Assembly (NCBI RefSeq): GCF_009695655.1
Contig: NZ_VUNM01000002.1
Coordinates: 124,001-188,000, forward strand
Origin: Sharpea porci
GTDB taxonomy: Bacteria; Bacillota_I; Bacilli_A; Erysipelotrichales; Coprobacillaceae
Direction: 5' to 3'
Length of the DNA: 64,000 nt
The number at the start of each line of letters is the position of its first letter. Positions within the stretch are counted from its first letter, which is position 1. The notes below the pieces were generated by a model. It worked only from the letters and a program-made list of their open reading frames with translations, did no database searches and was not told the DNA's origin. The translations under genes and the position numbers were made by a program. Positions 1 through 64,000 of the stretch are shown piece after piece.

Positions 1-455
1 TTCAAAATCTTGCAGGCTTGTCTTAACAACTTTATATCTGCTTCCATTGTCTCATAGATATAAGGCCGTTGTACTTTGACAACGACCTTTTCACCACTTA
101 GTAGAAAGGCTTCATGTACTTGAGCAATGGAGGCGGATCCTAAGGGTTCTTTATTAATTGAGGAAAAGACTTCTTGAATGGGCTGCTTTAACTCCTCTTC
201 AATAATATGTTTGACTTCATCATAGGCCAAAGGAGTGACGTCTGTCCTCAGCTTTTCGAGTTCTTTACAGTATTCATGGGGAATCATATCGGAACGCATA
301 CTCATGATTTGCCCGAATTTGACATATGTTGGCCCAAGATCTTCAAGAATCTCTCTTAGCTTGACGGGTGTCAGACCAGTCAGAATATGATGTTTATTTA
401 AGACAGAAATGATTTCACTTAATCTTCGAGAAGCATGTTTGTCTTCTCTTACCAT
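1..455 (-). CDS. AarF/UbiB (ABC1) family atypical kinase, N-terminal part, cut by window start
   Basis: About 151 N-terminal residues are visible on the minus strand and the gene continues beyond base 1. The ABC1/UbiB signatures are clear: 'LGPTYVKFGQ' near residue 40, 'PLGSASIAQVH' (the Ala-rich replacement of the kinase P-loop) and 'VVVKVQRP' carrying the ATP-binding lysine. Members of this family are membrane-associated atypical kinases/ATPases linked to isoprenoid-quinone or lipid homeostasis; the substrate here cannot be told. It starts at an ATG at 455, three bases after the stop of the phasin-like gene, with AGGAAG upstream inside that gene, so the two form an operon. No symbol is given because the C-terminal half is missing. 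Confidence 0.9.
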   Translation of the reverse strand, partial: MVREDKHASRRLSEIISVLNKHHILTGLTPVKLREILEDLGPTYVKFGQIMSMRSDMIPHEYCKELEKLRTDVTPLAYDEVKHIIEEELKQPIQEVFSSINKEPLGSASIAQVHEAFLLSGEKVVVKVQRPYIYETMEADIKLLRQACKIL

Positions 456-458
456 AAA

Positions 459-755
459 CTAGTCTTCCTGTTTTTTTTCTTCTTCTTCTTCTTCGCTGTC
501 CATTTCAGCAAGCTTTGCCTTTAAAGCTTCTCTTTCTTCTTTAGAAAGTTTTTCAACACGATTCAACATCGCATCACTTACCTTATTGCTTGCTTTGCGC
601 TTAAGCTCTTCATTGAGGACTTTTCCCTGATCAACAGTGATTTCACCTTTCTTAACAAGATCATCAATAATATCTTTTGATTTTTCTGCAGTTGTAGCAG
701 CTGCACCAATACCCAATAATAACAACTTCTTTACATTTTCAGTTAAATGATCCAT
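459..755 (-). CDS. Small phasin-like coiled-coil protein
   Basis: A 98-residue protein with a short hydrophobic N-terminal stretch (LLLLGIGAAATTAEK) followed by a charged, probably coiled-coil helix and an acidic Glu-rich tail. This resembles the phasin-like proteins that commonly sit just upstream of AarF/UbiB kinases in Bacillota; a granule or lipid-associated scaffold role is family inference only. The ATG at 755 was preferred because AAGGAG lies about 10 bases upstream; the GTG at 764 is only one base from that site. It is transcribed with the kinase gene downstream. Confidence 0.75.
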   Translation of the reverse strand: MDHLTENVKKLLLLGIGAAATTAEKSKDIIDDLVKKGEITVDQGKVLNEELKRKASNKVSDAMLNRVEKLSKEEREALKAKLAEMDSEEEEEEKKQED

Positions 756-782
756 AAAATTCACGCTCCTTTTAATATCTAT

Positions 783-809
783 ATTGTATCACACAACAAC
801 ACTTATCAA
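783..809 (-). promoter_or_regulatory. Predicted sigma-A promoter for the phasin-like/AarF operon
   Basis: On the minus strand TTGATA is followed after 15 bases by TACAAT, preceded by TGA (extended -10). The spacer is short, but the position about 30 bases before the ribosome-binding site fits. Confidence 0.5.
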
Positions 810-956
810 AAGGATTCTGATTTGTTTAGTATAAGAAAAAGTTTTTAACTAGCCAAAGCAATGTGATGAGGTTAGCTTTAATGAATCATAGACTTTATAT
901 AATCAATCAAATCAATCCTATTCTATCAATTGAAAAATACTCATAAAGGATATGAT

Positions 957-985
957 TTGAAATAGAAATGAAACTCATATAAAAT
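957..985 (+). promoter_or_regulatory. Predicted promoter of the Crp/Fnr gene
   Basis: TTGAAA (957-962), a 17-base spacer and TAAAAT (980-985). Transcription would start just before the AAGGAGAG ribosome-binding site of the gene at 1004. The rest of the 756-1003 divergent intergenic region is AT-rich, with no other clear element. Confidence 0.5.
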
Positions 986-1003
986 AAGGCTAAGGAGAGT
1001 TGT

Positions 1004-1645
1004 ATGAATATTGAATTACTTACAAAATTGCCTGTTTTTAAGGATATAGAAGCAAGAGAATTAGAAGACTTGCTAAAAAAAATAAGAAGTCGTGAAGCTT
1101 TCTTTGAAAGAGGGGAGCAGGTCTTTTCCCAAGGAGATATCATTCATGAGATTGGTGTTGTTTTAGCAGGGGAATTGAATGGAATTGGCGTAGATTTAGT
1201 TGGCCATGCGAATATTGTTGCTCATTTGAGTGCTCCGGATATTTTTGGTGAGGCTTATGCCAATATGCGTGAACCAATGCTTATTAGTATCGTAGCACAG
1301 ACACCGGCTCATATTCTTTTTATCGATGTTGATGCGATGCGTAAAGTTAATCATGCTAAGCTAAATGAGAATATATTGATGCTTATTGCAATGAAAAACT
1401 TACAACTTTCACGTAAGATTTTAATGATAACTCCCAAAAGCATTAGCGAACGTATTCTTTCCTATCTCTCAACACAAGCGGCTTTGTGGCACAGTGATGA
1501 ATTTGATATCCCTTTTGACAGACAACAGCTTGCTGATTATCTATTAGTTGATCGCTCGGCTTTATCTCACAGCTTATCCGTATTAAAAAGGGATGGTATT
1601 ATTGATTATCACAAGAATCACTTTAAGGTGTTTGTGAGAGATTGA
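1004..1645 (+). CDS. Crp/Fnr-family transcriptional regulator
   Basis: A 213-residue regulator of normal family length. Residues about 10-120 form a cyclic-nucleotide-binding-like beta-barrel ('GEQVFSQGDIIHEIGVVLAGEL'-type pattern, 'PDIFGEAYA'). Residues about 145-210 form a Crp-type winged helix with the recognition segment 'ADYLLVDRSALSHSLSVLK'. It contains no cysteine at all, so an FNR-type iron-sulfur oxygen sensor is excluded; the typical cAMP-contacting Arg-Ser pair is also not evident, so the ligand is unknown. Targets cannot be read from the sequence. The ATG has a good AAGGAGAG site. Confidence 0.85.
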   Translation: MNIELLTKLPVFKDIEARELEDLLKKIRSREAFFERGEQVFSQGDIIHEIGVVLAGELNGIGVDLVGHANIVAHLSAPDIFGEAYANMREPMLISIVAQTPAHILFIDVDAMRKVNHAKLNENILMLIAMKNLQLSRKILMITPKSISERILSYLSTQAALWHSDEFDIPFDRQQLADYLLVDRSALSHSLSVLKRDGIIDYHKNHFKVFVRD

Positions 1646-1691
1646 TTTTATTGTTTAGTAAGACTAAGATGTGTTTGGAGGATTTGAAAAG

Positions 1692-2468
1692 ATGAAAAAA
1701 GATTTAAAAGGATATATAGGTGTATTTGATTCAGGACTTGGAGGTATTTCTGTTTTAAAGGAAATGGTTAAGCTCCTGCCTCATGAAAAGTTCTATTTCT
1801 ATGGTGATAGCGCCCGTGCTCCTTATGGTGAAAGAACACTTAAGGAAGTTCAGGATTATACTATGGAAACAATGAATAATATGGTTAATCATGGTGTCAA
1901 GGCTGTTGTTGTAGCTTGTAATACAGCAACAAGTGCAGCTATTGAAATGGTCAGAGATGTTTTTACTGATATTATCGTAATTGGGGTGGAACCAGCATTG
2001 AAGCCTGCTGCAGAAGCTCATGATGGTGAAATCTTAGTGATGGCTACTGAAAACACATTAAGACTTGATAAATATCATGAACTAGCGAAAACATATGGCA
2101 ATCATGTCAATGTCAAAGAAGTTGCATGCAATGGGCTTGCTCAGGCAATTGAAAAGGGCGATGTTGATGGTGAAGAAGTACGTGTTGTTCTTCATAAACT
2201 TTTAGCGCCTTATAAAGGTGAAGTGAAGAGCGTTGTGCTTGGCTGTACGCATTATCCTTTTGTCAAGAAAGCTATTCGTGAGGTGCTAGGTGATGATATT
2301 AAGTTCTATGATGGAGCAGCAGGAACAGCACGCCAGTTAGCGAATAAATTAGAAGAAGCGGGAAAACTTAATACTGAAGGTGAAGGAGAAGTGATTTTTG
2401 AATCAAGTAAGAATGATCCAGAAGAAATTGCTCTTTATCAATCCTTCCTTAATAAATCCACTGATTAA
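1692..2468 (+). CDS. murI: Glutamate racemase
   Basis: Interconverts L- and D-glutamate to supply D-Glu for peptidoglycan. The 258-residue protein has the usual family length. The N-terminal 'GVFDSGLGG' and both catalytic cysteines are present: Cys76 in 'ACNTATS' and Cys185 in 'LGCTHYPF'. The ATG at 1692 has GGAGGA nine bases upstream, so an in-frame GTG at 1671, which lies before that site, is rejected. It is cytosolic and follows the Crp/Fnr gene by 46 bases, so it may be co-transcribed. Confidence 0.95.
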   Translation: MKKDLKGYIGVFDSGLGGISVLKEMVKLLPHEKFYFYGDSARAPYGERTLKEVQDYTMETMNNMVNHGVKAVVVACNTATSAAIEMVRDVFTDIIVIGVEPALKPAAEAHDGEILVMATENTLRLDKYHELAKTYGNHVNVKEVACNGLAQAIEKGDVDGEEVRVVLHKLLAPYKGEVKSVVLGCTHYPFVKKAIREVLGDDIKFYDGAAGTARQLANKLEEAGKLNTEGEGEVIFESSKNDPEEIALYQSFLNKSTD

Positions 2469-2551
2469 TTCCCATAGTTTCACAAAATATGTACATAGAA
2501 TTCATGCAATACATGGATATACTAAAAGCATATTCGAAAGGAATGATAAAT

Positions 2552-3457
2552 ATGAATGAAAATGAAATGAATAATCAGGCAAAGAAAAGAAGTATTGGTT
2601 CAGCCTTTATCATTATTTTGCTTGTACTTGTTTTATGCTTTGGAGCAGGGGCTGGAGGCGCATATCTTGTCTTAAAGATAAATGGTGCTTCAGTCATCAC
2701 AACAACAACTTCAACAGCAACGCAAACAACAACATCCAGCAAGAAAGATGCATCAGCCATTGCGAAAAAAATGACAGATTCTGTTGTAGCTATTACAACA
2801 GAAGCCATGACAACAAGTAATTTCTGGTTTGGTAGTCAGGTTGTCTCAGGAGCAGGTTCTGGTGTCATTATGAGCAGTGATGGCTATATCATCACAAATG
2901 CCCATGTTGTTAATGGGGCCAGCACTATTAAGGTCACAACAAGTGATGAAAAGACTTATACTGCAAAATTAGTGGGTAAATATACACAGGGTGATATTGC
3001 TGTTATCAAGATTAATGCCACGGGCTTAAGCGCTGCAACATTTGGCGATAGTGATAAGATTACACAGGGCCAAACTGCTTATGCCGTAGGTAATCCTGAA
3101 GGTACATTCTCTGGTTCTATTACTTCAGGTATAGTTTCAGCATTAAATCGAACAATCACTGTTTCCATTGATGACGATTCATCATCATCTAATAATGACA
3201 ACAACCAATACTCTCAATATTTTGGCCGCACACAGAGTGCTTCAACAGCTGTCAAACTTAATGTCATTCAGACAGATGCAGCAGTTTCTCCTGGTAATTC
3301 AGGCGGTGGTTTATTTGACAGTAATGGTACATTAATTGGTATTGTTAATGCCAAGAGCTCTGATTCTAATTCTGAAGGCTTAGGGTTCGCAATTCCTGTC
3401 AATACAGCCTTAAAAATTGCTAAGAGCTTGATTTCAAAAGGAACTTATACAGCTTAA
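2552..3457 (+). CDS. HtrA/DegP-like membrane-anchored serine protease lacking a PDZ domain
   Basis: A 301-residue trypsin-fold (S1C) protease with an N-terminal membrane anchor (about 17-38) and a Thr/Ser-rich linker. The catalytic triad is intact: His118 ('TNAHVV'), Asp148 ('GDIAVIKI') and Ser250 ('SPGNSGGG'). HtrA proteins normally carry one or two PDZ domains after the 'GFAIPVNTA' strand; this one stops about 20 residues after it, just before a strong terminator. It would act outside the membrane on misfolded or surface proteins. The start at 2552 is set by AAAGGA nine bases upstream; further upstream in-frame starts lack a site. Confidence 0.9.
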   Translation: MNENEMNNQAKKRSIGSAFIIILLVLVLCFGAGAGGAYLVLKINGASVITTTTSTATQTTTSSKKDASAIAKKMTDSVVAITTEAMTTSNFWFGSQVVSGAGSGVIMSSDGYIITNAHVVNGASTIKVTTSDEKTYTAKLVGKYTQGDIAVIKINATGLSAATFGDSDKITQGQTAYAVGNPEGTFSGSITSGIVSALNRTITVSIDDDSSSSNNDNNQYSQYFGRTQSASTAVKLNVIQTDAAVSPGNSGGGLFDSNGTLIGIVNAKSSDSNSEGLGFAIPVNTALKIAKSLISKGTYTA

Positions 3458-3481
3458 AAGAAGGACTTGTCCTTCTTTTTT
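3456..3481 (+). terminator. Intrinsic terminator after the HtrA gene
   Basis: An 11-bp stem (AAAAGAAGGAC / GTCCTTCTTTT) with a 2-base loop, running into T's directly after the stop codon. Confidence 0.85.
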
Positions 3482-3545
3482 GTGACGTAGTTCATGAAAT
3501 GTTCATAGGAAAGCTTTAATCTTGTCAATATTTTAGGAGGAGAAT

Positions 3546-3938
3546 ATGCGAAATTTCTTATATCGATTGATGATGGGCCGTTATGGCAGTGATCGTCTGA
3601 ATAAACATCTCTTAGTACTGTCCGTTGTTTTGACTTTATGTAATATCTTTGTACAAAGTGTTGTCATTTATATACTTGTCTATATACTTTTATTGTATGT
3701 CCTTTTCAGAATGCTTTCTAAGAATATCAATAAACGCTATCAGGAGAACCAAAAATATGAGCAGTTGATTGCACCTCTTTTAAAGCGTATAACACTTTTC
3801 AAGAAATCATCACAGGATAAGGATCACAAATATTTTATTTGTCCAAACTGTAAACAAATTGTAAGAGTACCAAAAGGCAAAGGACGTATTGATATTCGTT
3901 GTCCTCGCTGTGCTACTGTTTTTGAAAAGAGAACTTAG
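3546..3938 (+). CDS. Small two-helix membrane protein with a C-terminal zinc ribbon
   Basis: A 130-residue protein with a hydrophobic hairpin at about 23-58 and a cytoplasmic C-terminal treble-cysteine motif ('CPNCKQ' and 'CPRCA', four Cys spaced as in zinc ribbons). A GGAGGAG site precedes the ATG. It is immediately followed by the DUF5685 gene (2 bases) and the J-domain gene, a combination that recurs in Bacillota, so the three probably work together at the membrane. No biochemical function is known to me. Confidence 0.75.
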   Translation: MRNFLYRLMMGRYGSDRLNKHLLVLSVVLTLCNIFVQSVVIYILVYILLLYVLFRMLSKNINKRYQENQKYEQLIAPLLKRITLFKKSSQDKDHKYFICPNCKQIVRVPKGKGRIDIRCPRCATVFEKRT

Positions 3939-3940
3939 TT

Positions 3941-4774
3941 ATGTTTGGTTATATCCAGTACAATAAAGAAGCGTTGAGTGAAGAGGAATATGCCATTTAT
4001 CGTTCTTATTATTGCGGTTTATGCAAGTCCATCAAACAATTATATGGTATTAAGATGACACGTATCTTATCCAATGATTTAACCTTCATTCAAATTCTTT
4101 TAAGTGCTCTCAATGAACCCGATGAAGTTATTCATGAAGAAAAGTGTGCTGTTCATTATATGCGTAAGATTACAAGTCGGACGAATTGTTATGATGACTA
4201 TGTCGCAAAGATGAATGTTGTTCTCGCTTATTTTAAGGCAGTTGATGATGTTCGTGATGAGGGTAGGAATAAGGGAATGTTAAAGACACTTAAGCAGCCT
4301 TTCTTAAATATTAAAGAAGAATATCCTCATAAAATTGCTTCTATTGAAAAAGCCCTGGATGCTATTCATCAATTGGAAGATGAAAAATGTGAGAATTTAG
4401 ATCTTTTATGTAATACATTTGGCCAGGTGATGGGGGAGATTGTTTCTTTTGATGCCATTTTTGGTGAAGAACTCTATCAGCTTGGTTATCATTTAGGAAA
4501 ATTTATATATTTGATGGATGCTTATGATGATATTGAAGAAGATATAAAGAAAGCAACTTTTAATCCGTTGAAAGAGAGATATCATGATGCACATTTTGAT
4601 GATGATATGAAAATGATGCTTGAAGTCTTTATGGGTGATGCGTCGCTTGCTTTTGAGAGATTACCCATAATTACGCATGGCCAGATTTTAAGAAATATTC
4701 TCTATTCTGGTGTATGGGCAAAGTATAATCAAGTAAGAGAAAAAAGGGGAGAAAAGAAGAATGAATCCTTATGA
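3941..4774 (+). CDS. DUF5685-family protein
   Basis: A 277-residue, mostly helical protein starting '[17 protein letters not shown]' with a 'YYCGLCKS' CxxC motif at about 25-31; this N-terminus is typical of DUF5685 proteins. Acidic Asp-rich helices (for example '[13 protein letters not shown]') give it a prenyl-synthase-like all-alpha look, but no activity should be claimed. It overlaps the start of the J-domain gene by 14 bases, which indicates translational coupling. Confidence 0.75.
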
Positions 4775-5366
4775 TATATTAGGTATTTCAAGTGATGCAA
4801 GTGATGAAGAAGTCAAGAAGGCCTATCGCAAGCTTTCTAAGAAATATCATCCAGATGCCAATATAGGTTCACCACATCAGGCTGAATATACAGAAAAATT
4901 CAAGGAAGTCCAAAATGCCTATAAAACCATTATGGATGCAAGAAAAAATGGTACACAGCCTCACTTTAATGGACAGTATGAGAATCAGACGGGGCAAGAA
5001 GCTTATGCTTATAATCAAGCAGCAATGTATATGCAGGCAAACCAGTTTGATGAAGCCTGGAAGATTCTTGATACAATTCGTGTACGCAATGATGTCTGGT
5101 TCTATTATTCTGCCATTTGTCAGAATGCCTTAGGCAATCGTTTACAGGCTATTGAATTTGCGAAAACAGCCTACAGCATGAATCCTAATAATCTAGAATA
5201 CATCATTCTTTTACAATCATTACAATCCGGATCATCACAATATCAACAGACCTCTTCACAATATGGACGGGCGATGTCGCCAAGCCAATGTTGTTATGCC
5301 TATTTATTACTGCAATGTCTTTGCGGGGCATGCTTTGGTGGACGTTATGGTATCATTTGTTGTTAG
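4761..5366 (+). CDS. J-domain (DnaJ-like) co-chaperone with a TPR-like middle and cysteine-rich tail
   Basis: Residues 1-65 are a J domain with the HPD tripeptide ('[15 protein letters not shown]'), which stimulates an Hsp70 ATPase. The middle (about 95-160) is TPR-like ('[20 protein letters not shown]'). The last 25 residues are hydrophobic and Cys-rich ('[18 protein letters not shown]' and a terminal CC), possibly a membrane-inserted or acylated/metal-binding tail. It lacks the Gly/Phe and zinc-finger parts of true DnaJ. It is the last gene of a three-gene cluster ending in a terminator. Confidence 0.85.
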
Positions 5367-5385
5367 ACGCTTAGGCGTCTTTTTT
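5365..5385 (+). terminator. Intrinsic terminator after the J-domain gene
   Basis: AGACGC-TTAG-GCGTCT stem followed by six T's, starting at the stop codon. Confidence 0.85.
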
Positions 5386-5446
5386 GTATTTTCGAGCTTT
5401 TTTTAGAAAAATAGGGATGAAATCCATGGATATCGTCTATTTATCA

Positions 5447-5475
5447 TTCAAATGCATGAATGGGTGTGGTATCAT
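5447..5475 (+). promoter_or_regulatory. Predicted promoter of the type IV pilus operon
   Basis: TTCAAA (5447-5452), a 17-base spacer ending in TGG (extended -10) and TATCAT (5470-5475). It lies about 55 bases before the pilD start, downstream of the preceding terminator. Confidence 0.45.
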
Positions 5476-5530
5476 GACGTTAATATGTTGGTAATCATTA
5501 TTTGCTTATGTGATAGAAGTGAGGTGTGCA

Positions 5531-6295
5531 ATGGATTCAGTTCTTATATTTTGTTATCTCTATTGTTTTGTGTTTGGATGTTGTATTGCATCCTTTATGA
5601 ATGTTGTGGTTTATCGTTTACCACGAGGTATTTCAATTGCTAAGGGGCGTAGTTTTTGTGGTTCTTGCCATCATATGCTTCATGCCATTGATCTTATTCC
5701 AATCTTGAGCTATGTCTTTTTAAAGGGACGTTGTCGTTATTGTCATGCTAAGATTTCTATACGTCATCCCCTTATTGAGTTGGTGGGTGGTCTGCTGGCG
5801 ATGCTATCTTTTGCACATTATGGCTTTAGCCTTATGACCCCTCTTGTCTTTAGCTTGGCAATGGTATTGATGGCTATTACATTGATTGATATTGATACAA
5901 TGACGATACCTGATCAGTTAAATATTGCGGTTGGGGTGATAGCAATTATTTCGCTTTTTGTCTATTCCATGCCTTTAGCTTCACGAATACTAGGAGCTGT
6001 TGTCTATAGTGGGGGAATGATTGCCATCAATTTCCTCAAAGAAGAGAGCTTTGGTGGGGGCGATATCAAGTTATGTATCCCCCTAGGCTTTATGCTTGGT
6101 ATTGTGAATATGACAGTGGGAATGTTTTTGGCTATCTTAGTTGCTGGTATATATGCAATCATCTTGCTTTTAACACATAATACAAAACTCCAATCACATA
6201 TGGCATTTGGTCCTTTTATTTGTGGAGGATGTTTGATTGGCTTGCTGTATGGTGGCCAGCTCGCTACTTCATATTTGCGTTTATTTGGGTTATAA
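5531..6295 (+). CDS. pilD: Prepilin peptidase (A24 family leader peptidase/N-methyltransferase)
   Basis: A polytopic membrane aspartic protease that removes the class III leader from prepilins and methylates the new N-terminus. 254 residues. The cytoplasmic N-terminal domain has two CxxC pairs (Cys43/46 and Cys68/71) for zinc. The peptidase aspartates sit in 'IDIDTMTIPD' (about 119-128) and 'GGGDIK' (Asp178). GAGGTG precedes the ATG at 5531 by four bases. It is the first gene of the pilus operon; its presence implies prepilin substrates, although none is encoded next to it. Confidence 0.93.
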   Translation: MDSVLIFCYLYCFVFGCCIASFMNVVVYRLPRGISIAKGRSFCGSCHHMLHAIDLIPILSYVFLKGRCRYCHAKISIRHPLIELVGGLLAMLSFAHYGFSLMTPLVFSLAMVLMAITLIDIDTMTIPDQLNIAVGVIAIISLFVYSMPLASRILGAVVYSGGMIAINFLKEESFGGGDIKLCIPLGFMLGIVNMTVGMFLAILVAGIYAIILLLTHNTKLQSHMAFGPFICGGCLIGLLYGGQLATSYLRLFGL

Positions 6296-6317
6296 TAACT
6301 ATAAGGATGTGAACAAC

Positions 6318-7505
6318 ATGGCAGTATATCGTTATCGTGCAATGGATATTTATTCCAAGAAATCTTCAGGAAAAATGGAAGCTGAAGATGAAAGTGCACT
6401 TAGAAAACAATTAAAAGAACAAGAACTTTTCCTGCTTGATGCAAAAGAAGTACAGGATAACAATATGCAGAAACGTATGTCGGACAAAGACTGTGCTGAT
6501 TTATGCCGTCAGCTTGGTACAATGTTGAATTCAGGTATTTCCCTGATTTCCGCGATGTCGATCGTGACAAGACGTGAAAGCAATAAGCGTATACGCAAGA
6601 TTTATCGTAATGTCTATATTAAGCTCCAGCAAGGTTATCCTATGAGCAGAGCATTAAGCGCACAAAAGGGTGTCTTCTCACCGTTGATGATTAATATGGT
6701 GCGTGCTGCTGAATCATCGGGTTCACTTGACAAGACTTTTCTCAAGCTATCAGATCAGTTTTCAAGAGATAATAAACTAAGCCAAAAGGTAAAAAGTGCA
6801 ATGCTTTATCCTATTATTCTACTGATTGTCACGATTATTGTTATGCTTGTTGTCTTTACCGTAATCTTACCTAACTTCTTTAATGTCTTTAATGGTTATC
6901 ATATTCCAACAATCACAAAAGTAATGTTTGGTATTTCTAAATTCTTTAAAAATTACTGGTATTGGGTTGTTGTCTTGATTCTATCGATTATTGCTGCAAT
7001 AAGTTATTCATTACGTATTTCTAAGATACGTCTTGCCTGGGATCACTTTAAAGTCACTTGTCCAAAAGTGAAAGATCTCATCAGAGTAATCTATACAGCG
7101 CGTTTTGCTCGTTCCCTCTCTTCGCTCTATTCAGCAGGTATTTCAATGATTTCTGCTTTAACACTGGCAAGAAAAACTGTCAATAATACCTATATTGATG
7201 GTCAATTTGACAATGCAATTAAAGATATTCGTGATGGTTCATCACTTTCTCATGCGATGGATCAAATTGATGGTTTTGACCCCAAACTTTCAAGTTCCAT
7301 CTATATTGGTGAGGAAACAGGGCGTCTTGATGATATGTTGGATAGCATTGCCCGTGATTTTGATTTTGATGCGGAAATAGCAACAGAAAAACTCATCACA
7401 GTCTTACAGCCATTGATGATTATTCTTCTTGGCTTTTTGATTGGACTTGTTATTTTATCAGTAATGTTGCCTCTTTATTCATTATATGGCAGCATTGGCG
7501 GTTAG
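6318..7505 (+). CDS. pilC: Type IV pilus inner-membrane platform protein (T2SS GspF family)
   Basis: A 395-residue protein starting 'MAVYRYRAMD', with two repeated GspF cytoplasmic domains ('LCRQLGTMLNSGISLISAM' near 55 and 'FARSLSSLYSAGISMISAL' near 255) separated by membrane helices and ending in a third helix (about 370-392). It couples the PilB/PilT motors to pilin extraction and insertion. The start at 6318 is chosen by AAGGATG upstream and by homology to the family N-terminus. It lies 22 bases after pilD. Confidence 0.93.
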   Translation: MAVYRYRAMDIYSKKSSGKMEAEDESALRKQLKEQELFLLDAKEVQDNNMQKRMSDKDCADLCRQLGTMLNSGISLISAMSIVTRRESNKRIRKIYRNVYIKLQQGYPMSRALSAQKGVFSPLMINMVRAAESSGSLDKTFLKLSDQFSRDNKLSQKVKSAMLYPIILLIVTIIVMLVVFTVILPNFFNVFNGYHIPTITKVMFGISKFFKNYWYWVVVLILSIIAAISYSLRISKIRLAWDHFKVTCPKVKDLIRVIYTARFARSLSSLYSAGISMISALTLARKTVNNTYIDGQFDNAIKDIRDGSSLSHAMDQIDGFDPKLSSSIYIGEETGRLDDMLDSIARDFDFDAEIATEKLITVLQPLMIILLGFLIGLVILSVMLPLYSLYGSIGG

Positions 7506-7515
7506 GAGGAGCATA

Positions 7516-8415
7516 ATGGCAAATATCATTTATCTTTCAGCAACAAATATAGAGGTTGTCTGTGGTACACGTAAGCGTGATGCCATCTCAGTAGATTTTC
7601 ATAGACATATTCCATTAGAAGAGGGAGCACTGATCAACGGTGTCATTATTGATGAAGCACCTATTAAACAGCATCTCCTCACACTTAAGGGAGAGGGCAT
7701 CAATGAAGCTGTTCTCATTATTGACAGCAATAAGATTCTTGCCAAGAGCTTATCAATTCCCAAAATGAACCATAAACAAATTCTTGCTTATGTGCAGGAT
7801 GAATTATCATCTCTCTATGATGGTGATGATAAACTTATCTATGATTATGCTTATCTTGGTGATAATAGTGAAGTGAAAGGCTCATCACGTATCTTTGCGG
7901 TGGGCATTGAAAAGAGCTTTTTAGAGAATTATCTGCATTTATTTGAAGATGTGGGAATCACACTTACAGCTGTTGATTTCTCCATCAATGCTCTTATCAA
8001 CCTTACTGATTGTTTGCCAGGATTAATGGATGAATCTTATGCCATTACATCCATCGATGGCAATAATCTCACAAGTGTTGTCTTTACCCATGGGGATTAT
8101 GCATTAACAAGCAGAAATAGAATATTTACAACCGAAGAAGATCCAACAAGCTTTGTCACACAGGTCACTAATGTTATGAGTAATTTAACTCAGTTTGCTT
8201 CTTCAGCCCAAAACAATGCTTCATTTAAAGAAGTCTATTTTACAGGAATCAGTAAACCAACAAGTAAGATTCTTTTTGCAGCAATTGCGAATCAGTTGAA
8301 TTTAAGAGCACGTTTCTTGCCTGATCTTAGAAATGTCTATGCTTCAAAGCCGGGACGTGATGAATTATCTCTTAATACATATTTATATACTTTAGGATAT
8401 CTCATAGGGGAGTAG
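7516..8415 (+). CDS. pilM: Type IV pilus assembly protein PilM (actin-like)
   Basis: A 299-residue cytoplasmic actin/FtsA-fold protein. It starts with the expected strand ('IIYLSATNIEVVCG') and has the PilM-type segment 'ILAKSLSIPKMNHKQILAYVQ'. PilM binds the N-terminus of PilN and links the motor to the PilN/PilO membrane complex. The sequence is divergent, so the name rests on fold pattern plus position between pilC and pilN. A strong AGGAGGAG site precedes the ATG at 7516. Very little space separates it from its neighbours. Confidence 0.8.
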   Translation: MANIIYLSATNIEVVCGTRKRDAISVDFHRHIPLEEGALINGVIIDEAPIKQHLLTLKGEGINEAVLIIDSNKILAKSLSIPKMNHKQILAYVQDELSSLYDGDDKLIYDYAYLGDNSEVKGSSRIFAVGIEKSFLENYLHLFEDVGITLTAVDFSINALINLTDCLPGLMDESYAITSIDGNNLTSVVFTHGDYALTSRNRIFTTEEDPTSFVTQVTNVMSNLTQFASSAQNNASFKEVYFTGISKPTSKILFAAIANQLNLRARFLPDLRNVYASKPGRDELSLNTYLYTLGYLIGE

Positions 8416-8419
8416 GACA

Positions 8420-9061
8420 ATGAATAAATTAATGAATAAAAAACTAAATCTACTTGAAGCCTATGAGCAATCTTTCCTTGATCCTCATCGCTATGATCGT
8501 ATCAAGAGACTTATTCCACTCATGGTCATTGCTTTAGTGCTTCTCGCTTTCTTTATTTCCATGACGTTATTAACAAGAAAGGTTGATAATGAATCAGAAG
8601 CAATCAATAGCCAGATTAAAACAGTTCAAAGAGCAATTAATCAAACAGATAAAGGTCCATATCAAAAGCTTGATAAAATGCAAAAGGCACTAAGTGCTAT
8701 AAAGAGTGTTGATGATTCTATTAACAGCCTTATCAAGTTTGACAAAGCAACACTTACTGACCTCATCTCAACAGCAAGTCAACAAGGTGTGACTATTACG
8801 AGTATTACCTTTAACCAACAAGAAAATAAATTGACGATTGGCTGTTCAACAGCGACAGCGACAAAGGTCACAAGCTTTGTTAAATCATTACGTGAAGACA
8901 CAAAGCACTATGACAATATTTCATATACAGGTTACTCTGAACAGGTGACACAAACAACATCAGCAGATCAAATCAATCAGAATGCACCAACACAACCAGT
9001 CACTCAGACAACAACAACCTATAATTTCCAAGTTTCTATGAAGCTTGTAAAGGAGGCTTAG
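8420..9061 (+). CDS. pilN: Type IV pilus assembly protein PilN-like
   Basis: A 213-residue bitopic protein with a short cytoplasmic N-terminus ('NKKLNLLEAYEQSF', fitting the PilM-binding tail), one membrane helix (about 31-50), a coiled coil and a small periplasmic-type alpha/beta domain ('GVTITSITFNQQENKLTI'). The last 45 residues are rich in Thr and Gln. It forms a heterodimer with PilO in known systems. Assignment rests on topology and gene order; sequence identity to PilN is low. Confidence 0.75.
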   Translation: MNKLMNKKLNLLEAYEQSFLDPHRYDRIKRLIPLMVIALVLLAFFISMTLLTRKVDNESEAINSQIKTVQRAINQTDKGPYQKLDKMQKALSAIKSVDDSINSLIKFDKATLTDLISTASQQGVTITSITFNQQENKLTIGCSTATATKVTSFVKSLREDTKHYDNISYTGYSEQVTQTTSADQINQNAPTQPVTQTTTTYNFQVSMKLVKEA

Positions 9062-9063
9062 GT

Positions 9064-9687
9064 ATGAAGGAATTACTCACAACATTAACAGAAAGAGAAA
9101 AAAAGCTGATCTATATTCTTGTGCTCTTTCTTTTGGTTATTGGGGGCTGGTTTCTTGTCATTAAGCCTTCACTAAAAAATTATAACCAGGCAAAACTTAA
9201 TAAAGCCAATCGTGCTGCTGAACTTACTAAGCTAAAAGATGAGCTGAAAGACTATCAGCAGGCTGATGGCCAGCTGGCTATTTTAGATCAGAATTATCAG
9301 GTGATTATTGATAAATATAATGGTGTTTATACAAATGATGAGATCGATGATCTCATCACCAAGCAAATCATGGCTTCTGGCTTAACACCTGCATCGCTTA
9401 ATATAAGTGAGGGCAATACTGTTGAACAGAATTCTTCTAACAGCACGACAAATAAACAAAAAGAAGTATCAACAAAGACAACATCATCCAATATTATTAC
9501 GAAAACAGTGACCACAACAGTACAAGGAAATCTGAATGGTGTTGGGAATTTATTGGATAAAGTGAAAACAATGAAAGGTGTTTCAGTGGCATCCATGAAC
9601 TATAGTGATAAACAAGATTCATCTTCACAAAGCACAAATATCAATAGTTATGATATAACATTCTTAGTTTATATGATTGATAAATAA
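9064..9687 (+). CDS. pilO: Type IV pilus assembly protein PilO-like
   Basis: A 207-residue bitopic protein. Helix at about 14-31 ('LIYILVLFLLVIGGWFLVI') follows the family-typical 'LTEREKKL', and is followed by a coiled coil ('NKANRAAELTKLKDELKDY') and an alpha/beta domain with a Ser/Thr/Asn-rich insert. It is the partner of PilN. The start is two bases after the pilN stop; an AAAGGAGG site lies at the end of pilN. No PilP or secretin is present, as expected in a single-membrane cell. Confidence 0.75.
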   Translation: MKELLTTLTEREKKLIYILVLFLLVIGGWFLVIKPSLKNYNQAKLNKANRAAELTKLKDELKDYQQADGQLAILDQNYQVIIDKYNGVYTNDEIDDLITKQIMASGLTPASLNISEGNTVEQNSSNSTTNKQKEVSTKTTSSNIITKTVTTTVQGNLNGVGNLLDKVKTMKGVSVASMNYSDKQDSSSQSTNINSYDITFLVYMIDK

Positions 9688-9700
9688 TGGGAGGGATATG

Positions 9701-10219
9701 ATGGAAAGGCAGCTCACTTTAGGAGATCTTTTTAAACAGCTTGCGTCTATCATTCTTATTATTGTCAGTGTGATTGCGATTGTGTTAGGCGTCAGGCAAA
9801 CACTTCAGTATTCTAGAGACATGCGTGCTAAAAATGTTTTGATGAATAGTGTGAAAACATATGTTGAAGAAGAGCTGAAATATGCCTCTGATATACGTAT
9901 AGCGCCAACACGACCTGGTGAGGATTATCATACGTTAAAGATAAAAAAAGGTTATCTTTATAAAGATAACAAAAGAGTACTCAAAAAGATAATGAATCAT
10001 GACAATAAGCTATCAATTACTATTATGGCTTTTGATTTAACGCATTCACGCATTGATATTAACTATACACTTTATTTTCACAATGAGACCTACAAAGAGC
10101 GTGATACTTTAAAATTGCTTAATTTAAATGTTCCCCATGACTATGCCAATAAGCCAACGGATCGCTTTGTGCGTCTGTCGCTCGATGATCATGAACGAAC
10201 ACTATATTATAAAGAATAA
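9701..10219 (+). CDS. Single-helix membrane protein, minor-pilin-like candidate
   Basis: A 172-residue protein with an N-terminal helix (about 14-33) and an extracytoplasmic beta-rich domain ('YHTLKIKKGYLYKDNKRVL', 'RIDINYTLYF') like PilW/ComGF minor pilins. The stretch 'RQLTLGDLF' is reminiscent of the prepilin consensus G-FTLIEL, but the Gly at -1 is replaced by Gln and Glu5 by Asp, so processing by PilD is doubtful. It lies between pilO and pilB. The ATG at 9701 is five bases from GGGAGGG; an ATG at 9698 is an alternative. The function is inferred from position. Confidence 0.55.
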   Translation: MERQLTLGDLFKQLASIILIIVSVIAIVLGVRQTLQYSRDMRAKNVLMNSVKTYVEEELKYASDIRIAPTRPGEDYHTLKIKKGYLYKDNKRVLKKIMNHDNKLSITIMAFDLTHSRIDINYTLYFHNETYKERDTLKLLNLNVPHDYANKPTDRFVRLSLDDHERTLYYKE

Positions 10220-10230
10220 GAGGGACGAAT

Positions 10231-11910
10231 ATGGCAAAGAATCTGAGAATAGGTGAAGTATTGCTTGAATCGGGAGCAATTACACAAGAACAACTTGATG
10301 AAGCCTTAAAAGCGCAAAAAGCTGACCGTAGTAAGAAGTTAGGACAGCATTTGATTGATTTAGGCTTTGTCAGTGAAGAAACAATGTTGATTGCATTATC
10401 CGAGAAGCTTGGATATCCTGTTATTTCTATTGAAACTTATCAGGTCAATGTAGATGCGGTTGCCAAGATACCGGTTGAACTGGCTAAAAAATACAGCATG
10501 ATTGCGATTGATTTCAAGGATGATGGCAATACGCTTGTTGTTGCGACAAATGACCCATTGAATTTTTATGGCTTAGAAGATATCCGTTTAGTGACAAATC
10601 TTCATATTGAAATCAATCTGGCTCTTAAGAAAGACATTAGTCAGGCCATAGACTATTATTATTCACAGGTTTCAAGTAAAGAAGCAGCAGAAAATATTAA
10701 TGAGAATGCGGATGATTTTGTCATCAATGATGAAGATATGTTCAATTCAGAAGATGATGATACACCGGTCGTTAAATTACTGAATTCATTGTTGCTTAGA
10801 GGTTATAATGAAGGGGCATCCGATATTCATATCGAACCCTTTGAAGATGAAATCTTTATTCGTATGCGTATTGATGGCATGCTTATTGATATGATGAAAT
10901 TATCTATTAAGGTTCGTGATCCATTAACTGTGCGTGCAAAGATACTTGCAGGTATGGATATCACTGAAAAGCGTTTGCCTCAGGATGGTCATATTATTGT
11001 AACAATCAACAATATCAAAATGAATTTACGTGTCTCTGTTGTGCCAACAGTGCATGGCGAGAAGATTGTTATGCGTTATTTAAATACCAATACACCTATT
11101 GATAATGGTAATACTTTTGGGATGGATGATAAGGATTATAAGAAGGTTGTTGAGATGATGAACCAACCTAATGGTATCATCTATGTCACTGGACCAACTG
11201 GTTCAGGTAAAACAACAACGCTTTATTTAGTTATGCAGTCTCTTGCGAAAAGACGTATTAATATTGAAACAATTGAGGATCCAGTTGAACAACAATTGGA
11301 TCGTATTAACCAGGTGCAGGTTAATAATCAGGCTGGGATGACTTTTGAAAGCGGACTAAGAGCTCTCTTGCGTCAGGATCCAGATATCATTATGGTTGGT
11401 GAAACCAGAGATGCACAGACGGCTTCTATCTCAGTAAGAGCGGCGATCACGGGTCACCTTGTTGTTTCTACATTACATACAAATGATGCCATTTCAACAG
11501 TTGTGCGTCTAGAAGATATGGGTATCGAGCCTTATCTTGTTGCCAATTCATTAGTGGGTGTTATTGCCCAGCGTCTTGTCCGTAAAGTCTGTCCATATTG
11601 TGGTGAACTCGTGGCAGCAAGCCCTGAAGATCAACGTATCGCAAAGAAAAAGATTGACTATGTAGTTAAGGCTAAGGGTTGTCATATGTGTAATAATACT
11701 GGCTATAAAGGACGTGTGGCGGTTCATGAAATTATTATGTTTGATCACCATTTGCGTAAAATGATTAATGATCGTGCTGATAATGGGGCAATGTTGTCCT
11801 ATATTCAACAAAATCAGGACTTCCGTACACTCTTTGATGAAGCATTGGAACTTGTGGAAAATAAATTGACAACGATTGAAGAATTAAAACGCATTGTAAC
11901 AACGGATTAG
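10231..11910 (+). CDS. pilB: Type IV pilus extension ATPase
   Basis: A 559-residue hexameric secretion ATPase of the GspE/PilB family. An MshEN-like domain (about 1-145) is followed by the N2 and catalytic domains. The Walker A 'GPTGSGKTTT' is at 321-330, the Asp box at about 345-352 ('IETIEDPVEQ'), the Walker B near 'RQDPDIIMVGETRD' and the His box at 'TGHLVVSTLHTND'. A zinc-binding tetracysteine (Cys454, 457, 484, 487) is present, as in true PilB/GspE. It powers pilin polymerisation at the PilC platform. Confidence 0.95.
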   Translation: MAKNLRIGEVLLESGAITQEQLDEALKAQKADRSKKLGQHLIDLGFVSEETMLIALSEKLGYPVISIETYQVNVDAVAKIPVELAKKYSMIAIDFKDDGNTLVVATNDPLNFYGLEDIRLVTNLHIEINLALKKDISQAIDYYYSQVSSKEAAENINENADDFVINDEDMFNSEDDDTPVVKLLNSLLLRGYNEGASDIHIEPFEDEIFIRMRIDGMLIDMMKLSIKVRDPLTVRAKILAGMDITEKRLPQDGHIIVTINNIKMNLRVSVVPTVHGEKIVMRYLNTNTPIDNGNTFGMDDKDYKKVVEMMNQPNGIIYVTGPTGSGKTTTLYLVMQSLAKRRINIETIEDPVEQQLDRINQVQVNNQAGMTFESGLRALLRQDPDIIMVGETRDAQTASISVRAAITGHLVVSTLHTNDAISTVVRLEDMGIEPYLVANSLVGVIAQRLVRKVCPYCGELVAASPEDQRIAKKKIDYVVKAKGCHMCNNTGYKGRVAVHEIIMFDHHLRKMINDRADNGAMLSYIQQNQDFRTLFDEALELVENKLTTIEELKRIVTTD

Positions 11911-11918
11911 GTGATAAT

Positions 11919-12965
11919 ATGAGTAGATTAGATGAAGTCTTAGAAAATGCAAGAGCCATGCGCTATTCGGATGTTCATATTGACAGTAAAGGTCAGGTTC
12001 TCGTGCGCAACAATGGTATATTAGAGCACTATCCAGTGCAGTTTTCAGGCCAAGAGACAAATGCAATGCTTCAGGATTTGTGTGCTAATAGAGATCTCTC
12101 TTTGCTTGAACAGCGTCGTGATCTTGATTTTGTATATGTGGAAAATGGCAATCGTTATCGTGTGAATGTTTTTCGCCAGCAAGGTACACTTAGTGCAGCT
12201 TTACGTATTATCTTTGAACAAATTCGTTCACTTGATGAACTTGGCTTACCAACATCACTCTATAAACTCACTAAGGAGCCTAGAGGCTTAGTTCTTGTGA
12301 CAGGTCCAACAGGTAGTGGTAAATCAACAACATTGGCTGCCATGATTGATGAGATCAATAAAGAGAGACATTGTCATATACTGACTATTGAAGATCCCGT
12401 TGAATATTTGTATCAGGAGAAACAAGCGCTCATTCATCAACGTGAGCTTGGTCAGGATGTTGATTCTTTTGATACAGCCTTACGTTCTGCTTTACGTGAA
12501 GACCCTGATGTCATTCTTGTCGGAGAAATGCGTGATTATGAAACTATTTCATCAGTTATTACATTAGCGGAAACTGGACATCTCGTATTCTCAACATTAC
12601 ATACTATAGGTGCTGCCAAAACCATTGACCGTATTGTGGATGTATTTCCATCCCATCGCCAAGACCAGGTTAGAACGCAGCTTGCAGGTGTACTAAAGGC
12701 TGTTGTCACACAGACATTGTTGCCAAGAAGCGATCAAACAGGCCGAGTGCCTGCTTTTGAAATCATGCTTGTAAATGATGCTATTGCGAATTTGATTCGT
12801 GAGGATAAAGTGCATCAAATTGGGACAATGATTCAGACAGGTACACATGAAGGCATGCAGACATTGAACTTCTCGCTGATGAAATTAGTTAGAGAAGGGA
12901 AAATATCGATGGATATCGCAAAAAGTTATTCGGATAATCCAAAAGAACTTATGCAGTATCTCTAA
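11919..12965 (+). CDS. pilT: Type IV pilus retraction ATPase
   Basis: A 348-residue PilT-type ATPase without the N-terminal MshEN domain or the tetracysteine of PilB. Walker A 'GPTGSGKSTT' is at 129-138, followed by 'LTIEDPVEYLY', 'REDPDVILVGEMRD' and 'TGHLVFSTLHT'. In pilus systems it depolymerises the fibre and drives twitching or DNA uptake. Its presence argues for a dynamic pilus and not a simple competence pseudopilus or secretion system. Last gene of the operon, followed by a long perfect hairpin. Confidence 0.93.
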   Translation: MSRLDEVLENARAMRYSDVHIDSKGQVLVRNNGILEHYPVQFSGQETNAMLQDLCANRDLSLLEQRRDLDFVYVENGNRYRVNVFRQQGTLSAALRIIFEQIRSLDELGLPTSLYKLTKEPRGLVLVTGPTGSGKSTTLAAMIDEINKERHCHILTIEDPVEYLYQEKQALIHQRELGQDVDSFDTALRSALREDPDVILVGEMRDYETISSVITLAETGHLVFSTLHTIGAAKTIDRIVDVFPSHRQDQVRTQLAGVLKAVVTQTLLPRSDQTGRVPAFEIMLVNDAIANLIREDKVHQIGTMIQTGTHEGMQTLNFSLMKLVREGKISMDIAKSYSDNPKELMQYL

Positions 12966-13003
12966 TTGAAAAGACTTCCCATTGAATTGGGAAGTCTTTT
13001 CAA
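12966..13003. terminator. Bidirectional terminator between pilT and the convergent small gene
   Basis: A perfect 16-bp stem (left arm 12966-12981, right arm 12988-13003) with a 6-base loop. T-rich and A-rich flanks inside the arms serve both convergent genes. Confidence 0.85.
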
Positions 13004-13024
13004 TGATCATCCAAGAAGACATTA

Positions 13025-13312
13025 TTATTGTGTTTTCAGTAAGCCATTCTGTCTTTTAAAGCTACGTAAGTCTTCACAAAGCTGTTGTAATTCTTCATAG
13101 CTATTTGTGTTCTTGACAATATGATCAATTGTTTGACGATTTTTATCCAATATTGCTATACCTTTTTCAATGATGGACTGATCATCAGTCAAAGACTCTA
13201 TGATAGCTTTAAGCTGTTCATATAAATCATCATTATTAAGCTTGGCATAATTATAGAAATGTGTCACATCTAGTACATTCATTAAAGCTCTTGAAGTTAA
13301 ATCTCTTTCCAT
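13025..13312 (-). CDS. Small hypothetical helical protein
   Basis: 95 residues, predicted all-helical and charged ('LYEQLKAIIESLTDDQSIIEKG'), with no signal peptide or membrane segment. The start at 13312 has GGGG about eight bases upstream; an ATG at 13318 is too close to that site. I recognise no family. It stands alone between convergent pilT and a divergent membrane-protein gene. Confidence 0.55.
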   Translation of the reverse strand: MERDLTSRALMNVLDVTHFYNYAKLNNDDLYEQLKAIIESLTDDQSIIEKGIAILDKNRQTIDHIVKNTNSYEELQQLCEDLRSFKRQNGLLKTQ

Positions 13313-13408
13313 TTTCATCACCCCATCCATTCTAACAAATTCTAAAAAAAGAAGAAAATCTTTTTTCGCTTTTCATCGTGGATTATAATAGATGGAGAAG
13401 GTGAAAAC

Positions 13409-14212
13409 ATGGAACTAGAATATATACTTCTGGCCTTAGCAGGAGGTGGCTTGGGTAGTCTTATTGGTGGTATACAGATTTTTATTATTACAGGATTTGT
13501 TGGCTTGGTGAGTATTTTTGCACATAATCAGTTCTTCTCTCAGCCACTACTTATTCCTGCTATTGTCTTTAATGGAGCTGTTGTTGCGACTGCTTATGCC
13601 TCAAAAAAATATCAAATCAATGGCTTTGATATCAGTCAGCCGCTTGTCACAACGGAAGATCCGCTTGTCTTTATCTTTGGAGCATTAGGTGGCTTTATTG
13701 GCTATTGTTTATTTCATCTCGCTTCCTTCTTCCAATTTCCTTTTGATCCTGGAGCTTTCAGTATTGTTGTTGTGGGTACATGTACAAGATGTATTTTAGG
13801 AAGCAAGCAGCTCTATAATCATCGTGGTCTTGTTTTCTTAGAAGAAGGTGACAAAAGATATTGGATATATCTTGTATTATTCGCCCTATCCATCTCCTAT
13901 TTAACAGGCTATTTAACCCTAAAGACAAAAGATTATGCGCTTGGCTTTAGCCTTTCTGCTTTTTCTCTTGTTTTTTCCCTTCATGATGCCCATTTTCCAA
14001 CAACACATCATATTACTTTGATTGCCGGCTATACTATGATATATACGCATGATATGTTATTGACTTTATTATTTGGAGTACTTGCCGAAACAATCTGTGA
14101 TTTGTTTGCGAGAGTATTTAATACGGACTGTGGCACACATATTGATCCTCCTGCTGTTTCTATCTTGCTATGTTCATTCTTGTTGTTGATACTTTTTAAA
14201 GGATTGTATTAG
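13409..14212 (+). CDS. Polytopic membrane protein of unknown function
   Basis: 267 residues with about seven or eight hydrophobic segments, beginning with a Gly-rich helix ('LALAGGGLGSLIGGIQIF'). Conserved-looking polar residues within loops ('DAHFPTTHHI', 'TDCGTHIDPPA') include several His and Asp residues that could line a pore or bind metal. It could be a transporter or permease, but no family is recognised. TATAAT lies 20 bases upstream, with a poor -35. It ends one base before the nnr leader and is probably co-transcribed with it. Confidence 0.7.
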   Translation: MELEYILLALAGGGLGSLIGGIQIFIITGFVGLVSIFAHNQFFSQPLLIPAIVFNGAVVATAYASKKYQINGFDISQPLVTTEDPLVFIFGALGGFIGYCLFHLASFFQFPFDPGAFSIVVVGTCTRCILGSKQLYNHRGLVFLEEGDKRYWIYLVLFALSISYLTGYLTLKTKDYALGFSLSAFSLVFSLHDAHFPTTHHITLIAGYTMIYTHDMLLTLLFGVLAETICDLFARVFNTDCGTHIDPPAVSILLCSFLLLILFKGLY

Positions 14213-14228
14213 ATTGGAGTTGTTCGTT

Positions 14229-15704
14229 ATGTATATTGGTAGTCAAAATCAGTTAAAAGCCTATGATCAATATTTAATGGATCATGGTTATTCTATTTAT
14301 GAACTCATTGATAAGGCAAGTGATTGCCTGAAATCACATTTTAAGGTCTATGACCATATTGGCTTACTTGTGGGACCAGGCAATAATGGGGCTGATGCAC
14401 TTTCTCTAGGCATCAAGCTGAGTAATATGGGAAAAGATGTCAAACTTTATTATGTTGGTGATCATCATAAGTTTTCACCAGGGAATCAGTTCTATTTTGA
14501 TATGTGTGAGAATAATAATATTTCTCTTATACAGCTCAATGAAGGTTCGTTGGCTTCTTTTCAGGAAAGTCTTCAAGATTTTGAAGTTATCGGAGATGGT
14601 TTTTTTGGCTTTGGTTTAAATAGCGCCCCAAGAGGCCTATATGCCACCATTATTGCACTCATCAACAGTCATTTTGATGGTGATGTACTTGCTATTGATA
14701 TTCCGACTGGATTAAATTGTAATACAGGTCAGCCATATGCCAATACGCTTTATGCCACAAAGACAATTGCTTTAAGTGCTTTAAAGGAAGGTTTCTTAAA
14801 CCCTGATAGCACGACTTTTACTGGTGAAGTTATTGTTGAAGAACTGGCCATCGATAATCCTTTTGAGGAAGCTGGGTTACTTCGCTATTTCGCTATAGAT
14901 GATGCAAAAAGAATGCTGAAGAAGAGAAAGTATGATGGCTATAAGAATTATTATGGTGTTGACTTGCTGGTGGCGGGAAGTGCGCAATATAAAGGAGCAG
15001 CACTATTGGCGGCAAAAGGTGCCATCGCTAGTGGAGCGGGCATTCTTCATGTGTCTACCGCTAAAGAGGTTGCTGATCTATTACCTCTTTATTTACCTGA
15101 AGCCATCAGTGAAGTAAGACCAAATAACTTGAGTCATGAAATGCTGAAGAAGTTTGATGCTATCTGTATTGGTCCTGGCTTAGGATTGGATATGGATGCT
15201 TATCATTGCTTCCTTGATGTTATTGAACATACTGACTGTCCACTTATTATTGATGCCGATGCCCTCACCATTCTCTCCAACAATATCGATTTACTCGATC
15301 GTCAAAAACGACCAGTCATTCTTACACCACATTTAGGAGAATTTAGAAGACTTTGTGCTTTTAGCAACGATGATGATTTAATGGAAGTTGCAGTTTCCTT
15401 TGCGAAAGAGCATCATTGTATTCTCGTTCTCAAGGGACCACATACAATAGTAACCGATGGTCAACATTCTTATCGCAATGCTTCAGGCAATAAAGCAATG
15501 GCTGTTGGTGGAATGGGGGATACTCTTGCGGGCATCATGACGGCTTTTTTAGGAAGTCACTATCAGGCAATAGAAGCAGCTATGCTTGCTGTCTTTGTCC
15601 ATGGTTTTGCCGGTGATCTCGTGGCACAGGAAAACTATACAGTGTTGCCAGAAGCCTTATCAAAAGTGATTCCTCATGCTATGTATTTGATTGAAGAACA
15701 ATAA
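14229..15704 (+). CDS. nnr: Bifunctional NAD(P)H-hydrate epimerase / ADP-dependent dehydratase
   Basis: Repairs hydrated NAD(P)H. 491 residues, the normal length of the fused enzyme. The N-terminal YjeF_N half (about 1-210) carries 'VGPGNNGADAL' and epimerises S/R NAD(P)HX. The C-terminal ribokinase-like half (about 225-490) removes the water using ADP and shows 'IGPGLG', 'LTPHLGEF' and 'GGMGDTLAG' (usually GTGD, here GMGD). The ATG at 14229 has GGAG nine bases upstream. It is cytosolic and is followed by a strong terminator. Confidence 0.93.
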   Translation: MYIGSQNQLKAYDQYLMDHGYSIYELIDKASDCLKSHFKVYDHIGLLVGPGNNGADALSLGIKLSNMGKDVKLYYVGDHHKFSPGNQFYFDMCENNNISLIQLNEGSLASFQESLQDFEVIGDGFFGFGLNSAPRGLYATIIALINSHFDGDVLAIDIPTGLNCNTGQPYANTLYATKTIALSALKEGFLNPDSTTFTGEVIVEELAIDNPFEEAGLLRYFAIDDAKRMLKKRKYDGYKNYYGVDLLVAGSAQYKGAALLAAKGAIASGAGILHVSTAKEVADLLPLYLPEAISEVRPNNLSHEMLKKFDAICIGPGLGLDMDAYHCFLDVIEHTDCPLIIDADALTILSNNIDLLDRQKRPVILTPHLGEFRRLCAFSNDDDLMEVAVSFAKEHHCILVLKGPHTIVTDGQHSYRNASGNKAMAVGGMGDTLAGIMTAFLGSHYQAIEAAMLAVFVHGFAGDLVAQENYTVLPEALSKVIPHAMYLIEEQ

Positions 15705-15726
15705 AAAGGTGCTTGCGCACCTTTTT
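15703..15726. terminator. Bidirectional terminator after nnr
   Basis: AAAAAGGTGC-TTGC-GCACCTTTTT, a 10-bp symmetric stem between the convergent nnr and the small minus-strand gene. Confidence 0.85.
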
Positions 15727-15729
15727 ATG

Positions 15730-16047
15730 TTAAGCATTAAATTCTTTATGCATAAGAGTATAGAAATCAATATCTGTTTGAGCATCTTCAATTAAGTTAT
15801 CGAAAGTTCTTATCTTCTTTACATCGGGAAGATAATCCATCTTTACATAATTCGCTCTTAATGTTTTAAGAACGTCTAATAAATCCTTTTTTGTTTCAAT
15901 CTGAGAAGCTGCATATTCAGCAACATCAGCTTTTGTAAATTCCTTCTCATGTTTTACTTTGTGGAAAATAGCTGCTTCTTTCTGCAATTTTATATTATTT
16001 TTTAAAATCATGTCATATGACAATTTTGCTGTATCCTGTTCAGCCAT
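15730..16047 (-). CDS. Small hypothetical cytosolic protein
   Basis: 105 residues, highly charged and helical ('KADVAEYAASQIETKKDLLDVLKTL'), with no membrane segment or cysteine. A strong GGAGGTG site fixes the ATG at 16047. It is monocistronic and shares a divergent control region with the CobW-type gene. I do not recognise the family. Confidence 0.6.
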   Translation of the reverse strand: MAEQDTAKLSYDMILKNNIKLQKEAAIFHKVKHEKEFTKADVAEYAASQIETKKDLLDVLKTLRANYVKMDYLPDVKKIRTFDNLIEDAQTDIDFYTLMHKEFNA

Positions 16048-16138
16048 TACAAACACCTCCGTTAGTCATATTGTACACTTATTTGAGAAGAATGAAAAGG
16101 CTATCCATGTTTTGTAGAGAAATATTTGAACACACGAT

Positions 16139-16167
16139 TTGAATAGGATGAAGCTTGTTGATATAAT
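16139..16167 (+). promoter_or_regulatory. Predicted promoter of the CobW-type GTPase gene
   Basis: TTGAAT (16139-16144), a 17-base spacer ending in TGA, and a perfect TATAAT (16162-16167). An AGAGGT site follows just before the ATG at 16188. Confidence 0.7.
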
Positions 16168-16187
16168 GGCATCAAGAGGTATGAAAA

Positions 16188-17108
16188 ATGATTCAAGTCG
16201 ATTTAATTACAGGATTTTTAGGTTCTGGCAAAACAACATTTATAAAAAAATATGTTGATTATCTTTATCGACAACATTTACATGTTGCCGTTATTGAAAA
16301 TGATTATGGAGCGATTAATGTTGATCGTATGTTATTATCGGAGGCGTTAGAAGGAAAAGCAGATGTCGAAATGGTCATTGGCGGTGATAAGGATTGCCGT
16401 ATTCGTCGCTTCAAGACTAAACTTATTGCGATGGGCATGCAAGGGTATGATCGCGTCATTGTAGAGCCATCGGGTATTTATGATGTTGATGAATTCTTTG
16501 ATGTCTTACATGAGGCGCCACTCGATCAGTGGTATGAAATTGGCAATGTTATTGCAGTTGTCAATAGTAAGCTTGAAGACTTATCGCCCCAAGCTGATTA
16601 TGTGCTCGCAAGTGAGGCTGTTTACGCCGGAAAAGTGATATTAAGCCGTGTTGATGAGGCAACAGAAGAAGATATCCAGCACACGCTTAATCATCTACAA
16701 ATGGCTTTAAAGGCACATCATAGTCAACGTGATATCAAGAAGGATGTGATGAAGAAACGCTGGGATGCTTATCGTGATGCAGACTTTGAAGAGATCATGC
16801 ATAGTGGTTATCAGCTTGGCATATTCTACAAGCAATTTATTGATGATAACTATTTCCGTTCGCTTTTCTTCCTTAATATCCACTTTTCACTCGCAACGCT
16901 TCAAGAAAGAATAAAACAGATTTTCAATGATCATGAACTAGGTCGTGTAATGCGTATTAAAGGCTTTGTCTGTGAGAATCAACAATGGTATGAAGTCAAT
17001 GCGACTGCTGATGATTTAAGTGTAGAAGCGATTCATGATGGGCAGGAAGTTATTATTGTCATTGGTGAACAGCTTGATGAAGAAAGAATTCATCATTATC
17101 TCAAATAG
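16188..17108 (+). CDS. CobW/G3E-family GTPase, putative metal chaperone
   Basis: 306 residues with Walker A 'TGFLGSGKTT' (8-17), a switch region 'IENDYGAINVD', 'VIVEPSGI' and a base-recognition 'LSRVDEA' in place of NKxD. A CobW_C-type domain follows from about 215. G3E metallochaperones carry a CxCC metal site at the position where this protein reads 'GGDKDCRIRR'; only one Cys remains, so metal binding by the usual site is unlikely. The family inserts Zn, Co or Ni into client enzymes; no client gene is nearby. Confidence 0.85.
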   Translation: MIQVDLITGFLGSGKTTFIKKYVDYLYRQHLHVAVIENDYGAINVDRMLLSEALEGKADVEMVIGGDKDCRIRRFKTKLIAMGMQGYDRVIVEPSGIYDVDEFFDVLHEAPLDQWYEIGNVIAVVNSKLEDLSPQADYVLASEAVYAGKVILSRVDEATEEDIQHTLNHLQMALKAHHSQRDIKKDVMKKRWDAYRDADFEEIMHSGYQLGIFYKQFIDDNYFRSLFFLNIHFSLATLQERIKQIFNDHELGRVMRIKGFVCENQQWYEVNATADDLSVEAIHDGQEVIIVIGEQLDEERIHHYLK

Positions 17109-17127
17109 GTGGCAAGGCCACCTTTTT
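17107..17127 (+). terminator. Terminator of the CobW-type gene
   Basis: AGGTGGC-AAG-GCCACCT followed by five T's, overlapping the stop codon. Confidence 0.8.
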
Positions 17128-17136
17128 GGCTATAAG

Positions 17137-17159
17137 AAAAAGGTAGGCAAACCTACCTT
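17137..17159 (-). terminator. Terminator of the rqcH-pgeF minus-strand operon
   Basis: Read on the minus strand: AAGGTAGG-TTTG-CCTACCTT followed by T's. It overlaps the pgeF stop codon and is separate from the plus-strand hairpin 10 bases away. Confidence 0.8.
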
Positions 17160-17922
17160 AATCAAGCATATAGATAATGGACATATTGCGATCTTTTGTT
17201 TTTGTTTTGCGATAAGAGAAGAAACGTTCATCTTCAAAAGTACAGATAGGAGATTGTTCAATATGTTCTTCTTTAACACCAAGATTTAATAATTGCTGTT
17301 TAATAAGCCCCTTCGTATTTAGTGTATAATGCGTTTCATCTTTAATGCGATAAAAAGATGATGTATCAAAGCTCATAGCTTTCACAAGATCAATAATATC
17401 ATCCATGGCTTCAAAGTTTCTTTGTTCTAGAGCGGGACCTGTATAGACAAGAAGATTTGTCGGATTGACATGTTCGTTGTCGATAAGATGTTTTGTCACT
17501 TTTCCCACAATTTCATGAACAGTTCCTTTCCATCCTGAATGAATAGCTGCAATCAAATGCTGATCGGGCGAGTACATTAAGACTGGGCAGCAGTCAGCAT
17601 GACTGCTCCAGAGTACTAAGCCGGCATCGCGTGTATAAGTTGCATCTGTAGCAGGCAATGCAGTGTCAAGGGAATACATTCCTTTGCCTCCATCGGCAAG
17701 TGTGACTTTCGCAAAATTGACAGTATGTTCCTGATGGGGAAGAATCATATGGCTAAGAGGAATATGAAGCTGTGAAGCGAGGGCTTCTCTATTTTTCATT
17801 GTCTGAATGTCATCAATGCCATTAAGACCAAGATTGAAATTGTGGCCTTCTTCGTCAAAGGCAGGGACACTGTAGGCATGGACATGATTATTGTTGAATT
17901 TGGCACTAATAAGTTTCACCAT
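17158..17922 (-). CDS. pgeF: Peptidoglycan editing factor / purine nucleoside phosphorylase (YfiH/LACC1 family)
   Basis: 254 residues, the normal length. The Zn/active-site signatures are present: 'HADCCPVL' (His and Cys), 'AIHSGWKGT' (His) and an earlier 'PHQEHT'. Proteins of this family were once called multicopper polyphenol oxidases; they cleave purine nucleosides, and the Escherichia coli member prevents wrong amino acids in peptidoglycan precursors. It begins one base after the rqcH stop, so it is co-transcribed. Confidence 0.9.
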   Translation of the reverse strand: MVKLISAKFNNNHVHAYSVPAFDEEGHNFNLGLNGIDDIQTMKNREALASQLHIPLSHMILPHQEHTVNFAKVTLADGGKGMYSLDTALPATDATYTRDAGLVLWSSHADCCPVLMYSPDQHLIAAIHSGWKGTVHEIVGKVTKHLIDNEHVNPTNLLVYTGPALEQRNFEAMDDIIDLVKAMSFDTSSFYRIKDETHYTLNTKGLIKQQLLNLGVKEEHIEQSPICTFEDERFFSYRKTKTKDRNMSIIYMLD

Positions 17923-17923
17923 G

Positions 17924-19561
17924 TTATTTCTTTGTAACCTCCGTTAAAAAAGTATCATCAGGATCAATATAGATTGTCTTGTAGTTTGAAAGCAAGACAA
18001 GTCCTGGTTTATTAGTATGTGGCTTTTTGAGTGTTCTTACTTGTGCATAGTTTACAGGAACACTGCTTGAAAGTCGACCTTTTGAATAATAAGCAGCAAT
18101 TTTAGCTGCCAGTCTTATTGTATATTCATCAAGCTGCTGACTATGGACAATGACATGGGAGCCAGGCATGTCTTTGACATGGAACCACATGTCAAAGCGA
18201 TTCGCTTTTTTAAAAGTAAGATAATCATTTTGTAGGTTGTTTTTCCCAACATATATCGCAATACCATCCTTAGTAATGAATGTTGTATAATGGGGTTCTT
18301 TTTTCTTCTTGTTGAGCTTTTTTACCTGTTTTTTCTTTAAATAGCCCAATCCTTCAAGCTCTTCCTTGATTTCTAAAGCATCATAGTAATCCGCCTGTTC
18401 AATAGATGTATTCAAAGCGTCAAAATAATCAATCTCTTCTTGTGTTAAGTGAATCTGTTCTTCAAGTACTTTAAGTGAATTTTTAGCTTTTTGATATTTG
18501 TTGTAATAACGATTGGCATTTGTTTTGCCATCAAAACGTACATCAAGAGGGATGGTCATCTTTGTCCCATCATAATAGTTATCAACAACAACTTCCTTCA
18601 TGCCCTTATGAATCTGATCAAGTGAAGCATAGAGTAAATCTCCCTTAATGCGATAATCGTCACTATTTTGTGAGTCAAAGAGCGTTTTCTCTAGCTTATG
18701 AAGTTTATTGACATTTTTAGTGTATTCATTCTTGATATAACGCATTAAATCATTGGTTTGTTGTTTGATGCGATCACGTTGATCGAGAGAGTCATAGAAT
18801 AAATCCAGCCCATCAAATAAAGCATGCGATTCAATATTTCCAGCAATGTTTGTAAGGGGAATGATATGATAGTAATCTTTTTTGGGAGTTCTTGTAATAT
18901 AGAGTTCACGACTCTCTTTTATTTTCTCCATAATGGATGAGAAAGCTTCGCCCTTTTCAACACGATATTGTACTTCTACTGCAAGATCTTTTGAAAAGCC
19001 TTCATAGGTTTTAACGAGGTTGTCAGAAGGGAGATATTCTGTTGTAAAAGGGTTCTTCTTTTCAATTAATGGCGGTAAATGGTAGGTAATGCCAGGTTGT
19101 AAGAAACGCATTGACTCGCTAGGGGAAACACGTTTGAGACATTCAATGATACGATGATTTGCATCAGTTAATGTGAAATTAGAATGCTTACCCATGATTT
19201 CAATATAAAGATAAAGGGTCACTTGATCTTTGAATTCATTACGTCCTTTAAGGGTAATCTTTAATATACGATCCAAACCTATTTGTTCGATTTTCTCAAT
19301 AAAACTACCTTCCATATGCTTACGCATAAGCATTGTCAAGGCATCAGGAAAATCCGGTGTTGGATAATCAAGCTGCGTTAGCTGGATGCGGGCATAGGTT
19401 GGATGGATAGAAACAAGGCATTTCTTGTTTTTATTATGAGCACGAATAATCATGAGAATTTCATATTGTGATATGGTATAGAGCTTAGAGATTCTCCCTG
19501 TTTCGATTTCTTCTTTTAATTGTTGTGTTACTGCATTAAGGACAATGCCATCAAATGCCAT
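17924..19561 (-). CDS. rqcH: RqcH / NFACT-family ribosome quality control protein
   Basis: 545 residues. An N-terminal NFACT-N domain starting 'MAFDGIVLNAV' contains the Asp-Arg pair ('GLDRILKI') that recruits tRNA-Ala for alanine tailing. A central coiled coil (about 270-400) follows, then a C-terminal NFACT-R domain with 'DMPGSHVIVH'. It binds obstructed 50S subunits and adds C-terminal Ala tails to stalled nascent chains; older annotations call it fibronectin-binding protein. The start at 19561 was picked by AGAGGTG six bases upstream. It is divergent from gmk. Confidence 0.93.
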   Translation of the reverse strand: MAFDGIVLNAVTQQLKEEIETGRISKLYTISQYEILMIIRAHNKNKKCLVSIHPTYARIQLTQLDYPTPDFPDALTMLMRKHMEGSFIEKIEQIGLDRILKITLKGRNEFKDQVTLYLYIEIMGKHSNFTLTDANHRIIECLKRVSPSESMRFLQPGITYHLPPLIEKKNPFTTEYLPSDNLVKTYEGFSKDLAVEVQYRVEKGEAFSSIMEKIKESRELYITRTPKKDYYHIIPLTNIAGNIESHALFDGLDLFYDSLDQRDRIKQQTNDLMRYIKNEYTKNVNKLHKLEKTLFDSQNSDDYRIKGDLLYASLDQIHKGMKEVVVDNYYDGTKMTIPLDVRFDGKTNANRYYNKYQKAKNSLKVLEEQIHLTQEEIDYFDALNTSIEQADYYDALEIKEELEGLGYLKKKQVKKLNKKKKEPHYTTFITKDGIAIYVGKNNLQNDYLTFKKANRFDMWFHVKDMPGSHVIVHSQQLDEYTIRLAAKIAAYYSKGRLSSSVPVNYAQVRTLKKPHTNKPGLVLLSNYKTIYIDPDDTFLTEVTKK

Positions 19562-19648
19562 TTTCATCACCTCTAGGGCAGTATAACATAAATATGGCTT
19601 GCTCATGCAATAATGCATAAAGAAATTCAGAAGAGTTATATAAATAAG

Positions 19649-19677
19649 TTGTATTTACTTTCTTTTCTTTTTATAAT
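19649..19677 (+). promoter_or_regulatory. Predicted promoter of gmk
   Basis: TTGTAT (19649-19654), a 17-base spacer and TATAAT (19672-19677), just upstream of the GAGGAGG site of gmk. Confidence 0.7.
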
Positions 19678-19703
19678 GTCTTAAAAGATTGAGGAGGAAG
19701 TTC

Positions 19704-20267
19704 ATGAAGAGAGGAATATTAATTATTCTTAGCGGTCCTAGTGGTGTTGGTAAAGGTACTGTGCGAGAACAATTATTTAAAATGAATGACTTAAATTTAG
19801 CTTATTCTATTTCGATGACAACACGCAAACCACGTCCAGGAGAAAAGAATGGTGTTGATTACTTTTTTGTTGATCAGGCAACATTTGATCAGAAGATTGC
19901 TGAAGATGGTTTCTTGGAATATGCACAATTTGTAAGTAATTCATATGGTACACCAAAAGATAAAGTCGAAGAGATGCTGAATGAAGGAAAAAATGTTGTT
20001 TTGGAAATTGAAGTTCAAGGCGCTCTTCAAGTGATGCATAAAGTTCCTGAAGCCCTTACTATTTTCTTAGTACCACCTTCAATGGAAGAACTTGAAAGAA
20101 GAATTCGTGGTCGCAGGACAGAAGATGAGAGCGTTATGCGTGAAAGACTTGCTAAAGCTGAACGTGAAATTAAGACAAAAGATAGCTATAAGCATGTTGT
20201 TGTCAATAATACAGTTGAACAGGCAGCCAAGGAAATAGCACAAATTATTCGAGATCATATTAACTAG
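19704..20267 (+). CDS. gmk: Guanylate kinase
   Basis: Phosphorylates GMP to GDP with ATP. 187 residues. P-loop 'SGPSGVGKGTV' lies near the N-terminus; the GMP-binding 'SISMTTRKPRPGE' and 'GVDYFFV' follow, with the lid segment 'RIRGRRTEDE'. The ATG at 19704 follows GAGGAGG. In most Bacillota it is followed by rpoZ and coaBC; here a terminator follows at once and priA comes next. Confidence 0.97.
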   Translation: MKRGILIILSGPSGVGKGTVREQLFKMNDLNLAYSISMTTRKPRPGEKNGVDYFFVDQATFDQKIAEDGFLEYAQFVSNSYGTPKDKVEEMLNEGKNVVLEIEVQGALQVMHKVPEALTIFLVPPSMEELERRIRGRRTEDESVMRERLAKAEREIKTKDSYKHVVVNNTVEQAAKEIAQIIRDHIN

Positions 20268-20285
20268 GTGAAAACCTAGTTTTTC
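20262..20285 (+). terminator. Terminator after gmk
   Basis: AACTAGGT-GAAA-ACCTAGTT followed by T's; the stem includes the gmk stop codon. Confidence 0.85.
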
Positions 20286-20317
20286 TTTGTGTCATATTTT
20301 TTAATCTGTTGGAAATA

Positions 20318-20326
20318 TGATAGAAT
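20318..20326 (+). promoter_or_regulatory. Predicted extended -10 promoter of priA
   Basis: TGA followed by TAGAAT, located 24 bases before the ATG of priA; no good -35 hexamer is seen, so it would rely on the TGn element. Confidence 0.4.
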
Positions 20327-20350
20327 GAGAACAATAAGAAGAGGTGGGTT

Positions 20351-22534
20351 ATGTATATTGTAAGTGTATTGATTGAACATGGAATAAATCGTTTATCACA
20401 GCCTTTTTCCTATCTTTCAAAAAAGGAAGTTGTCAAGGGAGTACGTGTACGCGTCATCTTTAATCACCAGAAGCTTATTGGCTATAGCTTGAAATGTCAG
20501 TATACATCTCTTTCAGCAAAAGAACTGGCCTTGAGAGATGGCTTTCGCTACAACTATATCCAGGAAGTCATTGATGAAAAGCCCCTTCTTAATGATGAGC
20601 TTGTGGCTTTATCGGAATCGATGAGCAAGCTTTATATTACAAGCCAGATTGTTTGTCTTCAGGCGATGCTGCCCAAAACGCTCAAGCCAAAGACAGTCAA
20701 AACGGTGACGATTAAATATCAGAAAGCTGCGCGTGTTATTCGCATTGGGGAAGGGAAGACGAAGACACAAAATGCTCTCTATCAATATCTTTCCACACCG
20801 GGGACGCATTTCATCAAAGATCTACCTTTTTCCTCATCACCCTTAAATGGGCTTGTTGAACAAGGTCTTGTTGAAATCTATGATCAGGAAATAAAACGTC
20901 AGCCACAAATCGCAAAAGTCAAACAAGACTGTGTTGTTTTGACTAAGTCACAACAAGATATCGTTAATCAAATATTAGAAAAAAAAGAACGTATTAGTCT
21001 TATTCATGGAGTTACAGGTTCGGGTAAAACCGAAATCTATTTAGCACTCACAAAGAATATGATTTCAAAAGGTAAGAATGTGATTATGCTTGTGCCTGAA
21101 ATTGCTTTAACACCGATGATGGTGGCAATATTCAAGCAGCGTTTTGGCGATGATGTTGCCATTTTTCATTCTCGCTTGTCCGAGGGGGAGCGTTACGATG
21201 AATATCGACGTATAGCCAACGGGGAAGTGCATATTGTTGTTGGGGCGCGCTCAGCTATTTTTGCCCCTTTAAAGAATATTGGCTTAATCATTCTTGATGA
21301 AGAACATGATGCTTCCTATAAACAAGAGTCTGCGCCTCGTTATACAACACTGACCATTGCAAAAATGCGTGCTTTGTACCATCATGCTAATATTGTTCTT
21401 GGCAGTGCTACACCTAGTGTAGAAAGCTATGCTAGAGCTCTTAAAGGTGTCTATGATCTCTATGAGCTTCCAGAACGTATCAACAAGAAGCCATTACCAG
21501 CCTATACGATTGTAGATATGGCTAATGAAGCAAAGGCAAAGCATTATGGCTTAATGAGCCGTTTGATGGAAGAAAGATTAAAAACAACCTTGGCTAAAGG
21601 AGAACAGGCTATACTCTTGTTGAATAAACGAGGTTATGCTTCATTTGTGAAATGTGAAGATTGCGGGGAGGTTGTGAAATGTCCGCATTGTGATGTGACA
21701 TTGACTTATCATAAGAATGATGATAGCCTGAAATGTCATTATTGTGGTTTTTCTATTCCGATGATAACGCAATGTCCACATTGTCATTCGACTATGCTTA
21801 AGAAGATAGGTATAGGTACTCAACGTATCGAGGAAGAATTGCAGAAGAAATTCAAAGATGCCAAGGTTATTCGTTATGACTATGATACAACAAGAAATAA
21901 GAATGATCATATGCGCTTGTTGGAGGCTTTTAAAAAACAAGAAGGGAATATTCTTCTTGGTACACAGATGATTGCGAAAGGATTGGATTTTGAAAATGTG
22001 ACTTTTGTTGGTGTTCTTAATGCTGATCTCACTTTAGCCATTCCTGACTATCGTTCAAGTGAACGGACATTTCAATTATTGGCCCAGGTTGGTGGGCGTA
22101 GTGGTCGCGGGGAAAAGAGCGGAACGGTTGTGATTCAGACATATAATCCCACTCATTATGCGATTGTTGATGGGGCTAAGGCGGATTACCAGCACTTCTA
22201 TAAAAAGGAAATGGAATTTAGGAAAATGGCCTATTATCCACCTTATTGCCATCTTGTTGCCTTAAGCATTCAAGGCAAGAATGACAAAAATGTAGAAAAA
22301 GCAGCAAATGATATAAGACAATATCTTGATGCACATTTACAACATGTTCGTATGTTGGGACCAGCAAAACTGACAATCTTTAAAATGCAGGATATCTATC
22401 GCATGCGTATTATTATAAAATACAGAAAGTCTGATGAACTCTATCAAGTGCTTAATCAGCTAGATCATTACTATAATCATAAAAATGGAAAGGTGACATT
22501 GGTATATGATTTTCATCCATATACCACAATATAA
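20351..22534 (+). CDS. priA: Primosomal replication-restart helicase PriA
   Basis: 727-residue superfamily 2 3'-5' helicase that reloads the replisome at stalled forks. The N-terminal DNA-binding domain ('QPFSYLSKKEVVKGVRV') is followed by Walker A 'HGVTGSGKTEIY', 'LDEEHD' as motif II, 'LLNKRGYA' and the zinc-binding cluster with eight cysteines ('CEDCGEVVKCPHC' to 'QCPHC'). Motifs V/VI 'GTQMIAKGLDF' and 'QVGGRSGRG' are intact. It is the first gene of a tightly packed run to thiN. Confidence 0.96.
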   Translation: MYIVSVLIEHGINRLSQPFSYLSKKEVVKGVRVRVIFNHQKLIGYSLKCQYTSLSAKELALRDGFRYNYIQEVIDEKPLLNDELVALSESMSKLYITSQIVCLQAMLPKTLKPKTVKTVTIKYQKAARVIRIGEGKTKTQNALYQYLSTPGTHFIKDLPFSSSPLNGLVEQGLVEIYDQEIKRQPQIAKVKQDCVVLTKSQQDIVNQILEKKERISLIHGVTGSGKTEIYLALTKNMISKGKNVIMLVPEIALTPMMVAIFKQRFGDDVAIFHSRLSEGERYDEYRRIANGEVHIVVGARSAIFAPLKNIGLIILDEEHDASYKQESAPRYTTLTIAKMRALYHHANIVLGSATPSVESYARALKGVYDLYELPERINKKPLPAYTIVDMANEAKAKHYGLMSRLMEERLKTTLAKGEQAILLLNKRGYASFVKCEDCGEVVKCPHCDVTLTYHKNDDSLKCHYCGFSIPMITQCPHCHSTMLKKIGIGTQRIEEELQKKFKDAKVIRYDYDTTRNKNDHMRLLEAFKKQEGNILLGTQMIAKGLDFENVTFVGVLNADLTLAIPDYRSSERTFQLLAQVGGRSGRGEKSGTVVIQTYNPTHYAIVDGAKADYQHFYKKEMEFRKMAYYPPYCHLVALSIQGKNDKNVEKAANDIRQYLDAHLQHVRMLGPAKLTIFKMQDIYRMRIIIKYRKSDELYQVLNQLDHYYNHKNGKVTLVYDFHPYTTI

Positions 22535-22536
22535 AT

Positions 22537-23775
22537 ATGGAACAAAAGATTGCTTATGAAGTTCTGCTAGCTTATTTTAAAGATGGCAGTTATTTAAATA
22601 TTACGCTTAATAAAGCCCTCAAGGCAGATATGGATCGTCATATGAAGAATCGCATAACTCGAATTGTTTATGGCACTTTACAGAATGCACTGCTTTTAGA
22701 ATTTCATCTCAAGAAGTTTGTGAAAAAAGTAAAAGTGAGTGAAAAAACAATATTATTGATGGGCTTATATGAACATTTTTTTATGAAAAGACCGGATTAT
22801 GCTATTGTTGATGAGCTAGTGACACTGGCAAGACAAGAAAAAGGGGCTCGTACAGCTTCATTCATTAATGCGGTTTTACGACATGCTTTTTTGGAAGAAA
22901 TCAATTTTGAAGGTTTAAGTGAAGATGAAGTGCTTGCTTTGCGTACATCCCATCCCCTCTGGCTTGTCAAGATGTTTAAGAAGCAATATGGTCAGGATGT
23001 AACTATTCAAATACTTGAAGCAGATAATGCCATACCGTTGAGAAGTGGTCGAGTCAATACGCTGGTGATCAGTCGTGATGAACTCATAAAGGAAGATCCT
23101 CGCTTTAAAAGAGGCTTTCTTTCTGAAGACGGTGTGTTATTTGAAGGCGGGAATATTGCTTCAACAGATGCATTTAAAGAAGGAAAGGTGACTGTTCAGG
23201 ATGAAAGCAGCCAGCTCGTTGCAAGACTTCTATCGCCAGAAAAAGGCAGTGAAGTTTTAGATATGTGTGGGGCGCCGGGCAGTAAAACAACGCATTTGGC
23301 AGCACTGATGGAAAACACAGGACATATTGATGTCTATGACTTATATGCTCATAAAGAACAATTAATTCAAAGTAATCTTAAGCGTCTTCATGTCACGAAT
23401 GTTACAACGCATACTGCTGATAGTACAAAACTCGCTAAAATGCTACAAAAACAATATGATGCGATTCTCTTGGATGGACCATGTTCAGGACTAGGCGTGC
23501 TAGCAAGAAAGCCGGAAATTAAATATCATGATTCAAGTGTAATGGATGAAATTATCCCAATACAGGCTAATTTACTGGAAAATGCGTACTATTTGTTGAA
23601 GAATGGTGGTAAGATGGTATATAGTACGTGTACTCTTAATAAGAAAGAAAATGAAAAACAGATAGAAAGATTTATTTGTCATCACGAAGATATGGAAAGA
23701 ATTGAAGAACATACAATTTTACCATATCAATATCACAGTGATGGTTTCTATATGTGTTTGATGAGGAAGAAATAA
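22537..23775 (+). CDS. rsmB: 16S rRNA m5C967 methyltransferase
   Basis: 412 residues with an N-terminal NusB-like RNA-binding domain (about 1-130) and a C-terminal SAM methyltransferase ('VLDMCGAPGSKTTHL'). Two conserved cysteines are present: the one in 'LDGPCSGLG' that helps release the product and the catalytic one in 'YSTCTLN'. The start is two bases after the priA stop, with no clear ribosome-binding site, suggesting translational coupling. fmt, which usually precedes it, is absent. Confidence 0.94.
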   Translation: MEQKIAYEVLLAYFKDGSYLNITLNKALKADMDRHMKNRITRIVYGTLQNALLLEFHLKKFVKKVKVSEKTILLMGLYEHFFMKRPDYAIVDELVTLARQEKGARTASFINAVLRHAFLEEINFEGLSEDEVLALRTSHPLWLVKMFKKQYGQDVTIQILEADNAIPLRSGRVNTLVISRDELIKEDPRFKRGFLSEDGVLFEGGNIASTDAFKEGKVTVQDESSQLVARLLSPEKGSEVLDMCGAPGSKTTHLAALMENTGHIDVYDLYAHKEQLIQSNLKRLHVTNVTTHTADSTKLAKMLQKQYDAILLDGPCSGLGVLARKPEIKYHDSSVMDEIIPIQANLLENAYYLLKNGGKMVYSTCTLNKKENEKQIERFICHHEDMERIEEHTILPYQYHSDGFYMCLMRKK

Positions 23776-24818
23776 TGAAATCAATTTTTGACTTTACAGC
23801 AAAGAAGATGACGGAAGCTTTTGAAGAAATAGGTGAAAGACCTTTTCGTGCTAAGCAGGTTTATGAATGGCTCTATACAAAAGGGGTCAATGATTTTGAT
23901 GAAATGACAAATCTGTCGAAAGACTTACGTACAAAATTAAAAGCTACATTTACATCTGATTACTTAGAAATTGTTGAAAAACAGGTTTCTAGAGACGGTA
24001 CAACAAAATATTTATTACGCTTAGAAGATGGGGGACTTATAGAAACTGTTCTCATGATACATCCTTATGGAAAATCACTCTGTGTAACAAGTCAGCTTGG
24101 CTGTAATATGGCTTGTAAATTCTGTGCTTCTGGTTTATTAAAGAAACAACGTAATTTAACAAGCGGAGAAATGGTCAATCAGATCATGACAGTGACCCAT
24201 GATCAAAAAGAACGTATCAGTCATGTTGTTATTATGGGAACGGGAGAACCATTTGATAATTATGATGAAGTGATGAACTTCATTTATACCATTAATGAAC
24301 CCAAAGGGTTAGCTATCGGGGCTAGACATATCACGGTTTCAACATGTGGCCTCATTCCTGGCATCAACAAATTTGCGAATGAAGGCATACAGGTTAATCT
24401 AGCAATCTCATTACATGCTCCTAATGATGCAATCCGTAGCCGCTTAATGCCAATTAATGATGCTTATAATATGGATGACTTAAGAGTGGCTATCAGTAAT
24501 TATATTGACAAGACGAATCGTCGTGTGACATTAGAATATATCTTGTTGAAAGGGATTAATGATGAACTGACCCATGCGAGAATGCTGGCTCATTATTTAA
24601 GAGGACTTAATGTTTATGTGAACTTGATTCCTTATAACACAGTGAGCGAGAATGGTTTGCAGAAAGCGACTGATGCGAAGATTCATGCTTTCAAGGATGA
24701 ATTACTTCGTTTACATATTAACTGTACATTAAGAAAAGAGCATGGTGGTGACATTGATGGCGCTTGTGGTCAGCTTCGTGCGAAACGAGAAGGAGGAATA
24801 GCAGGAGATGAAAATTGA
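23775..24818 (+). CDS. rlmN: Dual-specificity rRNA/tRNA adenine-C2 methyltransferase (radical SAM)
   Basis: Methylates C2 of A2503 in 23S rRNA and A37 in certain tRNAs. 347 residues. The radical-SAM cluster motif is 'CNMACKFC' (CxxxCxxC); the methyl-carrying C-terminal Cys is in 'DGACGQL'. An N-terminal HhH-like accessory domain starts with 'GERPFRAKQVYEWLY'. The ATG overlaps the last base of the rsmB stop (TAATG). Confidence 0.96.
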   Translation: MKSIFDFTAKKMTEAFEEIGERPFRAKQVYEWLYTKGVNDFDEMTNLSKDLRTKLKATFTSDYLEIVEKQVSRDGTTKYLLRLEDGGLIETVLMIHPYGKSLCVTSQLGCNMACKFCASGLLKKQRNLTSGEMVNQIMTVTHDQKERISHVVIMGTGEPFDNYDEVMNFIYTINEPKGLAIGARHITVSTCGLIPGINKFANEGIQVNLAISLHAPNDAIRSRLMPINDAYNMDDLRVAISNYIDKTNRRVTLEYILLKGINDELTHARMLAHYLRGLNVYVNLIPYNTVSENGLQKATDAKIHAFKDELLRLHINCTLRKEHGGDIDGACGQLRAKREGGIAGDEN

Positions 24819-25548
24819 TGCTGGTAGTGATATCGGTAGAGTTCGAGAAACGAATCAGGATTATGTCAATTATGTAATACTAAGTGAAAATGAGTTCTTC
24901 TGTGTTCTTTGTGATGGTATGGGCGGACATCGTGCGGGCGAAGTCGCTAGTATACTATGTGGTGATGATCTTATGAAAAACTTTCCCTATCATCCACATT
25001 TTGAAAGTGATAGAGACATTCAAGATTATTTTGCGTATATTCTTGAACATGCAAATCATTTAATTAAAAGTGAAGCTAATCAACATAGTGAATATGAAGG
25101 CATGGGAACAACTGCTGTTATTGCCTATATCAATCAAGATCATATCTATATTTCCCATGTTGGAGATAGTCGTGCCTATATCTATGCCCATCATCATCTT
25201 GTCCAGATAACGGAAGATGATACACTTGTGAATGATCTTATGAAAAAGGGGTATATTACACCTAGTCAGGCTAAGAATCATCCTAAAAAGAACATTCTCT
25301 CGCAGGCAGTTGGAGTCACAGCACCATTAGATATATCATTCCATAAATATATTGGAGCTTTTGATGCTTTATTGCTTTGTAGTGACGGTCTCTATAATTC
25401 CTTAAATGATGATGAGATAGTAGAAATACTTAATTTATCAATGAATGTCAATGAAAAGACAAGCACGATGTTGCAACAGGCAAGAATGCTTGGCGGTAAT
25501 GATAACATCAGTGTTCTTCTTGTGGAAGGAGCTGAAGTCAATGAGTGA
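24808..25548 (+). CDS. stp: PP2C-family protein phosphatase (Stp/PrpC)
   Basis: 246 residues with the metal-binding signature set 'GRVRETNQDY', 'CDGMGGHRAGEVAS', 'HVGDSRAY', 'LLCSDGLYN' and 'GGNDNISV'. It dephosphorylates targets of the neighbouring PASTA kinase. It overlaps rlmN by 11 bases and the kinase start by 8, so expression is coupled. Cytosolic. Confidence 0.96.
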   Translation: MKIDAGSDIGRVRETNQDYVNYVILSENEFFCVLCDGMGGHRAGEVASILCGDDLMKNFPYHPHFESDRDIQDYFAYILEHANHLIKSEANQHSEYEGMGTTAVIAYINQDHIYISHVGDSRAYIYAHHHLVQITEDDTLVNDLMKKGYITPSQAKNHPKKNILSQAVGVTAPLDISFHKYIGAFDALLLCSDGLYNSLNDDEIVEILNLSMNVNEKTSTMLQQARMLGGNDNISVLLVEGAEVNE

Positions 25549-27484
25549 AGTTGAAAGAGTATTAGCAGGGCGTTACCATTTATTGCGTTTGATTGGTCAG
25601 GGTGGGATGGCTGATGTCTATTTAGCTGAAGATCAGATTCTCAAGAGAACGGTAGCTGTAAAGATATTGCGCTCATCGCTTACTGGGGATCCAATATATA
25701 TTACACGTTTTCATCGTGAAGCAAGTGCGGCAGCAGCTTTAAGTCACCCTAATATTGTCGCCATATATGATGTGGGTGAGGAAGATGAACTCTATTATAT
25801 TGTCATGGAATATGTCAGAGGACAGACATTAAAAAATTTAATTTATAAACGTGGGGCTTTGCATCATGTTGAAGCTATTGATATCATGAAGCAGGTTGTT
25901 GCAGGGACAGCGGATGCCCACCATCATGGCATTATTCATCGTGATCTCAAGCCACAAAATATCTTAGTGACGGATAGTGGAACTGTTAAGATTGCGGATT
26001 TTGGGATTGCTTCCATTTCATCACTTTCCCAGGTTACAGAAACGGATACTGTGATGGGGTCATTGCATTATTTGGCACCTGAAATAGCCCGTGGAGAAAA
26101 AGCAACAGCACAATCTGACATTTATGCCCTTGGCATTGTCTTTTATGAGCTCTTACGTGGTGAAGTGCCTTTCAATGGTGAATCACCAGTAAATATTGCT
26201 TTAAAGCATATGCGTGATGAGATTCCTTCTGTGCGTGAATTCAATCCAAGTATTCCTCAGTCCGTAGAAAATATCATCATTAAAGCAACCGCAAAGAATG
26301 TCAAAGATCGTTATGCGTCGGCTGATGATATGTTGGAGGATTTAGAGACATGCCTTTCTAGACCGGATGAGCCTAAATTGACTTTTGATGCTCCTGTCGA
26401 TGAACCAACGATTATTGCTGGAGAGACACAGTTCTTCAAAAAGCCAGAATTGGAAGAAGAGGAAGAAGAGAAACCGGCAGAAATCGAGCCTAAAGAAACA
26501 AGAACAACAAGAGTTACAAGATTAAATGAGCAAAAGGCGAAGAAACAGATATCTCGTAAAAAGAAAATCATTCTTGCCAGCGTTATTGCCTTGCTTGCGA
26601 TTGTTGCAGGTGTTGTCCTTTATTTCAACAGCAATCAAAGTCTTACAATGCCTAATGTTGTTGGCATGAAAAAGGCTGAGGCGATTGCTTTGTTGAAGGA
26701 TAAAGGATATAAGATTGATAGTGATATTGAAGAAGAACTCAGTGATGATTATGCAAAAGGTTATGTCATTGAAACAGATCCTGCAGCCAACAAGAAAATC
26801 AAGAAGGGCAGTACAATTAGGCTGACAGTTTCTTCAGGTAAATATCTTGTGATGAAAGACTATACAGGCACGAAGCTTTCACAAGCACGTAAGGAGCTTG
26901 AAAAGCAGGGCTTCACAGTCAAGACCTATTATCAGACTGATGAAGAATTCAGTAAGGATGTTGTGATTGATCAGTCAATATCAAAGGGAGAAAAGATTGA
27001 CCCAAATGAGGAAGATAAGACAATCACGCTCACTGTTTCTAAAGGCGTTATTATTACAGTTCCTAATCTTCGTGGCGAGAATATTGAAAGTGCCAAAAAG
27101 ACGCTTCAGAAGCTTGGCTTTAAAGTAAATTTGTCTATCCTTGCTGAACCAACTGACCCAAATGTGATTAATACTATGTCTATTAATACTGTTGTTTCCC
27201 AGTCGATAGAACCTTATACACAGGTCAACAAGAAAGGTGTCGATATCACCCTCAGTTATTATAATCATAAACCTGAGATAACAAATCAGACGACAAATAA
27301 TAACAACAATAACACTAATAACAATACAACGACTACCCCAAGCAACAATAACAATACAAATTCTGGTACAACAAATGGAACGACTGGAAATAATCAAAGT
27401 GGTAATACAAGTGGATCTTCCAATGGCGCAGCCAACTCTGGTGGGGAAACTCAACAAGATACATCGGGAAAGACGACAAATTAA
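25541..27484 (+). CDS. prkC: PASTA-domain Ser/Thr protein kinase
   Basis: 647 residues. The cytosolic Hanks kinase (about 11-275) has the Gly loop 'IGQGGMADVY', Lys41 ('VAVKIL'), catalytic 'HRDLKPQN' (Asp135), DFG, and activation loop 'TDTVMGSLHYLAPE'. An acidic juxtamembrane region and one membrane helix (about 345-367) follow, then three extracellular PASTA repeats that bind muropeptides or lipid II. The C-terminal 75 residues are low-complexity Asn/Thr/Gly/Ser, possibly a wall-spanning tail. With stp it forms the cell-wall signalling pair typical of this cluster. Confidence 0.96.
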   Translation: MSEVERVLAGRYHLLRLIGQGGMADVYLAEDQILKRTVAVKILRSSLTGDPIYITRFHREASAAAALSHPNIVAIYDVGEEDELYYIVMEYVRGQTLKNLIYKRGALHHVEAIDIMKQVVAGTADAHHHGIIHRDLKPQNILVTDSGTVKIADFGIASISSLSQVTETDTVMGSLHYLAPEIARGEKATAQSDIYALGIVFYELLRGEVPFNGESPVNIALKHMRDEIPSVREFNPSIPQSVENIIIKATAKNVKDRYASADDMLEDLETCLSRPDEPKLTFDAPVDEPTIIAGETQFFKKPELEEEEEEKPAEIEPKETRTTRVTRLNEQKAKKQISRKKKIILASVIALLAIVAGVVLYFNSNQSLTMPNVVGMKKAEAIALLKDKGYKIDSDIEEELSDDYAKGYVIETDPAANKKIKKGSTIRLTVSSGKYLVMKDYTGTKLSQARKELEKQGFTVKTYYQTDEEFSKDVVIDQSISKGEKIDPNEEDKTITLTVSKGVIITVPNLRGENIESAKKTLQKLGFKVNLSILAEPTDPNVINTMSINTVVSQSIEPYTQVNKKGVDITLSYYNHKPEITNQTTNNNNNNTNNNTTTTPSNNNNTNSGTTNGTTGNNQSGNTSGSSNGAANSGGETQQDTSGKTTN

Positions 27485-27498
27485 GATGGAGAATAGAT

Positions 27499-28365
27499 AT
27501 GCTTCAAGGCAGAATTATTAAATCATTAGCTGGCTTTTATTATGTTGAAAGTCAGAATGTTCTTTATACATGTAAAGCACGTGGAAAATTTAGAAAAGAG
27601 AATATGAAGCCAGTTGTCGGTGATCTGTGTGATTTTGAGATTGATGATAATCAAGAAGGCTATATTAAGAAAATAGCCAAAAGAAAGAATTATCTCACGA
27701 GACCGCCAATCAGTAATATTGACCAGGCTTTACTTGTCTTTTCTATCACCCATCCTGATTTTGATAGCTTGTTGTTGGATCGCTTTTTAGCTAATGTGGA
27801 ACATAAGGATGTTAAGCCTATCATCGTTATAACGAAAATAGATCTTGATTCGAGCAGGATGGAGAAAATCAAACAGGATTATCATGATTATCAGATTATT
27901 TTCGTATCCAGCAAAGAGCATATAGGTATTGATGAAGTCAAGGCGAATCTTAAAGACAAGGTGACCGTTGTCACAGGTCAGTCAGGGGTAGGAAAAAGCT
28001 CACTTCTTAATGCCTTGGATATTCAATTGCATATAGAGACAAATGAGATATCTGATGCGCTAGGCAGAGGCAAGCATACGACAAGACATGTTGAACTTAT
28101 TAAAATGCATGGTGGTTATGTCGCCGATACGCCTGGTTTCTCATCCTTAGAGCTAGAGATGGAACCAAGAGAATTAGCTGTGAGCTATCATGATTTTAGA
28201 CGCTTGTCCGAATCATGTAAGTTTAGAGGCTGTTTGCATGATAGTGAGCCTTATTGTGCTGTGAAGCAGGCGGTAGAAGATGGCGAGATTGCGAAAGATC
28301 GTTATCTACATTATTTAAGTTTTCTTAAAGAAGTTAAAGAAATAAAGGAGAAGAGATATGGTTGA
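27499..28365 (+). CDS. rsgA: Ribosome small-subunit biogenesis GTPase RsgA
   Basis: 288 residues with an N-terminal OB fold, a circularly permuted GTPase (G4 'ITKID' before G1 'GQSGVGKSS' and G3 'DTPGFSS') and a C-terminal zinc finger ('CKFRGCLHDSEPYCAVK'). It acts late in 30S maturation. It lies 14 bases after prkC and overlaps rpe by 8 bases. Confidence 0.95.
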   Translation: MLQGRIIKSLAGFYYVESQNVLYTCKARGKFRKENMKPVVGDLCDFEIDDNQEGYIKKIAKRKNYLTRPPISNIDQALLVFSITHPDFDSLLLDRFLANVEHKDVKPIIVITKIDLDSSRMEKIKQDYHDYQIIFVSSKEHIGIDEVKANLKDKVTVVTGQSGVGKSSLLNALDIQLHIETNEISDALGRGKHTTRHVELIKMHGGYVADTPGFSSLELEMEPRELAVSYHDFRRLSESCKFRGCLHDSEPYCAVKQAVEDGEIAKDRYLHYLSFLKEVKEIKEKRYG

Positions 28366-29002
28366 TATTGCCCCATCATTGTTATCGGCAGATTTTGCGG
28401 ATTTAAAAAGTGAATTGAAATCGATTGAGGAGGCTGGTTGTACAGTACTTCATTATGATGTCATGGATGGCCATTTTGTCCCTAATATTTCTTTTGGGGC
28501 TGATATTCTTCATGATGTTCATCAGATTACCAATATGGAGCTTGATGTGCATTTGATGATCAGTGATCCAATGTTCTATGTTGATCGTTTTATTAAAGCA
28601 GGTGCTTCTTATATATCCTTTCATATCGAGGCTATGGAATCAGTTGAAAAGACGCATGAACTCATTAAGAAAATTAAAGAAGCAGGCGTTAAAGCTTCCA
28701 TAGCAATCAATCCAGGTACTTCTTATGAAGCTGTCATTCCTTTTTTAGATGAAATTGATATGATTCTCGTCATGAGTGTACAGCCTGGCTTTGGCGGACA
28801 GAAATTTAATCCGGTTGCGATTGATAAAATTGCTGCCTTATCTAAGTACAAGAAAGAAAAGGGTTTTCTTATTGAAGTAGATGGCGGTATCAATGCAACA
28901 ACAATTCAGGATGTAAGAAAGGCAGGCTGCGATTTGTTTGTGGCAGGTTCAGCTGTCTTTAATCAGAATGATCGCAAGAAAGCTGTTGAAGCATTGTTAT
29001 GA
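28358..29002 (+). CDS. rpe: Ribulose-phosphate 3-epimerase
   Basis: 214-residue TIM barrel of the pentose phosphate pathway, interconverting ribulose-5-P and xylulose-5-P. Metal and catalytic residues are visible in 'APSLLSADF', 'HYDVMDGHFVPN', 'DVHLM', 'MSVQPGFGGQKF' and 'EVDGGIN'. AAGGAG precedes the ATG inside the end of rsgA. It overlaps thiN by four bases. Confidence 0.96.
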   Translation: MVDIAPSLLSADFADLKSELKSIEEAGCTVLHYDVMDGHFVPNISFGADILHDVHQITNMELDVHLMISDPMFYVDRFIKAGASYISFHIEAMESVEKTHELIKKIKEAGVKASIAINPGTSYEAVIPFLDEIDMILVMSVQPGFGGQKFNPVAIDKIAALSKYKKEKGFLIEVDGGINATTIQDVRKAGCDLFVAGSAVFNQNDRKKAVEALL

Positions 29003-29586
29003 AAATAGGGATGTATGGTGGCATTGACAATGGCTATGTAAGAGATCGCTCAATGGATTATATTGCGATTGATCAAGGTTTGACCTATCTTGCTCGAGAA
29101 GGCATAAAGCCTGTTATTGCCATTGGTGATTTTGACTCCCTCAATGATAAGCGTCTTTTAGAAGGGGTCCCCAATCTCAAATATCAACCAATCAAAGATG
29201 ATACGGATACAGCCCTGGCAATCAAATGGGCGATTGCGAATGGCTATGATGAGATGGACATAACGGGTGTTATGCAGGGGAGGATGGATCATTTTCTCGC
29301 TGTACTCTGTTTGTTGGAACGTTATCGTGACTATCGCATAACGCTATATGACCAGAAAAATTGTATGCGTTTGTTGAAAGCGGGAAGTTATGATATAGAT
29401 TGTCAGCAATATCATTATTTTTCAGTCTTTGCTATTCAAGATACCGTGCTTACTTTGCAGCATTGTGATTATGAACTTGATCACTATCTTCTCAAAAGAC
29501 ATGATCCCCTATGTGTCAGCAATCAGTGCAAGCACATCCTTCATTTAGAAACAACAGAGGATATTCTATTTATTCAGGCATCCTAG
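28999..29586 (+). CDS. thiN: Thiamine pyrophosphokinase
   Basis: 195 residues, slightly short for the family. It converts thiamine to thiamine diphosphate. Signatures: 'AIDQGLTYLAREGI', 'AIGDFDSL', 'DDTDTALAIKWA' and 'GVMQGRMDHF'. The start overlaps the rpe stop (ATGA). A perfect 10-bp palindrome ends the operon inside its last codons. spoVM, which follows thiN in spore formers, is absent. Confidence 0.93.
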   Translation: MKIGMYGGIDNGYVRDRSMDYIAIDQGLTYLAREGIKPVIAIGDFDSLNDKRLLEGVPNLKYQPIKDDTDTALAIKWAIANGYDEMDITGVMQGRMDHFLAVLCLLERYRDYRITLYDQKNCMRLLKAGSYDIDCQQYHYFSVFAIQDTVLTLQHCDYELDHYLLKRHDPLCVSNQCKHILHLETTEDILFIQAS

Positions 29587-29600
29587 GATGCCTGATTTTC
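29575..29600 (+). terminator. Terminator of the priA-thiN operon
   Basis: CAGGCATCC-TA-GGATGCCTG, a perfect palindrome overlapping the stop codon, followed by a T-rich stretch (ATTTTCATTTT). Confidence 0.75.
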
Positions 29601-29607
29601 ATTTTGC

Positions 29608-29635
29608 TTGCAAAGCGTAGGATTTCGTGTAAAAT
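29608..29635 (+). promoter_or_regulatory. Predicted promoter of tcdA
   Basis: TTGCAA (29608-29613), a 16-base spacer and TAAAAT (29630-29635), 28 bases before the ATG. Confidence 0.6.
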
Positions 29636-29663
29636 ATTGACGATTAGACGAGGGGGTATATAC

Positions 29664-30431
29664 ATGCTTAATCAGTTTTCTAGAACAGCCCTCATCATTG
29701 GTGATGAAGCACTTAACAATTTACACAATAAACGTGTGGCTATTTTTGGGATTGGTGGTGTTGGCGGTTATGTTGCTGAAGGCTTAGCGAGAGCGGGCAT
29801 TGGGGCGTTTGATTTATTCGATGATGACAAGGTTTGCTTAACGAATATTAATCGTCAGATTATTGCAACCATTCCTACTATTGGTCAATATAAGGCTGAT
29901 GTCATGGCTAAGCGTATTCATGAAATTAATCCTAAAGCAACAATTCATGTTCATAAGATTTTTTACTTACCTGAAACTAAGGATCAATTTGATTTCAATG
30001 AATATGATTATGTCGTAGATGCTGTTGACACAGTGACAGCCAAACTCACTATCATCAGTGAAGCTAAGCGTACAAAGACGCCTGTAATCAGCTGCATGGG
30101 AATGGGAAACAAGATTGATCCAACCAAGATTAAGATTACAGATATCTCTAAAACGGAAATGGATCCATTAGCACGTACAATGCGTTATGAAATGAAAAAA
30201 CGCCGTCTTGGCAAGCTGAAGGTTGCCTTTTCAACAGAGAAGCCAATCAAGCCATCAACTTCAGAAGCAAATTCTTGTGCTTTTCATTGTATTTGTCCGC
30301 CAGGCACTGAAAGAAAATGTACAGATCGTCGAGATATACCGGGATCTATTTCGTTCGTTCCAAGTGTTGCCGGATTGATGATTGCTGGTGAAGTTGTCAA
30401 TGATTTTATTAAGAATGAGCAGAAAAAGTAA
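29664..30431 (+). CDS. tcdA: tRNA threonylcarbamoyladenosine dehydratase (E1-like)
   Basis: 255 residues. It cyclises t6A37 to ct6A in tRNAs using ATP. The E1/ThiF adenylation fold shows 'IFGIGGVGGYVAEGLARAGI', 'LFDDDKVCLTNINRQ' and a conserved Cys region ('SCMGMGNKIDPTKI', then 'CICPPG'). The start at 29664 follows AGGGGG; upstream in-frame starts lie inside thiN. It is monocistronic between two terminators. Confidence 0.93.
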   Translation: MLNQFSRTALIIGDEALNNLHNKRVAIFGIGGVGGYVAEGLARAGIGAFDLFDDDKVCLTNINRQIIATIPTIGQYKADVMAKRIHEINPKATIHVHKIFYLPETKDQFDFNEYDYVVDAVDTVTAKLTIISEAKRTKTPVISCMGMGNKIDPTKIKITDISKTEMDPLARTMRYEMKKRRLGKLKVAFSTEKPIKPSTSEANSCAFHCICPPGTERKCTDRRDIPGSISFVPSVAGLMIAGEVVNDFIKNEQKK

Positions 30432-30439
30432 AAGCATTT

Positions 30440-30466
30440 GAGTATACTTAGGTATACTCTTTTTTT
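30440..30466 (+). terminator. Terminator after tcdA
   Basis: GAGTATAC-TTAG-GTATACTC followed by seven T's. Confidence 0.9.
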
Positions 30467-30483
30467 AGTTAATTACATTGAAA

Positions 30484-30496
30484 TGAAAGCGTTTCA
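30484..30496 (+). promoter_or_regulatory. cre-like palindrome (putative CcpA site) upstream of pfkA
   Basis: TGAAAGCGTTTCA: perfect TGAAA/TTTCA arms around the GCG core, closely matching the cre core TGWAARCGYTWNCW and differing at its last two positions. It ends two bases before the -35 of the pfkA promoter, a position where CcpA generally activates. Confidence 0.6.
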
Positions 30497-30498
30497 CC

Positions 30499-30527
30499 TT
30501 GTAGCATTGTGAAATTTTTGATATAAT
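30499..30527 (+). promoter_or_regulatory. Predicted promoter of pfkA
   Basis: TTGTAG (30499-30504), a 17-base spacer ending in TGA (extended -10) and a perfect TATAAT (30522-30527). Confidence 0.75.
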
Positions 30528-30553
30528 CATGAAAGATATGGAGGTTATGAATT

Positions 30554-31672
30554 ATGAGTGGTAATGTAAAGAGAATTGCCTTATTGTCTGGTGGGGGAGA
30601 TTGTCCCGGCTTGAATGCCGTTATTCGCACAATCACAAAGACAGCAATTCAAAAATATGGCTGGGAAGTCATTGGTTATGTTTTTGGGTATCGAGGCTTA
30701 TATAACAATGATTATATTGAATTGACTTTAGACAAGGTTGAAGATATCTATAAAGAGGGTGGCACAATTCTTTATTCTTCAAATAAGGATAACTTATTTG
30801 ATTATCTTGTTGATGATGGTCATGGTGGTAAAGTCAAGAAGGATGTATCCGATGTTGGTGTAGCCAACTTAAAGAAAGATGGTGTTGATGTCCTTGTCGT
30901 ACTTGGTGGTGATGGTACATTGACAAGTGCCCGTGACTTTTCACGTAAAGGTGTTAATGTTATTGGTGTGCCAAAAACAATGGATAACGATCTTGCAAGT
31001 ACTGATGTCACTTATGGCTTTATGAGTGCGATGAGTGTAGGTACAGAATTCATTGATCGTTTACAGACGACAGCAAAGAGCCATCATCGTGTTATTCTTT
31101 GTGAATTAATGGGTCGTGATGCTGGATGGATTACTCTCTATGCTGGTTTAGCAGGTAATGCGGGTGTCTGCTTGATTCCGGAAATTCCATTTACTGTTGA
31201 AAATATTGCTAAGGCCGTTAAGAAACGTGATGAAGCAGGGTTACCATATACAGTTATTGCCTGTGCTGAAGGTGCTAAGTATGCTGATGGGACAAAGGTT
31301 ATTGGTAAGATTGTTGAAGATTCGCCAGATCCAGTACGTCTTGGCGGTATTGCTAAACAGCTTGAAGCAGATCTTGAAAAAGTCATTCCTGATCATGAAG
31401 TGCGTTCTGTAAATCCAGGACATATTATTCGTGGTGGCGATATTAATGCTTATGACCGTATTTTATCCATTCGTTATGGGGTTGCTGCTGCTGATCTTAT
31501 TCATGAGGGTAAGTTTGGCAATGTTGTAACAATCAATCATGGTGAAATGGGTTATACATCACTTGAAGAGGTGATTGGCGCTGCAAAAATTGGTCAACAG
31601 AAACATGTTGATCCAAATGGTGAACTTGTCAAAGCTGCGAAAGCTATTGGGGTTTCATTTGGTGATGAATAG
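30554..31672 (+). CDS. pfkA: 6-phosphofructokinase
   Basis: Phosphorylates fructose-6-phosphate at the committed glycolytic step. At 372 residues it is longer than the 320-residue bacterial PfkA and resembles group III enzymes. 'GGDGT' has Gly121 at the position that favours ATP, whereas 'PKTMDND' has Lys141 at the position typical of PPi-dependent or mixed group III enzymes (Gly in classical PfkA). 'GRDAGW' and 'GGDINAYDRI' complete the fructose-phosphate site. Phosphoryl donor is therefore probably ATP, but not certain. It is monocistronic with a cre-like site upstream. Confidence 0.93.
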   Translation: MSGNVKRIALLSGGGDCPGLNAVIRTITKTAIQKYGWEVIGYVFGYRGLYNNDYIELTLDKVEDIYKEGGTILYSSNKDNLFDYLVDDGHGGKVKKDVSDVGVANLKKDGVDVLVVLGGDGTLTSARDFSRKGVNVIGVPKTMDNDLASTDVTYGFMSAMSVGTEFIDRLQTTAKSHHRVILCELMGRDAGWITLYAGLAGNAGVCLIPEIPFTVENIAKAVKKRDEAGLPYTVIACAEGAKYADGTKVIGKIVEDSPDPVRLGGIAKQLEADLEKVIPDHEVRSVNPGHIIRGGDINAYDRILSIRYGVAAADLIHEGKFGNVVTINHGEMGYTSLEEVIGAAKIGQQKHVDPNGELVKAAKAIGVSFGDE

Positions 31673-31682
31673 AAAGAAAATG

Positions 31683-31706
31683 CCTTACAAATTGTAAGGT
31701 TTTTTT
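31683..31706 (+). terminator. Terminator after pfkA
   Basis: CCTTAC-AAATT-GTAAGG followed by seven T's. Confidence 0.85.
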
Positions 31707-31714
31707 CATTTTAT

Positions 31715-31743
31715 TTGTATGTTGGAGTTGTTTTTGTTAAGAT
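31715..31743 (+). promoter_or_regulatory. Predicted promoter of the TPR-like gene
   Basis: TTGTAT (31715-31720), a 17-base spacer and TAAGAT (31738-31743). An in-frame ATG at 31719 lies inside this -35, which supports the downstream TTG start. Confidence 0.55.
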
Positions 31744-31766
31744 ACACAAGAAGGAGGGATCTCCGC

Positions 31767-32684
31767 TTGATTGAAGAGCTTATGCGTGAAGGGCAGTATC
31801 GTGCTGCACTTGAAAAATTGAATGATTTAAATGATGAACAAACACGCTATTTACGTCTCATTTGTTTGAATGCAATGGGAGAATATCGACAAAGCATGAT
31901 GGAAGGGGCTAATGCGAAAGCAATGGCCAAAGATACTTATTATGATGTGCTTGTCGCTTATCTTGAAGCATTGAAAGAATGTGAAGAATATGAAAAAGCA
32001 ATTGATATTCTTGTAGAGGAACTTGGCATGCCTTATATTCCCTATGAGTATGAATCACTCTTTAATGAGGTTTATGACCAAATTCTGCTTGAGAAACAAG
32101 AAATGAATGCCCAGCTTGATCGTCATCAGATTTTTTCTGTCGAAGAGCTAGAGAAGTTGCTAGATCGTAATGACGTGAATGATGACTTGCTTTATATGGC
32201 TTTGGATCAGCTGACACAGCTTAATGTGCGTATGCTTTCACCTGTGTTACATCGTTATCTAGCTGATGAGAGTAAGCCGGCTTTTGCGAAGACATTAATT
32301 ATGGAAACCTTAATTCAGCAACAAATTGATGATGAATTCGAAGTCCATAAAAATGGCCATATTTATGATTTTAATCCCGCTATTAGCGCCCTTGTTTTAG
32401 AGAGGGAATGTTATCAGGGCATTGGCAAGCATCTTATTCGTGTTCTTGAGGATGATAATCCATCGTTGATGAATCAATGTTTAGATTATCTTGAATATTT
32501 TCTATATGCTACTTACCCGCAAGAAATATATGAGGATGAATATGCATTATATGCTGCAGGAATCCATTATTATGTGGCAACTATGCAGAATATTGAAGTT
32601 TCAGAAGAGGATCTTGAAGTAGACTATAATGTGAATATGGAGATGCTTGCGGAAGTGCTTTTAGCACTCAAAACTATTGAGTGA
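31767..32684 (+). CDS. TPR-like helical repeat protein upstream of tig
   Basis: A 305-residue all-helical, acidic cytosolic protein. The N-terminal third looks like TPR repeats ('EELMREGQYRAALEKLNDL', 'YYDVLVAYLEALKECEEYEKAIDIL'). Bacillota often carry a TPR protein just before trigger factor (ysoA in Bacillus subtilis), and this one is probably its counterpart by position; function unknown. The TTG start is chosen because AAGGAGGG lies eight bases upstream. Confidence 0.7.
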   Translation: MIEELMREGQYRAALEKLNDLNDEQTRYLRLICLNAMGEYRQSMMEGANAKAMAKDTYYDVLVAYLEALKECEEYEKAIDILVEELGMPYIPYEYESLFNEVYDQILLEKQEMNAQLDRHQIFSVEELEKLLDRNDVNDDLLYMALDQLTQLNVRMLSPVLHRYLADESKPAFAKTLIMETLIQQQIDDEFEVHKNGHIYDFNPAISALVLERECYQGIGKHLIRVLEDDNPSLMNQCLDYLEYFLYATYPQEIYEDEYALYAAGIHYYVATMQNIEVSEEDLEVDYNVNMEMLAEVLLALKTIE

Positions 32685-32693
32685 TAAAGCTTG

Positions 32694-32721
32694 TTGCAAT
32701 TGTTTAAAAACTGTGTATAAT
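32694..32721 (+). promoter_or_regulatory. Predicted promoter of tig
   Basis: TTGCAA (32694-32699), a 16-base spacer and perfect TATAAT (32716-32721). Confidence 0.7.
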
Positions 32722-32756
32722 AAGCATGTAATATAATTTAAGGAGAAATGTATATA

Positions 32757-34046
32757 ATGAAAACTGAAGTAAAGAAACTTGAAAAATCTCAGGTTGAAGT
32801 CAAAGCTGTATTTGACAAAGAAGAATGGAAGGCTGCTCAGGATAAAGCTCTTGATAAAGTAGCTGCTAAGGCTCAATTAGACGGCTTTAGAAAAGGTCAT
32901 GCACCAAAGAACTTAATTAAAGCAAGAATTGGTGCAGCTGGATTACAGTCAGAAGCTGTTGAAGTCATCTTATCTGATAGCTACAGCAAGATTTTCCTTG
33001 ATAATGGAATTACTCCTGTTGGTCAGCCATCAGTAGATATTGTTAAAATGACTGCTGATGAACTAGAATTGTCATTCACAGCACCTGTTGCTCCTGAATT
33101 CAAGTTAGGTGAATATAAAGGCTTAGATGTCAAGAAGAAGAGAGTCAGAGTTACTGAAAAAGAAATCAATGAAAGATTAGAAAAATATCAGAATGAATTC
33201 GCAGAATTAGTTATTAAGGAAGGCGAAGATGCTGTTGCTGAAAATGGTGATACAGTAACAATTGACTTTGAAGGCTTCAAAGATGGTGTTGCTTTTGAAG
33301 GCGGCAAGGGTGAAAACTATCCATTAGAATTAGGTTCAAATTCTTTCATTCCTGGCTTTGAAGATCAGGTTGTTGGTATGAAAGTTGGCGAAACTAAAGA
33401 TATCAATGTGAAGTTCCCTGAAGATTATCAGGCTAAGGATTTAGCTGGTGCAGATGCAACATTCAAGGTAACTGTTCATGAAATCAAATCAAAAGTATTA
33501 CCTGAATTAGATGATGAATTAGCTAAGGATGTAAATATTGATGGTGTTGAAGATTTAGAAGCTTTAAAGAAGCATATTAAAGATGAATTAAAGGCTTCTA
33601 AGGAAGCTGAAGCTGAAGAAACATTCAACGAAGAAATCATTGATAAGTTAATCGAAAACACACCATTCGAAGTACCAGATGCAATGGTTGAATCTGAAGT
33701 ACAGAATATTATTTCAGAAATCAATGCAAACTTACAGCAGCAGGGCTTAACTCTTGAATTATATCAGCAGATGACAGGTCAGACTATGGATCAGTTAAAG
33801 GCTGACGTAAGAGAGAATGCTGAAAAGAGAGTAAAATATCAGTTAATTATTGCTGAAATTGTTAAGGCTGAAAATATTGAAGTTTCTGAAGAAGAACTTG
33901 CTGAAGAAATTAAGAATATTGCAACATATTATGGCCGTGATGAAGAAGAAGTTAAGAAGATCTTTGCTGGTCAGGAAGATCGTATTAAAGAAGATGTTGC
34001 AAGTAGAAAAGCAGTTGATTTAGTAAAAGAAAATGTTGCTAAATAA
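32757..34046 (+). CDS. tig: Trigger factor (ribosome-associated chaperone and prolyl isomerase)
   Basis: 429 residues. The N-terminal ribosome-binding domain contains the signature 'GFRKGHAPKNLI' (canonical GFRxGxxP). The FKBP-type PPIase domain (about 155-240) has 'GDTVTIDFEGFKDGVAFEGG', and the C-terminal helical arms follow. It holds nascent chains at the exit tunnel. Codon use is strongly biased (TTA, GAA, AGA), like rpsB and tsf, indicating high expression. The ATG at 32757 was preferred to 32748, which is two bases from AAGGAG. Confidence 0.97.
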   Translation: MKTEVKKLEKSQVEVKAVFDKEEWKAAQDKALDKVAAKAQLDGFRKGHAPKNLIKARIGAAGLQSEAVEVILSDSYSKIFLDNGITPVGQPSVDIVKMTADELELSFTAPVAPEFKLGEYKGLDVKKKRVRVTEKEINERLEKYQNEFAELVIKEGEDAVAENGDTVTIDFEGFKDGVAFEGGKGENYPLELGSNSFIPGFEDQVVGMKVGETKDINVKFPEDYQAKDLAGADATFKVTVHEIKSKVLPELDDELAKDVNIDGVEDLEALKKHIKDELKASKEAEAEETFNEEIIDKLIENTPFEVPDAMVESEVQNIISEINANLQQQGLTLELYQQMTGQTMDQLKADVRENAEKRVKYQLIIAEIVKAENIEVSEEELAEEIKNIATYYGRDEEEVKKIFAGQEDRIKEDVASRKAVDLVKENVAK

Positions 34047-34058
34047 TTGAAAGTCATT

Positions 34059-34087
34059 AAATAAGACGCGCAAGCGTCTTATTTCTT
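34059..34087 (+). terminator. Terminator between tig and lon
   Basis: An 11-bp stem AAATAAGACGC / GCGTCTTATTT with loop GCAA, followed by T's. No clear promoter follows before lon, so partial read-through may supply lon. Confidence 0.8.
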
Positions 34088-34103
34088 TAAAGGAGGTAAC
34101 TAC

Positions 34104-36425
34104 ATGGATGAAGTGATGACAATTGATTTACCGGTTGTATGTACACGTGGTATGCTTGTTTTCCCTGGTCATGAGATGTCTATCGATGTTGGTCGTCCTT
34201 TCTCATTAGCTGCAGTGAATCAGGCTATTGATAATTACGACAATAATATTGTTTTTGTTTCGCAAATTCGACCAATTGAAGAAGAAACAAGTTTTGATGC
34301 TATTTATCATGTTGGAACACTCGCAAAAGTTGTTAGACGTGTCAAAAAAGATAATCATGGGACAATCAAATTGACTGTAAGTGGTGAAAAACGTGTAAAG
34401 CTTTATGATTTTTATGAACAAGATGGTGCTTACTTCGCAAAGGTTGAACTTCTTGAAGATGTTCAGGGTGATGAGATTGAAGAAACGGCTCTTGTACGTA
34501 AGATTCATTCACAAATGCAGTTTGTCAATCGTGGTGGAACAATTTTCCCAAGAGAATTATTTGCGAATATTACCCAAGGTGTTTCAGCAGGACAGCTTGC
34601 CGATACGATTGGGAATTACATGAATATTGATTTAAAGGAAAGACAACAGATTCTTGAAGAAACTGATGTTAATAAACGTTTGTTGTTATGTCTTGCATGT
34701 ATGCAAAAAGAAAAGACAATCAATGAAGTAGAAGCTAATATCAATACCCGTGTTAAACAGTCTATTGATGAAAATCAGAAAGAATTCTATCTTCGTGAGA
34801 AGATGAAGGCTATTAAAGAAGAACTTGGTGATGTGCCTAATGGGGCAGATGATGTTGAGGCTATTCGTCAGAAGTTAGAAAAGAATCCCTATCCTGATAA
34901 TATCAAAGCTAAAGTTAAAGAAGAACTTCAGCGCTATGAAATGATGACTGCTTCTTCTCCTGAAGCTAATGTTATTCGTACTTATATTGATTGGGTATTA
35001 AAGACTCCTTGGTATCAGGAAACAGCAGATAATCAGGATTTAAAGAATGTTCAGGAAATTCTTGATGGTGATCATTATGGTCTTGAAAAACCAAAAGAAA
35101 GAATTATGGAATATCTTGCTGTAAAGCAGATGACTAATTCTTTAAAAGCACCTATCATTTGTTTGGTGGGTCCACCAGGTGTTGGTAAGACTTCTATTGC
35201 GAAATCCATTGCTCATGCTTTAAATAGAAAGTTTGTTAAAGCTTCTTTAGGTGGGGTAACGGATGAATCTGAAATCAGAGGGCACCGTAGAACTTACTTA
35301 GGCTCTATGCCAGGAAGAATTATTCAGTCGATGAAGAAGGCTGGTGTCATTAATCCTGTATTCTTGCTTGATGAAATTGATAAGATGAGTTCGGATTATA
35401 AAGGTGATCCTACAAGTGCAATGCTGGAGGTCTTAGATCCAGAACAAAATGAATTCTTCTCTGATAACTATATTGAAGAACCATATGATTTATCGAAAGT
35501 CTTATTTATTGCGACAGCAAATGATTTAGGTGGTATCCCTGGACCATTAAGAGATCGTCTTGAAATTATTGAATTGTCTAGTTATACAGAACAAGAAAAG
35601 ATGATGATTGCCAAGGAGCATTTGATTCGTAAAGAACGTGATGCCAATGGCTTAAAAGAAGATCAGCTGACAATTACAGATGATGCTCTCATGTATATTA
35701 TTAGACATTATACAAGAGAAGCCGGTGTGCGTCAGTTAGAACGTCTCATTGCTGCAATTTGTCGTAAGGCTGTCTTAAAGATCTTAAGAGATGGTCAGAC
35801 GCAAGTTACAGTTGAAGAAAAGGATTTAGAAGAGTTCTTAGGTAAAGCACGCTTTGATCATACAAAGAAACTTAAGAAACCAACTGTTGGGGTTGTGACA
35901 GGTCTTGCCTGGACACAATTCGGTGGCGATATCTTACCAATAGAAGTCAACCATTTCCCTGGTACTGGTCAGTTTATTGTAACCGGACAGCTTGGTGATG
36001 TGATGAAAGAATCTGCTTCTATTGCATTGGACTACTTGAAGGCTCATGAAAAGGAATATGGCCTGAAGCCTGAGGATTTCGAAAAGCAGGATATTCATAT
36101 TCATGTCCCAGAAGGTGCGGTCAAGAAAGATGGCCCTAGTGCAGGTGTCACATTGACAACAGCCCTCTATTCAGCCTTTACTGGTAAGCCAGTCAGAGAT
36201 GATATTGCTATGACTGGAGAGATCACACTAACTGGTGATGTCCTTCCAATTGGTGGCTTGAAAGAAAAGTCTATTTCAGCTAATCGTTCAGGTATCAAGA
36301 CAATCATTATTCCAAAAGATAATGAAAAAGATATTGATGATATTCCTGAATCAGTACAAAAAGAACTTCACATTATCTTGGCAGACAATATTGATACAGT
36401 GCTTGAAAATGCACTCGTAAAATAG
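34104..36425 (+). CDS. lon: ATP-dependent protease Lon
   Basis: 773 residues. The N-terminal substrate-binding domain (about 1-200) is followed by an AAA+ domain with Walker A 'GPPGVGKTS' near 355 and Walker B 'VFLLDEIDK', then a C-terminal protease domain with the Ser-Lys dyad (serine in 'KDGPSAGVT', about 679; lysine in 'IGGLKEKS' region). It degrades misfolded and regulatory proteins. The AAAGGAGG site is strong. ysxC begins directly after the stop codon, the conserved lon-ysxC order. Confidence 0.97.
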   Translation: MDEVMTIDLPVVCTRGMLVFPGHEMSIDVGRPFSLAAVNQAIDNYDNNIVFVSQIRPIEEETSFDAIYHVGTLAKVVRRVKKDNHGTIKLTVSGEKRVKLYDFYEQDGAYFAKVELLEDVQGDEIEETALVRKIHSQMQFVNRGGTIFPRELFANITQGVSAGQLADTIGNYMNIDLKERQQILEETDVNKRLLLCLACMQKEKTINEVEANINTRVKQSIDENQKEFYLREKMKAIKEELGDVPNGADDVEAIRQKLEKNPYPDNIKAKVKEELQRYEMMTASSPEANVIRTYIDWVLKTPWYQETADNQDLKNVQEILDGDHYGLEKPKERIMEYLAVKQMTNSLKAPIICLVGPPGVGKTSIAKSIAHALNRKFVKASLGGVTDESEIRGHRRTYLGSMPGRIIQSMKKAGVINPVFLLDEIDKMSSDYKGDPTSAMLEVLDPEQNEFFSDNYIEEPYDLSKVLFIATANDLGGIPGPLRDRLEIIELSSYTEQEKMMIAKEHLIRKERDANGLKEDQLTITDDALMYIIRHYTREAGVRQLERLIAAICRKAVLKILRDGQTQVTVEEKDLEEFLGKARFDHTKKLKKPTVGVVTGLAWTQFGGDILPIEVNHFPGTGQFIVTGQLGDVMKESASIALDYLKAHEKEYGLKPEDFEKQDIHIHVPEGAVKKDGPSAGVTLTTALYSAFTGKPVRDDIAMTGEITLTGDVLPIGGLKEKSISANRSGIKTIIIPKDNEKDIDDIPESVQKELHIILADNIDTVLENALVK

Positions 36426-37028
36426 ATGTATAAGATTAAGAAGGCAGAATATGTATTATCGGCAGCATGGACGAGTCAGTGGCCTGATGAATCAGTACCT
36501 GAAGTCGTTCTTGCCGGCCGTTCAAATGTTGGGAAGAGTTCTTTCATTAATACAATTACCAATGTGAGTGGTCTTGCGAAGGTTTCAGGAACACCAGGTA
36601 AAACGCGTACTTTAAATTTCTTTAATGTGAATGATGAACTTCGCTTAGTTGACGTGCCTGGATATGGCTATGCGAAAGTGCCTCAAAAGATGATAGAACA
36701 ATTCGCAGAAATGATTGATGTTTATCTTACAAAACGGAATAATCTTAAGGGCATGGTCTTGCTTGTTGATTATCGTCATCCTCCTAAAGAAGATGATATC
36801 AATATGTATCAATATGCCAAATACTATGATATTCCTGTTATTGTTGTAGCAACAAAGATGGACAAACTTAAAATGAATGAACTAAAGCCTCATGAAGAAC
36901 GTATTAAGCGAGATCTTGACTTTGATGAAAATGATTATTTTATTCGTTTTTCTTCATTAAAGAAAACCGGTGTTGATGAGACTTGGAATGCTATTTTGCA
37001 ATTAACAGGAGTTAAGGAAAATGCCTAA
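36426..37028 (+). CDS. ysxC: Ribosome biogenesis GTP-binding protein YsxC/EngB
   Basis: 200-residue TRAFAC GTPase needed for 50S maturation. G1 'AGRSNVGKSSF', G2 'GKTRTLNF', G3 'DVPGYGYA', G4 'ATKMDKL' and G5-like 'SSLKKTG' are all present. It starts at the base after the lon stop, so it depends on lon transcription and translation. Followed by a terminator overlapping its 3' end. Confidence 0.96.
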   Translation: MYKIKKAEYVLSAAWTSQWPDESVPEVVLAGRSNVGKSSFINTITNVSGLAKVSGTPGKTRTLNFFNVNDELRLVDVPGYGYAKVPQKMIEQFAEMIDVYLTKRNNLKGMVLLVDYRHPPKEDDINMYQYAKYYDIPVIVVATKMDKLKMNELKPHEERIKRDLDFDENDYFIRFSSLKKTGVDETWNAILQLTGVKENA

Positions 37029-37049
37029 AGCAATGCTTTAGGTTTTTTT
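37024..37049 (+). terminator. Terminator of lon-ysxC
   Basis: CCTAAAGC-AAT-GCTTTAGG followed by seven T's, overlapping the ysxC stop. Confidence 0.9.
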
Positions 37050-37139
37050 ATTTGTGGGTTTTGTTGGGAAAACTTTGACAATAACTTTTCTCAGGAATTC
37101 TCATGGCTTATAATAGAGCTAAGAAAAGAGGAATGTTTT

Positions 37140-37451
37140 ATGGTTAATATTTTATTACTTTGTGCTTCAGGGATGTCCACTAGTCTGCTTGTAGAAAAGA
37201 TGAAAGAAGTAGCTGATGATCGTCATCTTGAAGCGCATATCTGGGCTGCACCGGCTAAGGATATTGCAGTTGAAGCGAAGAAGGCAGATATAGTGCTGCT
37301 TGGTCCACAAGTGCTGTATATGCGCAATAAGATTGTTTTAGAAATTGGGCGTGATATTCCTGTCGTGATGGTGCCAATGAGAGAATATGGCATGATGGAT
37401 GGAGCAGCGGTACTTGATTTGGCTTTTGAAAATTTAGAAAAGAAACAATAA
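37140..37451 (+). CDS. Orphan PTS lactose/cellobiose-type IIB component
   Basis: A 103-residue cytosolic phosphocarrier with the phosphorylated Cys in the P-loop 'LLLCASGMSTSLL' (Cys8). The rest fits the IIB-Lac/chitobiose fold ('VLLGPQVLYM', 'IPVVMVPMREYGMMDG'). IIA and IIC partners are not adjacent and none lies in the window. It must therefore pair with components encoded elsewhere or have a regulatory role. It has its own TATAAT at 37109 with a poor -35. Confidence 0.9.
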   Translation: MVNILLLCASGMSTSLLVEKMKEVADDRHLEAHIWAAPAKDIAVEAKKADIVLLGPQVLYMRNKIVLEIGRDIPVVMVPMREYGMMDGAAVLDLAFENLEKKQ

Positions 37452-37460
37452 CGGGTCAAA

Positions 37461-37489
37461 TTGACATTTGTGGATGCTTTTGGTATCAT
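37461..37489 (+). promoter_or_regulatory. Promoter of the valS T-box operon
   Basis: Perfect TTGACA (37461-37466), a 17-base spacer ending in TGG (extended -10) and TATCAT (37484-37489); start point expected near 37496. Confidence 0.8.
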
Positions 37490-37495
37490 TATGCT

Positions 37496-37709
37496 ATCGT
37501 TGATGGGGAGGAGTAAATAGGCTCGAGCTTTAAAGAGAATCCCGTATGCTGGAAAGGGAGAAGCAGAACTATTGAAGGTAGCCTCGGAGAAGATTTCATG
37601 AAATGAAGTAGTGAAGTCCGTATGACTGCGTTAAAGTCTTAAGGCATAGCAATATGTGAATTAAGGTGGTACCACGAGACATTCGTCCTTAGCGAATGTC
37701 TCTTTTTTT
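37496..37709 (+). ncRNA. T-box riboswitch leader, valine-specific (specifier GUA)
   Basis: The leader shows the stem I S-turn AGTA (37512-37515) with its partner GAA. Following the GAA-N-specifier pattern seen in characterised T-boxes, the specifier is GTA at 37578-37580, a Val codon. The T-box AAGGTGGTACCACG (37663-37676) contains the TGGT that pairs with the tRNA acceptor end. It is followed by a terminator stem GAGACATTCG/CGAATGTCTC and T's (37676-37709). Uncharged tRNA-Val should switch on the downstream membrane-protein gene and valS. Confidence 0.95.
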
Positions 37710-37724
37710 ATGGAGGAGGATATT

Positions 37725-38378
37725 TTGAGTCAAAATACATTAGTGAATGTCATTGTATGGGGGGCATTTATTGCTATTATGCTGATCTTAGTGCCTTTTA
37801 CTTTGAAACGTGTGCGTGAAAATCGTAAAAGCAAGGCGAAGCAAGAAGCACAATATCAAAGTGATCGTTTAGAGTATGCCCATCTAGATGAAAAGAAATT
37901 GAATGCACTTGAAGGGGAAAAGCTTGTTGAAGCTGTCATTTATCAATGTTTGCGTAAAGAAGATGAAGATGATCAGTATTTCGAACATTTAAGTGAGGCT
38001 GAAAAGACAATTTATGCCATCTATCAAGTCAATCAGACAGTCAGTGCAAATGCTGGATTAAGATCATTCTTTATTTCACCAGCAAGTGAACCGTTTTTAA
38101 AAGATCTTGTGTCTTATTATAAGAACATCGGGGCCTATGATGTTGCTGAAGTTGTGAGAAATGCTGAAATCTTAAATAAGATTATGGAAACGGATGATGA
38201 TTCTTTGGAGAAAGAAATGTCACCGGAATATGTAACTTATAATTTTTCGGATCTAACACATGAATATATAACATTGGTTGTGGGGACAAACTTCACTACA
38301 AAGATGGCACAGTATGTTGAGGAACATAAAGAAGAATTTATTGAAAAAGGAGCAGAAGATGAAACAGTTAGCAGATAA
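37725..38378 (+). CDS. Single-helix membrane protein co-regulated with valS
   Basis: 217 residues. One N-terminal helix (about 8-28) is followed by a basic stretch and a soluble helical domain. The segment 'NAGLRSFFISPASEPFLKDL...YKNIGAYDVAEVV' weakly resembles the DMP19/DUF4375 helical fold; this is tentative. The TTG at 37725, five bases after GGAGGAGG, is the likely start, since the ATG at 37710 overlaps that site. It overlaps valS by 20 bases. Why it should be under valine T-box control is unclear. Confidence 0.65.
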   Translation: MSQNTLVNVIVWGAFIAIMLILVPFTLKRVRENRKSKAKQEAQYQSDRLEYAHLDEKKLNALEGEKLVEAVIYQCLRKEDEDDQYFEHLSEAEKTIYAIYQVNQTVSANAGLRSFFISPASEPFLKDLVSYYKNIGAYDVAEVVRNAEILNKIMETDDDSLEKEMSPEYVTYNFSDLTHEYITLVVGTNFTTKMAQYVEEHKEEFIEKGAEDETVSR

Positions 38379-40980
38379 GTATGACCATCATATGGTTGAA
38401 AAAGACAAATATAAACATTGGGTAGAAAAAGGTTATTTTGAAGCTGGAGATTTAAGCAAGAAACCTTACAGCATTGTTATTCCACCACCAAATGTAACAG
38501 GTAAGTTACATTTAGGACATGCCTGGGATACAACATTACAGGATATTATTATTCGTTATAAAAGAATGCAGGGCTTTGATGCTTTATGGCTTCCTGGTAT
38601 GGACCATGCTGGTATTGCCACACAGGCAAAAGTTGAAGCAAGAATGCGTGAAGAAGGCATCAGCCGTTATGATATTGGTCGTGAAAAGTTCTTAGAAAAA
38701 GCCTGGAGTTGGAAGGAAGAATATGCTTCCATCATTCGTTCGCAATGGGCTAAGTTAGGTCTTGCTTTGGACTATTCAAAAGAAAGATTTACTTTGGATG
38801 AAGGCTTAAGTGATGCTGTAAAGACTGTCTTTGTGACATTGTACAATAAAGGTCTTATTTATCAGGGAGAAAGAATTATTAACTGGGATCCTGTACAGCG
38901 TACAGCTTTAAGTGATATTGAAGTTTATCATGAAGATATTAAAGGCTATATGTATTATTTCAAATATAAGATTGTTGGTAGTGATGATGAATTAGTTGTC
39001 GCTACAACTCGTCCAGAAACAATGTTTGGTGATACGGCTATCTTTGTGCATCCTGATGATGAAAGATATCAGAAATATGTTGGTATGAAAGCTATTAATC
39101 CAGCTAATGGGGATGCATTACCAATCATGGCTGATGACTATATTGAACTTGGTAAGGGTACTTCGGTCATGAAATGTACACCTGCTCATGATCCTAATGA
39201 CTTTGCACTAGGAAAGAAATATGGTTTAGCTATGCCAATCTGTATGAATGATGATGGCACTATGAATGAGCTTTGTGGTAAGTATAATGGAATGGATCGT
39301 TTTGCCTGTCGTGATGCCTTGGTAAAAGACTTTGAAGCAGCTGGTGTTGTTGATCATATCGAAGAAATTGTGCATCCAGTAGGACATTCAGAAAGATCAC
39401 ATGCAATTGTTGAACCAAGACTTTCAAAGCAGTGGTTTGTTAAGATGAAGCCATTAGCACAGGCAGCGCTAGAAAATCAGAAGAATGAAGATAATCGTGT
39501 TAACTTTGTGCCTGAACGCTTTGAAAAAATCTTTACACAATGGATGGATAATATCGAAGACTGGTGTATTTCAAGACAGCTTTGGTGGGGCCATCAGATT
39601 CCTGCCTGGTACAATAAAACAACTGGTGAAGTCTATGTTGGTAAAGAAGCACCTGAAGATCTAGAAAACTGGAAGCAGGATGAAGATGTTCTCGATACAT
39701 GGTTCTCTTCAGCACTTTGGCCATTTTCAACAATGGGCTGGCCTGATACTGATAACCCACTCTTTAAACGTTATTTCCCAACAGATACATTAGTAACAGG
39801 ATATGATATCATCTTCTTCTGGGTAAGCAGAATGATCTTCCAGTCATTGGAATTCACTGGCAAAAGACCATTCAACCATGTTTTGATTCATGGCTTAATT
39901 CGTGATGAACAGGGTCGAAAAATGTCAAAGTCATTAGGCAATGGCGTTGATCCAATGGATGTCATTGATCAATATGGGGCTGATACATTACGTTTCTTCC
40001 TGACAAACAATACAGCACCTGGACAGGATATGCGTTATGTTCCATCTAAGCTAGAAGCCATCTCCCACTTTATTAATAAAATCTGGAATTCTGCACGTTT
40101 CGTAAAGATGAATATCGATGAAGATATGGAATGGGCTGATATTAAGCTAGAAAATCTTAATTTACCAGATCTCTGGATTTTAAATCGTTTAAATGAAGTT
40201 ATTCGTGATGTCAATACGAATATGGATAAGTTTGAATTTGGTAACGTGGGTAGTGCATTATATGACTTTATCTGGAATGAATTCTGTAGCTGGTATATTG
40301 AATTGGCGAAGGAAACACTGAATGGTGATGATGCTCTCGCAAAGAAGGCAACACAGGATACTCTTGTTTATGTGCTCAATGCGATTGTACGCTTGCTGCA
40401 TCCATTTATGCCATTTGTGACTGAAGAAATTTATCAGTCCATCCCACATGCAAGTGAATCCATTGTTATTGCAAGCTGGCCTGAAGTGAATGCTGACTTT
40501 GATAATGATAAGATTGATGATCAGTTTGCTTATTTGATGGATATTGTCAAAGGTATTCGTGAAATCAGACATCAGTATGTCATTAAGAATAATGTTGAAG
40601 TCGAATATACAATCACGACAAAAGTAGAAGGATTAGAAGAACTCTTAGCTGATATGGCACCATTTATTTCTAAGCTCGTTAATGCGAAAGTAGCTGGATA
40701 TAATCTTGAAGTCGGCAAGAATGCAGCGAATATCATTATTAAGGGTGGTAATACTCTTTCTGTTGACCTTGGGCAGTATGTTGATATGGAAGCTGAAAAA
40801 GCAAAGGCTCAGAAAGAATTAGAAAAACTGGAAAAGGAATTGGAAAGAAGCAAGAAGATGCTTTCAAACCCTAACTTTGTTCAGAAAGCTCCAGCAAGCA
40901 AGGTGGAAGAAGAAAAGAAGAAACAAGCTGATTACCAGGCAAAATATGCCGCACTTAAAGAAAAGCTTGCTCATATGTAG
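38359..40980 (+). CDS. valS: Valyl-tRNA synthetase
   Basis: 873-residue class I synthetase. The catalytic HIGH motif reads 'HLGH' in 'PNVTGKLHLGHAW', the KMSKS motif is 'GRKMSKSLGN', the CP1 editing domain has 'TTRPETMFGDTA', and the C-terminal coiled coil ends at the stop ('AEKAKAQKELEKLEKELERS'). The ATG at 38359 follows AAAGGAG inside the upstream gene. It is controlled by the valine T-box 850 bases upstream. folC, the common next gene, is missing. Confidence 0.97.
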   Translation: MKQLADKYDHHMVEKDKYKHWVEKGYFEAGDLSKKPYSIVIPPPNVTGKLHLGHAWDTTLQDIIIRYKRMQGFDALWLPGMDHAGIATQAKVEARMREEGISRYDIGREKFLEKAWSWKEEYASIIRSQWAKLGLALDYSKERFTLDEGLSDAVKTVFVTLYNKGLIYQGERIINWDPVQRTALSDIEVYHEDIKGYMYYFKYKIVGSDDELVVATTRPETMFGDTAIFVHPDDERYQKYVGMKAINPANGDALPIMADDYIELGKGTSVMKCTPAHDPNDFALGKKYGLAMPICMNDDGTMNELCGKYNGMDRFACRDALVKDFEAAGVVDHIEEIVHPVGHSERSHAIVEPRLSKQWFVKMKPLAQAALENQKNEDNRVNFVPERFEKIFTQWMDNIEDWCISRQLWWGHQIPAWYNKTTGEVYVGKEAPEDLENWKQDEDVLDTWFSSALWPFSTMGWPDTDNPLFKRYFPTDTLVTGYDIIFFWVSRMIFQSLEFTGKRPFNHVLIHGLIRDEQGRKMSKSLGNGVDPMDVIDQYGADTLRFFLTNNTAPGQDMRYVPSKLEAISHFINKIWNSARFVKMNIDEDMEWADIKLENLNLPDLWILNRLNEVIRDVNTNMDKFEFGNVGSALYDFIWNEFCSWYIELAKETLNGDDALAKKATQDTLVYVLNAIVRLLHPFMPFVTEEIYQSIPHASESIVIASWPEVNADFDNDKIDDQFAYLMDIVKGIREIRHQYVIKNNVEVEYTITTKVEGLEELLADMAPFISKLVNAKVAGYNLEVGKNAANIIIKGGNTLSVDLGQYVDMEAEKAKAQKELEKLEKELERSKKMLSNPNFVQKAPASKVEEEKKKQADYQAKYAALKEKLAHM

Positions 40981-40986
40981 TCAATA

Positions 40987-41014
40987 AGTCACTCCATTTG
41001 GGAGTGGCTTTTTT
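40987..41014 (+). terminator. Terminator after valS
   Basis: AGTCACTCC-ATTT-GGGAGTGGCT (with G-T pairs) followed by six T's. Confidence 0.85.
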
Positions 41015-41114
41015 GATGGAGAAACTTTTAGGACATTATCTACAAAGCGTGAAAAGGCTTACATGAAAGACTATAATAGAATTGAAAAGAAAAGTTGAAA
41101 GGCAGGAAGTATTT

Positions 41115-42077
41115 ATGATCATTTTAGAAAAACTCTCTTTGTTTGAAATGCTGGATCAGATTTATTCTTTGGAAGGTATTCAGAAATTAGCTAAAGTACG
41201 TGAGATACCTTATGAAGAAGGGGATACTAAGAAGAAAATCATGAAAGATATTGTTGATTGTTTGCTGGAAGAAGATTATTTTCGTCAGCATCTCTATGTC
41301 ATCAGTGATCAACATATGAAATTGCTGAGAAAACTTTTGAAACAGCAAGAGCGTTTTATCCTTTCTAATCGCAATAAGGAAATTGAGGCTTTTGATGAAT
41401 TAGATACGCTTGATTATGTTGATATAGATGAAGAAAGAGAAGATGTCTTTATACCGATGGATGTCAGAAATCTTATTGTGAAAATAGATGGTCCTGAATT
41501 TGAACAAATGCGTAAGAAAGTCTTCTGGCTTCATGCTATCTTGTATCATGCTTTCTTTCTCTATGGCGTTGTAAAAATGGATGAAGTACTGACAATGTAT
41601 AATGCCCGTAAGGGATTTCAGGCAAGCAGCGAAGAGCTTGAACAGTATTTCTCATACATTCCTCTTGATTTTCAAAAGTTTGTTTATTTAGATGGACGCT
41701 TTATAGCATTTGATTTGATTGGTAAAGATTCTTTGGAATCAACAATCGATTTGCAGCAATACTATGAAATACAATATCCTCGTACCGATGAAATACTTGA
41801 TCATTATAATGAAGGATATCCTATCTCATCCATTAACTACAACAAGATTGATCAATTCCTTCATACAAAATCAATGAGTGAACGTCAAGAAAAAAACTTT
41901 ATGAAAAAGTTCTATGAGAGTGTTATTCAAGGTGAACAGTTAGCGGGCCTTTTAAATCAATTCGAAGGTTATCTGAGAGATGAGGATGAAGTGCTATTTG
42001 TGACAAGAACATTAAAGGAAATTATCAAGGAAACACCACAATATAAATATCATGGTAGAAATGCGTATGAGATATGA
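41115..42077 (+). CDS. Hypothetical helical protein
   Basis: 320 residues, soluble, strongly charged and mainly helical, with no signal peptide, membrane segment or cofactor motif. The N-terminal part ('LEKLSLFEMLDQIYSLEGIQKLAKVREI') looks like a SAP/helical-bundle DNA- or protein-binding module, but that is only an impression. The ATG at 41115 has AGGAAG five bases upstream. It lies upstream of the double-glycine peptide gene on the same strand, with no strong terminator between. Confidence 0.6.
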   Translation: MIILEKLSLFEMLDQIYSLEGIQKLAKVREIPYEEGDTKKKIMKDIVDCLLEEDYFRQHLYVISDQHMKLLRKLLKQQERFILSNRNKEIEAFDELDTLDYVDIDEEREDVFIPMDVRNLIVKIDGPEFEQMRKKVFWLHAILYHAFFLYGVVKMDEVLTMYNARKGFQASSEELEQYFSYIPLDFQKFVYLDGRFIAFDLIGKDSLESTIDLQQYYEIQYPRTDEILDHYNEGYPISSINYNKIDQFLHTKSMSERQEKNFMKKFYESVIQGEQLAGLLNQFEGYLRDEDEVLFVTRTLKEIIKETPQYKYHGRNAYEI

Positions 42078-42168
42078 TATTTTCAAATTATGAAAATAAT
42101 AGTTTTAAGTGAGAAATCTCTCCTTTTATAGCAAATACATATATAGAGGGGCAGGAAGGAGAATATCT

Positions 42169-42327
42169 ATGTATGAATTAACAGAAATGGAAATGCAAAG
42201 TATTAATGGAGGTTCGGCACTTATTTATTTAATCTATGTTATTCTTGGCGTAGGCGCTTATAAGCTTCTTAGATCTAAACGTGGACGTATGAGTCTTCCT
42301 AGATTAATACAAATTGAATGGGGCTAG
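42169..42327 (+). CDS. Double-glycine leader peptide, putative bacteriocin or signalling peptide precursor
   Basis: A 52-residue precursor preceded by a strong AAGGAGA site. The first 15 residues (MYELTEMEMQSINGG) match the ComC/class II bacteriocin leader: Leu-12, Thr-11, Glu-8, Met-7, Ile-4 and Gly-Gly at -2/-1. Cleavage would give a 37-residue peptide with a hydrophobic helix ('ALIYLIYVILGVGAYKLL') and a basic tail ('RSKRGRMSLPR'), ending WG. Export would need a peptidase-containing ABC transporter, which is not in the window. An immunity gene is not evident unless the 41115 gene serves. Activity is inferred. Confidence 0.65.
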   Translation: MYELTEMEMQSINGGSALIYLIYVILGVGAYKLLRSKRGRMSLPRLIQIEWG

Positions 42328-42336
42328 AATGCATGA

Positions 42337-42362
42337 AGAGAGGCTTTAGGCCTCTCTTTTTT
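42337..42362 (+). terminator. Terminator after the GG-leader peptide gene
   Basis: AGAGAGGC-TTTAG-GCCTCTCT followed by T's, 10 bases after the stop. Confidence 0.85.
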
Positions 42363-42377
42363 AAAAGGGGGTAAATC

Positions 42378-43061
42378 ATGATTAAGAATCTACCAATAGA
42401 AGAGAATCCACGGGAGAAGGCACTGATTAATGGGATTGGTTCTTTAAGCAATATCGAACTACTAGCGTTACTTTTAAGAACGGGCAATAAGCAGCAGTCT
42501 GTTTTAGATCTATCTCGGGAGGTGATCAACAAAGCAGGTGGTATGCATCAAATGCGCTATTTGAATTATCAACAACTTACGGCCATCCGGGGAATCAAAA
42601 AGGCAAAAGCTATTGAATTGCTTGCTGCAATAGAACTTGGGAAACGTGCCATGAGTGAGGCGAAGCTTACTTTTACTGTGGAACATCCTGGTGATGTTTA
42701 TCATTTTGTAAAAAGTGAATTAATGTTTGAAGAACAAGAGCATTTCATGATTTTAATACTGAATAGTCGTCATGAATTAATTAAGAAGCAGACATTATTT
42801 ATTGGTACTGCAGATACTTCGCTTGTTTCATCTAGAGATATTTATAAGGCGACACTGAGTGTGAATGGTGTGGCTATTATTTGTGTTCATAATCACCCAA
42901 GTGGGAATGCCTCACCAAGTGAGCAGGATTATCGGATTACGAAAAATCTTGAAGAATCAAGTGCAATAATGCATATTGAATTTGTTGATCATATTATTGT
43001 GGGAATGCATGAGTATTTTAGTTTTAAGGCAAAGAAGGTGTATGTTGAGCAAGAAGGATAA
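42378..43061 (+). CDS. radC: RadC/UPF0758 family JAB-domain protein
   Basis: 227 residues. An N-terminal helix-hairpin-helix-like region ('LLRTGNKQQSVLDLSREV', 'LTAIRGIKKAKAIEL') is followed by a JAB1/MPN metalloprotease fold with 'VHNHPSGNASPSEQD', the His-x-His-x10-Asp zinc motif. Despite the name its role in DNA repair is not established. It precedes mreC, as in other Bacillota, but mreB is not between them. GGGGG precedes the ATG. Confidence 0.92.
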   Translation: MIKNLPIEENPREKALINGIGSLSNIELLALLLRTGNKQQSVLDLSREVINKAGGMHQMRYLNYQQLTAIRGIKKAKAIELLAAIELGKRAMSEAKLTFTVEHPGDVYHFVKSELMFEEQEHFMILILNSRHELIKKQTLFIGTADTSLVSSRDIYKATLSVNGVAIICVHNHPSGNASPSEQDYRITKNLEESSAIMHIEFVDHIIVGMHEYFSFKAKKVYVEQEG

Positions 43062-43078
43062 CCTTCGATAAATGTCAA

Positions 43079-43107
43079 TTGCTTTTTGGCTAGCGTTTTA
43101 TTATAAT
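43079..43107 (+). promoter_or_regulatory. Predicted promoter of mreCD
   Basis: TTGCTT (43079-43084), a 17-base spacer and TATAAT (43102-43107). Transcription would start at about 43114, right at the GAGGTGG site, so the mRNA has almost no leader and an in-frame ATG at 43106 cannot be the start. Confidence 0.65.
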
Positions 43108-43126
43108 GCTTCTTGAGGTGGTACCT

Positions 43127-43972
43127 TTGTACAACAATGATAAGAAAAAACGAAGCAGAAAGATGATTGCTGTAACAATTATATTGGTTGTTGTTTCAGT
43201 CTTTTCACTCTTAGCCAATGCCGATATCCCAGGGGCATATATTGTCAAGGATAGTATGGCCAATATTGAATATTATATTATTAAGGCACCAATAAGTTAT
43301 GTGCGTTCAGTGTTTCAGGAATATGTTGATTTAAAGGTCGTTTATCGTGAAAATAAGCGATTAAAGAAGTCACTGGATGGCTATGCAGGTGAGCTGGCTA
43401 TGAATAATGTGCTTACGAACGAGCTTGAAGAAATGAAGAAACTCACAGGCATTAAGAATCTTTCAACGGATTATGAATTAAAATATACAAATATCATTGA
43501 ACGTGATGCGAATAATTGGAGTAATGAAGTGACAATAAACATTGGAAGTAATTCTGATGTTACGAATGGGATGGCCGTTATTACAAGTAAAGGTATGATT
43601 GGCACAGTGACAAAAGTTACACCTGTTTCTTCGACCGTTACTTTATTAACGGATGAAAATGCGAAAAGTCAGCTACCGGTAATGATTACTGATGGATCAG
43701 CAACGTATTATGGGCTACTTAATAGCTATAATATTAAAAGTAAGACATTTAACGTCTCTATTCTTTCAACAGTCGATAAGATTGCTAAAGGTGCAAGTGT
43801 TACAACAAGTGGACTGGGTGGTAAGGGCAAAAGTCCTAAAGGACTGCTCGTCGGTACGGTGACATCATTCTCTAGTGGCGATAATGCGACAGGGAAAACA
43901 GTGACTGTTAAGCCGGCTGCTAATTTTGATGATTTGAATTATGTGGCTGTTGTCAAGAGGACGGATTCATGA
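43127..43972 (+). CDS. mreC: Rod-shape protein MreC
   Basis: 281 residues. A cytoplasmic basic N-terminus and one membrane helix (about 13-33) are followed by a dimerising coiled coil (about 75-110) and a double beta-barrel outside the membrane ('GMIGTVTKVTPVSSTVTLLTD'). It organises the elongation machinery with MreD, RodA and PBP2. The TTG start is five bases after GAGGTGG. It overlaps mreD by four bases. No mreB is next to it. Confidence 0.9.
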   Translation: MYNNDKKKRSRKMIAVTIILVVVSVFSLLANADIPGAYIVKDSMANIEYYIIKAPISYVRSVFQEYVDLKVVYRENKRLKKSLDGYAGELAMNNVLTNELEEMKKLTGIKNLSTDYELKYTNIIERDANNWSNEVTINIGSNSDVTNGMAVITSKGMIGTVTKVTPVSSTVTLLTDENAKSQLPVMITDGSATYYGLLNSYNIKSKTFNVSILSTVDKIAKGASVTTSGLGGKGKSPKGLLVGTVTSFSSGDNATGKTVTVKPAANFDDLNYVAVVKRTDS

Positions 43973-44514
43973 GTAGTCAGAATAAACCATTGGTAAGAAA
44001 TTTCTTGATTATGCTTGTATGTTTTATTATTGATAGCACAATTGCCTACTTCTTACCGCTTAATCTTGATAAATCTTCCATAACTATTGTACCTAGTATT
44101 GCTTTGATGATGTTTGTGCCTTTATCGATGACATTAGCGGATGTTCCAAGTCGTTTTTTCTTTGCGACGGTCTCAGGCGTTTTCTACACTTTGGTTTATG
44201 GTCGAGAATTGTCTATTTATGTCTTGATTTTCTTAGGGATTACATTTATCCGTAGTTACATTTATCATAGTGATAATTTATCTCTTGGTGAATTTATCTT
44301 TCTTTGTTTGCTGGCAATTGCGGCAAAAGAAACTATTGTTTATGTGATGATGCTTTCGGCTAACATTACGCATATGGCTATTTTCACGTTTGCCCTTAAG
44401 AGATTATTACCGACTATAGGTTTTAATATATTGTTATCACCAATAGTTTATATCGTCTTTAAATCTTTTCATATCAAAGTGGATATTAATCCTTATGATG
44501 ATATTGAAAGCTAA
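43969..44514 (+). CDS. mreD: Rod-shape protein MreD
   Basis: 181-residue integral membrane protein with about five or six helices, of MreD length. Assignment rests on size, hydropathy ('ALMMFVPLSMTLADVPSRFF', 'LFSGVFY'-like segments) and the ATGA overlap with mreC. It partners MreC in the elongasome. A terminator overlaps its stop, so the min genes that often follow are absent. Confidence 0.85.
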   Translation: MSSQNKPLVRNFLIMLVCFIIDSTIAYFLPLNLDKSSITIVPSIALMMFVPLSMTLADVPSRFFFATVSGVFYTLVYGRELSIYVLIFLGITFIRSYIYHSDNLSLGEFIFLCLLAIAAKETIVYVMMLSANITHMAIFTFALKRLLPTIGFNILLSPIVYIVFKSFHIKVDINPYDDIES

Positions 44515-44540
44515 TCAGATCGGAAGATCTGATTTTTTTA
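44513..44540 (+). terminator. Terminator after mreD
   Basis: AATCAGATC-GGAA-GATCTGATT followed by seven T's. Confidence 0.9.
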
Positions 44541-44588
44541 TTAACTTCATTCCTATGCAATATTATTGATTTAATCGATGCTTTTGTA

Positions 44589-44617
44589 TTGTCAAAATAA
44601 ATTTGATATGCTAATAT
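44589..44617 (+). promoter_or_regulatory. Promoter of rpsB-tsf
   Basis: TTGTCA (44589-44594), a 17-base spacer ending in TGC (extended -10) and TAATAT (44612-44617). Confidence 0.7.
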
Positions 44618-44623
44618 ACATGA

Positions 44624-44725
44624 GGTGTTTTAAATACACACACCATGGATTCAGCATTCTCGTGCCAAAATTTGGTGGATGTTGTTAGAAGTGGTGGAGG
44701 AAAAAACGAAAAGGAGGAAATTACA
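44624..44725 (+). promoter_or_regulatory. Roughly 100-nt rpsB leader, possibly structured
   Basis: The leader between the predicted start point and the ATG contains a CCAAAATTTGG hairpin and complementary ACACACCA / TGGTGG blocks, ending in AAGGAGG. It may be an autoregulatory ribosomal-protein leader, but I cannot match it to a known motif by eye. Confidence 0.3.
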
Positions 44726-45577
44726 ATGGCTGTAATTTCAATGAAGAAGTTATTGGAAGTTGGTGTTCATTTCGGACATCAGACAAAGAGATGGAACCCA
44801 AAGATGGCTCCATACATCTTTACATCAAGAAATGGTATCTACATTATTGATTTAAAGAAATCATCAGATAAGATTGATGAAGCTTATAAGGCAATGATGG
44901 ATATCACTGCTAAGGGTGGTAAAGTATTATTCGTAGGTACTAAGAAACAGGCTACTGAAGCTGTTGCTGAAGAAGCTACACGTTCTGGTTCTTACTATGT
45001 TAATTCTCGTTGGTTAGGTGGTACATTAACAAACTTCAGAACAATCCAGAAGAGAATCAAGAGATTAATCGAATTAGAAAAGATGGAAGAAGATGGCTCT
45101 TTAGAAAACTACACTAAAAAAGAAGCTATCATCATGATGAAAGAAAAGGCTAAGTTAGAAAGAAACTTAGGCGGTATCAAGGAAATGAAGAAGCTTCCTG
45201 ATGCAATCTTTGTTGTAGACCCTAAGGTTGAACACAATGCTGTTGCTGAAGCACATATCTTAAACATCCCAGTATTCGGTATCGTTGATACTAACTGTGA
45301 TCCTGATGAAGTAGACTATGTTATCCCTGCAAATGATGATGCAATTCGTGCTGTTAAGTTAATCACTGCAGCTATGGCTGATGCAATCTGTGAAGCAAAG
45401 GGTGAACCTACTACAGTTGCTTATGCTAAAGATGAAGATGGTGACAAAGAAGTTACTATGAATGATGCAGTTGCTTCTGTAGAAGAATCTCGTAATAGAG
45501 GTCCTCGTTATAAGAATAATTATAGAAATAGAAATAACGGCAAGAACTTCAAAAACAACAACAATAAGAATGCTTAA
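44726..45577 (+). CDS. rpsB: 30S ribosomal protein S2
   Basis: 283 residues, longer than the usual 230-250. Core signatures '[18 protein letters not shown]', '[14 protein letters not shown]' and 'DAIFVVDP' are intact. The extra length is a C-terminal acidic then basic tail rich in Asn, Arg and Lys ('[18 protein letters not shown]'), probably disordered. The ATG at 44726 follows AAGGAGG. Codon use is that of a highly expressed gene. Forms the classical pair with tsf. Confidence 0.97.
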
Positions 45578-45583
45578 TAGAAT

Positions 45584-45609
45584 AGGGAAGTCGTTACTTC
45601 CCTTTTCTT
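45584..45609 (+). terminator. Hairpin between rpsB and tsf (terminator/attenuator)
   Basis: AGGGAAGT-CGTT-ACTTCCCT followed by TTTTCTT. It probably reduces tsf transcription relative to rpsB, because no separate tsf promoter is apparent. Confidence 0.75.
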
Positions 45610-45634
45610 AAATAAAATAATGGAGGAAGAAAAA

Positions 45635-46522
45635 ATGGCAATTAGTGCTAAGTTAGTCAAAGAACTACGTGAAAAGACAGGCGCAGGCATGATGGACTGC
45701 AAAAAAGCTTTAGATGCTACTAATGGTGATCTCGAAGCAGCATTTGACTGGTTAAGAGAAAAGGGTATCGCTAAGGCAGCTAAGAAAGCTGACAGAATCG
45801 CTGCAGAAGGTTTAGCAGCATTCGCTATTGAAGGCGATAAAGCTGCTTTAGTAGAAGTTAACTCTGAAACTGATTTCGTTGCTAAGAATGAAGAATTCAA
45901 AGAATTAGTTAACATGATTGCTAAGGCTGTAGCTGAAGCTCAGGTTAATACTGTTGAAGAAACATTAAAATTAGTTGTAGATGGTCAGGATTTAGATACA
46001 ATTATCAAAGAAAAGACTGGTAAGATTGGTGAAAAGCTTTCTTTAAGAAGAGTTGTTGCCATGAGCAAGTCTGAAGGCGAAACATTCGGTGCTTATTCAC
46101 ATATGGGTGGTACAGTAGCTGCTTTAGTTAAGGTTGCTAATGCTGATGATGAAAAGGCAAGAGATGTTGCTATGCATGTTGCTGCATCTGCACCACAGTA
46201 TATTTCAGAAGATGAAATTCCTGAAGATGTAATAGAAAGAGAATTAACAGTTTTAAAGACTCAGGCTTTAGAAGAAAATGCTAAGGCTGCTAAGCCAAAG
46301 CCAGAAAATATCTTACATAAGATTGTTGAAGGTCGTTTAAAGAAGAACTTCAAAGAAGTATGTTTAAACGATCAGGCATTTATCAAGAATCCAGATCAGA
46401 CAGTTGCTCAGTACTTAGGTAATGGTAAAGTTGAAATGATGGCTCGTTTCAAAGTTGGCGAAGGTATCGAAAAGAAAGAAGAAAACTTTGCTGCTGAAGT
46501 AGCTGCACAGATGAATGCTTAA
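45635..46522 (+). CDS. tsf: Elongation factor Ts
   Basis: 295 residues. The N-terminal UBA-like domain ('LVKELREKTGAGMMDCKKAL') and the core 'VEVNSETDFVAKNEEF' with its TDFV element that displaces nucleotide from EF-Tu are present. The C-terminal dimerisation domain ends at 'FAAEVAAQMNA'. The ATG at 45635 follows GGAGGAAG. High-expression codon bias matches rpsB. Confidence 0.97.
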   Translation: MAISAKLVKELREKTGAGMMDCKKALDATNGDLEAAFDWLREKGIAKAAKKADRIAAEGLAAFAIEGDKAALVEVNSETDFVAKNEEFKELVNMIAKAVAEAQVNTVEETLKLVVDGQDLDTIIKEKTGKIGEKLSLRRVVAMSKSEGETFGAYSHMGGTVAALVKVANADDEKARDVAMHVAASAPQYISEDEIPEDVIERELTVLKTQALEENAKAAKPKPENILHKIVEGRLKKNFKEVCLNDQAFIKNPDQTVAQYLGNGKVEMMARFKVGEGIEKKEENFAAEVAAQMNA

Positions 46523-46530
46523 TTGACACA

Positions 46531-46554
46531 AAAGCGATGGAAACATCGCTTTTT
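46531..46554 (+). terminator. Terminator after tsf
   Basis: AAAGCGATG-GAAA-CATCGCTTT followed by T's. Confidence 0.85.
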
Positions 46555-46568
46555 ATCTTGGTAAAGCA

Positions 46569-47102
46569 ATGATGACGAAAACAAAAAGGCTCGTTACAGG
46601 GGCATTCATGCTTGCTTTAGGGATGGTGCTGCCTTTCGTGACAATGCAAATTCCTCTTCTAGGCGTTATGCTTTCGCCTATGCATATTCCAGCCTTACTC
46701 ACGGGATTCTTGTGTGGTCCAGTTTTAGGATTGTTGATAGGTTTTCTTATGCCTTTACTTCGCTCTGTTCTTTTTGGTATGCCTGTATTCTATCCTAATG
46801 CTGTCAGTATGGCTTTCGAGCTCGCTACTTACGGCTTTGTTTCAGGATTTATTTATCATCGTTATAAAAGCCAAAATATCAAAAAAGTTTATATTACACT
46901 TCTTCTAAGTATGTTACTGGGGCGAATTGTCTGGGGAGTAACAAGAGTTATCATGCTTAATGTCGCTCATACACCTTTCTCCTGGCAGATCTTCATTACT
47001 GATGGGTTTATCAGAGCTGTTCCAGCAATTCTTCTTCAGCTTATTCTTATTCCTCTTATTCTTGATCGTCTTGACCAGGCCCATATTCTTCCTTATAGGT
47101 AA
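46569..47102 (+). CDS. ECF transporter S component (substrate-binding membrane subunit)
   Basis: 177 residues with about six membrane helices and the S-component feel: an N-terminal helix with small residues ('RLVTGAFMLALGMVLPF'), then 'SPMHIPALLTGFLCGPVLGLLIGFLMPLLRS' motifs split across helices 2-3 and 'SMAFELATYGFVSGF'. S components bind a vitamin or cofactor precursor and dock onto a shared EcfAA'T module, which is not in this window. Substrate cannot be assigned. It has a weak ribosome-binding site and ATGATG at the start; no promoter is obvious. Confidence 0.75.
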   Translation: MMTKTKRLVTGAFMLALGMVLPFVTMQIPLLGVMLSPMHIPALLTGFLCGPVLGLLIGFLMPLLRSVLFGMPVFYPNAVSMAFELATYGFVSGFIYHRYKSQNIKKVYITLLLSMLLGRIVWGVTRVIMLNVAHTPFSWQIFITDGFIRAVPAILLQLILIPLILDRLDQAHILPYR

Positions 47103-47116
47103 GGCTATTTTCAGTG

Positions 47117-47145
47117 TTGTTTATTCTACAAAGTGCCTTTATAAT
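47117..47145 (+). promoter_or_regulatory. Predicted promoter of the 47165 gene
   Basis: TTGTTT (47117-47122), a 17-base spacer and TATAAT (47140-47145). Confidence 0.6.
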
Positions 47146-47164
47146 GAAGAGGTGAGGTCGGATT

Positions 47165-47749
47165 ATGAAATATCATGTTTCAACAAAGAGAAGATTAAAA
47201 TATATGCGTCATATGAATAAACTACGTTATCTTGAAAATGGATATTTCCATTTTATCCATATGCTTCAGTTTTTTATTCCTATTGTCGTAGCTATTATGT
47301 TTGCCGTATATGATATACGCTTCTATATTCGTAATCAGGTGACATTTTTGTTGGTTGGTGGGGAATTGCTAATTGTTGCTGCTTTATGGGCTTTGATGCG
47401 TTATCTATCCATTGTATCTACTGGGGAAAGTTATAATATGAAGGAAGAGGCACTGGAGTTTTATAAGGGTGGTTTTATTTATAGCTATCTTGATCATAAT
47501 GATAAGAAGGAACGAAATATTGTTTCTTTAAGTGTTCGCTATAAAGATATAAAGTATTTTGCGTATGATGATTATACGGGTTTTATAAGAATTGTGGGTA
47601 TTTTTTCTTACACATATTATGTGAATGGTCATATAAGTGAAAAGAGTGTAAAGAATGAAATTCATATGATTAATGATTTTGAAAAGGACTTTGTGAAAGT
47701 GTGTTCAAAGAATGGTGTGAATATACACTATAGTACACATGAGGACTAG
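47165..47749 (+). CDS. Two-helix membrane protein with a PH-like soluble domain
   Basis: 194 residues: basic N-terminus, two adjacent membrane helices (about 30-52 and 58-80) and a C-terminal beta-rich domain ('EEALEFYKGGFIYSYL', 'YTGFIRIVGIFSYTYYVNG'). This layout resembles YcxB/PH-domain-like membrane proteins; the match is by topology only. Monocistronic with its own promoter. Function unknown. Confidence 0.6.
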   Translation: MKYHVSTKRRLKYMRHMNKLRYLENGYFHFIHMLQFFIPIVVAIMFAVYDIRFYIRNQVTFLLVGGELLIVAALWALMRYLSIVSTGESYNMKEEALEFYKGGFIYSYLDHNDKKERNIVSLSVRYKDIKYFAYDDYTGFIRIVGIFSYTYYVNGHISEKSVKNEIHMINDFEKDFVKVCSKNGVNIHYSTHED

Positions 47750-47761
47750 TCCTTTTTTTGT
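47742..47761 (+). terminator. Weak terminator overlapping the stop of the 47165 gene
   Basis: AGGACTAGTCCT palindrome directly followed by seven T's; the short stem and tiny loop make it weak. Confidence 0.5.
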
Positions 47762-47791
47762 AGAAAATTCGTAATATTTAGCACTCATGTA

Positions 47792-47819
47792 TTGACTGTG
47801 CCAGTAAGTTCGCTATAAT
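47792..47819 (+). promoter_or_regulatory. Promoter of htpG
   Basis: TTGACT (47792-47797), a 16-base spacer and perfect TATAAT (47814-47819); start point expected near 47826, within the CIRCE-like repeat. Confidence 0.75.
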
Positions 47820-47824
47820 AGTCA

Positions 47825-47851
47825 TTAGCAGTTAACTAAGAAGATTGCTAA
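47825..47851 (+). promoter_or_regulatory. CIRCE-like operator (putative HrcA site) before htpG
   Basis: Perfect outer arms TTAGCA (47825-47830) and TGCTAA (47846-47851) separated by exactly 15 bases, as in the 27-bp CIRCE (TTAGCACTC-N9-GAGTGCTAA). The inner triplets are GTT and GAT, giving 15 of 18 consensus positions. It overlaps the predicted start point, the usual place for HrcA repression. Confidence 0.65.
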
Positions 47852-47866
47852 AAGGAGAGTGTAAAC

Positions 47867-49771
47867 ATGAGTGATAAAAAACAGTTTAAAACAGAATCAA
47901 AAAGATTGCTTGATTTAATGATCAATAGCATCTATTCTCATAAAGAAATTTTCTTGCGTGAACTTATTTCTAATGCTTCTGATGCTTCTGATAAGCTTTA
48001 TTATAAAGCTTTACAAGAGAATATTCAGGGTATCAGTCGTGAAGATATGGCTATTTATTTAAAGGCTGATAAAGAAAAGAGAACATTGACGATTGAAGAT
48101 TATGGTATTGGTATGAGCAAGGATGAATTGGATTCTTTGCTTGGTACAATTGCGCATAGTGGTTCGGATGAATTCAAGAAGGCTTTGGAAAAAGGCGTTG
48201 ATAATGTTGATATTATTGGACAGTTTGGTGTTGGCTTTTATTCAGCCTTCATGGTAGCTGATAAGGTTGAAGTCTTCTCTAAGAAATATGGTGAGGATCA
48301 GGCCTATGTCTGGGTCAGTGATACAAGTGATGGTTATGAAATAAATGAAGCAAGCTTAGATCATCATGGTACAATGATTGTTCTTCATATGAAACCTAAT
48401 ACAGAAGATGAAGATTATGACCAGTATCTTGAACAGTATCGTATTGAAGCTTTAGTCAAGAAATATTCTGATTATATTAGATATCCTATTAAGATGGATG
48501 TAACGGTTTCTAAGAAAAAGGAAGGCACTGAGGATGAATATGAAGATGTGACTGAAACACGTGTTCTTAACTCAATGGTTCCGTTATGGAAGAGAAACAA
48601 GAAGGACATTACAAAAGAAGAATATGATAATTTCTATAAAGCAAAATTCAATGACTTTGAAGATCCACAGCGTGTTATGCATAACCGTGTTGAAGGGAAT
48701 GTCACATATGATTCATTGCTTTTCATTCCAAGTCATACACCACAGAATTATTATTCTACAGACTATGAGAAAGGCTTGCAGCTTTATAGCAGAGGCGTCT
48801 TCATTATGGATAAATGCAAGGACCTTGTTCCAGAACATTTCCGTTTTGTCCGTGGCTTAGTTGATTCAGAAGACTTAAATCTTAATATTTCAAGAGAAAT
48901 GCTTCAACATGACCGTTCATTAAAAGTGATTGCTGATCGTATTGAAAAACGTATTTCTTCTGAACTTGAAAAGATGCTGAAGAATGAACGTGAAGAATAT
49001 GTGAAATTCTTTAATAACTTTGGTATGCAGCTTAAGTTTGGTATCTATAATTCATATGGCATGCTGAAGGATAAATTACAGGATTTATTGATGTTCTATT
49101 CTGCTAATAAGAAAGAATTGATTACTTTAAGAGAATATGTAGATCACATGGCTGATGGACAGACTGAAATCTATTTTGCGAGTGGTGAAACAACAAACAA
49201 GATTGATTTATTGCCACAGGTAGAAGCTGTTAAAGATAAAGGCTATGATATTCTTTATCTGACTGACAATGTTGATGAATTCTGCTTACAGATGATGCAT
49301 GATTATGATTCAAAGACATTCAAGAATGTGACTCAGGGTGATTTAAATATTGAAACGGAAGAAGAAAAGAAGAACCTTGAAGAACAGACAAATGACAATA
49401 AAGAAATGATTGATGCTATCAAGGAAGCACTTGGTGATAAAGTACAGGATGTTAAACTGACAGCACGTTTAAAGAATCATCCAGTCTGCCTAACTAGTGG
49501 GGAAGGCTTATCATTTGAGATGGAAAAAGTACTGAAAGCTATGCCAGATGCACAGGCTCAGGAACTCAAGGCTGGTCGTATTCTTGAAATCAATCCTAAT
49601 CATGAACTCTTTAGCTCATTAAAGAAAGTGTATGAAAAGAATCATGATGCTTTGAAAGATTATGCTTCTATTCTGTTTGATCAGGCATTGTTGATTGAAG
49701 GCTTTACGATTGAAGATCCTGTTGATTTCTCTAATAAGATTACAAAACTTATGATTGAAGCAAGTAAATAA
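47867..49771 (+). CDS. htpG: Molecular chaperone HtpG (Hsp90)
   Basis: 634 residues, normal length. The GHKL ATPase motifs are intact: 'LISNASDASDKLYY' (Asn/Asp for Mg-ATP), 'DYGIGMS' and 'GQFGVGFYSAF'. The middle domain has the catalytic-loop Arg region ('NLNISREMLQHD'), and a C-terminal dimerisation domain follows. It remodels client proteins under stress. Expression is predicted to be under HrcA through the CIRCE-like repeat between promoter and ATG. Confidence 0.97.
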   Translation: MSDKKQFKTESKRLLDLMINSIYSHKEIFLRELISNASDASDKLYYKALQENIQGISREDMAIYLKADKEKRTLTIEDYGIGMSKDELDSLLGTIAHSGSDEFKKALEKGVDNVDIIGQFGVGFYSAFMVADKVEVFSKKYGEDQAYVWVSDTSDGYEINEASLDHHGTMIVLHMKPNTEDEDYDQYLEQYRIEALVKKYSDYIRYPIKMDVTVSKKKEGTEDEYEDVTETRVLNSMVPLWKRNKKDITKEEYDNFYKAKFNDFEDPQRVMHNRVEGNVTYDSLLFIPSHTPQNYYSTDYEKGLQLYSRGVFIMDKCKDLVPEHFRFVRGLVDSEDLNLNISREMLQHDRSLKVIADRIEKRISSELEKMLKNEREEYVKFFNNFGMQLKFGIYNSYGMLKDKLQDLLMFYSANKKELITLREYVDHMADGQTEIYFASGETTNKIDLLPQVEAVKDKGYDILYLTDNVDEFCLQMMHDYDSKTFKNVTQGDLNIETEEEKKNLEEQTNDNKEMIDAIKEALGDKVQDVKLTARLKNHPVCLTSGEGLSFEMEKVLKAMPDAQAQELKAGRILEINPNHELFSSLKKVYEKNHDALKDYASILFDQALLIEGFTIEDPVDFSNKITKLMIEASK

Positions 49772-49774
49772 TAG

Positions 49775-49802
49775 AAGTCCTAGCATCGTCTAGGACTTTT
49801 TG
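49775..49802 (+). terminator. Terminator after htpG
   Basis: AAGTCCTAG-CATCGT-CTAGGACTT followed by T's. Confidence 0.9.
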
Positions 49803-49811
49803 TATACCATC

Positions 49812-49840
49812 TTGTCTTTTCGCTCTAATAATGGTAGTAT
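49812..49840 (+). promoter_or_regulatory. Predicted promoter of the 49865 gene
   Basis: TTGTCT (49812-49817), a 17-base spacer ending in TGG (extended -10) and TAGTAT (49835-49840). Confidence 0.55.
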
Positions 49841-49864
49841 AGCGTGCAATGGAGGGCTCTATGT

Positions 49865-50269
49865 ATGAATGATTTCATTAATGCCATAATCAATGTTTAT
49901 AATGCTATTACTGGTTTTATACAAAGCATTTCAGAAACCATTTCCAGCCTACAATTACAATTTTCACACTTTAAATATATCTCTTTATTAAGACTAAAGA
50001 ATTTCTTGATCCTTGTGGTATTGCTTTCGATACTTATACTTGTTGTCTTTGTTGTGAGAAAGATTCTTTTTATGCTTGTTGATGAGCATTATGGTGATCA
50101 AGAAAAACCAAGGAAACGTAGAATGAAAAGAAAACAGGCAACTCCTTCTCAAGATATGAAGGAAGATGATGATGTCTATCAGGATGAGGATTTCTTCCAA
50201 CAATTTGATGATAGTGATGACGATTTATGGTATGTGAATTCTAAATATCGTAAAAGAAGTGGTCGCTAA
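49865..50269 (+). CDS. Small single-helix membrane protein with an acidic tail
   Basis: 134 residues: an amphipathic N-terminal region ('INAIINVYNAITGFIQSISETIS'), one membrane helix (about 49-70) and a cytoplasmic tail with a basic patch (KPRKRRMKRK) followed by a run of Asp/Glu. No family recognised. The ATG at 49865 has GGAGGG eight bases upstream. It precedes the nitroreductase gene by 52 bases. Confidence 0.6.
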   Translation: MNDFINAIINVYNAITGFIQSISETISSLQLQFSHFKYISLLRLKNFLILVVLLSILILVVFVVRKILFMLVDEHYGDQEKPRKRRMKRKQATPSQDMKEDDDVYQDEDFFQQFDDSDDDLWYVNSKYRKRSGR

Positions 50270-50321
50270 GAGATAGAAACTTTCAAAGAGATGTTGTAAA
50301 ATGGATGTGGAGGAAATCAAC

Positions 50322-50855
50322 ATGGAATTAAAAGACGCATTAGAAAAGAGAAGAAGTATCCGTTTTTATAAAAACCAGCCAGTTGATAAGCAGACAGTTC
50401 TTGAAATCATTGCCACAAGTCAGCAGGCACCAAGCTGGAAGAATTCACAAACGGCACGTTATTATATTGCTTATAGCGACGAAGCTAAGAAGAAAGTGAT
50501 GGAAAGCTTACCTGAAGGCAATCAGAAGAAGGTGGAAAATGCTCCTGTTCTTATTGTTGCTTCATTTAAAAAAGACCGTTCTGGTTTCACTAAAGAGGGT
50601 GTTGCGGAGAATGATGCAGGCAATGGCTGGGGTTATTATGATAACGGACTTGCCCATATGTGCTTGATGCTTGCAGCCGTTGAGAAAGGTCTCAATACAC
50701 TTGTGATGGGTATTCGTGATGCTGATATCTTGCGTGAAAACTTCAACATCCCAGAAGATGAACTGATTACTTCTGTGATTGCTTTAGGCTATCAGGATAT
50801 TGAACCAACAATGCCTAAACGTAAGGATGTGGAAGATATTGTAAAGATTCTATAA
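50322..50855 (+). CDS. Nitroreductase-family FMN oxidoreductase
   Basis: 177 residues, short member of the family. FMN-binding features: 'RRSIRFYKNQPV' near the N-terminus, 'QQAPSWKNSQ', and 'GLNTLVMGIRD' near the C-terminal half. Such enzymes reduce nitro, quinone or flavin substrates with NAD(P)H; the physiological substrate is not readable. GGAGG precedes the ATG at 50322. Confidence 0.9.
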   Translation: MELKDALEKRRSIRFYKNQPVDKQTVLEIIATSQQAPSWKNSQTARYYIAYSDEAKKKVMESLPEGNQKKVENAPVLIVASFKKDRSGFTKEGVAENDAGNGWGYYDNGLAHMCLMLAAVEKGLNTLVMGIRDADILRENFNIPEDELITSVIALGYQDIEPTMPKRKDVEDIVKIL

Positions 50856-50870
50856 TAAGTAGGTGGGGAA

Positions 50871-51275
50871 ATGGCTATAAGGAAACTTAAACTTTATTCC
50901 AATATTGAAAAAACAAATGAAGATTTAGATGCTAATATGGAGATTGAACAAAGACTGACAATCAGTAATAATGGCAAAGTTGTCTTTTCTAGTTCACTCT
51001 ATGGTGATGGCTATGGTCATTATCATAAAGGACGTAAGGAAGAAGTGACAATTTCACAGGAAGCAGTTGAACAGATTTTTCATACGGTAGAAGAATTCTT
51101 TGCTTCACAGCCAAAATATAATATGCTTGCCGGATTTGGTATGTTTGATTTATCCATTCTTGGTGAAAAGAACCAGAATCATGAGTATTTTGCCTCAACT
51201 TCAGGCATTCATCATGAACTTACTCAATATGTTCAAAGACGCATACCTATTGATCATTTGATTCTCTTTGGCTAG
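50871..51275 (+). CDS. Hypothetical protein next to the nitroreductase
   Basis: 134 residues, soluble, predicted alpha/beta ('RLTISNNGKVVFSSSLYGDGYGHYHKGRKE'). No signal peptide or recognised motif. It starts 15 bases after the nitroreductase stop with GGTGGGG upstream, so the two are likely co-transcribed. Ends in a terminator. Confidence 0.6.
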   Translation: MAIRKLKLYSNIEKTNEDLDANMEIEQRLTISNNGKVVFSSSLYGDGYGHYHKGRKEEVTISQEAVEQIFHTVEEFFASQPKYNMLAGFGMFDLSILGEKNQNHEYFASTSGIHHELTQYVQRRIPIDHLILFG

Positions 51276-51297
51276 GCCACTTTTGTGGCTTTTTTTG
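51274..51297 (+). terminator. Terminator before pyrH
   Basis: GCCAC-TTTT-GTGGC followed by seven T's, overlapping the preceding stop codon. Confidence 0.85.
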
Positions 51298-51312
51298 TGA
51301 AACATGTTTTCG

Positions 51313-51341
51313 TTGACGATATTTTCGTTTCATTATAAAAT
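51313..51341 (+). promoter_or_regulatory. Predicted promoter of pyrH-frr
   Basis: TTGACG (51313-51318), a 17-base spacer and TAAAAT (51336-51341). Confidence 0.65.
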
Positions 51342-51369
51342 TAAAGTAAATGTAAAGGAGCAATAAAAA

Positions 51370-52080
51370 ATGAGCTATAAAAGAGTTTTACTTAAAATAA
51401 GTGGGGAAGCCCTTGCTGGTGACCAGGGATTTGGTATCAATCCTGATGTTGCATTACAAATTGCGAAACAGATTAAAGAAGCACATGATGCTGGAACACA
51501 GATTGCAGTTGTATGTGGTGGTGGTAACATCTTTAGAGGTTTAGGCAATAACTTAAAGATGGAAAGAGCTCAAGGTGATTATATGGGCATGCTTGCAACA
51601 GTCATGAATGGTCTTGCTTTACAGGGTACACTTGAATCAATTGGTGTTGATACACGAGTAATGACTGCGATTGCCATGAATGAAGTGGCTGAGCCTTATA
51701 TTAGAAGAAGAGCCATTCGTCATTTAGAAAAAGGGCGTATTGTGATCTTCTCAGCCGGTACTGGTAATCCATATTTCACAACAGATACAACAGCTGCTCT
51801 TCGTGCTGCTGAAATTGGTGCTGATGTCATCTTGATGGCTAAAAATGGTGTTGATGGTGTCTATAGTGCCGATCCAAAACTTGATAAGAATGCGAAAAAA
51901 TATGATCATCTTACATATTTAGACGTTCTCAATAAAGACTTGAAGGTTATGGATCAGACAGCAATTACTTTATGTAAGGATAATAATATTGATCTCTGTG
52001 TCTTCAATATGCAGGAAGAAAATAATATTGTGAAGGCATGTGCTGGCCAGGTTAATGGTACAGTGATTTCAAAAGCGTAG
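51370..52080 (+). CDS. pyrH: Uridylate kinase
   Basis: 236-residue hexameric UMP kinase of the amino-acid-kinase fold (no P-loop), making UDP. Signatures: '[11 protein letters not shown]', '[10 protein letters not shown]', '[15 protein letters not shown]', '[17 protein letters not shown]' and '[12 protein letters not shown]'. AAAGGAG lies upstream. Usually next to tsf; here a 4.7-kb block of other genes separates them. Co-transcribed with frr, 11 bases away. Confidence 0.97.
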
Positions 52081-52091
52081 GAGGGGAAATG

Positions 52092-52637
52092 ATGGATAAT
52101 GAATTAATTCTTTTAGAATGCGAAGAAAAAATGGAAAAAACAATTGAAGCATTCACACGTAATCTCGCAAATATCAGAACAGGTAGAGCAACACCTGCAA
52201 TGCTGGACAAGGTTATGGTGGAATATTATGGATCACCAACACCACTTAATCAGGTTGCTGGTGTCTCTGTACAGGAAGGTCGTCAGCTTGTCATCAAGGC
52301 TTATGATAAGAGTGCGATGAAAGAGATCGAAAGAGGTATCTATGAAGCAGACTTAGGCTTAACACCTCAGAATGATGGTACAGTCATTCGTATTAACGTA
52401 CCACCACTTACTGAAGATCGTCGTCGTGAACTTGTAAAACAGGTTAAGAAGGCTGCCGAAGATGCCAAAGTTGCCTTACGTAATGAAAGACGTAGAGCCA
52501 TCGATCAGATTTCTAAGGATAGCGATGAAGATGCAGTAAAAGACGGCAAAAATGATGTCCAGAAACTCATCGACAAATATACAAAGAAAATCGAAGAAGT
52601 TGCTAAAGCAAAAGAAGACGATTTAATGACAGTTTAG
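52092..52637 (+). CDS. frr: Ribosome recycling factor
   Basis: 181 residues, tRNA-shaped protein that splits post-termination ribosomes together with EF-G. 'NIRTGRATPAMLDKV', 'YYGSPTPLNQVA', 'IRINVPPLTEDRRREL' and 'VALRNERRRAID' are all conserved. The ATG at 52092 is five bases from GGAGGGG. In most Bacillota uppS follows directly; here a terminator and a 5-kb island intervene. Confidence 0.97.
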   Translation: MDNELILLECEEKMEKTIEAFTRNLANIRTGRATPAMLDKVMVEYYGSPTPLNQVAGVSVQEGRQLVIKAYDKSAMKEIERGIYEADLGLTPQNDGTVIRINVPPLTEDRRRELVKQVKKAAEDAKVALRNERRRAIDQISKDSDEDAVKDGKNDVQKLIDKYTKKIEEVAKAKEDDLMTV

Positions 52638-52646
52638 TCATGATCA

Positions 52647-52678
52647 CACTGAAGGTAGAAGATACTTTCAGTGTTTTT
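52647..52678 (+). terminator. Terminator after frr
   Basis: CACTGAAGGTA / TACTTTCAGTG 11-bp stem (one G-T pair) followed by five T's. It marks the left edge of the accessory island. Confidence 0.85.
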
Positions 52679-52775
52679 CTTTGCTTTAAAAGATTTTTCA
52701 AAAATGTGATATATATATTATGTGATTAACTAAAAGAGGGAGATGATTATTTATTGTGTAGAAAGTGAGAGAGAT

Positions 52776-53093
52776 ATGTTTTATTTGAAACAGTTTTGCT
52801 GCTTATTAAAAGCAAAGCGAAAGCTATTGATCTTGTTCTTGTATTATGCACTCATTGTGGCATGCATATTCTTCTATTATCATAAAGAATATGGAGCTAT
52901 TGATGTGAAGGAATTAGAGGTAATAAAGACTGATCCAGTTCTTGGCCTGAACTTCTTCTATACGTTGCAACAACCAGGCATGACACTCATCAAATTCCTG
53001 CTAACCTGTCTCCTGGTTCCCAATATCATCAGTGCCGATTTCTTGGTTCTTAAACATAATCAATTTGTAAATGTCAATAAAGTTAATGCATGA
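52776..53093 (+). pseudogene. Truncated copy of the island's ABC permease gene
   Basis: The first roughly 95 residues are almost identical to the N-terminus of the 288-residue permease encoded at 55221 (for example 'VACIFFYYHKEYGAIDVKEL' and 'NFFYTLQQPGMTLIKF'), and the DNA is also very similar. Homology stops near 53065 ('KHNQF'); ten unrelated residues and a stop follow. It keeps the first two membrane helices only. It is most simply the 5' remnant of a duplicated exporter gene, cut by a rearrangement next to a decayed transposase; expression is possible but function is doubtful. Confidence 0.8.
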
Positions 53094-53553
53094 TAAGCTA
53101 GACAATTCTCTTAGTAAATTGTAGTTTTCTGTTTTTTGTTGAAGTAGCTCATATTTGAAACCATTTATCACGATGTTAATAAACATATATATAAGATATA
53201 TATAATGTGTTTAAAATATCAAATAACCACAATATAAATCACTTTATTTAAGATAGATATTGAAAAAATGTATAAAATATGTTTTATTATTTATGAGAAC
53301 AAAACATAATTTGATAAGGAAAAATTACCATTAATATTGAAAATCCCGTCTTTCTATACAATAAAGGCATAATTTCTTAGGAGAATTATACTATCATAAG
53401 CATACTGAAATCTAATAGGGAACAACTCTCAGTAAGTAATTTTTAAAGTTTCGAAATATAATCCTGTATATGGGATTTAAACGATTCTTCTGGGTGACCT
53501 CTTTCTTGAATCAAGGCTACAATAATCTCATATAACGAAGGAAGGACGCTACA
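53094..53553. other. AT-rich non-coding stretch within the island
   Basis: 460 bases without a credible gene. Very AT-rich at 53180-53340 with several TATA-like blocks. It may hold the left end of the decayed insertion element, but I could not find clear terminal inverted repeats. Confidence 0.5.
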
Positions 53554-54441
53554 ATGAAGAAAAGATTCCACCAGTACGCAAAAACCAAGCCTGGTAAGGA
53601 CTCACTAGTTGACTTCACCAGAAGATTTTTTTGATGAAAATAAGAAGGTGGATTTCTTCATGTCAGTAAAGTTACCTGAATGATTCGTATATAACAAATG
53701 TGAATGCCAAGTGCATCATCTCATCAATAGAAGTGACATCAAGAATAGTTACATCCTTCAGTGCAAGAAAGTTGGGAAGCAGCAGACTTGCTTCGTTGAC
53801 ACTATCCTTGATAATTCAAATCAAACACTTGTCCAGATCATTCCTCAGCTTTATCTCTTCTTCACTAGTAACAGAGTCCCTAGAACGGCTGATTCTGCCA
53901 ATAACATCGATGTCTTAGTAAAGACAAGGAGGATGCCTTAGAAAATTAAGGAGTCTAATGGCCGAAAGCAATAATGAGAAGAACCTGAAATCAATGTTCC
54001 ATGAAGCTGATATCATTGAACTTAATGGGAGAGATCAAGGCTATAAGCGAGGAAAAGGCTCAGAGAACAAGCAGCAATTGTTGGTAGTTCTTTCTGCTGG
54101 TGAAGACAACAAGTATCCCGGTACATGAAGCTTTATGTCCATCTAGGCGATTAATCTTGCTATATTAGAAACTTCGTGTTTAAGTAGGTCGTCATGGACA
54201 ATCACTGTAAGGTATCCACTGATAGCGATACATGCTTCATGTGTATGAAGGACTATATAGAACTATTGTAGCAAGTAACTTTGAGAACAATATCTAGAAC
54301 ATCTACAGGGGTATCTGCAAGAGATACCTTCCGCTGCTGCTAGCTGAATAGGAGTCCAGTTTTAACCTTAGATATATGGGAAGACACTTTATGGAGAAGA
54401 TAAAGAAGTATATCAGGAAGTCCGTGCCTATGACTAATTAG
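53554..54441 (+). mobile_element. Degenerate IS1595-type (ISXO2-like) transposase pseudogene
   Basis: Roughly 890 bases that would encode a transposase of about 295 residues but contain several frameshifts and stops. Fragments still align in order with the IS1595 pattern: an N-terminal segment ('DSLVDFTRRFF' then 'DENKKVDFFM' after a frameshift in a T run at about 53630), a zinc-ribbon remnant ('NKCECQ', 'ILQCKKVGKQ'), 'DTILDNS', and the DDE-domain start 'GYKRGKGSENKQQLLVVLS'. A C-terminal piece ends at 54441. It is clearly inactive. Family assignment is by eye. Confidence 0.65.
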
Positions 54442-54733
54442 TCCGTTGGCAATGGTGAATTGTAAGATTTAATGTTTTTTCGTTCTTATGTAGAAAAAAT
54501 TGCGATAAGTCCTTATTAGAAAAAATTGAAAAACTATTTAATGAAATATCTTCAAACTAAAAGAACATAAAATAAAAAAATGTAGCAAGCAAATTACAAT
54601 CAATAGATTACAAAATTATTTAAGACAGTTAGGAAAGGATGGTGAAAATATATGATGATAATGAATGGCTTTTATGCTATTCAATATCATATTAATAGTC
54701 TTATTTATTAATATAAACAGAAAGGAAAAAAGT
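54442..54733. other. AT-rich upstream region of the secreted-protein gene
   Basis: 292 bases, strongly AT-rich. A tiny reading frame preceded by GGAAAGGATGGTG begins at 54653 (ATGATGATAATG) and stops after 19 codons; it may be a leader peptide or chance. No convincing -35/-10 pair could be fixed. Confidence 0.4.
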
Positions 54734-55150
54734 ATGAGAAAAATTTATTTTAGCTTTTTATGTGTGATTGCGATAATAACCATTGCAATGGTATCTGTTA
54801 ATGCTGATATAAAAAATGGAACTTCATGGCAAATTGCTGAGTATGTCGATGTATCTCCACATGGTGGAACAAAATATAATTTAGCGCAGGGTTCAAAGAA
54901 AACAACAACAAGTGATTACGGATCAATGAAAGCATCTTTTGGTGCTATCTTGTCTCCTTATGGTCGTTTTATTACTAAAGGTAAAGCAAATCGCTCAGAA
55001 GCAATTTCACTTTCTTCATCAGTCAAACATCCTAAACTTTATAATACAGCTGATAAGGGTGATGTTTTATATACAAAGATATCAACTAATTCATTAGACC
55101 CTGGTTATATTGAAGTATCATTGAAATTCTCTTCTGACTATTTAAGTTAG
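54734..55150 (+). CDS. Small secreted protein, possible bacteriocin-like product of the island
   Basis: 138 residues. A textbook Sec signal peptide (RK at 2-3, hydrophobic core 4-22, V-N-A cleavage after residue 24) leads a 114-residue mature part. That part is Cys-free, rich in Ser, Lys, Gly and Tyr, and probably beta-structured ('GTSWQIAEYVDVSPHGGTKYN', 'YIEVSLKFSSDYLS'). The ATG at 54734 has AAAGGA upstream; a longer in-frame start at 54665 lacks a site. The size, signal peptide and adjacent exporter operon recall lactococcin 972-type loci, but I see no firm sequence match. Function unknown. Confidence 0.65.
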   Translation: MRKIYFSFLCVIAIITIAMVSVNADIKNGTSWQIAEYVDVSPHGGTKYNLAQGSKKTTTSDYGSMKASFGAILSPYGRFITKGKANRSEAISLSSSVKHPKLYNTADKGDVLYTKISTNSLDPGYIEVSLKFSSDYLS

Positions 55151-55159
55151 TATTTTAAA

Positions 55160-55191
55160 GAAAGAATAGTCTATGATTAGACTATTCTTTC
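55160..55191 (+). terminator. Strong hairpin between the secreted-protein gene and the exporter operon
   Basis: A perfect 14-bp stem (arms 55160-55173 and 55178-55191) with loop TGAT; a T run follows only after CTCCTG, so it may attenuate and not fully terminate, giving more secreted protein than exporter. Confidence 0.7.
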
Positions 55192-55220
55192 CTCCTGTTT
55201 TTTATTATTTAGGAGGGTAT

Positions 55221-56087
55221 ATGTTCTATAATAAAAATTTTTGCTTCTTAATAAAAACGAAGCGAAAGCTATTGATCTTGTTGTTGTATTATGCACTCAT
55301 TGTGGCATGCATATTCTTCTATTATCATAAAGAATATGGAGCTATTGATGTGAAAGAATTAGAGGTGATAAAGAATGATCCAGTACTTGGCCTGAACTTC
55401 TTCTATACTTTGCAACAGCCAGGCATGACACTTATCAAATTCCTGCTTACATGTCTCCTGATTCCCAATATCATAAGTGCCGATTTTTTAGTTCTTAAAC
55501 ATAATCATTTTACTGATTTCATCAAAACACGTATTTCTACAAAATCCTATTTTCAAGCCGCAAAGTTCATCAATTTTATCAGCACATTCTTGATCACATT
55601 ATTGATGCATCTTGTAACATTACTTGTCATTCATCTCTTTTTCTTCAAAATCACATTTCATCAAGTGAACATACCAGTAGAAAGCATATTAAATATGTTT
55701 TCTTCCAACATCTTGATGAATCTGATGATCTATATACTCTTATCATCTCTTGGTTTTGCGGTTTTTTCGCATTTCGTTTATGCACTCCAGGCATTCATCA
55801 AGAATACTTATCTCTATCGAACAATGGGTTTGATGAGTGCCTTAATACTATATACGGGATCATTTTTATTAGTGAAGTTGGCATTTGATCTTCATCTAGG
55901 CATTGTTGTTAGGATAATACTCTACATGACTTGTATTCCTAATATTCTTGTTCCAGGTATGGAAGAGAGTGTTTATATTGGCCAGTATCGTCTTGTTCAT
56001 TATCTAGGTACGCTTGTGCTGTATTTGATTGTTTCAAATATTCTTTTTACACTAAGAGAGCGGTGGGAATATGCGTCTGGTAGGTAA
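55221..56087 (+). CDS. ABC-2-like membrane protein (exporter permease 1)
   Basis: 288 residues with about six or seven membrane helices (about 14-33, 67-86, 113-139, 163-188, 199-219, 228-245, 260-278) and no ATPase motif. A strong AGGAGGG site precedes the ATG at 55221. Its N-terminal third is duplicated at 52776. It overlaps the next membrane gene by 17 bases. Together with the ATPase at 56584 it probably forms an ABC exporter; whether the cargo is the secreted protein upstream or an antimicrobial lipid/peptide is unknown. Confidence 0.75.
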   Translation: MFYNKNFCFLIKTKRKLLILLLYYALIVACIFFYYHKEYGAIDVKELEVIKNDPVLGLNFFYTLQQPGMTLIKFLLTCLLIPNIISADFLVLKHNHFTDFIKTRISTKSYFQAAKFINFISTFLITLLMHLVTLLVIHLFFFKITFHQVNIPVESILNMFSSNILMNLMIYILLSSLGFAVFSHFVYALQAFIKNTYLYRTMGLMSALILYTGSFLLVKLAFDLHLGIVVRIILYMTCIPNILVPGMEESVYIGQYRLVHYLGTLVLYLIVSNILFTLRERWEYASGR

Positions 56088-56571
56088 GTTGTTGCGTCTT
56101 GTCAGAAAGAGAGAAATAGTTTTACTTATAATATTATTAGCCTTTTTTCCTGTTGTTGTTGGTAAGCGGGATCTCAGGAATTTCATGGCTGTTTCACTCT
56201 ATTTCAATTATCCAACCTTGATCATCAATAATATCTTTCTCGTAATCTTGTATAAAAAGATGCAAGTGCTCAACCGTATGCAGTATATGCTTATTACACG
56301 TGTTGGATTAAAAAGAAGTAAGCTTGCTGTCCATGGCTTCGTGTCATTAGCTACGTTTGTGTTGATGATGGTGCTTTATGGCTTGCTTATGCTGTTGTAT
56401 GGCACACAGGAAATAACAGCTCATCTCGTTATGTTGTTTTTGATTGAAAGTGTTCTTTATTTCTTAGAAGCAAATATTATAGCCTTGCAGTTTCATCGTC
56501 AAAAACAGGTCTTGTTTGTCATTATCGCCATTATTATAAATCTGGGATTTCATTATATCTTTGTGCTTTGA
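56071..56571 (+). CDS. Membrane protein (exporter subunit 2)
   Basis: 166 residues, about four or five helices ('IVLLIILLAFFPVVV', 'TLIINNIFLVILYKKM', 'ATFVLMMVLYGLLMLLYG', 'VLFVIIAIIINLGFHYIF') with Arg-rich cytoplasmic loops. It overlaps the previous gene by 17 bases and lies 12 bases before the ATPase. Half-size membrane subunits like this occur in bacteriocin-immunity and lantibiotic-export ABC systems. No named family recognised. Confidence 0.65.
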   Translation: MRLVGKLLRLVRKREIVLLIILLAFFPVVVGKRDLRNFMAVSLYFNYPTLIINNIFLVILYKKMQVLNRMQYMLITRVGLKRSKLAVHGFVSLATFVLMMVLYGLLMLLYGTQEITAHLVMLFLIESVLYFLEANIIALQFHRQKQVLFVIIAIIINLGFHYIFVL

Positions 56572-56583
56572 GGAGGGAGAGAA

Positions 56584-57189
56584 ATGTATTTATTGAAGTG
56601 TGAAGGGATCTCTAAAAGCTTTAAGTCATTACATGTTCTTGATGATATCAATCTTACAGTAAATCCAGGGGATTGCCTCTATATTCATGGTAAGAATGGC
56701 TGTGGGAAATCCACATTGTTTAAGATTATTTGTGATATTCTTCAGGCTGATCAGGGACAGATCGTTAAGTCAGAGGATTTATCGATTGGTGCGCTTATTG
56801 AAAATCCTGGTTTTATTGAAGAGGAGAGCCTGCATTATAACTTAGCTTTTCTAGCTGATCTTAAAAACCATTATGATGAACAACGTATAAGGGAGTTGTG
56901 TGCGCTATTTCAACTAGATTATGACAATCGTTCACCAATGAAAAGCTATTCAGTAGGGATGAGACAGAAGGCTGGCATTATTCAGGCTGTTATGGAAAAT
57001 CAGAACTGCATTTTATTTGATGAACCAACAAGAGGGCTGGACAAAGAAGCAATTGAACAATTTGAACATCTTATCAATGATCTTATAGAGAAGGGCTGCT
57101 GTGTCATTATTGCCTCCCACGATTATTTGCCCAATGTCCATTATACAAAAACATACTTATTAGAAAGTGGGAAGTTGATGGCAGAATGA
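56584..57189 (+). CDS. ABC transporter ATP-binding protein
   Basis: 201 residues, compact. Walker A 'HGKNGCGKSTL' near 38, Q-loop region 'GALIENPGF', signature 'SYSVGMRQK' near 122 (variant of LSGGQ, as in bacitracin/lantibiotic-type exporters), Walker B 'CILFDEPTRGLD' near 145 and H-loop 'IIASHD'. It energises the membrane proteins encoded on either side. GAGGGAG precedes the ATG; it overlaps the next gene by four bases. Confidence 0.92.
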   Translation: MYLLKCEGISKSFKSLHVLDDINLTVNPGDCLYIHGKNGCGKSTLFKIICDILQADQGQIVKSEDLSIGALIENPGFIEEESLHYNLAFLADLKNHYDEQRIRELCALFQLDYDNRSPMKSYSVGMRQKAGIIQAVMENQNCILFDEPTRGLDKEAIEQFEHLINDLIEKGCCVIIASHDYLPNVHYTKTYLLESGKLMAE

Positions 57190-57677
57190 AAAGGTTAGGA
57201 AAAGATTTCTTGGCAATCTCTTTGCTGCTGATTATTTGTAAGTATGCTTTAAAGATTGATGCTCAGGATTATGCCTTGATTAGATATTTCTTTCCCAAAC
57301 GTGTCATCCATATAGCTATTGCTATCATTCTCAATTATTTCTATCTCAAGATTGTCTTTGATTGCATGCGGGATGATATTGAGATGGAGACATTCATTAG
57401 CATCAGGCTAGGAAGAAAAGAGCTCTTGAAGAGGCTTTTGAAGAGTGTTGGCTTGTATACTGTTAGCTTCCTTGCTGTTTCTCTTGTTCTTGATGGCTTG
57501 CTTTATCAAAAAGTATATGTCTCCGGTTTAGTATTTATGCTTATCTTAGAGCTAGCTGCTGGCGCTATGTTAGCTTTAGGCTATCGGAGTCTCAAAAGCT
57601 ATACTTTTATGAGTGTACTTGTAGTTGTTGTAATCGTAAGATTGGTGATGTCTGCTATTTATCTTTCGTTGAGATGA
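57186..57677 (+). CDS. Membrane protein (exporter subunit 3)
   Basis: 163 residues with about four helices ('FLAISLLLIICKYAL', 'VIHIAIAIILNYFYLKIVF', 'YTVSFLAVSLVLDGLLY', 'LVFMLILELAAGAMLALGY', 'FMSVLVVVVIVRLVM'). Its ATG overlaps the ATPase stop (ATGA). The segment 'FISIRLGRKELLKRLLKSVG' parallels 'MLITRVGLKRSKLAVHG' in subunit 2, so the two small subunits may be distant paralogues forming a heterodimeric membrane part. Function inferred from the operon. Confidence 0.65.
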   Translation: MKRLGKDFLAISLLLIICKYALKIDAQDYALIRYFFPKRVIHIAIAIILNYFYLKIVFDCMRDDIEMETFISIRLGRKELLKRLLKSVGLYTVSFLAVSLVLDGLLYQKVYVSGLVFMLILELAAGAMLALGYRSLKSYTFMSVLVVVVIVRLVMSAIYLSLR

Positions 57678-57692
57678 TGAAATATGGAGATA

Positions 57693-57724
57693 AAGTCTTT
57701 GAGTATGGGCTCAAGGGCTTTTTT
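57693..57724 (+). terminator. Terminator at the right edge of the island
   Basis: AAGTCTTTGAG-TATGGG-CTCAAGGGCTT (with G-T pairs) followed by six T's. Confidence 0.8.
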
Positions 57725-57727
57725 GTT

Positions 57728-57755
57728 TTGAAAGAGGGTCTAACTATGGTATACT
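57728..57755 (+). promoter_or_regulatory. Predicted promoter of uppS-cdsA-dxr-rseP
   Basis: TTGAAA (57728-57733), a 16-base spacer ending in TGG (extended -10) and TATACT (57750-57755). Confidence 0.65.
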
Positions 57756-57777
57756 TGCTTAAGTAGAGGTGAACATT

Positions 57778-58515
57778 ATGGCATTAGAAAATGAAGATTA
57801 TCAACTCGATATGAATAATATTCCTAAACATATCGCTTTTATCATGGATGGTAATCGTACCTGGGCGAGAGCACATCATAAGCCTAAATATTTTGGCCAT
57901 CATGAAGGTACAAAAGCTATTCGTAGGGTGGCTTTAGAAGCAAATAAGTTAGGCGTTCAGGCCATGACAGTCTATGCTTTTTCAACGGAGAACTTTAAAA
58001 GGGAAGCTAATGAAGTCAACTATATCTTTAAATTGCCTGAAGAATTCTTCAGCAAGTATATCAAGGAGCTCATTGATAATAATGTGCAAATATTGACAAT
58101 TGGACATCTTGAGATGGCTCCTGAAAGCACTCAAAAAATTATTCAAAGAGCAATTGATGATACGAAAAATAATACTGGCTTAAAGCTTGTCTTTGCCTTT
58201 ATTTATGGTGGACGTGATGAGATTGTCTATGCGACAAAGCAAATTGCTCAGGAAGTCAAAGAAGGTAAGCTCGCTATTGATGATATCAATGAAGATGTCT
58301 TTGAAAGTCATCTTATGACAGCCAATCTTCCTCCTGTTGATCTTATGATCAGAAGCTCAGGAGAAGTGCGCTTGTCCAACTTCCTCTTATGGCAGCTGAG
58401 TTATGCGGAATTTATCTTTGATGATACGTTGTGGCCTGATTTTGATGAAAATGTCTTACATCGTGATATTTATCTTTATCAACAGCGCAGTCGTCGCTTT
58501 GGAGGAGGCAAATAA
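57778..58515 (+). CDS. uppS: Undecaprenyl diphosphate synthase (cis-prenyltransferase)
   Basis: 245 residues. Condenses isopentenyl-PP onto farnesyl-PP to make the C55 carrier for wall synthesis. The catalytic Asp is in 'IAFIMDGNRTWARAHH' (the usual DGNGRW reads DGNRTW here), and the C-terminal 'RSSGEVRLSNFLLWQLSYAE' binding motif is intact. The ATG at 57778 follows AGAGGTG; a GTG at 57769 overlaps that site. First gene of the lipid-carrier operon, now separated from frr by the island. Confidence 0.95.
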   Translation: MALENEDYQLDMNNIPKHIAFIMDGNRTWARAHHKPKYFGHHEGTKAIRRVALEANKLGVQAMTVYAFSTENFKREANEVNYIFKLPEEFFSKYIKELIDNNVQILTIGHLEMAPESTQKIIQRAIDDTKNNTGLKLVFAFIYGGRDEIVYATKQIAQEVKEGKLAIDDINEDVFESHLMTANLPPVDLMIRSSGEVRLSNFLLWQLSYAEFIFDDTLWPDFDENVLHRDIYLYQQRSRRFGGGK

Positions 58516-59306
58516 TGAAACAACGAATTATTACTGCCATCGTTTTGTTGGCAATTTTTGTACCATGTGTTGTCATAGGTGGTTATCTATGGCAGGCCAT
58601 CATGGTCTTTGTTGGGGCTATGGCTGGATTTGAACTGCTTTCCATCTGTGATGGACCTAAGGCAAAGATATATCTCTATCCATTACTGATTTTCTATATT
58701 CTCTATTCTATCTTCATGCCTCATGAATTATTAATTCCGGTACGTTATATTACATTGTTCTTGATGGCATTACTTGTTGCGGGCATCTTTGATTATGGCA
58801 TGCCTTTGTTGCGTTTATCTTATTATTTCATGTCAGCGACACTTGTTGCCTTAGGTTTGCATATGATTTATTTCATGCGTGCAGAACTAGGCTTGAACTA
58901 TATTCTTTTCCTCGCCTTTGCGACACTTGGGGCAGATACAGGAGCTTATTTTGTTGGGCGTAAATTTGGCAAGCATAAGCTCAATCCACGTTTATCACCC
59001 AAGAAGACGATTGAAGGCTCCATTGGTGGAACTGTTGTTGGCACTATTCTTGCCTGCCTATTTGCTTATCTTTCAAAGATGAATCTACCTCTTGCTGCTA
59101 CTATTATTATGGCCTTAGTATTATCGACAACAGGACAAATTGGGGATTTATCATTTTCATCTATTAAACGTACTTTTGAAGTCAAGGACTATTCACAGAT
59201 CTTCCCAGGTCATGGTGGGGTATTGGATCGTTTTGATTCGATTATCTTTAATGCCATGGTTCTTGGCTTATTAATGCAGTATCTTACAATGTTCCATATC
59301 TTATAG
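58515..59306 (+). CDS. cdsA: Phosphatidate cytidylyltransferase
   Basis: 263-residue polytopic enzyme making CDP-diacylglycerol. The signature is split over 'SIKRTFEVKD' and 'PGHGGVLDRFDS' near the C-terminus, and 'LSPKKTIEGSIGG' precedes it. About seven or eight membrane helices. Its ATG overlaps the uppS stop by one base. A duplicated ribosome-binding-site segment follows its stop. Confidence 0.95.
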   Translation: MKQRIITAIVLLAIFVPCVVIGGYLWQAIMVFVGAMAGFELLSICDGPKAKIYLYPLLIFYILYSIFMPHELLIPVRYITLFLMALLVAGIFDYGMPLLRLSYYFMSATLVALGLHMIYFMRAELGLNYILFLAFATLGADTGAYFVGRKFGKHKLNPRLSPKKTIEGSIGGTVVGTILACLFAYLSKMNLPLAATIIMALVLSTTGQIGDLSFSSIKRTFEVKDYSQIFPGHGGVLDRFDSIIFNAMVLGLLMQYLTMFHIL

Positions 59307-59332
59307 GAGGCATAATATAGGAGGCATAATAT
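59305..59332 (+). repeat. 14-bp tandem duplication containing the dxr ribosome-binding site
   Basis: Two exact head-to-tail copies of AGGAGGCATAATAT. The first overlaps the cdsA stop codon; the second ends in the first two bases of the dxr ATG. The result is two full AGGAGG sites before one start codon. Confidence 0.95.
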
Positions 59333-60473
59333 GAAGAAATTAACTGTATTAGGTGTCACAGGATCAATTGGGACACAGACAGTGGATGTTGTCTTACATC
59401 ATCAGGACCAGTTTGAAATAGTTGCCATGAGTGCTGGGCATAATATCAACAAGCTCGAAGAGATTATGGCTAAGCTTCCAGTCGAGCATATTTGTGTGCT
59501 TGAAGAAAAGGATCAGGCTTATCTTGAAAAGAAATATCCTGATCGTCATTTCTATTGTGGGCAGGAAGGCATGATTGCGATTGCAACACTTAAAGAAGCT
59601 GATATTGTCTTGAATGCGGTGGTTGGCTTTGCTGGGTTATTGCCTACAATTCAGGCCATTGAAAGCCATAAGGATATTGCCATTGCTAATAAGGAAACAC
59701 TTGTTGTAGCTGGCCATATTATTATGCCTCTTGCTAAGAAAAATGGCATTAAACTCTTGCCTGTTGATAGCGAACATTCAGCTATTTTCCAGTCATTGCA
59801 GGGTGCACATCATGATGAAATCCGCAAGATTCTCTTAACTTGTTCGGGTGGCTCTTTTAGAGACTATAGCTTTGAAGATTTAAAAGATGTAACTGTCGCT
59901 CAGGCACTCAATCATCCAAACTGGTCAATGGGGGCGAAGATTACCATTGATAGTGCCACGCTCTTTAATAAAGGCTTAGAAGTCATTGAAGCACATTGGC
60001 TTTTTGATGTAGATTATGATCAGATTGAAGTGCTTATTCACCCTGAATCTGTTCTCCATTCGGCAATTGAATATGTAGATGGAGCAGTTATTGGTCAAAT
60101 GGGTACACCGGATATGCGCTTGCCTATCCAGTATGCCTTAACATATCCTGATCGTTTGCCAATTGGTGACAGCCATCCATTTGATTTAACAGCACTTGCA
60201 TCATTGCATTTCACAAAGCCGGATACAATACGTTTCCCAGCTTTGAAACTTGCCATTCAAGCAGGCAAGACAGGTGGCAGCATGCCTTGTGTCTTAAATG
60301 CAGCTAATGAAGTGGCCAACAAGGCTTTCAGAGATGGCAAGATTCGTTTCTTAGATATTTATCGTCTTGTAGAAGAGGCGATGAAACAACATCAACCTAT
60401 TGAAAATCCAACGCTTGACGAACTTCTTGAAATCGATCAGAAAACAAGAACCTTTGTCATGCAGAAAGTATGA
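59331..60473 (+). CDS. dxr: 1-deoxy-D-xylulose-5-phosphate reductoisomerase
   Basis: 380 residues. Second step of the MEP isoprenoid pathway, NADPH-dependent. NADPH loop 'GVTGSIGTQTVDV', the 'ANKETLVVAG' motif, metal ligands in 'PVDSEHSAIFQ', the flexible loop 'HPNWSMGAKITIDSATL', and 'HPESVLHS' / 'MGTPDMRLPI' are all present. It supplies precursors for UppS encoded in the same operon. Preceded by a doubled AGGAGG site. Confidence 0.97.
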   Translation: MKKLTVLGVTGSIGTQTVDVVLHHQDQFEIVAMSAGHNINKLEEIMAKLPVEHICVLEEKDQAYLEKKYPDRHFYCGQEGMIAIATLKEADIVLNAVVGFAGLLPTIQAIESHKDIAIANKETLVVAGHIIMPLAKKNGIKLLPVDSEHSAIFQSLQGAHHDEIRKILLTCSGGSFRDYSFEDLKDVTVAQALNHPNWSMGAKITIDSATLFNKGLEVIEAHWLFDVDYDQIEVLIHPESVLHSAIEYVDGAVIGQMGTPDMRLPIQYALTYPDRLPIGDSHPFDLTALASLHFTKPDTIRFPALKLAIQAGKTGGSMPCVLNAANEVANKAFRDGKIRFLDIYRLVEEAMKQHQPIENPTLDELLEIDQKTRTFVMQKV

Positions 60474-60481
60474 GGATATAC

Positions 60482-61573
60482 ATGTCATTCATCCTAAATT
60501 TAATCGTTTTCTTTCTCATTATAGGTGTTATAATCACACTACATGAATTTGGGCATTTTATTGCTGCCAAGTTCTTTAATGTTTATTGTGGTTCCTTCTC
60601 GATTGGCATGGGACCAAAACTGTATGAACATAAGGGCAAGGAAACAAAATTTGAACTTCGTGCTCTTCCTATTGGTGGCTTTGTCACGATGGCTGGAGAA
60701 GCTGATCAGGAAGATAATGAAGAATTCAAGAATGTTCCATTGGAAAGGACATTAAAAGGGAAAAGAACTTATCAGAAAGTGATTATCTTTTTAGCTGGCG
60801 TATTTATGAATTTTGTGCTTGCTCTTGTCATTATGCTTAGCCTTAACTTTACTGTTGGCCGTTTGCCTGTCAATGAGGCGAGAGTCGGCTCTCTTGTTAA
60901 GGGCGAAGCCGCAGCCAAGGCGGGTATGAAGAAAGATGACGTCATCATTAACATTGAATCACCAGTATCCAATAAATCTTCTTTAATTTCAAGTTATGAG
61001 GACATGAATGCGGCATTAACGAAAAAAGAACTGGGTGTTGATGGTGACACTGCTAATATCAATGTAACTGTTAATCGTAAGAGTGAAAGTGTTGTCATTA
61101 ATATGAATGTCAAGTTTGATGAGAATCAAAATAAATATGTTTTAGGTATTACTGAAGCAACACGTCGAATGAACTTTACAGAAAGTATTCGTAATGCTTT
61201 TTCAACACTGGGGGCAATGAGTGTTGCCATCTTTGAAGCTCTAGAAGCACTTATCTTAAACTTTACAAAAACAGTCAAGCAGATGAGTGGACCTGTAGGT
61301 ATCTATCAGGTGACAGCCCAGGTGACAAAAACGGGCAGTATTGCCAATATCTTTTACTTGATGGCTTTACTTTCAGTGAATATTGGAATATTTAATTTAT
61401 TGCCTATTCCTGGACTTGATGGGGCTCAAACACTCTTTGCGATTATTGAAGGCATTATTCATCGTGAATTACCAGTTAATGTGAAATACACTTTACAAAT
61501 TATTGGTTTAAGTCTAATCTTGTTATTGATGGTTATTGTGACATATCAGGACATTACAAAATTATTACGCTAG
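60482..61573 (+). CDS. rseP: Site-2 intramembrane zinc metalloprotease RseP/RasP
   Basis: 363 residues. The first helix holds the HExxH motif ('TLHEFGHFIAAK'); a PDZ domain (about 120-200) with 'GEAAAKAGMKKDDVIINI' follows, and the third zinc ligand is in 'NLLPIPGLDGAQ'. It cleaves anti-sigma factors and signal-peptide remnants within the membrane. The ATG at 60482 is six bases after TGAGGA; an upstream ATG at 60470 overlaps the dxr stop and has no good site. proS, which often follows, is absent. Confidence 0.94.
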   Translation: MSFILNLIVFFLIIGVIITLHEFGHFIAAKFFNVYCGSFSIGMGPKLYEHKGKETKFELRALPIGGFVTMAGEADQEDNEEFKNVPLERTLKGKRTYQKVIIFLAGVFMNFVLALVIMLSLNFTVGRLPVNEARVGSLVKGEAAAKAGMKKDDVIINIESPVSNKSSLISSYEDMNAALTKKELGVDGDTANINVTVNRKSESVVINMNVKFDENQNKYVLGITEATRRMNFTESIRNAFSTLGAMSVAIFEALEALILNFTKTVKQMSGPVGIYQVTAQVTKTGSIANIFYLMALLSVNIGIFNLLPIPGLDGAQTLFAIIEGIIHRELPVNVKYTLQIIGLSLILLLMVIVTYQDITKLLR

Positions 61574-61574
61574 A

Positions 61575-61601
61575 AAAGAGGAACTTTATGGTTCCTCTTT
61601 G
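61575..61601 (+). terminator. Hairpin between rseP and polC
   Basis: AAAGAGGAAC-TTTATG-GTTCCTCTTT. The T tract is short and the polC ribosome-binding site follows, so it is probably a partial terminator or attenuator. Confidence 0.55.
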
Positions 61602-61619
61602 GCATGAGGAGGAAAAGTT

Positions 61620-64000
61620 ATGGATTATATGAAAATATTGTTACAGCAATTAGCAGTAGAGGAATTTCAGGAACTACATGATGCTAAGCTTGCCAAAGTA
61701 GAAGTCAGCAGGAATGGACACTATACATTTGATGTTGAATCTCATACACTACTTCCTCTAGATGCCGTCATGGCATTACTGAAGGCCAAAGATCATTTTC
61801 CTTATCCATGTGATTTCCACTTCCAGCCTCAACTTTGTGAATCGCAAGATATCTTAACTTATGCCCGTTATGTCTTTGAAAGTCTTTCAGCAACCTATCC
61901 TGAAATCAATAGTATGAATCTTGAGGAATTACAGCTAGATCAACATACACTTGTATTAAAGGCATGCAATGCGCTTCATAAGACACAATTAGAAAGCTTG
62001 GAAGATATTTTATTGCAACGTTTTCATAGTTTAGGCATTGATCTTCATATTGTTGTAGAAATTTCATCCAATAATAAAGACTATGAAAAGATTTCTCATG
62101 AAATGCAGAAAGCAAATGTCGTGCAGGTTGACAAGAAGGTTATTGAAGCTATTCAGCACGCTCCAAGCAACACTCAGCCAAGCTTTACACCAAAAGGTAA
62201 TGGCTCTTACAAGAAAGAATATACATATACACATCTTAAGGATCTTGATGCGACAATGCGCGATGTAGCTATTCAAGGCTATGTCTTTAGAAGTGAGACG
62301 ATTACGACTAGAAATGGACGTCAGATTCAGACCCTCTATGTCACTGATTATACAGATTCCATTCTTGTCAAGCGCTTTGAAGATAAGAACAAGAATGCCC
62401 CAGAAGAACTCGCAAAACTGGCTAAGGGCGGTAAATGGGTGAAACTTAAGGGTACTCTTGAATTCGATACTTATGCTAAGGAACTTGCGATTATTACACG
62501 TGATATTGATATTATTGATGAACCGGCAAGTGAAAATAGCATGGATAATGCCAAAGTAAAACGTGTTGAATTGCATCTTCATTCCAATATGTCCAACTTA
62601 GATGGTATCAATAAGATTGAAGACTATATTGCCCAAGCTGTACGCTGGGGACATAAGGCCATTACCGTCACTGATCATGGTAATGTTCAGGCCTTCCCTG
62701 ATGCTCAGGCAGCAGTGAAAGGCAAAGACATTAAAATGATCTATGGTGTCGAACTAAATATGGTTGATACAGATTTTACAAGTGCCTTCAATGTCACTTC
62801 CATGCCTCTTGATGATCTGACCTATGTATCCTTCGACTTAGAAACGACAGGTTTATCACAGATCGATGACTATATTACTGAATTTGGTGCAGTTAAGATT
62901 AAAAATGGTATGGAGATAGATCGAATGGATACTTTCATCAAATCACCCAAGCCTATTTCTGCCAAAATCAGTGAACTCACCAACATTACGAATGCAGACT
63001 TAAAGAATGCGCCAACAATTAGAGAAATCATGCCACAGATCAAGGCTTTTTTTGGCGATCATCTATTGGTGGCTCATAATGGTCGATTTGATATTGGTAT
63101 GTTGAATATGGCCTGTCGTCAAATCGGAGACGAAGAAATTCATAATCCATGGGTTGACTCATTGCCCCTAGCAAGACATCTCTTGCCACTTATGCGTTCT
63201 TATCGACTAGGGGCAGTATGTAATTACTATAAAATTCCTTATAATGCCGAAGAAGCCCACCGTGCTGATTATGATGCTGATGTGCTTGGTCAGGCTTTTA
63301 ATGCGATGATTGAAGATCTTAAAAAGCGTGATGTCGTTAATGTAGATCAGCTTAATAGTCTGCCCATGGAAGATGATTACAAGCATGCATTTGGCTATCA
63401 TTTAACAGCCTTGGCTAAAAATCATGATGGACTCAAGAATATGTTTAAGATTGTCTCTGAGGCCAATACCAAATATTTTTACCGCAGTGACCGCATTCCT
63501 CGTACTAGACTGGAATATTATCATGATGGCTTGCTTTATGGCTCATCTTGTCTGAATTCACGCGTTTTTGATGTTGCGGCAACACGTAATGAAGAAGAAT
63601 TACGTCAGGAAATAGAATTCTATGATTATATTGAAATACAGCCATTGATTGATGCACAGTATTTAGTTGAGCGCGGTAAGTTTGAATCGCTTGATGATAT
63701 TGAGCGTATCTACAAACGTATTATTAAGGTGGCTAAGGAAGCAGGCAAAATTATTGTTGCGACTGGGGATGTGCATTTTCTTCATAAGCGTGATAAGGTC
63801 TTTAGAGAAATCTTTACATCTAATGAAAAGCTTCAAATAGGTGGGCGTCCTCATCCACTCCTTGTAAGAGGGAATCCAAAAGCTTTAACGCCTGATTGTT
63901 ATTTAAGAACGACAGAAGAAATGCTGAAACTCTTCCCTTATCTTAGTGCTGAGGACACTTATGAATATGTTGTCACAAATACGAATCGTATTGCTGATAT
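61620..64000 (+). CDS. polC: DNA polymerase III PolC-type alpha subunit, 5' part (runs off window end)
   Basis: About 793 residues of a roughly 1,430-residue enzyme are visible with no stop or frameshift. The N-terminal domains and an OB fold ('VAIQGYVFRSETITTRNGRQ') precede the PHP domain, which starts near 313 ('VELHLHSNMSNLDG'). The PHP domain is split, as is typical of PolC, by a DEDD 3'-5' exonuclease (from about 404, 'SFDLETTGL', later 'VAHNGRFDIG' and 'HRADYDADV'). PHP resumes around 'TGDVHFL'. The polymerase domain lies outside the window. Start: ATG with GAGGAGG upstream. Confidence 0.96.
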   Translation, partial: MDYMKILLQQLAVEEFQELHDAKLAKVEVSRNGHYTFDVESHTLLPLDAVMALLKAKDHFPYPCDFHFQPQLCESQDILTYARYVFESLSATYPEINSMNLEELQLDQHTLVLKACNALHKTQLESLEDILLQRFHSLGIDLHIVVEISSNNKDYEKISHEMQKANVVQVDKKVIEAIQHAPSNTQPSFTPKGNGSYKKEYTYTHLKDLDATMRDVAIQGYVFRSETITTRNGRQIQTLYVTDYTDSILVKRFEDKNKNAPEELAKLAKGGKWVKLKGTLEFDTYAKELAIITRDIDIIDEPASENSMDNAKVKRVELHLHSNMSNLDGINKIEDYIAQAVRWGHKAITVTDHGNVQAFPDAQAAVKGKDIKMIYGVELNMVDTDFTSAFNVTSMPLDDLTYVSFDLETTGLSQIDDYITEFGAVKIKNGMEIDRMDTFIKSPKPISAKISELTNITNADLKNAPTIREIMPQIKAFFGDHLLVAHNGRFDIGMLNMACRQIGDEEIHNPWVDSLPLARHLLPLMRSYRLGAVCNYYKIPYNAEEAHRADYDADVLGQAFNAMIEDLKKRDVVNVDQLNSLPMEDDYKHAFGYHLTALAKNHDGLKNMFKIVSEANTKYFYRSDRIPRTRLEYYHDGLLYGSSCLNSRVFDVAATRNEEELRQEIEFYDYIEIQPLIDAQYLVERGKFESLDDIERIYKRIIKVAKEAGKIIVATGDVHFLHKRDKVFREIFTSNEKLQIGGRPHPLLVRGNPKALTPDCYLRTTEEMLKLFPYLSAEDTYEYVVTNTNRIAD

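Follow-up and report, generated by a model that had tools for sequence, protein, structure and literature searches.

An exporter with a C39 peptidase domain is generally taken to belong to a bacteriocin or pheromone system. Bacteriocins are expected to vary in their core, to come with an immunity gene and to be distributed patchily, and a pheromone is expected to need export. The closest described counterparts of the locus analysed here are the PCAT systems PCAT1-CtA and ComA-ComC, which share with it the leader grammar (hydrophobic residues at −12, −7 and −4, and GG) and an ABC exporter of about 680–690 aa with Cys, His and Asp in its C39 domain. The lactobin A/cerein 7B family (TIGR03949) likewise combines a leader with a hydrophobic helix, and the peptide described here scores above the cut-off of that model. 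Leaders of double-glycine substrates are required to have hydrophobic residues at −4, −7 and −12 and glycines at −2 and −1 (PMC10885120).

The peptide gene lies between valS and radC in a stretch of 64,000 nucleotides, the whole of which is called the window here. The features of the locus are as follows.

38278–40980, + strand: valS, fixed upstream neighbour, given as the longest ORF; the true start is possibly later
41115–42077, + strand: gene of 320 aa between valS and the peptide gene, without an above-threshold match in Pfam or NCBIfam
42156–42161, + strand: ribosome-binding site AAGGAG, 7 nt 5′ of the ATG; strong Shine-Dalgarno sequences in relatives too
42169–42327, + strand: double-glycine-leader gene of a putative membrane peptide, ATG to stop, 52 aa
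42169–42213, + strand: leader MYELTEMEMQSINGG, residues 1–15, recognised by the leader positions; C39 cut predicted after Gly15
42214–42324, + strand: core, residues 16–52 (37 aa), with a hydrophobic helix at about residues 16–35, a predicted beta-hairpin tail and the motif YKLLRSKRGRMSLPRLIQIEW, from conservation and AlphaFold
42335–42362, + strand: hairpin and T-run, probable terminator 3′ of the peptide gene (−16.2 kcal/mol, z −2.6)
42378–43061, + strand: radC, fixed downstream neighbour of the peptide family (Pfam PF04002, 132 bits; synteny)

From the ATG at 42169 to the stop codon at 42325–42327, the gene encodes MYELTEMEMQSINGG followed by SALIYLIYVILGVGAYKLLRSKRGRMSLPRLIQIEWG. The initial annotation had placed a double-glycine-leader gene with a strong ribosome-binding site here and had listed L−12, T−11, E−8, M−7, I−4 and GG as its key leader positions; the ORF, the AAGGAG and every one of these residues were confirmed. 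I−4, M−7 and L−12, together with GG, are the residues required of a substrate leader. L−12 occurs in 32/32 tabulated GG-leader peptides, and −7 is often Gln within the peptide family. Judged by these substrate features, the window peptide would be a C39 leader peptide, which is a known kind. The terminator claimed for the gene probably corresponds to the hairpin and T-run after the stop codon, although the hairpin is absent from the list of the consensus terminator scan. The AlphaFold model (mean pLDDT 77.7, pTM 0.40) predicts a helical leader, a helix at residues 15–35 and a hairpin (39–43/47–51). Mean Kyte-Doolittle hydropathy over the first 19 residues of the core is +1.85. The window peptide has no Pfam match. 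An identity as type IV prepilin was dropped on reading the sequence, as its mature part has no Glu at +5.

The window's family consists of gut bacteria, and a profile search detected orthologues at the same place in 40 of its 43 genomes. A first search of 60 relatives had returned the peptide from across this family but only rarely from the sister family; in a second collection the named carriers were Massilimicrobiota, Faecalibacillus, Thomasclavelia and [Clostridium] spiroforme. Wherever the sequence of a family locus spans both valS and radC, the peptide lies between them. Residues M1, E3, L4, G14, G15, G27, S36, G39, R40, E50 and W51 are invariant in 22 aligned members. Purifying selection acts on leader and core alike, with a core dN/dS of about 0.02–0.13 in counts within genera. 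The gene is not a chance ORF, since the 40/43 family orthologues share one place, L−12 is invariant and dN/dS is low. Conservation of the leader in orthologues, named earlier as a check, was found across the window's family; the peptide of genome G005 (locus L134) has GE for GG although the exporter is present. Genome G010 contains valS, a SPOR-like gene and radC, with neither the peptide nor an exporter of the C39/ABC type. The assemblies of G011 and G025, in which no peptide was found, also lack radC, so that the locus lies outside the available sequence and these two genomes are not assessable. The expectation that such a gene is easily missed by annotation was supported, and no description of the peptide was found in the open-licence literature.

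The peptide had initially been taken for an orphan class II bacteriocin. A bacteriocin of this class (IIb-like) using a shared C39 exporter would be in keeping with the canonical leader, the C39/ABC exporter in the genome, the hydrophobic cationic core and the tandem and diverged copies of some genera, and the TIGR03949 score is 23.6 bits (cut-off 21.5). However, that match aligns residues 2–30 only, which are mostly leader, and is shared by 3 of 32 wider-family members at E up to 0.01; the lactobin A/cerein 7B label from NCBIfam is probably misleading. The core is conserved under purifying selection in a peptide that is near-universal and syntenic in the family. No immunity gene is conserved next to it in the loci read across the family, and single queries of a plasmid and a phage collection (E up to 0.01) returned no match. 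Together with leaderless orthologues, which persist in genera without this C39 type (see below), the family-wide synteny, the purifying selection on leader and core and the missing conserved immunity gene led us to judge the orphan bacteriocin assignment unsupported, and we regard any such bacteriocin as highly doubtful.

The neighbours of the peptide gene in the window are valS, the 320-aa gene, radC and mreC. No second peptide or immunity gene was seen between valS and radC within the window, second copies being found in some relatives only. The 320-aa gene is confined to the window's genus among the loci read. The description of the peptide gene as solitary holds for the window's lineage, but not for relatives, where tandem copies or a SPOR-like gene adjoin it. 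Tandem arrays of at least three paralogous copies were observed at loci L011, L017, L018 and L021. At L025 (1654–1791), L032 (1634–1792) and L023 (1240–1386), second double-glycine peptides with unrelated cores lie beside the conserved one; these could be two-peptide systems. Most relatives have a membrane protein of about 120 aa with a SPOR-like domain between peptide and radC (1725–2090 in L009), which is not found in the window. A cell-wall role, hinted at by the adjacent radC-mreCD and this gene, was judged weak, the SPOR-like match being below cut-off (16.7 against 21 in Pfam) and the gene missing from the window. The window's sole Rfam match is a T-box leader at 37491–37693 (112.7 bits), 5′ of a 222-aa ORF and valS.

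The initial statement that no exporter adjoins the gene is correct locally, but the genome encodes one full C39 peptidase/ABC exporter on another contig (C9), so the proposed search for such a transporter was successful. It is located between ybeY and an argD-like gene and is unlinked to the peptide. Its C39 domain (G000:C9:42466–42855) matches PF03412 with 115.6 bits and ABC domains are present; a second PF03412 match in this genome, on contig C76, is weak (28 bits). Twenty exporter loci were read in the family, including that of the window's own genome. The exporter directly adjoins ybeY in 19 of them, the remaining one being a short contig that ends before ybeY, and an argD-like gene follows on the 3′ side in most. 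All 20 exporters retain the Walker A motif and, in the C39 domain, Gln, Cys, His and Asp; the ABC signature region was inspected in a few. Of the 40 peptide-bearing family genomes, 39 contain the exporter; the exception, G002, is 69% complete. Among sequences of solved structures, PCAT1 (4ry2, E 2.5e-41) and ComA (8hf4) are the nearest. The best NCBIfam model is NF045998 (Mbov_0121 family, 3.9e-80), whose cut-off of 500 bits is not reached (270 bits), and the exporter is therefore not filed as a member of that family.

A model spanning both families (E up to 0.01) detected a homologue in about 64 of 273 sister-family genomes. Nearly all of those read sit 5′ of radC, at a distance of a few to about 500 bases, and have a strong ribosome-binding site. 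Three leader states occur: GG; GK, GS, GL, GM or GR; and leaderless, with the gene beginning at the core and mostly without in-frame room for a leader. In all six leader-bearing genera (g37, g53, g69, g75, g76 and g77), a stand-alone C39 domain lies directly 5′ of ybeY with no transporter, whereas none of the 11 leaderless genera (g21, g30, g52, g54, g58, g63, g64, g66, g74, g78 and g80) has a stand-alone C39 at ybeY. This genus-level contrast (6/6 versus 0/11) gives a Fisher p of 8e-5 with genera that are not independent and with G269 (g72), whose leader state is ambiguous, left out. About four leader-state changes were placed on the radC tree (bootstrap range 3–5), at least two of them forced by well-supported branches, so that few independent events underlie the comparison. 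Leader and C39 are present or absent together across unlinked loci of the sister family. No C39 was found in the four leader-bearing genomes G262, G279, G287 and G288, each less than 90% complete, and G281 (68% complete) has a C39 domain while its peptide was not found. Full-length exporters of a different type are encoded in some g54 genomes, and a single weak PF03412 match in G252 (g66; 1.4e-4) was not confirmed by the dedicated model. In G236, G211 and G292, peptide matches with an in-frame stop were observed, representing decayed copies or adjacent second copies. Core dN/dS in leaderless genera is 0.02–0.07. As relatives without the protease also lack the leader and keep the core, the product is probably a conserved membrane peptide, not a weapon.

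Counted from their likely start, the stand-alone C39 domains are about 111–127 aa long. All 15 sequences compared keep the Cys, His and Asp, but as translation begins just before the Cys, they have lost the N-terminal strand that contains the oxyanion Gln. The AlphaFold model of a stand-alone domain (pLDDT 89.8) has its best fold match in 6mpz (TM 0.77), in which the peptidase domain of a double-glycine protease is in complex with its leader. Given the lost oxyanion Gln and the GK, GS, GL, GM and GR leaders, cleavage by the stand-alone domains may be altered or absent. Leaders of the GK/GS type keep Gly at −2, and a cut after the single Gly would be one possibility. The missing Gln, the several leaders without GG and the maintenance of orthologues without any leader would also suit a small membrane protein whose leader-like start is simply part of it and no C39 substrate, the C39 genes serving other peptides. 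We consider this quite unlikely: L−12 is found in all 32 GG-leader peptides, leader and C39 states covary across unlinked loci, and the valS-radC peptide is the only double-glycine peptide that the models used detected in the window's genome.

A conserved extracellular signal, matured and exported by C39 and sensed by a receptor of its own, would fit a leader and exporter resembling ComC/ComA and the near-universal presence in the family. In the conserved neighbourhoods of peptide and exporter, where most flanking genes are unannotated, neither a histidine kinase nor a regulator could be identified. The core is modelled as a helix of membrane length with a hairpin, not as a short soluble peptide; it is strongly conserved instead of diverging from strain to strain, and its leaderless orthologues occur in genera without this C39 type. 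We found nothing here that favours a signalling role, and a pheromone appears unlikely.

The variable core, immunity gene and patchy distribution expected of a bacteriocin were all unseen, and leaderless orthologues are under selection without this C39; we therefore favour a vertically inherited small membrane peptide that is matured by C39 and acts in the producer cell, as opposed to a variable bacteriocin, and hold this to be reasonably probable. For this peptide we infer cleavage, transport, membrane insertion with its direction, and a partner. It would be synthesised with the 15-residue double-glycine leader, which the C39 domain of the unlinked ybeY-side ABC exporter would recognise and cut after Gly15. 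The mature 37-residue peptide would then reside in or on the membrane by means of its hydrophobic helix, and the conserved basic beta-hairpin tail may act on a conserved partner. One conflict within this proposal concerns topology: secretion by the ABC exporter would leave the tail on the outer side, but for a helix that has no leader and ends in a basic tail, an inward-facing tail would be expected. The chief gap in the account of a producer-acting peptide is why the window's family has retained the ABC exporter. The GE leader of G005 despite its exporter, the lost oxyanion Gln and non-GG leaders of the stand-alone systems, the bacteriocin-like tandem and diverged copies and the TIGR03949 score above cut-off also speak against it.

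Among 395 genomes drawn from the class, peptides were also found in families f8, f19, f24 and f25. Their leaders end mostly in GG, PG, GD or TG, and in most loci read valS ends just 5′ of the peptide and radC follows 3′. A core-only model, built without sequences of these other families, recovers ten of the peptides in their loci (E 1.7e-10 to 2e-3), so that the wider distribution does not rest on the leader. Family f12 (L248, L249) has conventional clusters in which double-glycine peptides with unrelated cores adjoin a C39/ABC exporter. In family f16, three genomes of 0.7–0.8 Mb, in which TGA apparently encodes Trp, contain double-glycine peptides (L246, L247 and L286). Their first TGA codon coincides with the invariant Trp of the peptide family, and one of these peptides is located just 5′ of rplU. 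Genome G583, which has a double-glycine peptide, encodes an Mbov_0121-family exporter (526.6 bits against the NF045998 cut-off of 500). The core-only model did not recover the G583 peptide in a search of the whole genome, and the strong mollicute homology first deduced from the TGA position was downgraded for this reason; the sequence features of the f16/mollicute branch are no more than suggestive of homology to the valS-radC peptide. It is possible that the f16 peptides are substrates of Mbov_0121 exporters.

A broader reading, which we advance tentatively and rate a little short of even, is that of an undescribed valS-X-radC membrane protein family in which leader and C39 form a detachable housekeeping maturation module, perhaps reaching the mollicutes as a substrate of Mbov_0121 exporters. 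The module would form a series, with a full exporter in one family, the peptidase alone in some sister genera, and repeated loss of both from lineages that retained the core. Full exporter, peptidase alone and lost leader constitute a natural experiment that separates leader cleavage from transport. The valS-radC peptide gives a widespread exporter a definite candidate substrate. Since putative substrate and peptidase are both encoded by core genes with fixed, mutually unlinked positions, some orphan exporters and orphan bacteriocins of gut Bacilli may together form one housekeeping system.

Compared with the PCAT systems, substrate and exporter are unlinked here, each in a fixed housekeeping locus family-wide, and sister lineages have the peptidase domain alone or neither peptidase nor leader. 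Unlike lactobin A/cerein 7B, the window peptide has a conserved C-terminal motif and housekeeping synteny, with no partner or immunity gene in the window. The Mbov_0121 exporters provide the best model for the exporter of the window's genome, yet it stays below their cut-off and the G583 member lies above it. AcrZ-type single-helix membrane proteins would resemble the mature peptide in having a single helix within about 40 aa, a likeness of kind only; we know of no complex-tuning small protein of the AcrZ type with a removable double-glycine leader. New relative to these systems is an arrangement in which the core genes are unlinked, C39 domains occur naturally on their own, and leader and peptidase are lost together.

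Follow-up and report, generated by a model that had tools for sequence, protein, structure and literature searches.

Self-protection exporters of the LanFEG type have two permeases of similar size. In the lactococcin 972/streptococcin loci (e.g. scbABC), a gene for a small protein, which is thought to be exported by the Sec pathway, is followed by predicted immunity-membrane and ABC-ATPase genes (PMC11796350). The YybJKL exporter of Bacillus subtilis combines one ATPase with different membrane subunits (PMC11466899). Here we analyze an island between frr and uppS in the window, which is the whole 64,000-nucleotide stretch of Sharpea porci DNA under study. The island carries the gene of a protein with an apparent signal peptide (Sec, encoded by sec) and a four-gene ABC exporter (permA-memB-ATPase-memC). 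We hold with moderate confidence that it encodes a bacteriocin-like secreted protein together with a dedicated self-protection exporter, a pair hitherto undescribed.

Results

Position and borders of the island

In the window, about 5.1 kb lie between frr (52089-52637) and uppS (57778-58515, with the start at 57769 or 57778). The genes and signals between them are, in order, the frr terminator, a truncated permease gene (permN), a decayed element, sec, a hairpin, permA, memB, the ATPase gene, memC and a second terminator. The initial annotation had described an accessory island of about 5 kb that splits the frr-uppS junction, and this description was borne out, all of its parts being present. 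The left border is the intrinsic terminator of frr (52646-52674, + strand), which has a stem of 12 pairs followed by a T-run; in relatives, a terminator is found at the equivalent place before uppS. The right border is the terminator 3' of memC (57692-57721, + strand). A promoter-like site of uppS is intact at 57728-57755. Since the frr terminator and this promoter-like site bracket the island, neither housekeeping unit is broken. Farther upstream, between a nitroreductase gene and pyrH, lies a gene for a 134-aa protein (50871-51275), which is kept in Sharpea azabuensis and gave no match in Pfam.

The frr-uppS interval was then compared between the genome of the window (G000), that of the sister species S. 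azabuensis DSM 18934 (G001) and other relatives. The same island was found in S. azabuensis and was absent outside Sharpea (30 related genomes compared); the island is thus confined to the two Sharpea species, and the same genes were not found between frr and uppS in all relatives. The frr-uppS order had been taken to be steady. This holds for 25 of the 28 loci outside Sharpea, where frr is directly beside uppS with a largest gap between matches of 166 bp, and one of the 28 uppS loci runs off its contig. Two genomes depart from it: G009 has two unrelated genes, MatE-like and hydrolase-like, in the junction (L158), and in G011 genes other than frr adjoin uppS. These facts indicate that the junction is steady but not sacrosanct, and that other insertions occur there.

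The truncated permease gene and the decayed element

The permN gene (52774-53073, + strand) is a truncated 5' copy of a permease gene, with 90% DNA identity over 300 bp to 55219-55518, and corresponds to the first 99 codons of permA. The truncated permease of the initial annotation is therefore present, and is an incomplete copy of the permease gene of the exporter, not a gene of another kind. The differences between permN and permA fall at third codon positions in 18 of 29 cases, which suggests that the two diverged at least partly under coding constraint. Judged from this pattern, permN is more likely to be what is left of a second, related permease gene than the product of a recent duplication.

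A multicopy element, now decayed and probably the remnant of an insertion sequence, occupies 53399-54536; its original gene is assumed to have been on the + strand. Copies that are 68-78% identical lie on three other contigs (C67, C34 and C40). Neither the element nor those copies that were examined retain a long open frame. A decayed transposase had been proposed here. The decayed multicopy element was confirmed, and an origin from a transposase is likely; the identification as a transposase has no confirmation from Pfam, which gave no match in the element.

Near-identity of the island in the two Sharpea species

The tract at 52643-57286 was exchanged between the two Sharpea species. Over its 4.6 kb there are nine substitutions and two small indels between the window and S. 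azabuensis, that is, 99.6-100% identity (about 99.8% overall), against about 92% in the flanks on both sides. The decayed element lies inside the tract. Near-identity in decayed DNA cannot be explained by selection, and we therefore concluded that the exchange was recent. It is possible that the near-identical tract reflects a chimeric assembly of the S. porci genome; the contig that carries it, however, is 243 kb long. The right end of the tract lies inside memC, the remainder of which differs by about 5%. This suggests that the cassette may already have been in both species before the swap. As the exchange demonstrates, recombination is able to move a module of this kind where the order of the housekeeping genes is conserved.

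The exporter

The exporter genes are all on the + strand. They encode PermA, a 288-aa permease (55221-56087; 304 aa if the start is at 55173) that has a family in relatives, the 166-aa membrane protein MemB (56071-56571), the 201-aa ABC ATPase (56584-57189) and the 163-aa membrane protein MemC (57186-57677), with sizes as given in the initial annotation. The frame of the ATPase is complete, and its match to Pfam ABC_tran (2.3e-24) covers 131 residues. A complete ABC ATPase and three hydrophobic partners in one operon are what is generally expected of an ABC exporter. A comparison of profiles shows MemB and MemC to be homologous (probability 90.7, E 1e-6, 152 columns), and PermA, MemB and MemC tend to have in common a loop with the pattern (I/T)R(I/V/L)(G/S)xK.

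The three membrane proteins gave no match in Pfam, NCBIfam or PHROGs. A PermA profile found nothing in the PDB, searches for permA in plasmids and viral contigs were negative, and the PermA structure predicted from one sequence alone (pLDDT 55) was of insufficient quality for a fold search. The best NCBIfam model for the ATPase was TIGR03740 (lantibiotic protection), at 121.4 bits against a cut-off of 309.75; the same model ranks first for the ATPases of distant cassettes. The lactococcin-972 type model TIGR03608 gave 91.3 bits and fails its cut-off of 254.85. Matches in PADLOC were generic P-loop matches and were discarded. As had been proposed, the exporter matches no named system, its membrane proteins having no family and its ATPase scoring below the cut-offs. 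A clear match to a characterised housekeeping transporter was likewise not found.

Among the tested family genomes, permA is present in 16 of 37. It also occurs in more distant members of Erysipelotrichales, and when 392 genomes sampled from the phylum were scanned, every match lay within this order. The order permA-memB-ATPase-memC is kept in most loci; memB is missing in L138 and L141, and memC in L042. The permA-ATPase-memC cassettes of L138 and L141 (G008 and G023) stand beside two large fused ABC proteins, for which TIGR03608 is the best NCBIfam model, again below its cut-off. At L042 (G001:C8), S. azabuensis has an intact paralogous permA-memB-ATPase cassette with an adjacent kinase and regulator. 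In the genome of the window, the paralogous cassette (L040, G000:C56) is disrupted: a truncated memB lies beside an IS200/IS605-like gene pair, and the permA and regulator genes are missing.

The predicted secreted protein and its association with the exporter

The sec gene (54734-55150, + strand) encodes a 138-aa protein with a lone N-terminal hydrophobic segment. The N-terminus is basic and is followed by the hydrophobic stretch and a cleavage-like site, VNA|DI; the signal peptide was called from hydropathy and this site, without a dedicated predictor. The mature part is about 114 aa long and has a calculated pI of about 9.4. The Sec family (n=17) is highly divergent, with 20-30% identity among its members. 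Their mature parts are mostly neutral to basic, and a C-terminal EPS...KFSA-like motif recurs. Two cysteines are found in the mature part of many members and none in that of the Sharpea protein.

No family match for Sec was obtained in Pfam, NCBIfam or PHROGs; the 17 members were scanned one by one with E up to 1 in Pfam and up to 0.1 in NCBIfam. A known bacteriocin resembling Sec was not found in the libraries searched, nor was Sec found in phages, plasmids or viral contigs. The structure predicted from a four-row alignment (pLDDT 30) was not good enough to search for similar folds. Perfrin, a candidate relative, was rejected because its anatomy is different and the perfrin paper mentions no ABC partner. 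Between sec and permA there is a perfect 14-bp hairpin with a T-rich tail (55160-55191, + strand), a possible partial terminator.

The combination of sec and the exporter is a recurrent module in Erysipelotrichales. At six loci outside Sharpea (L055, L056, L057, L139, L140 and L144), sec precedes permA on the same strand with a gap of 0-115 bp, which at L140 is 2 bp. At L135, the two genes are divergent and 236 bp apart, and L143 has one further sec candidate, which aligns weakly. The L135 locus belongs to a more distant genome (L135:8551-10258 of G405); there the genes after sec encode a 122-aa protein and a BlaR1-like sensor, and we saw no LytTR pair, which suggests a different regulator. 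Co-occurrence was examined as the initial annotation had recommended: sec was found in 12 of the 37 tested family genomes, and all 12 have permA. Four genomes (G013, G015, G016 and G008) have permA without detectable sec.

Operator-like words and LytTR regulators

In relatives, genes for a LytTR response regulator and a GHKL kinase adjoin sec or permA. Eight genomes have sec unlinked to the exporter. There, sec stands next to genes for a kinase (with a split or short frame in some genomes) and a LytTR response regulator; the exporter is close to genes for purine synthesis and is transcribed divergently from another LytTR gene. The word GTGCAYTTTT or a one-mismatch form of it occurs 67-101 bp upstream of both sec and the exporter in seven of these eight genomes, which are related and do not represent eight independent events. 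The word was chosen from the exporter promoters, and the sec promoters served as the test set. Of 17 exact occurrences in about 433 kb (both strands), 14 lie in these promoters.

In the genome G007, the word is absent at both genes. Its sec and exporter promoters have instead an exact 16-mer in common, GTAAAATTTATCCAAT, and shared words of 6-9 were found between the G007 promoter and the exporter promoters of other genomes. This concordant switch of words is hard to explain without co-regulation of sec and the exporter. Direct repeats about 21 bp apart are found upstream in several loci. The LytTR regulators may bind the shared operator-like words. That Sec and the exporter belong together, as first proposed from the window, is now well supported by recurrent adjacency in other genera, by co-occurrence within genomes and by the operator-like sequences common to both where the genes are unlinked.

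In the Sharpea island, two-component genes, their remnants and a LytTR operator were sought and not found. The Sharpea copy may therefore not be expressed. The genome of the window has six LytTR matches elsewhere. The one nearest to the cassette regulators (about 30% identity) is on contig C77, beside a different multi-permease ABC operon. This second LytTR two-component pair (L155, G000:C77:19000-31000) is divergent from the ABC operon, which encodes an ATPase of 214 aa and membrane-type proteins of 284, 221, 268 and 231 aa. L142 and L143 have a similar arrangement.

Discussion

The function suggested at the outset was bacteriocin/self-protection or envelope export. A bacteriocin/self-protection role, the reading that we prefer, is deduced from the kinship of the ATPase, the signal peptide and the genomic context. 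Sec would be exported via the general Sec pathway by its signal peptide and then cleaved. The unmodified protein of about 114 residues would be released and would act on the envelope of competitor bacteria. PermA and the homologous small MemB and MemC, powered by the product of the one ATPase gene, would expel Sec from the membrane of the producer. In relatives, LytTR response regulators would control the sec and exporter genes through shared operators. The Sharpea module lacks a local regulator, has the truncated permease copy and the decayed element upstream of it, and moved recently between species by recombination.

More tentatively, and with slightly less than even expectation, we suggest that Sec founds a new class of antibacterial proteins, which would be about 110 residues long, secreted without modification and spread across Erysipelotrichales. 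Each would be served by its own immunity exporter, whose subunit layout, with a large permease and two small homologous ones, would also be new, and LytTR regulation would couple sec and exporter genes that are unlinked. If this is true, Sharpea, Massilimicrobiota, Stoquefichus and related bacteria of the gut and rumen own an antagonism system that is unnamed by the databases searched.

The main rival is an envelope-defence module, in which a LytTR-controlled exporter clears bacitracin-like compounds or antimicrobial peptides of foreign origin, and Sec, not itself toxic, protects the producer as a secreted decoy or by binding to the envelope. The kinship of the ATPase to protection-type transporters, the genomes with the exporter and no detectable sec, and the LytTR systems adjoining both sec and exporter are all in keeping with such a role. 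A co-regulated and highly divergent sec, however, fits a diversifying antagonist at least as well, and we regard envelope defence as unlikely, though deserving of attention.

It is improbable, in our estimation, that the ABC complex is the secretion route for Sec, or for an unseen small peptide, instead of an immunity pump. The adjacency and co-regulation of the genes would suit a secretion route, and the models related to the ATPase include those of export systems (TIGR03608 and PmtC). Sec, however, needs no dedicated exporter because of its apparent signal peptide, and neither a leader-peptidase domain nor a small peptide gene was found beside the cassette. We also doubt strongly that the Sharpea cassette is an unexpressed relic kept by chance: the truncated permease copy, the decayed element, the lack of an adjacent two-component system or operator and the disrupted paralogous cassette of the same genome would agree with this, but its five genes are intact, the ATPase frame is complete and the tract spread recently between two species, though neutral spread is also possible.

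Comparison with known systems

Returning to the bacteriocin-like reading, we compared the cassette with the systems described above. It resembles the lactococcin 972/streptococcin loci in having a small Sec-type protein followed by membrane and ATPase genes, and a Sec-pathway signal peptide, which is a mark of the lactococcin-972 family along with antibacterial activity and a beta-sandwich fold, is seen in Sec by hydropathy and the cleavage-like site. The cassette differs in its three membrane subunits without a family and in the absence of a large FtsX-type membrane protein, and the lactococcin-972 profile (Pfam, NCBIfam) matched none of the 17 Sec members. Like the LanFEG-type exporters, the cassette has one ATPase gene and several permease genes; unlike them, it has one large and two small homologous permeases. 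PermA, MemB and MemC gave no Pfam or NCBIfam match to the LanE/LanG permease families, no lanthipeptide enzymes were found near the cassette, and no peptidase-type bacteriocin exporter domain was found in it. Because these sequence tests failed, we did not file Sec and the exporter under lactococcin 972 or LanFEG.

The likeness to YybJKL is one of layout only; no secreted partner is reported for that exporter (PMC11466899). The AgrA/LytTR-GHKL systems are alike in that a LytTR regulator and a GHKL kinase stand beside the genes in relatives; they differ in that no pheromone gene was identified here and the Sharpea island carries no regulator. On the simplest account, the cassette would work in the manner of the lactococcin 972/streptococcin loci and also of LanFEG-type protection.
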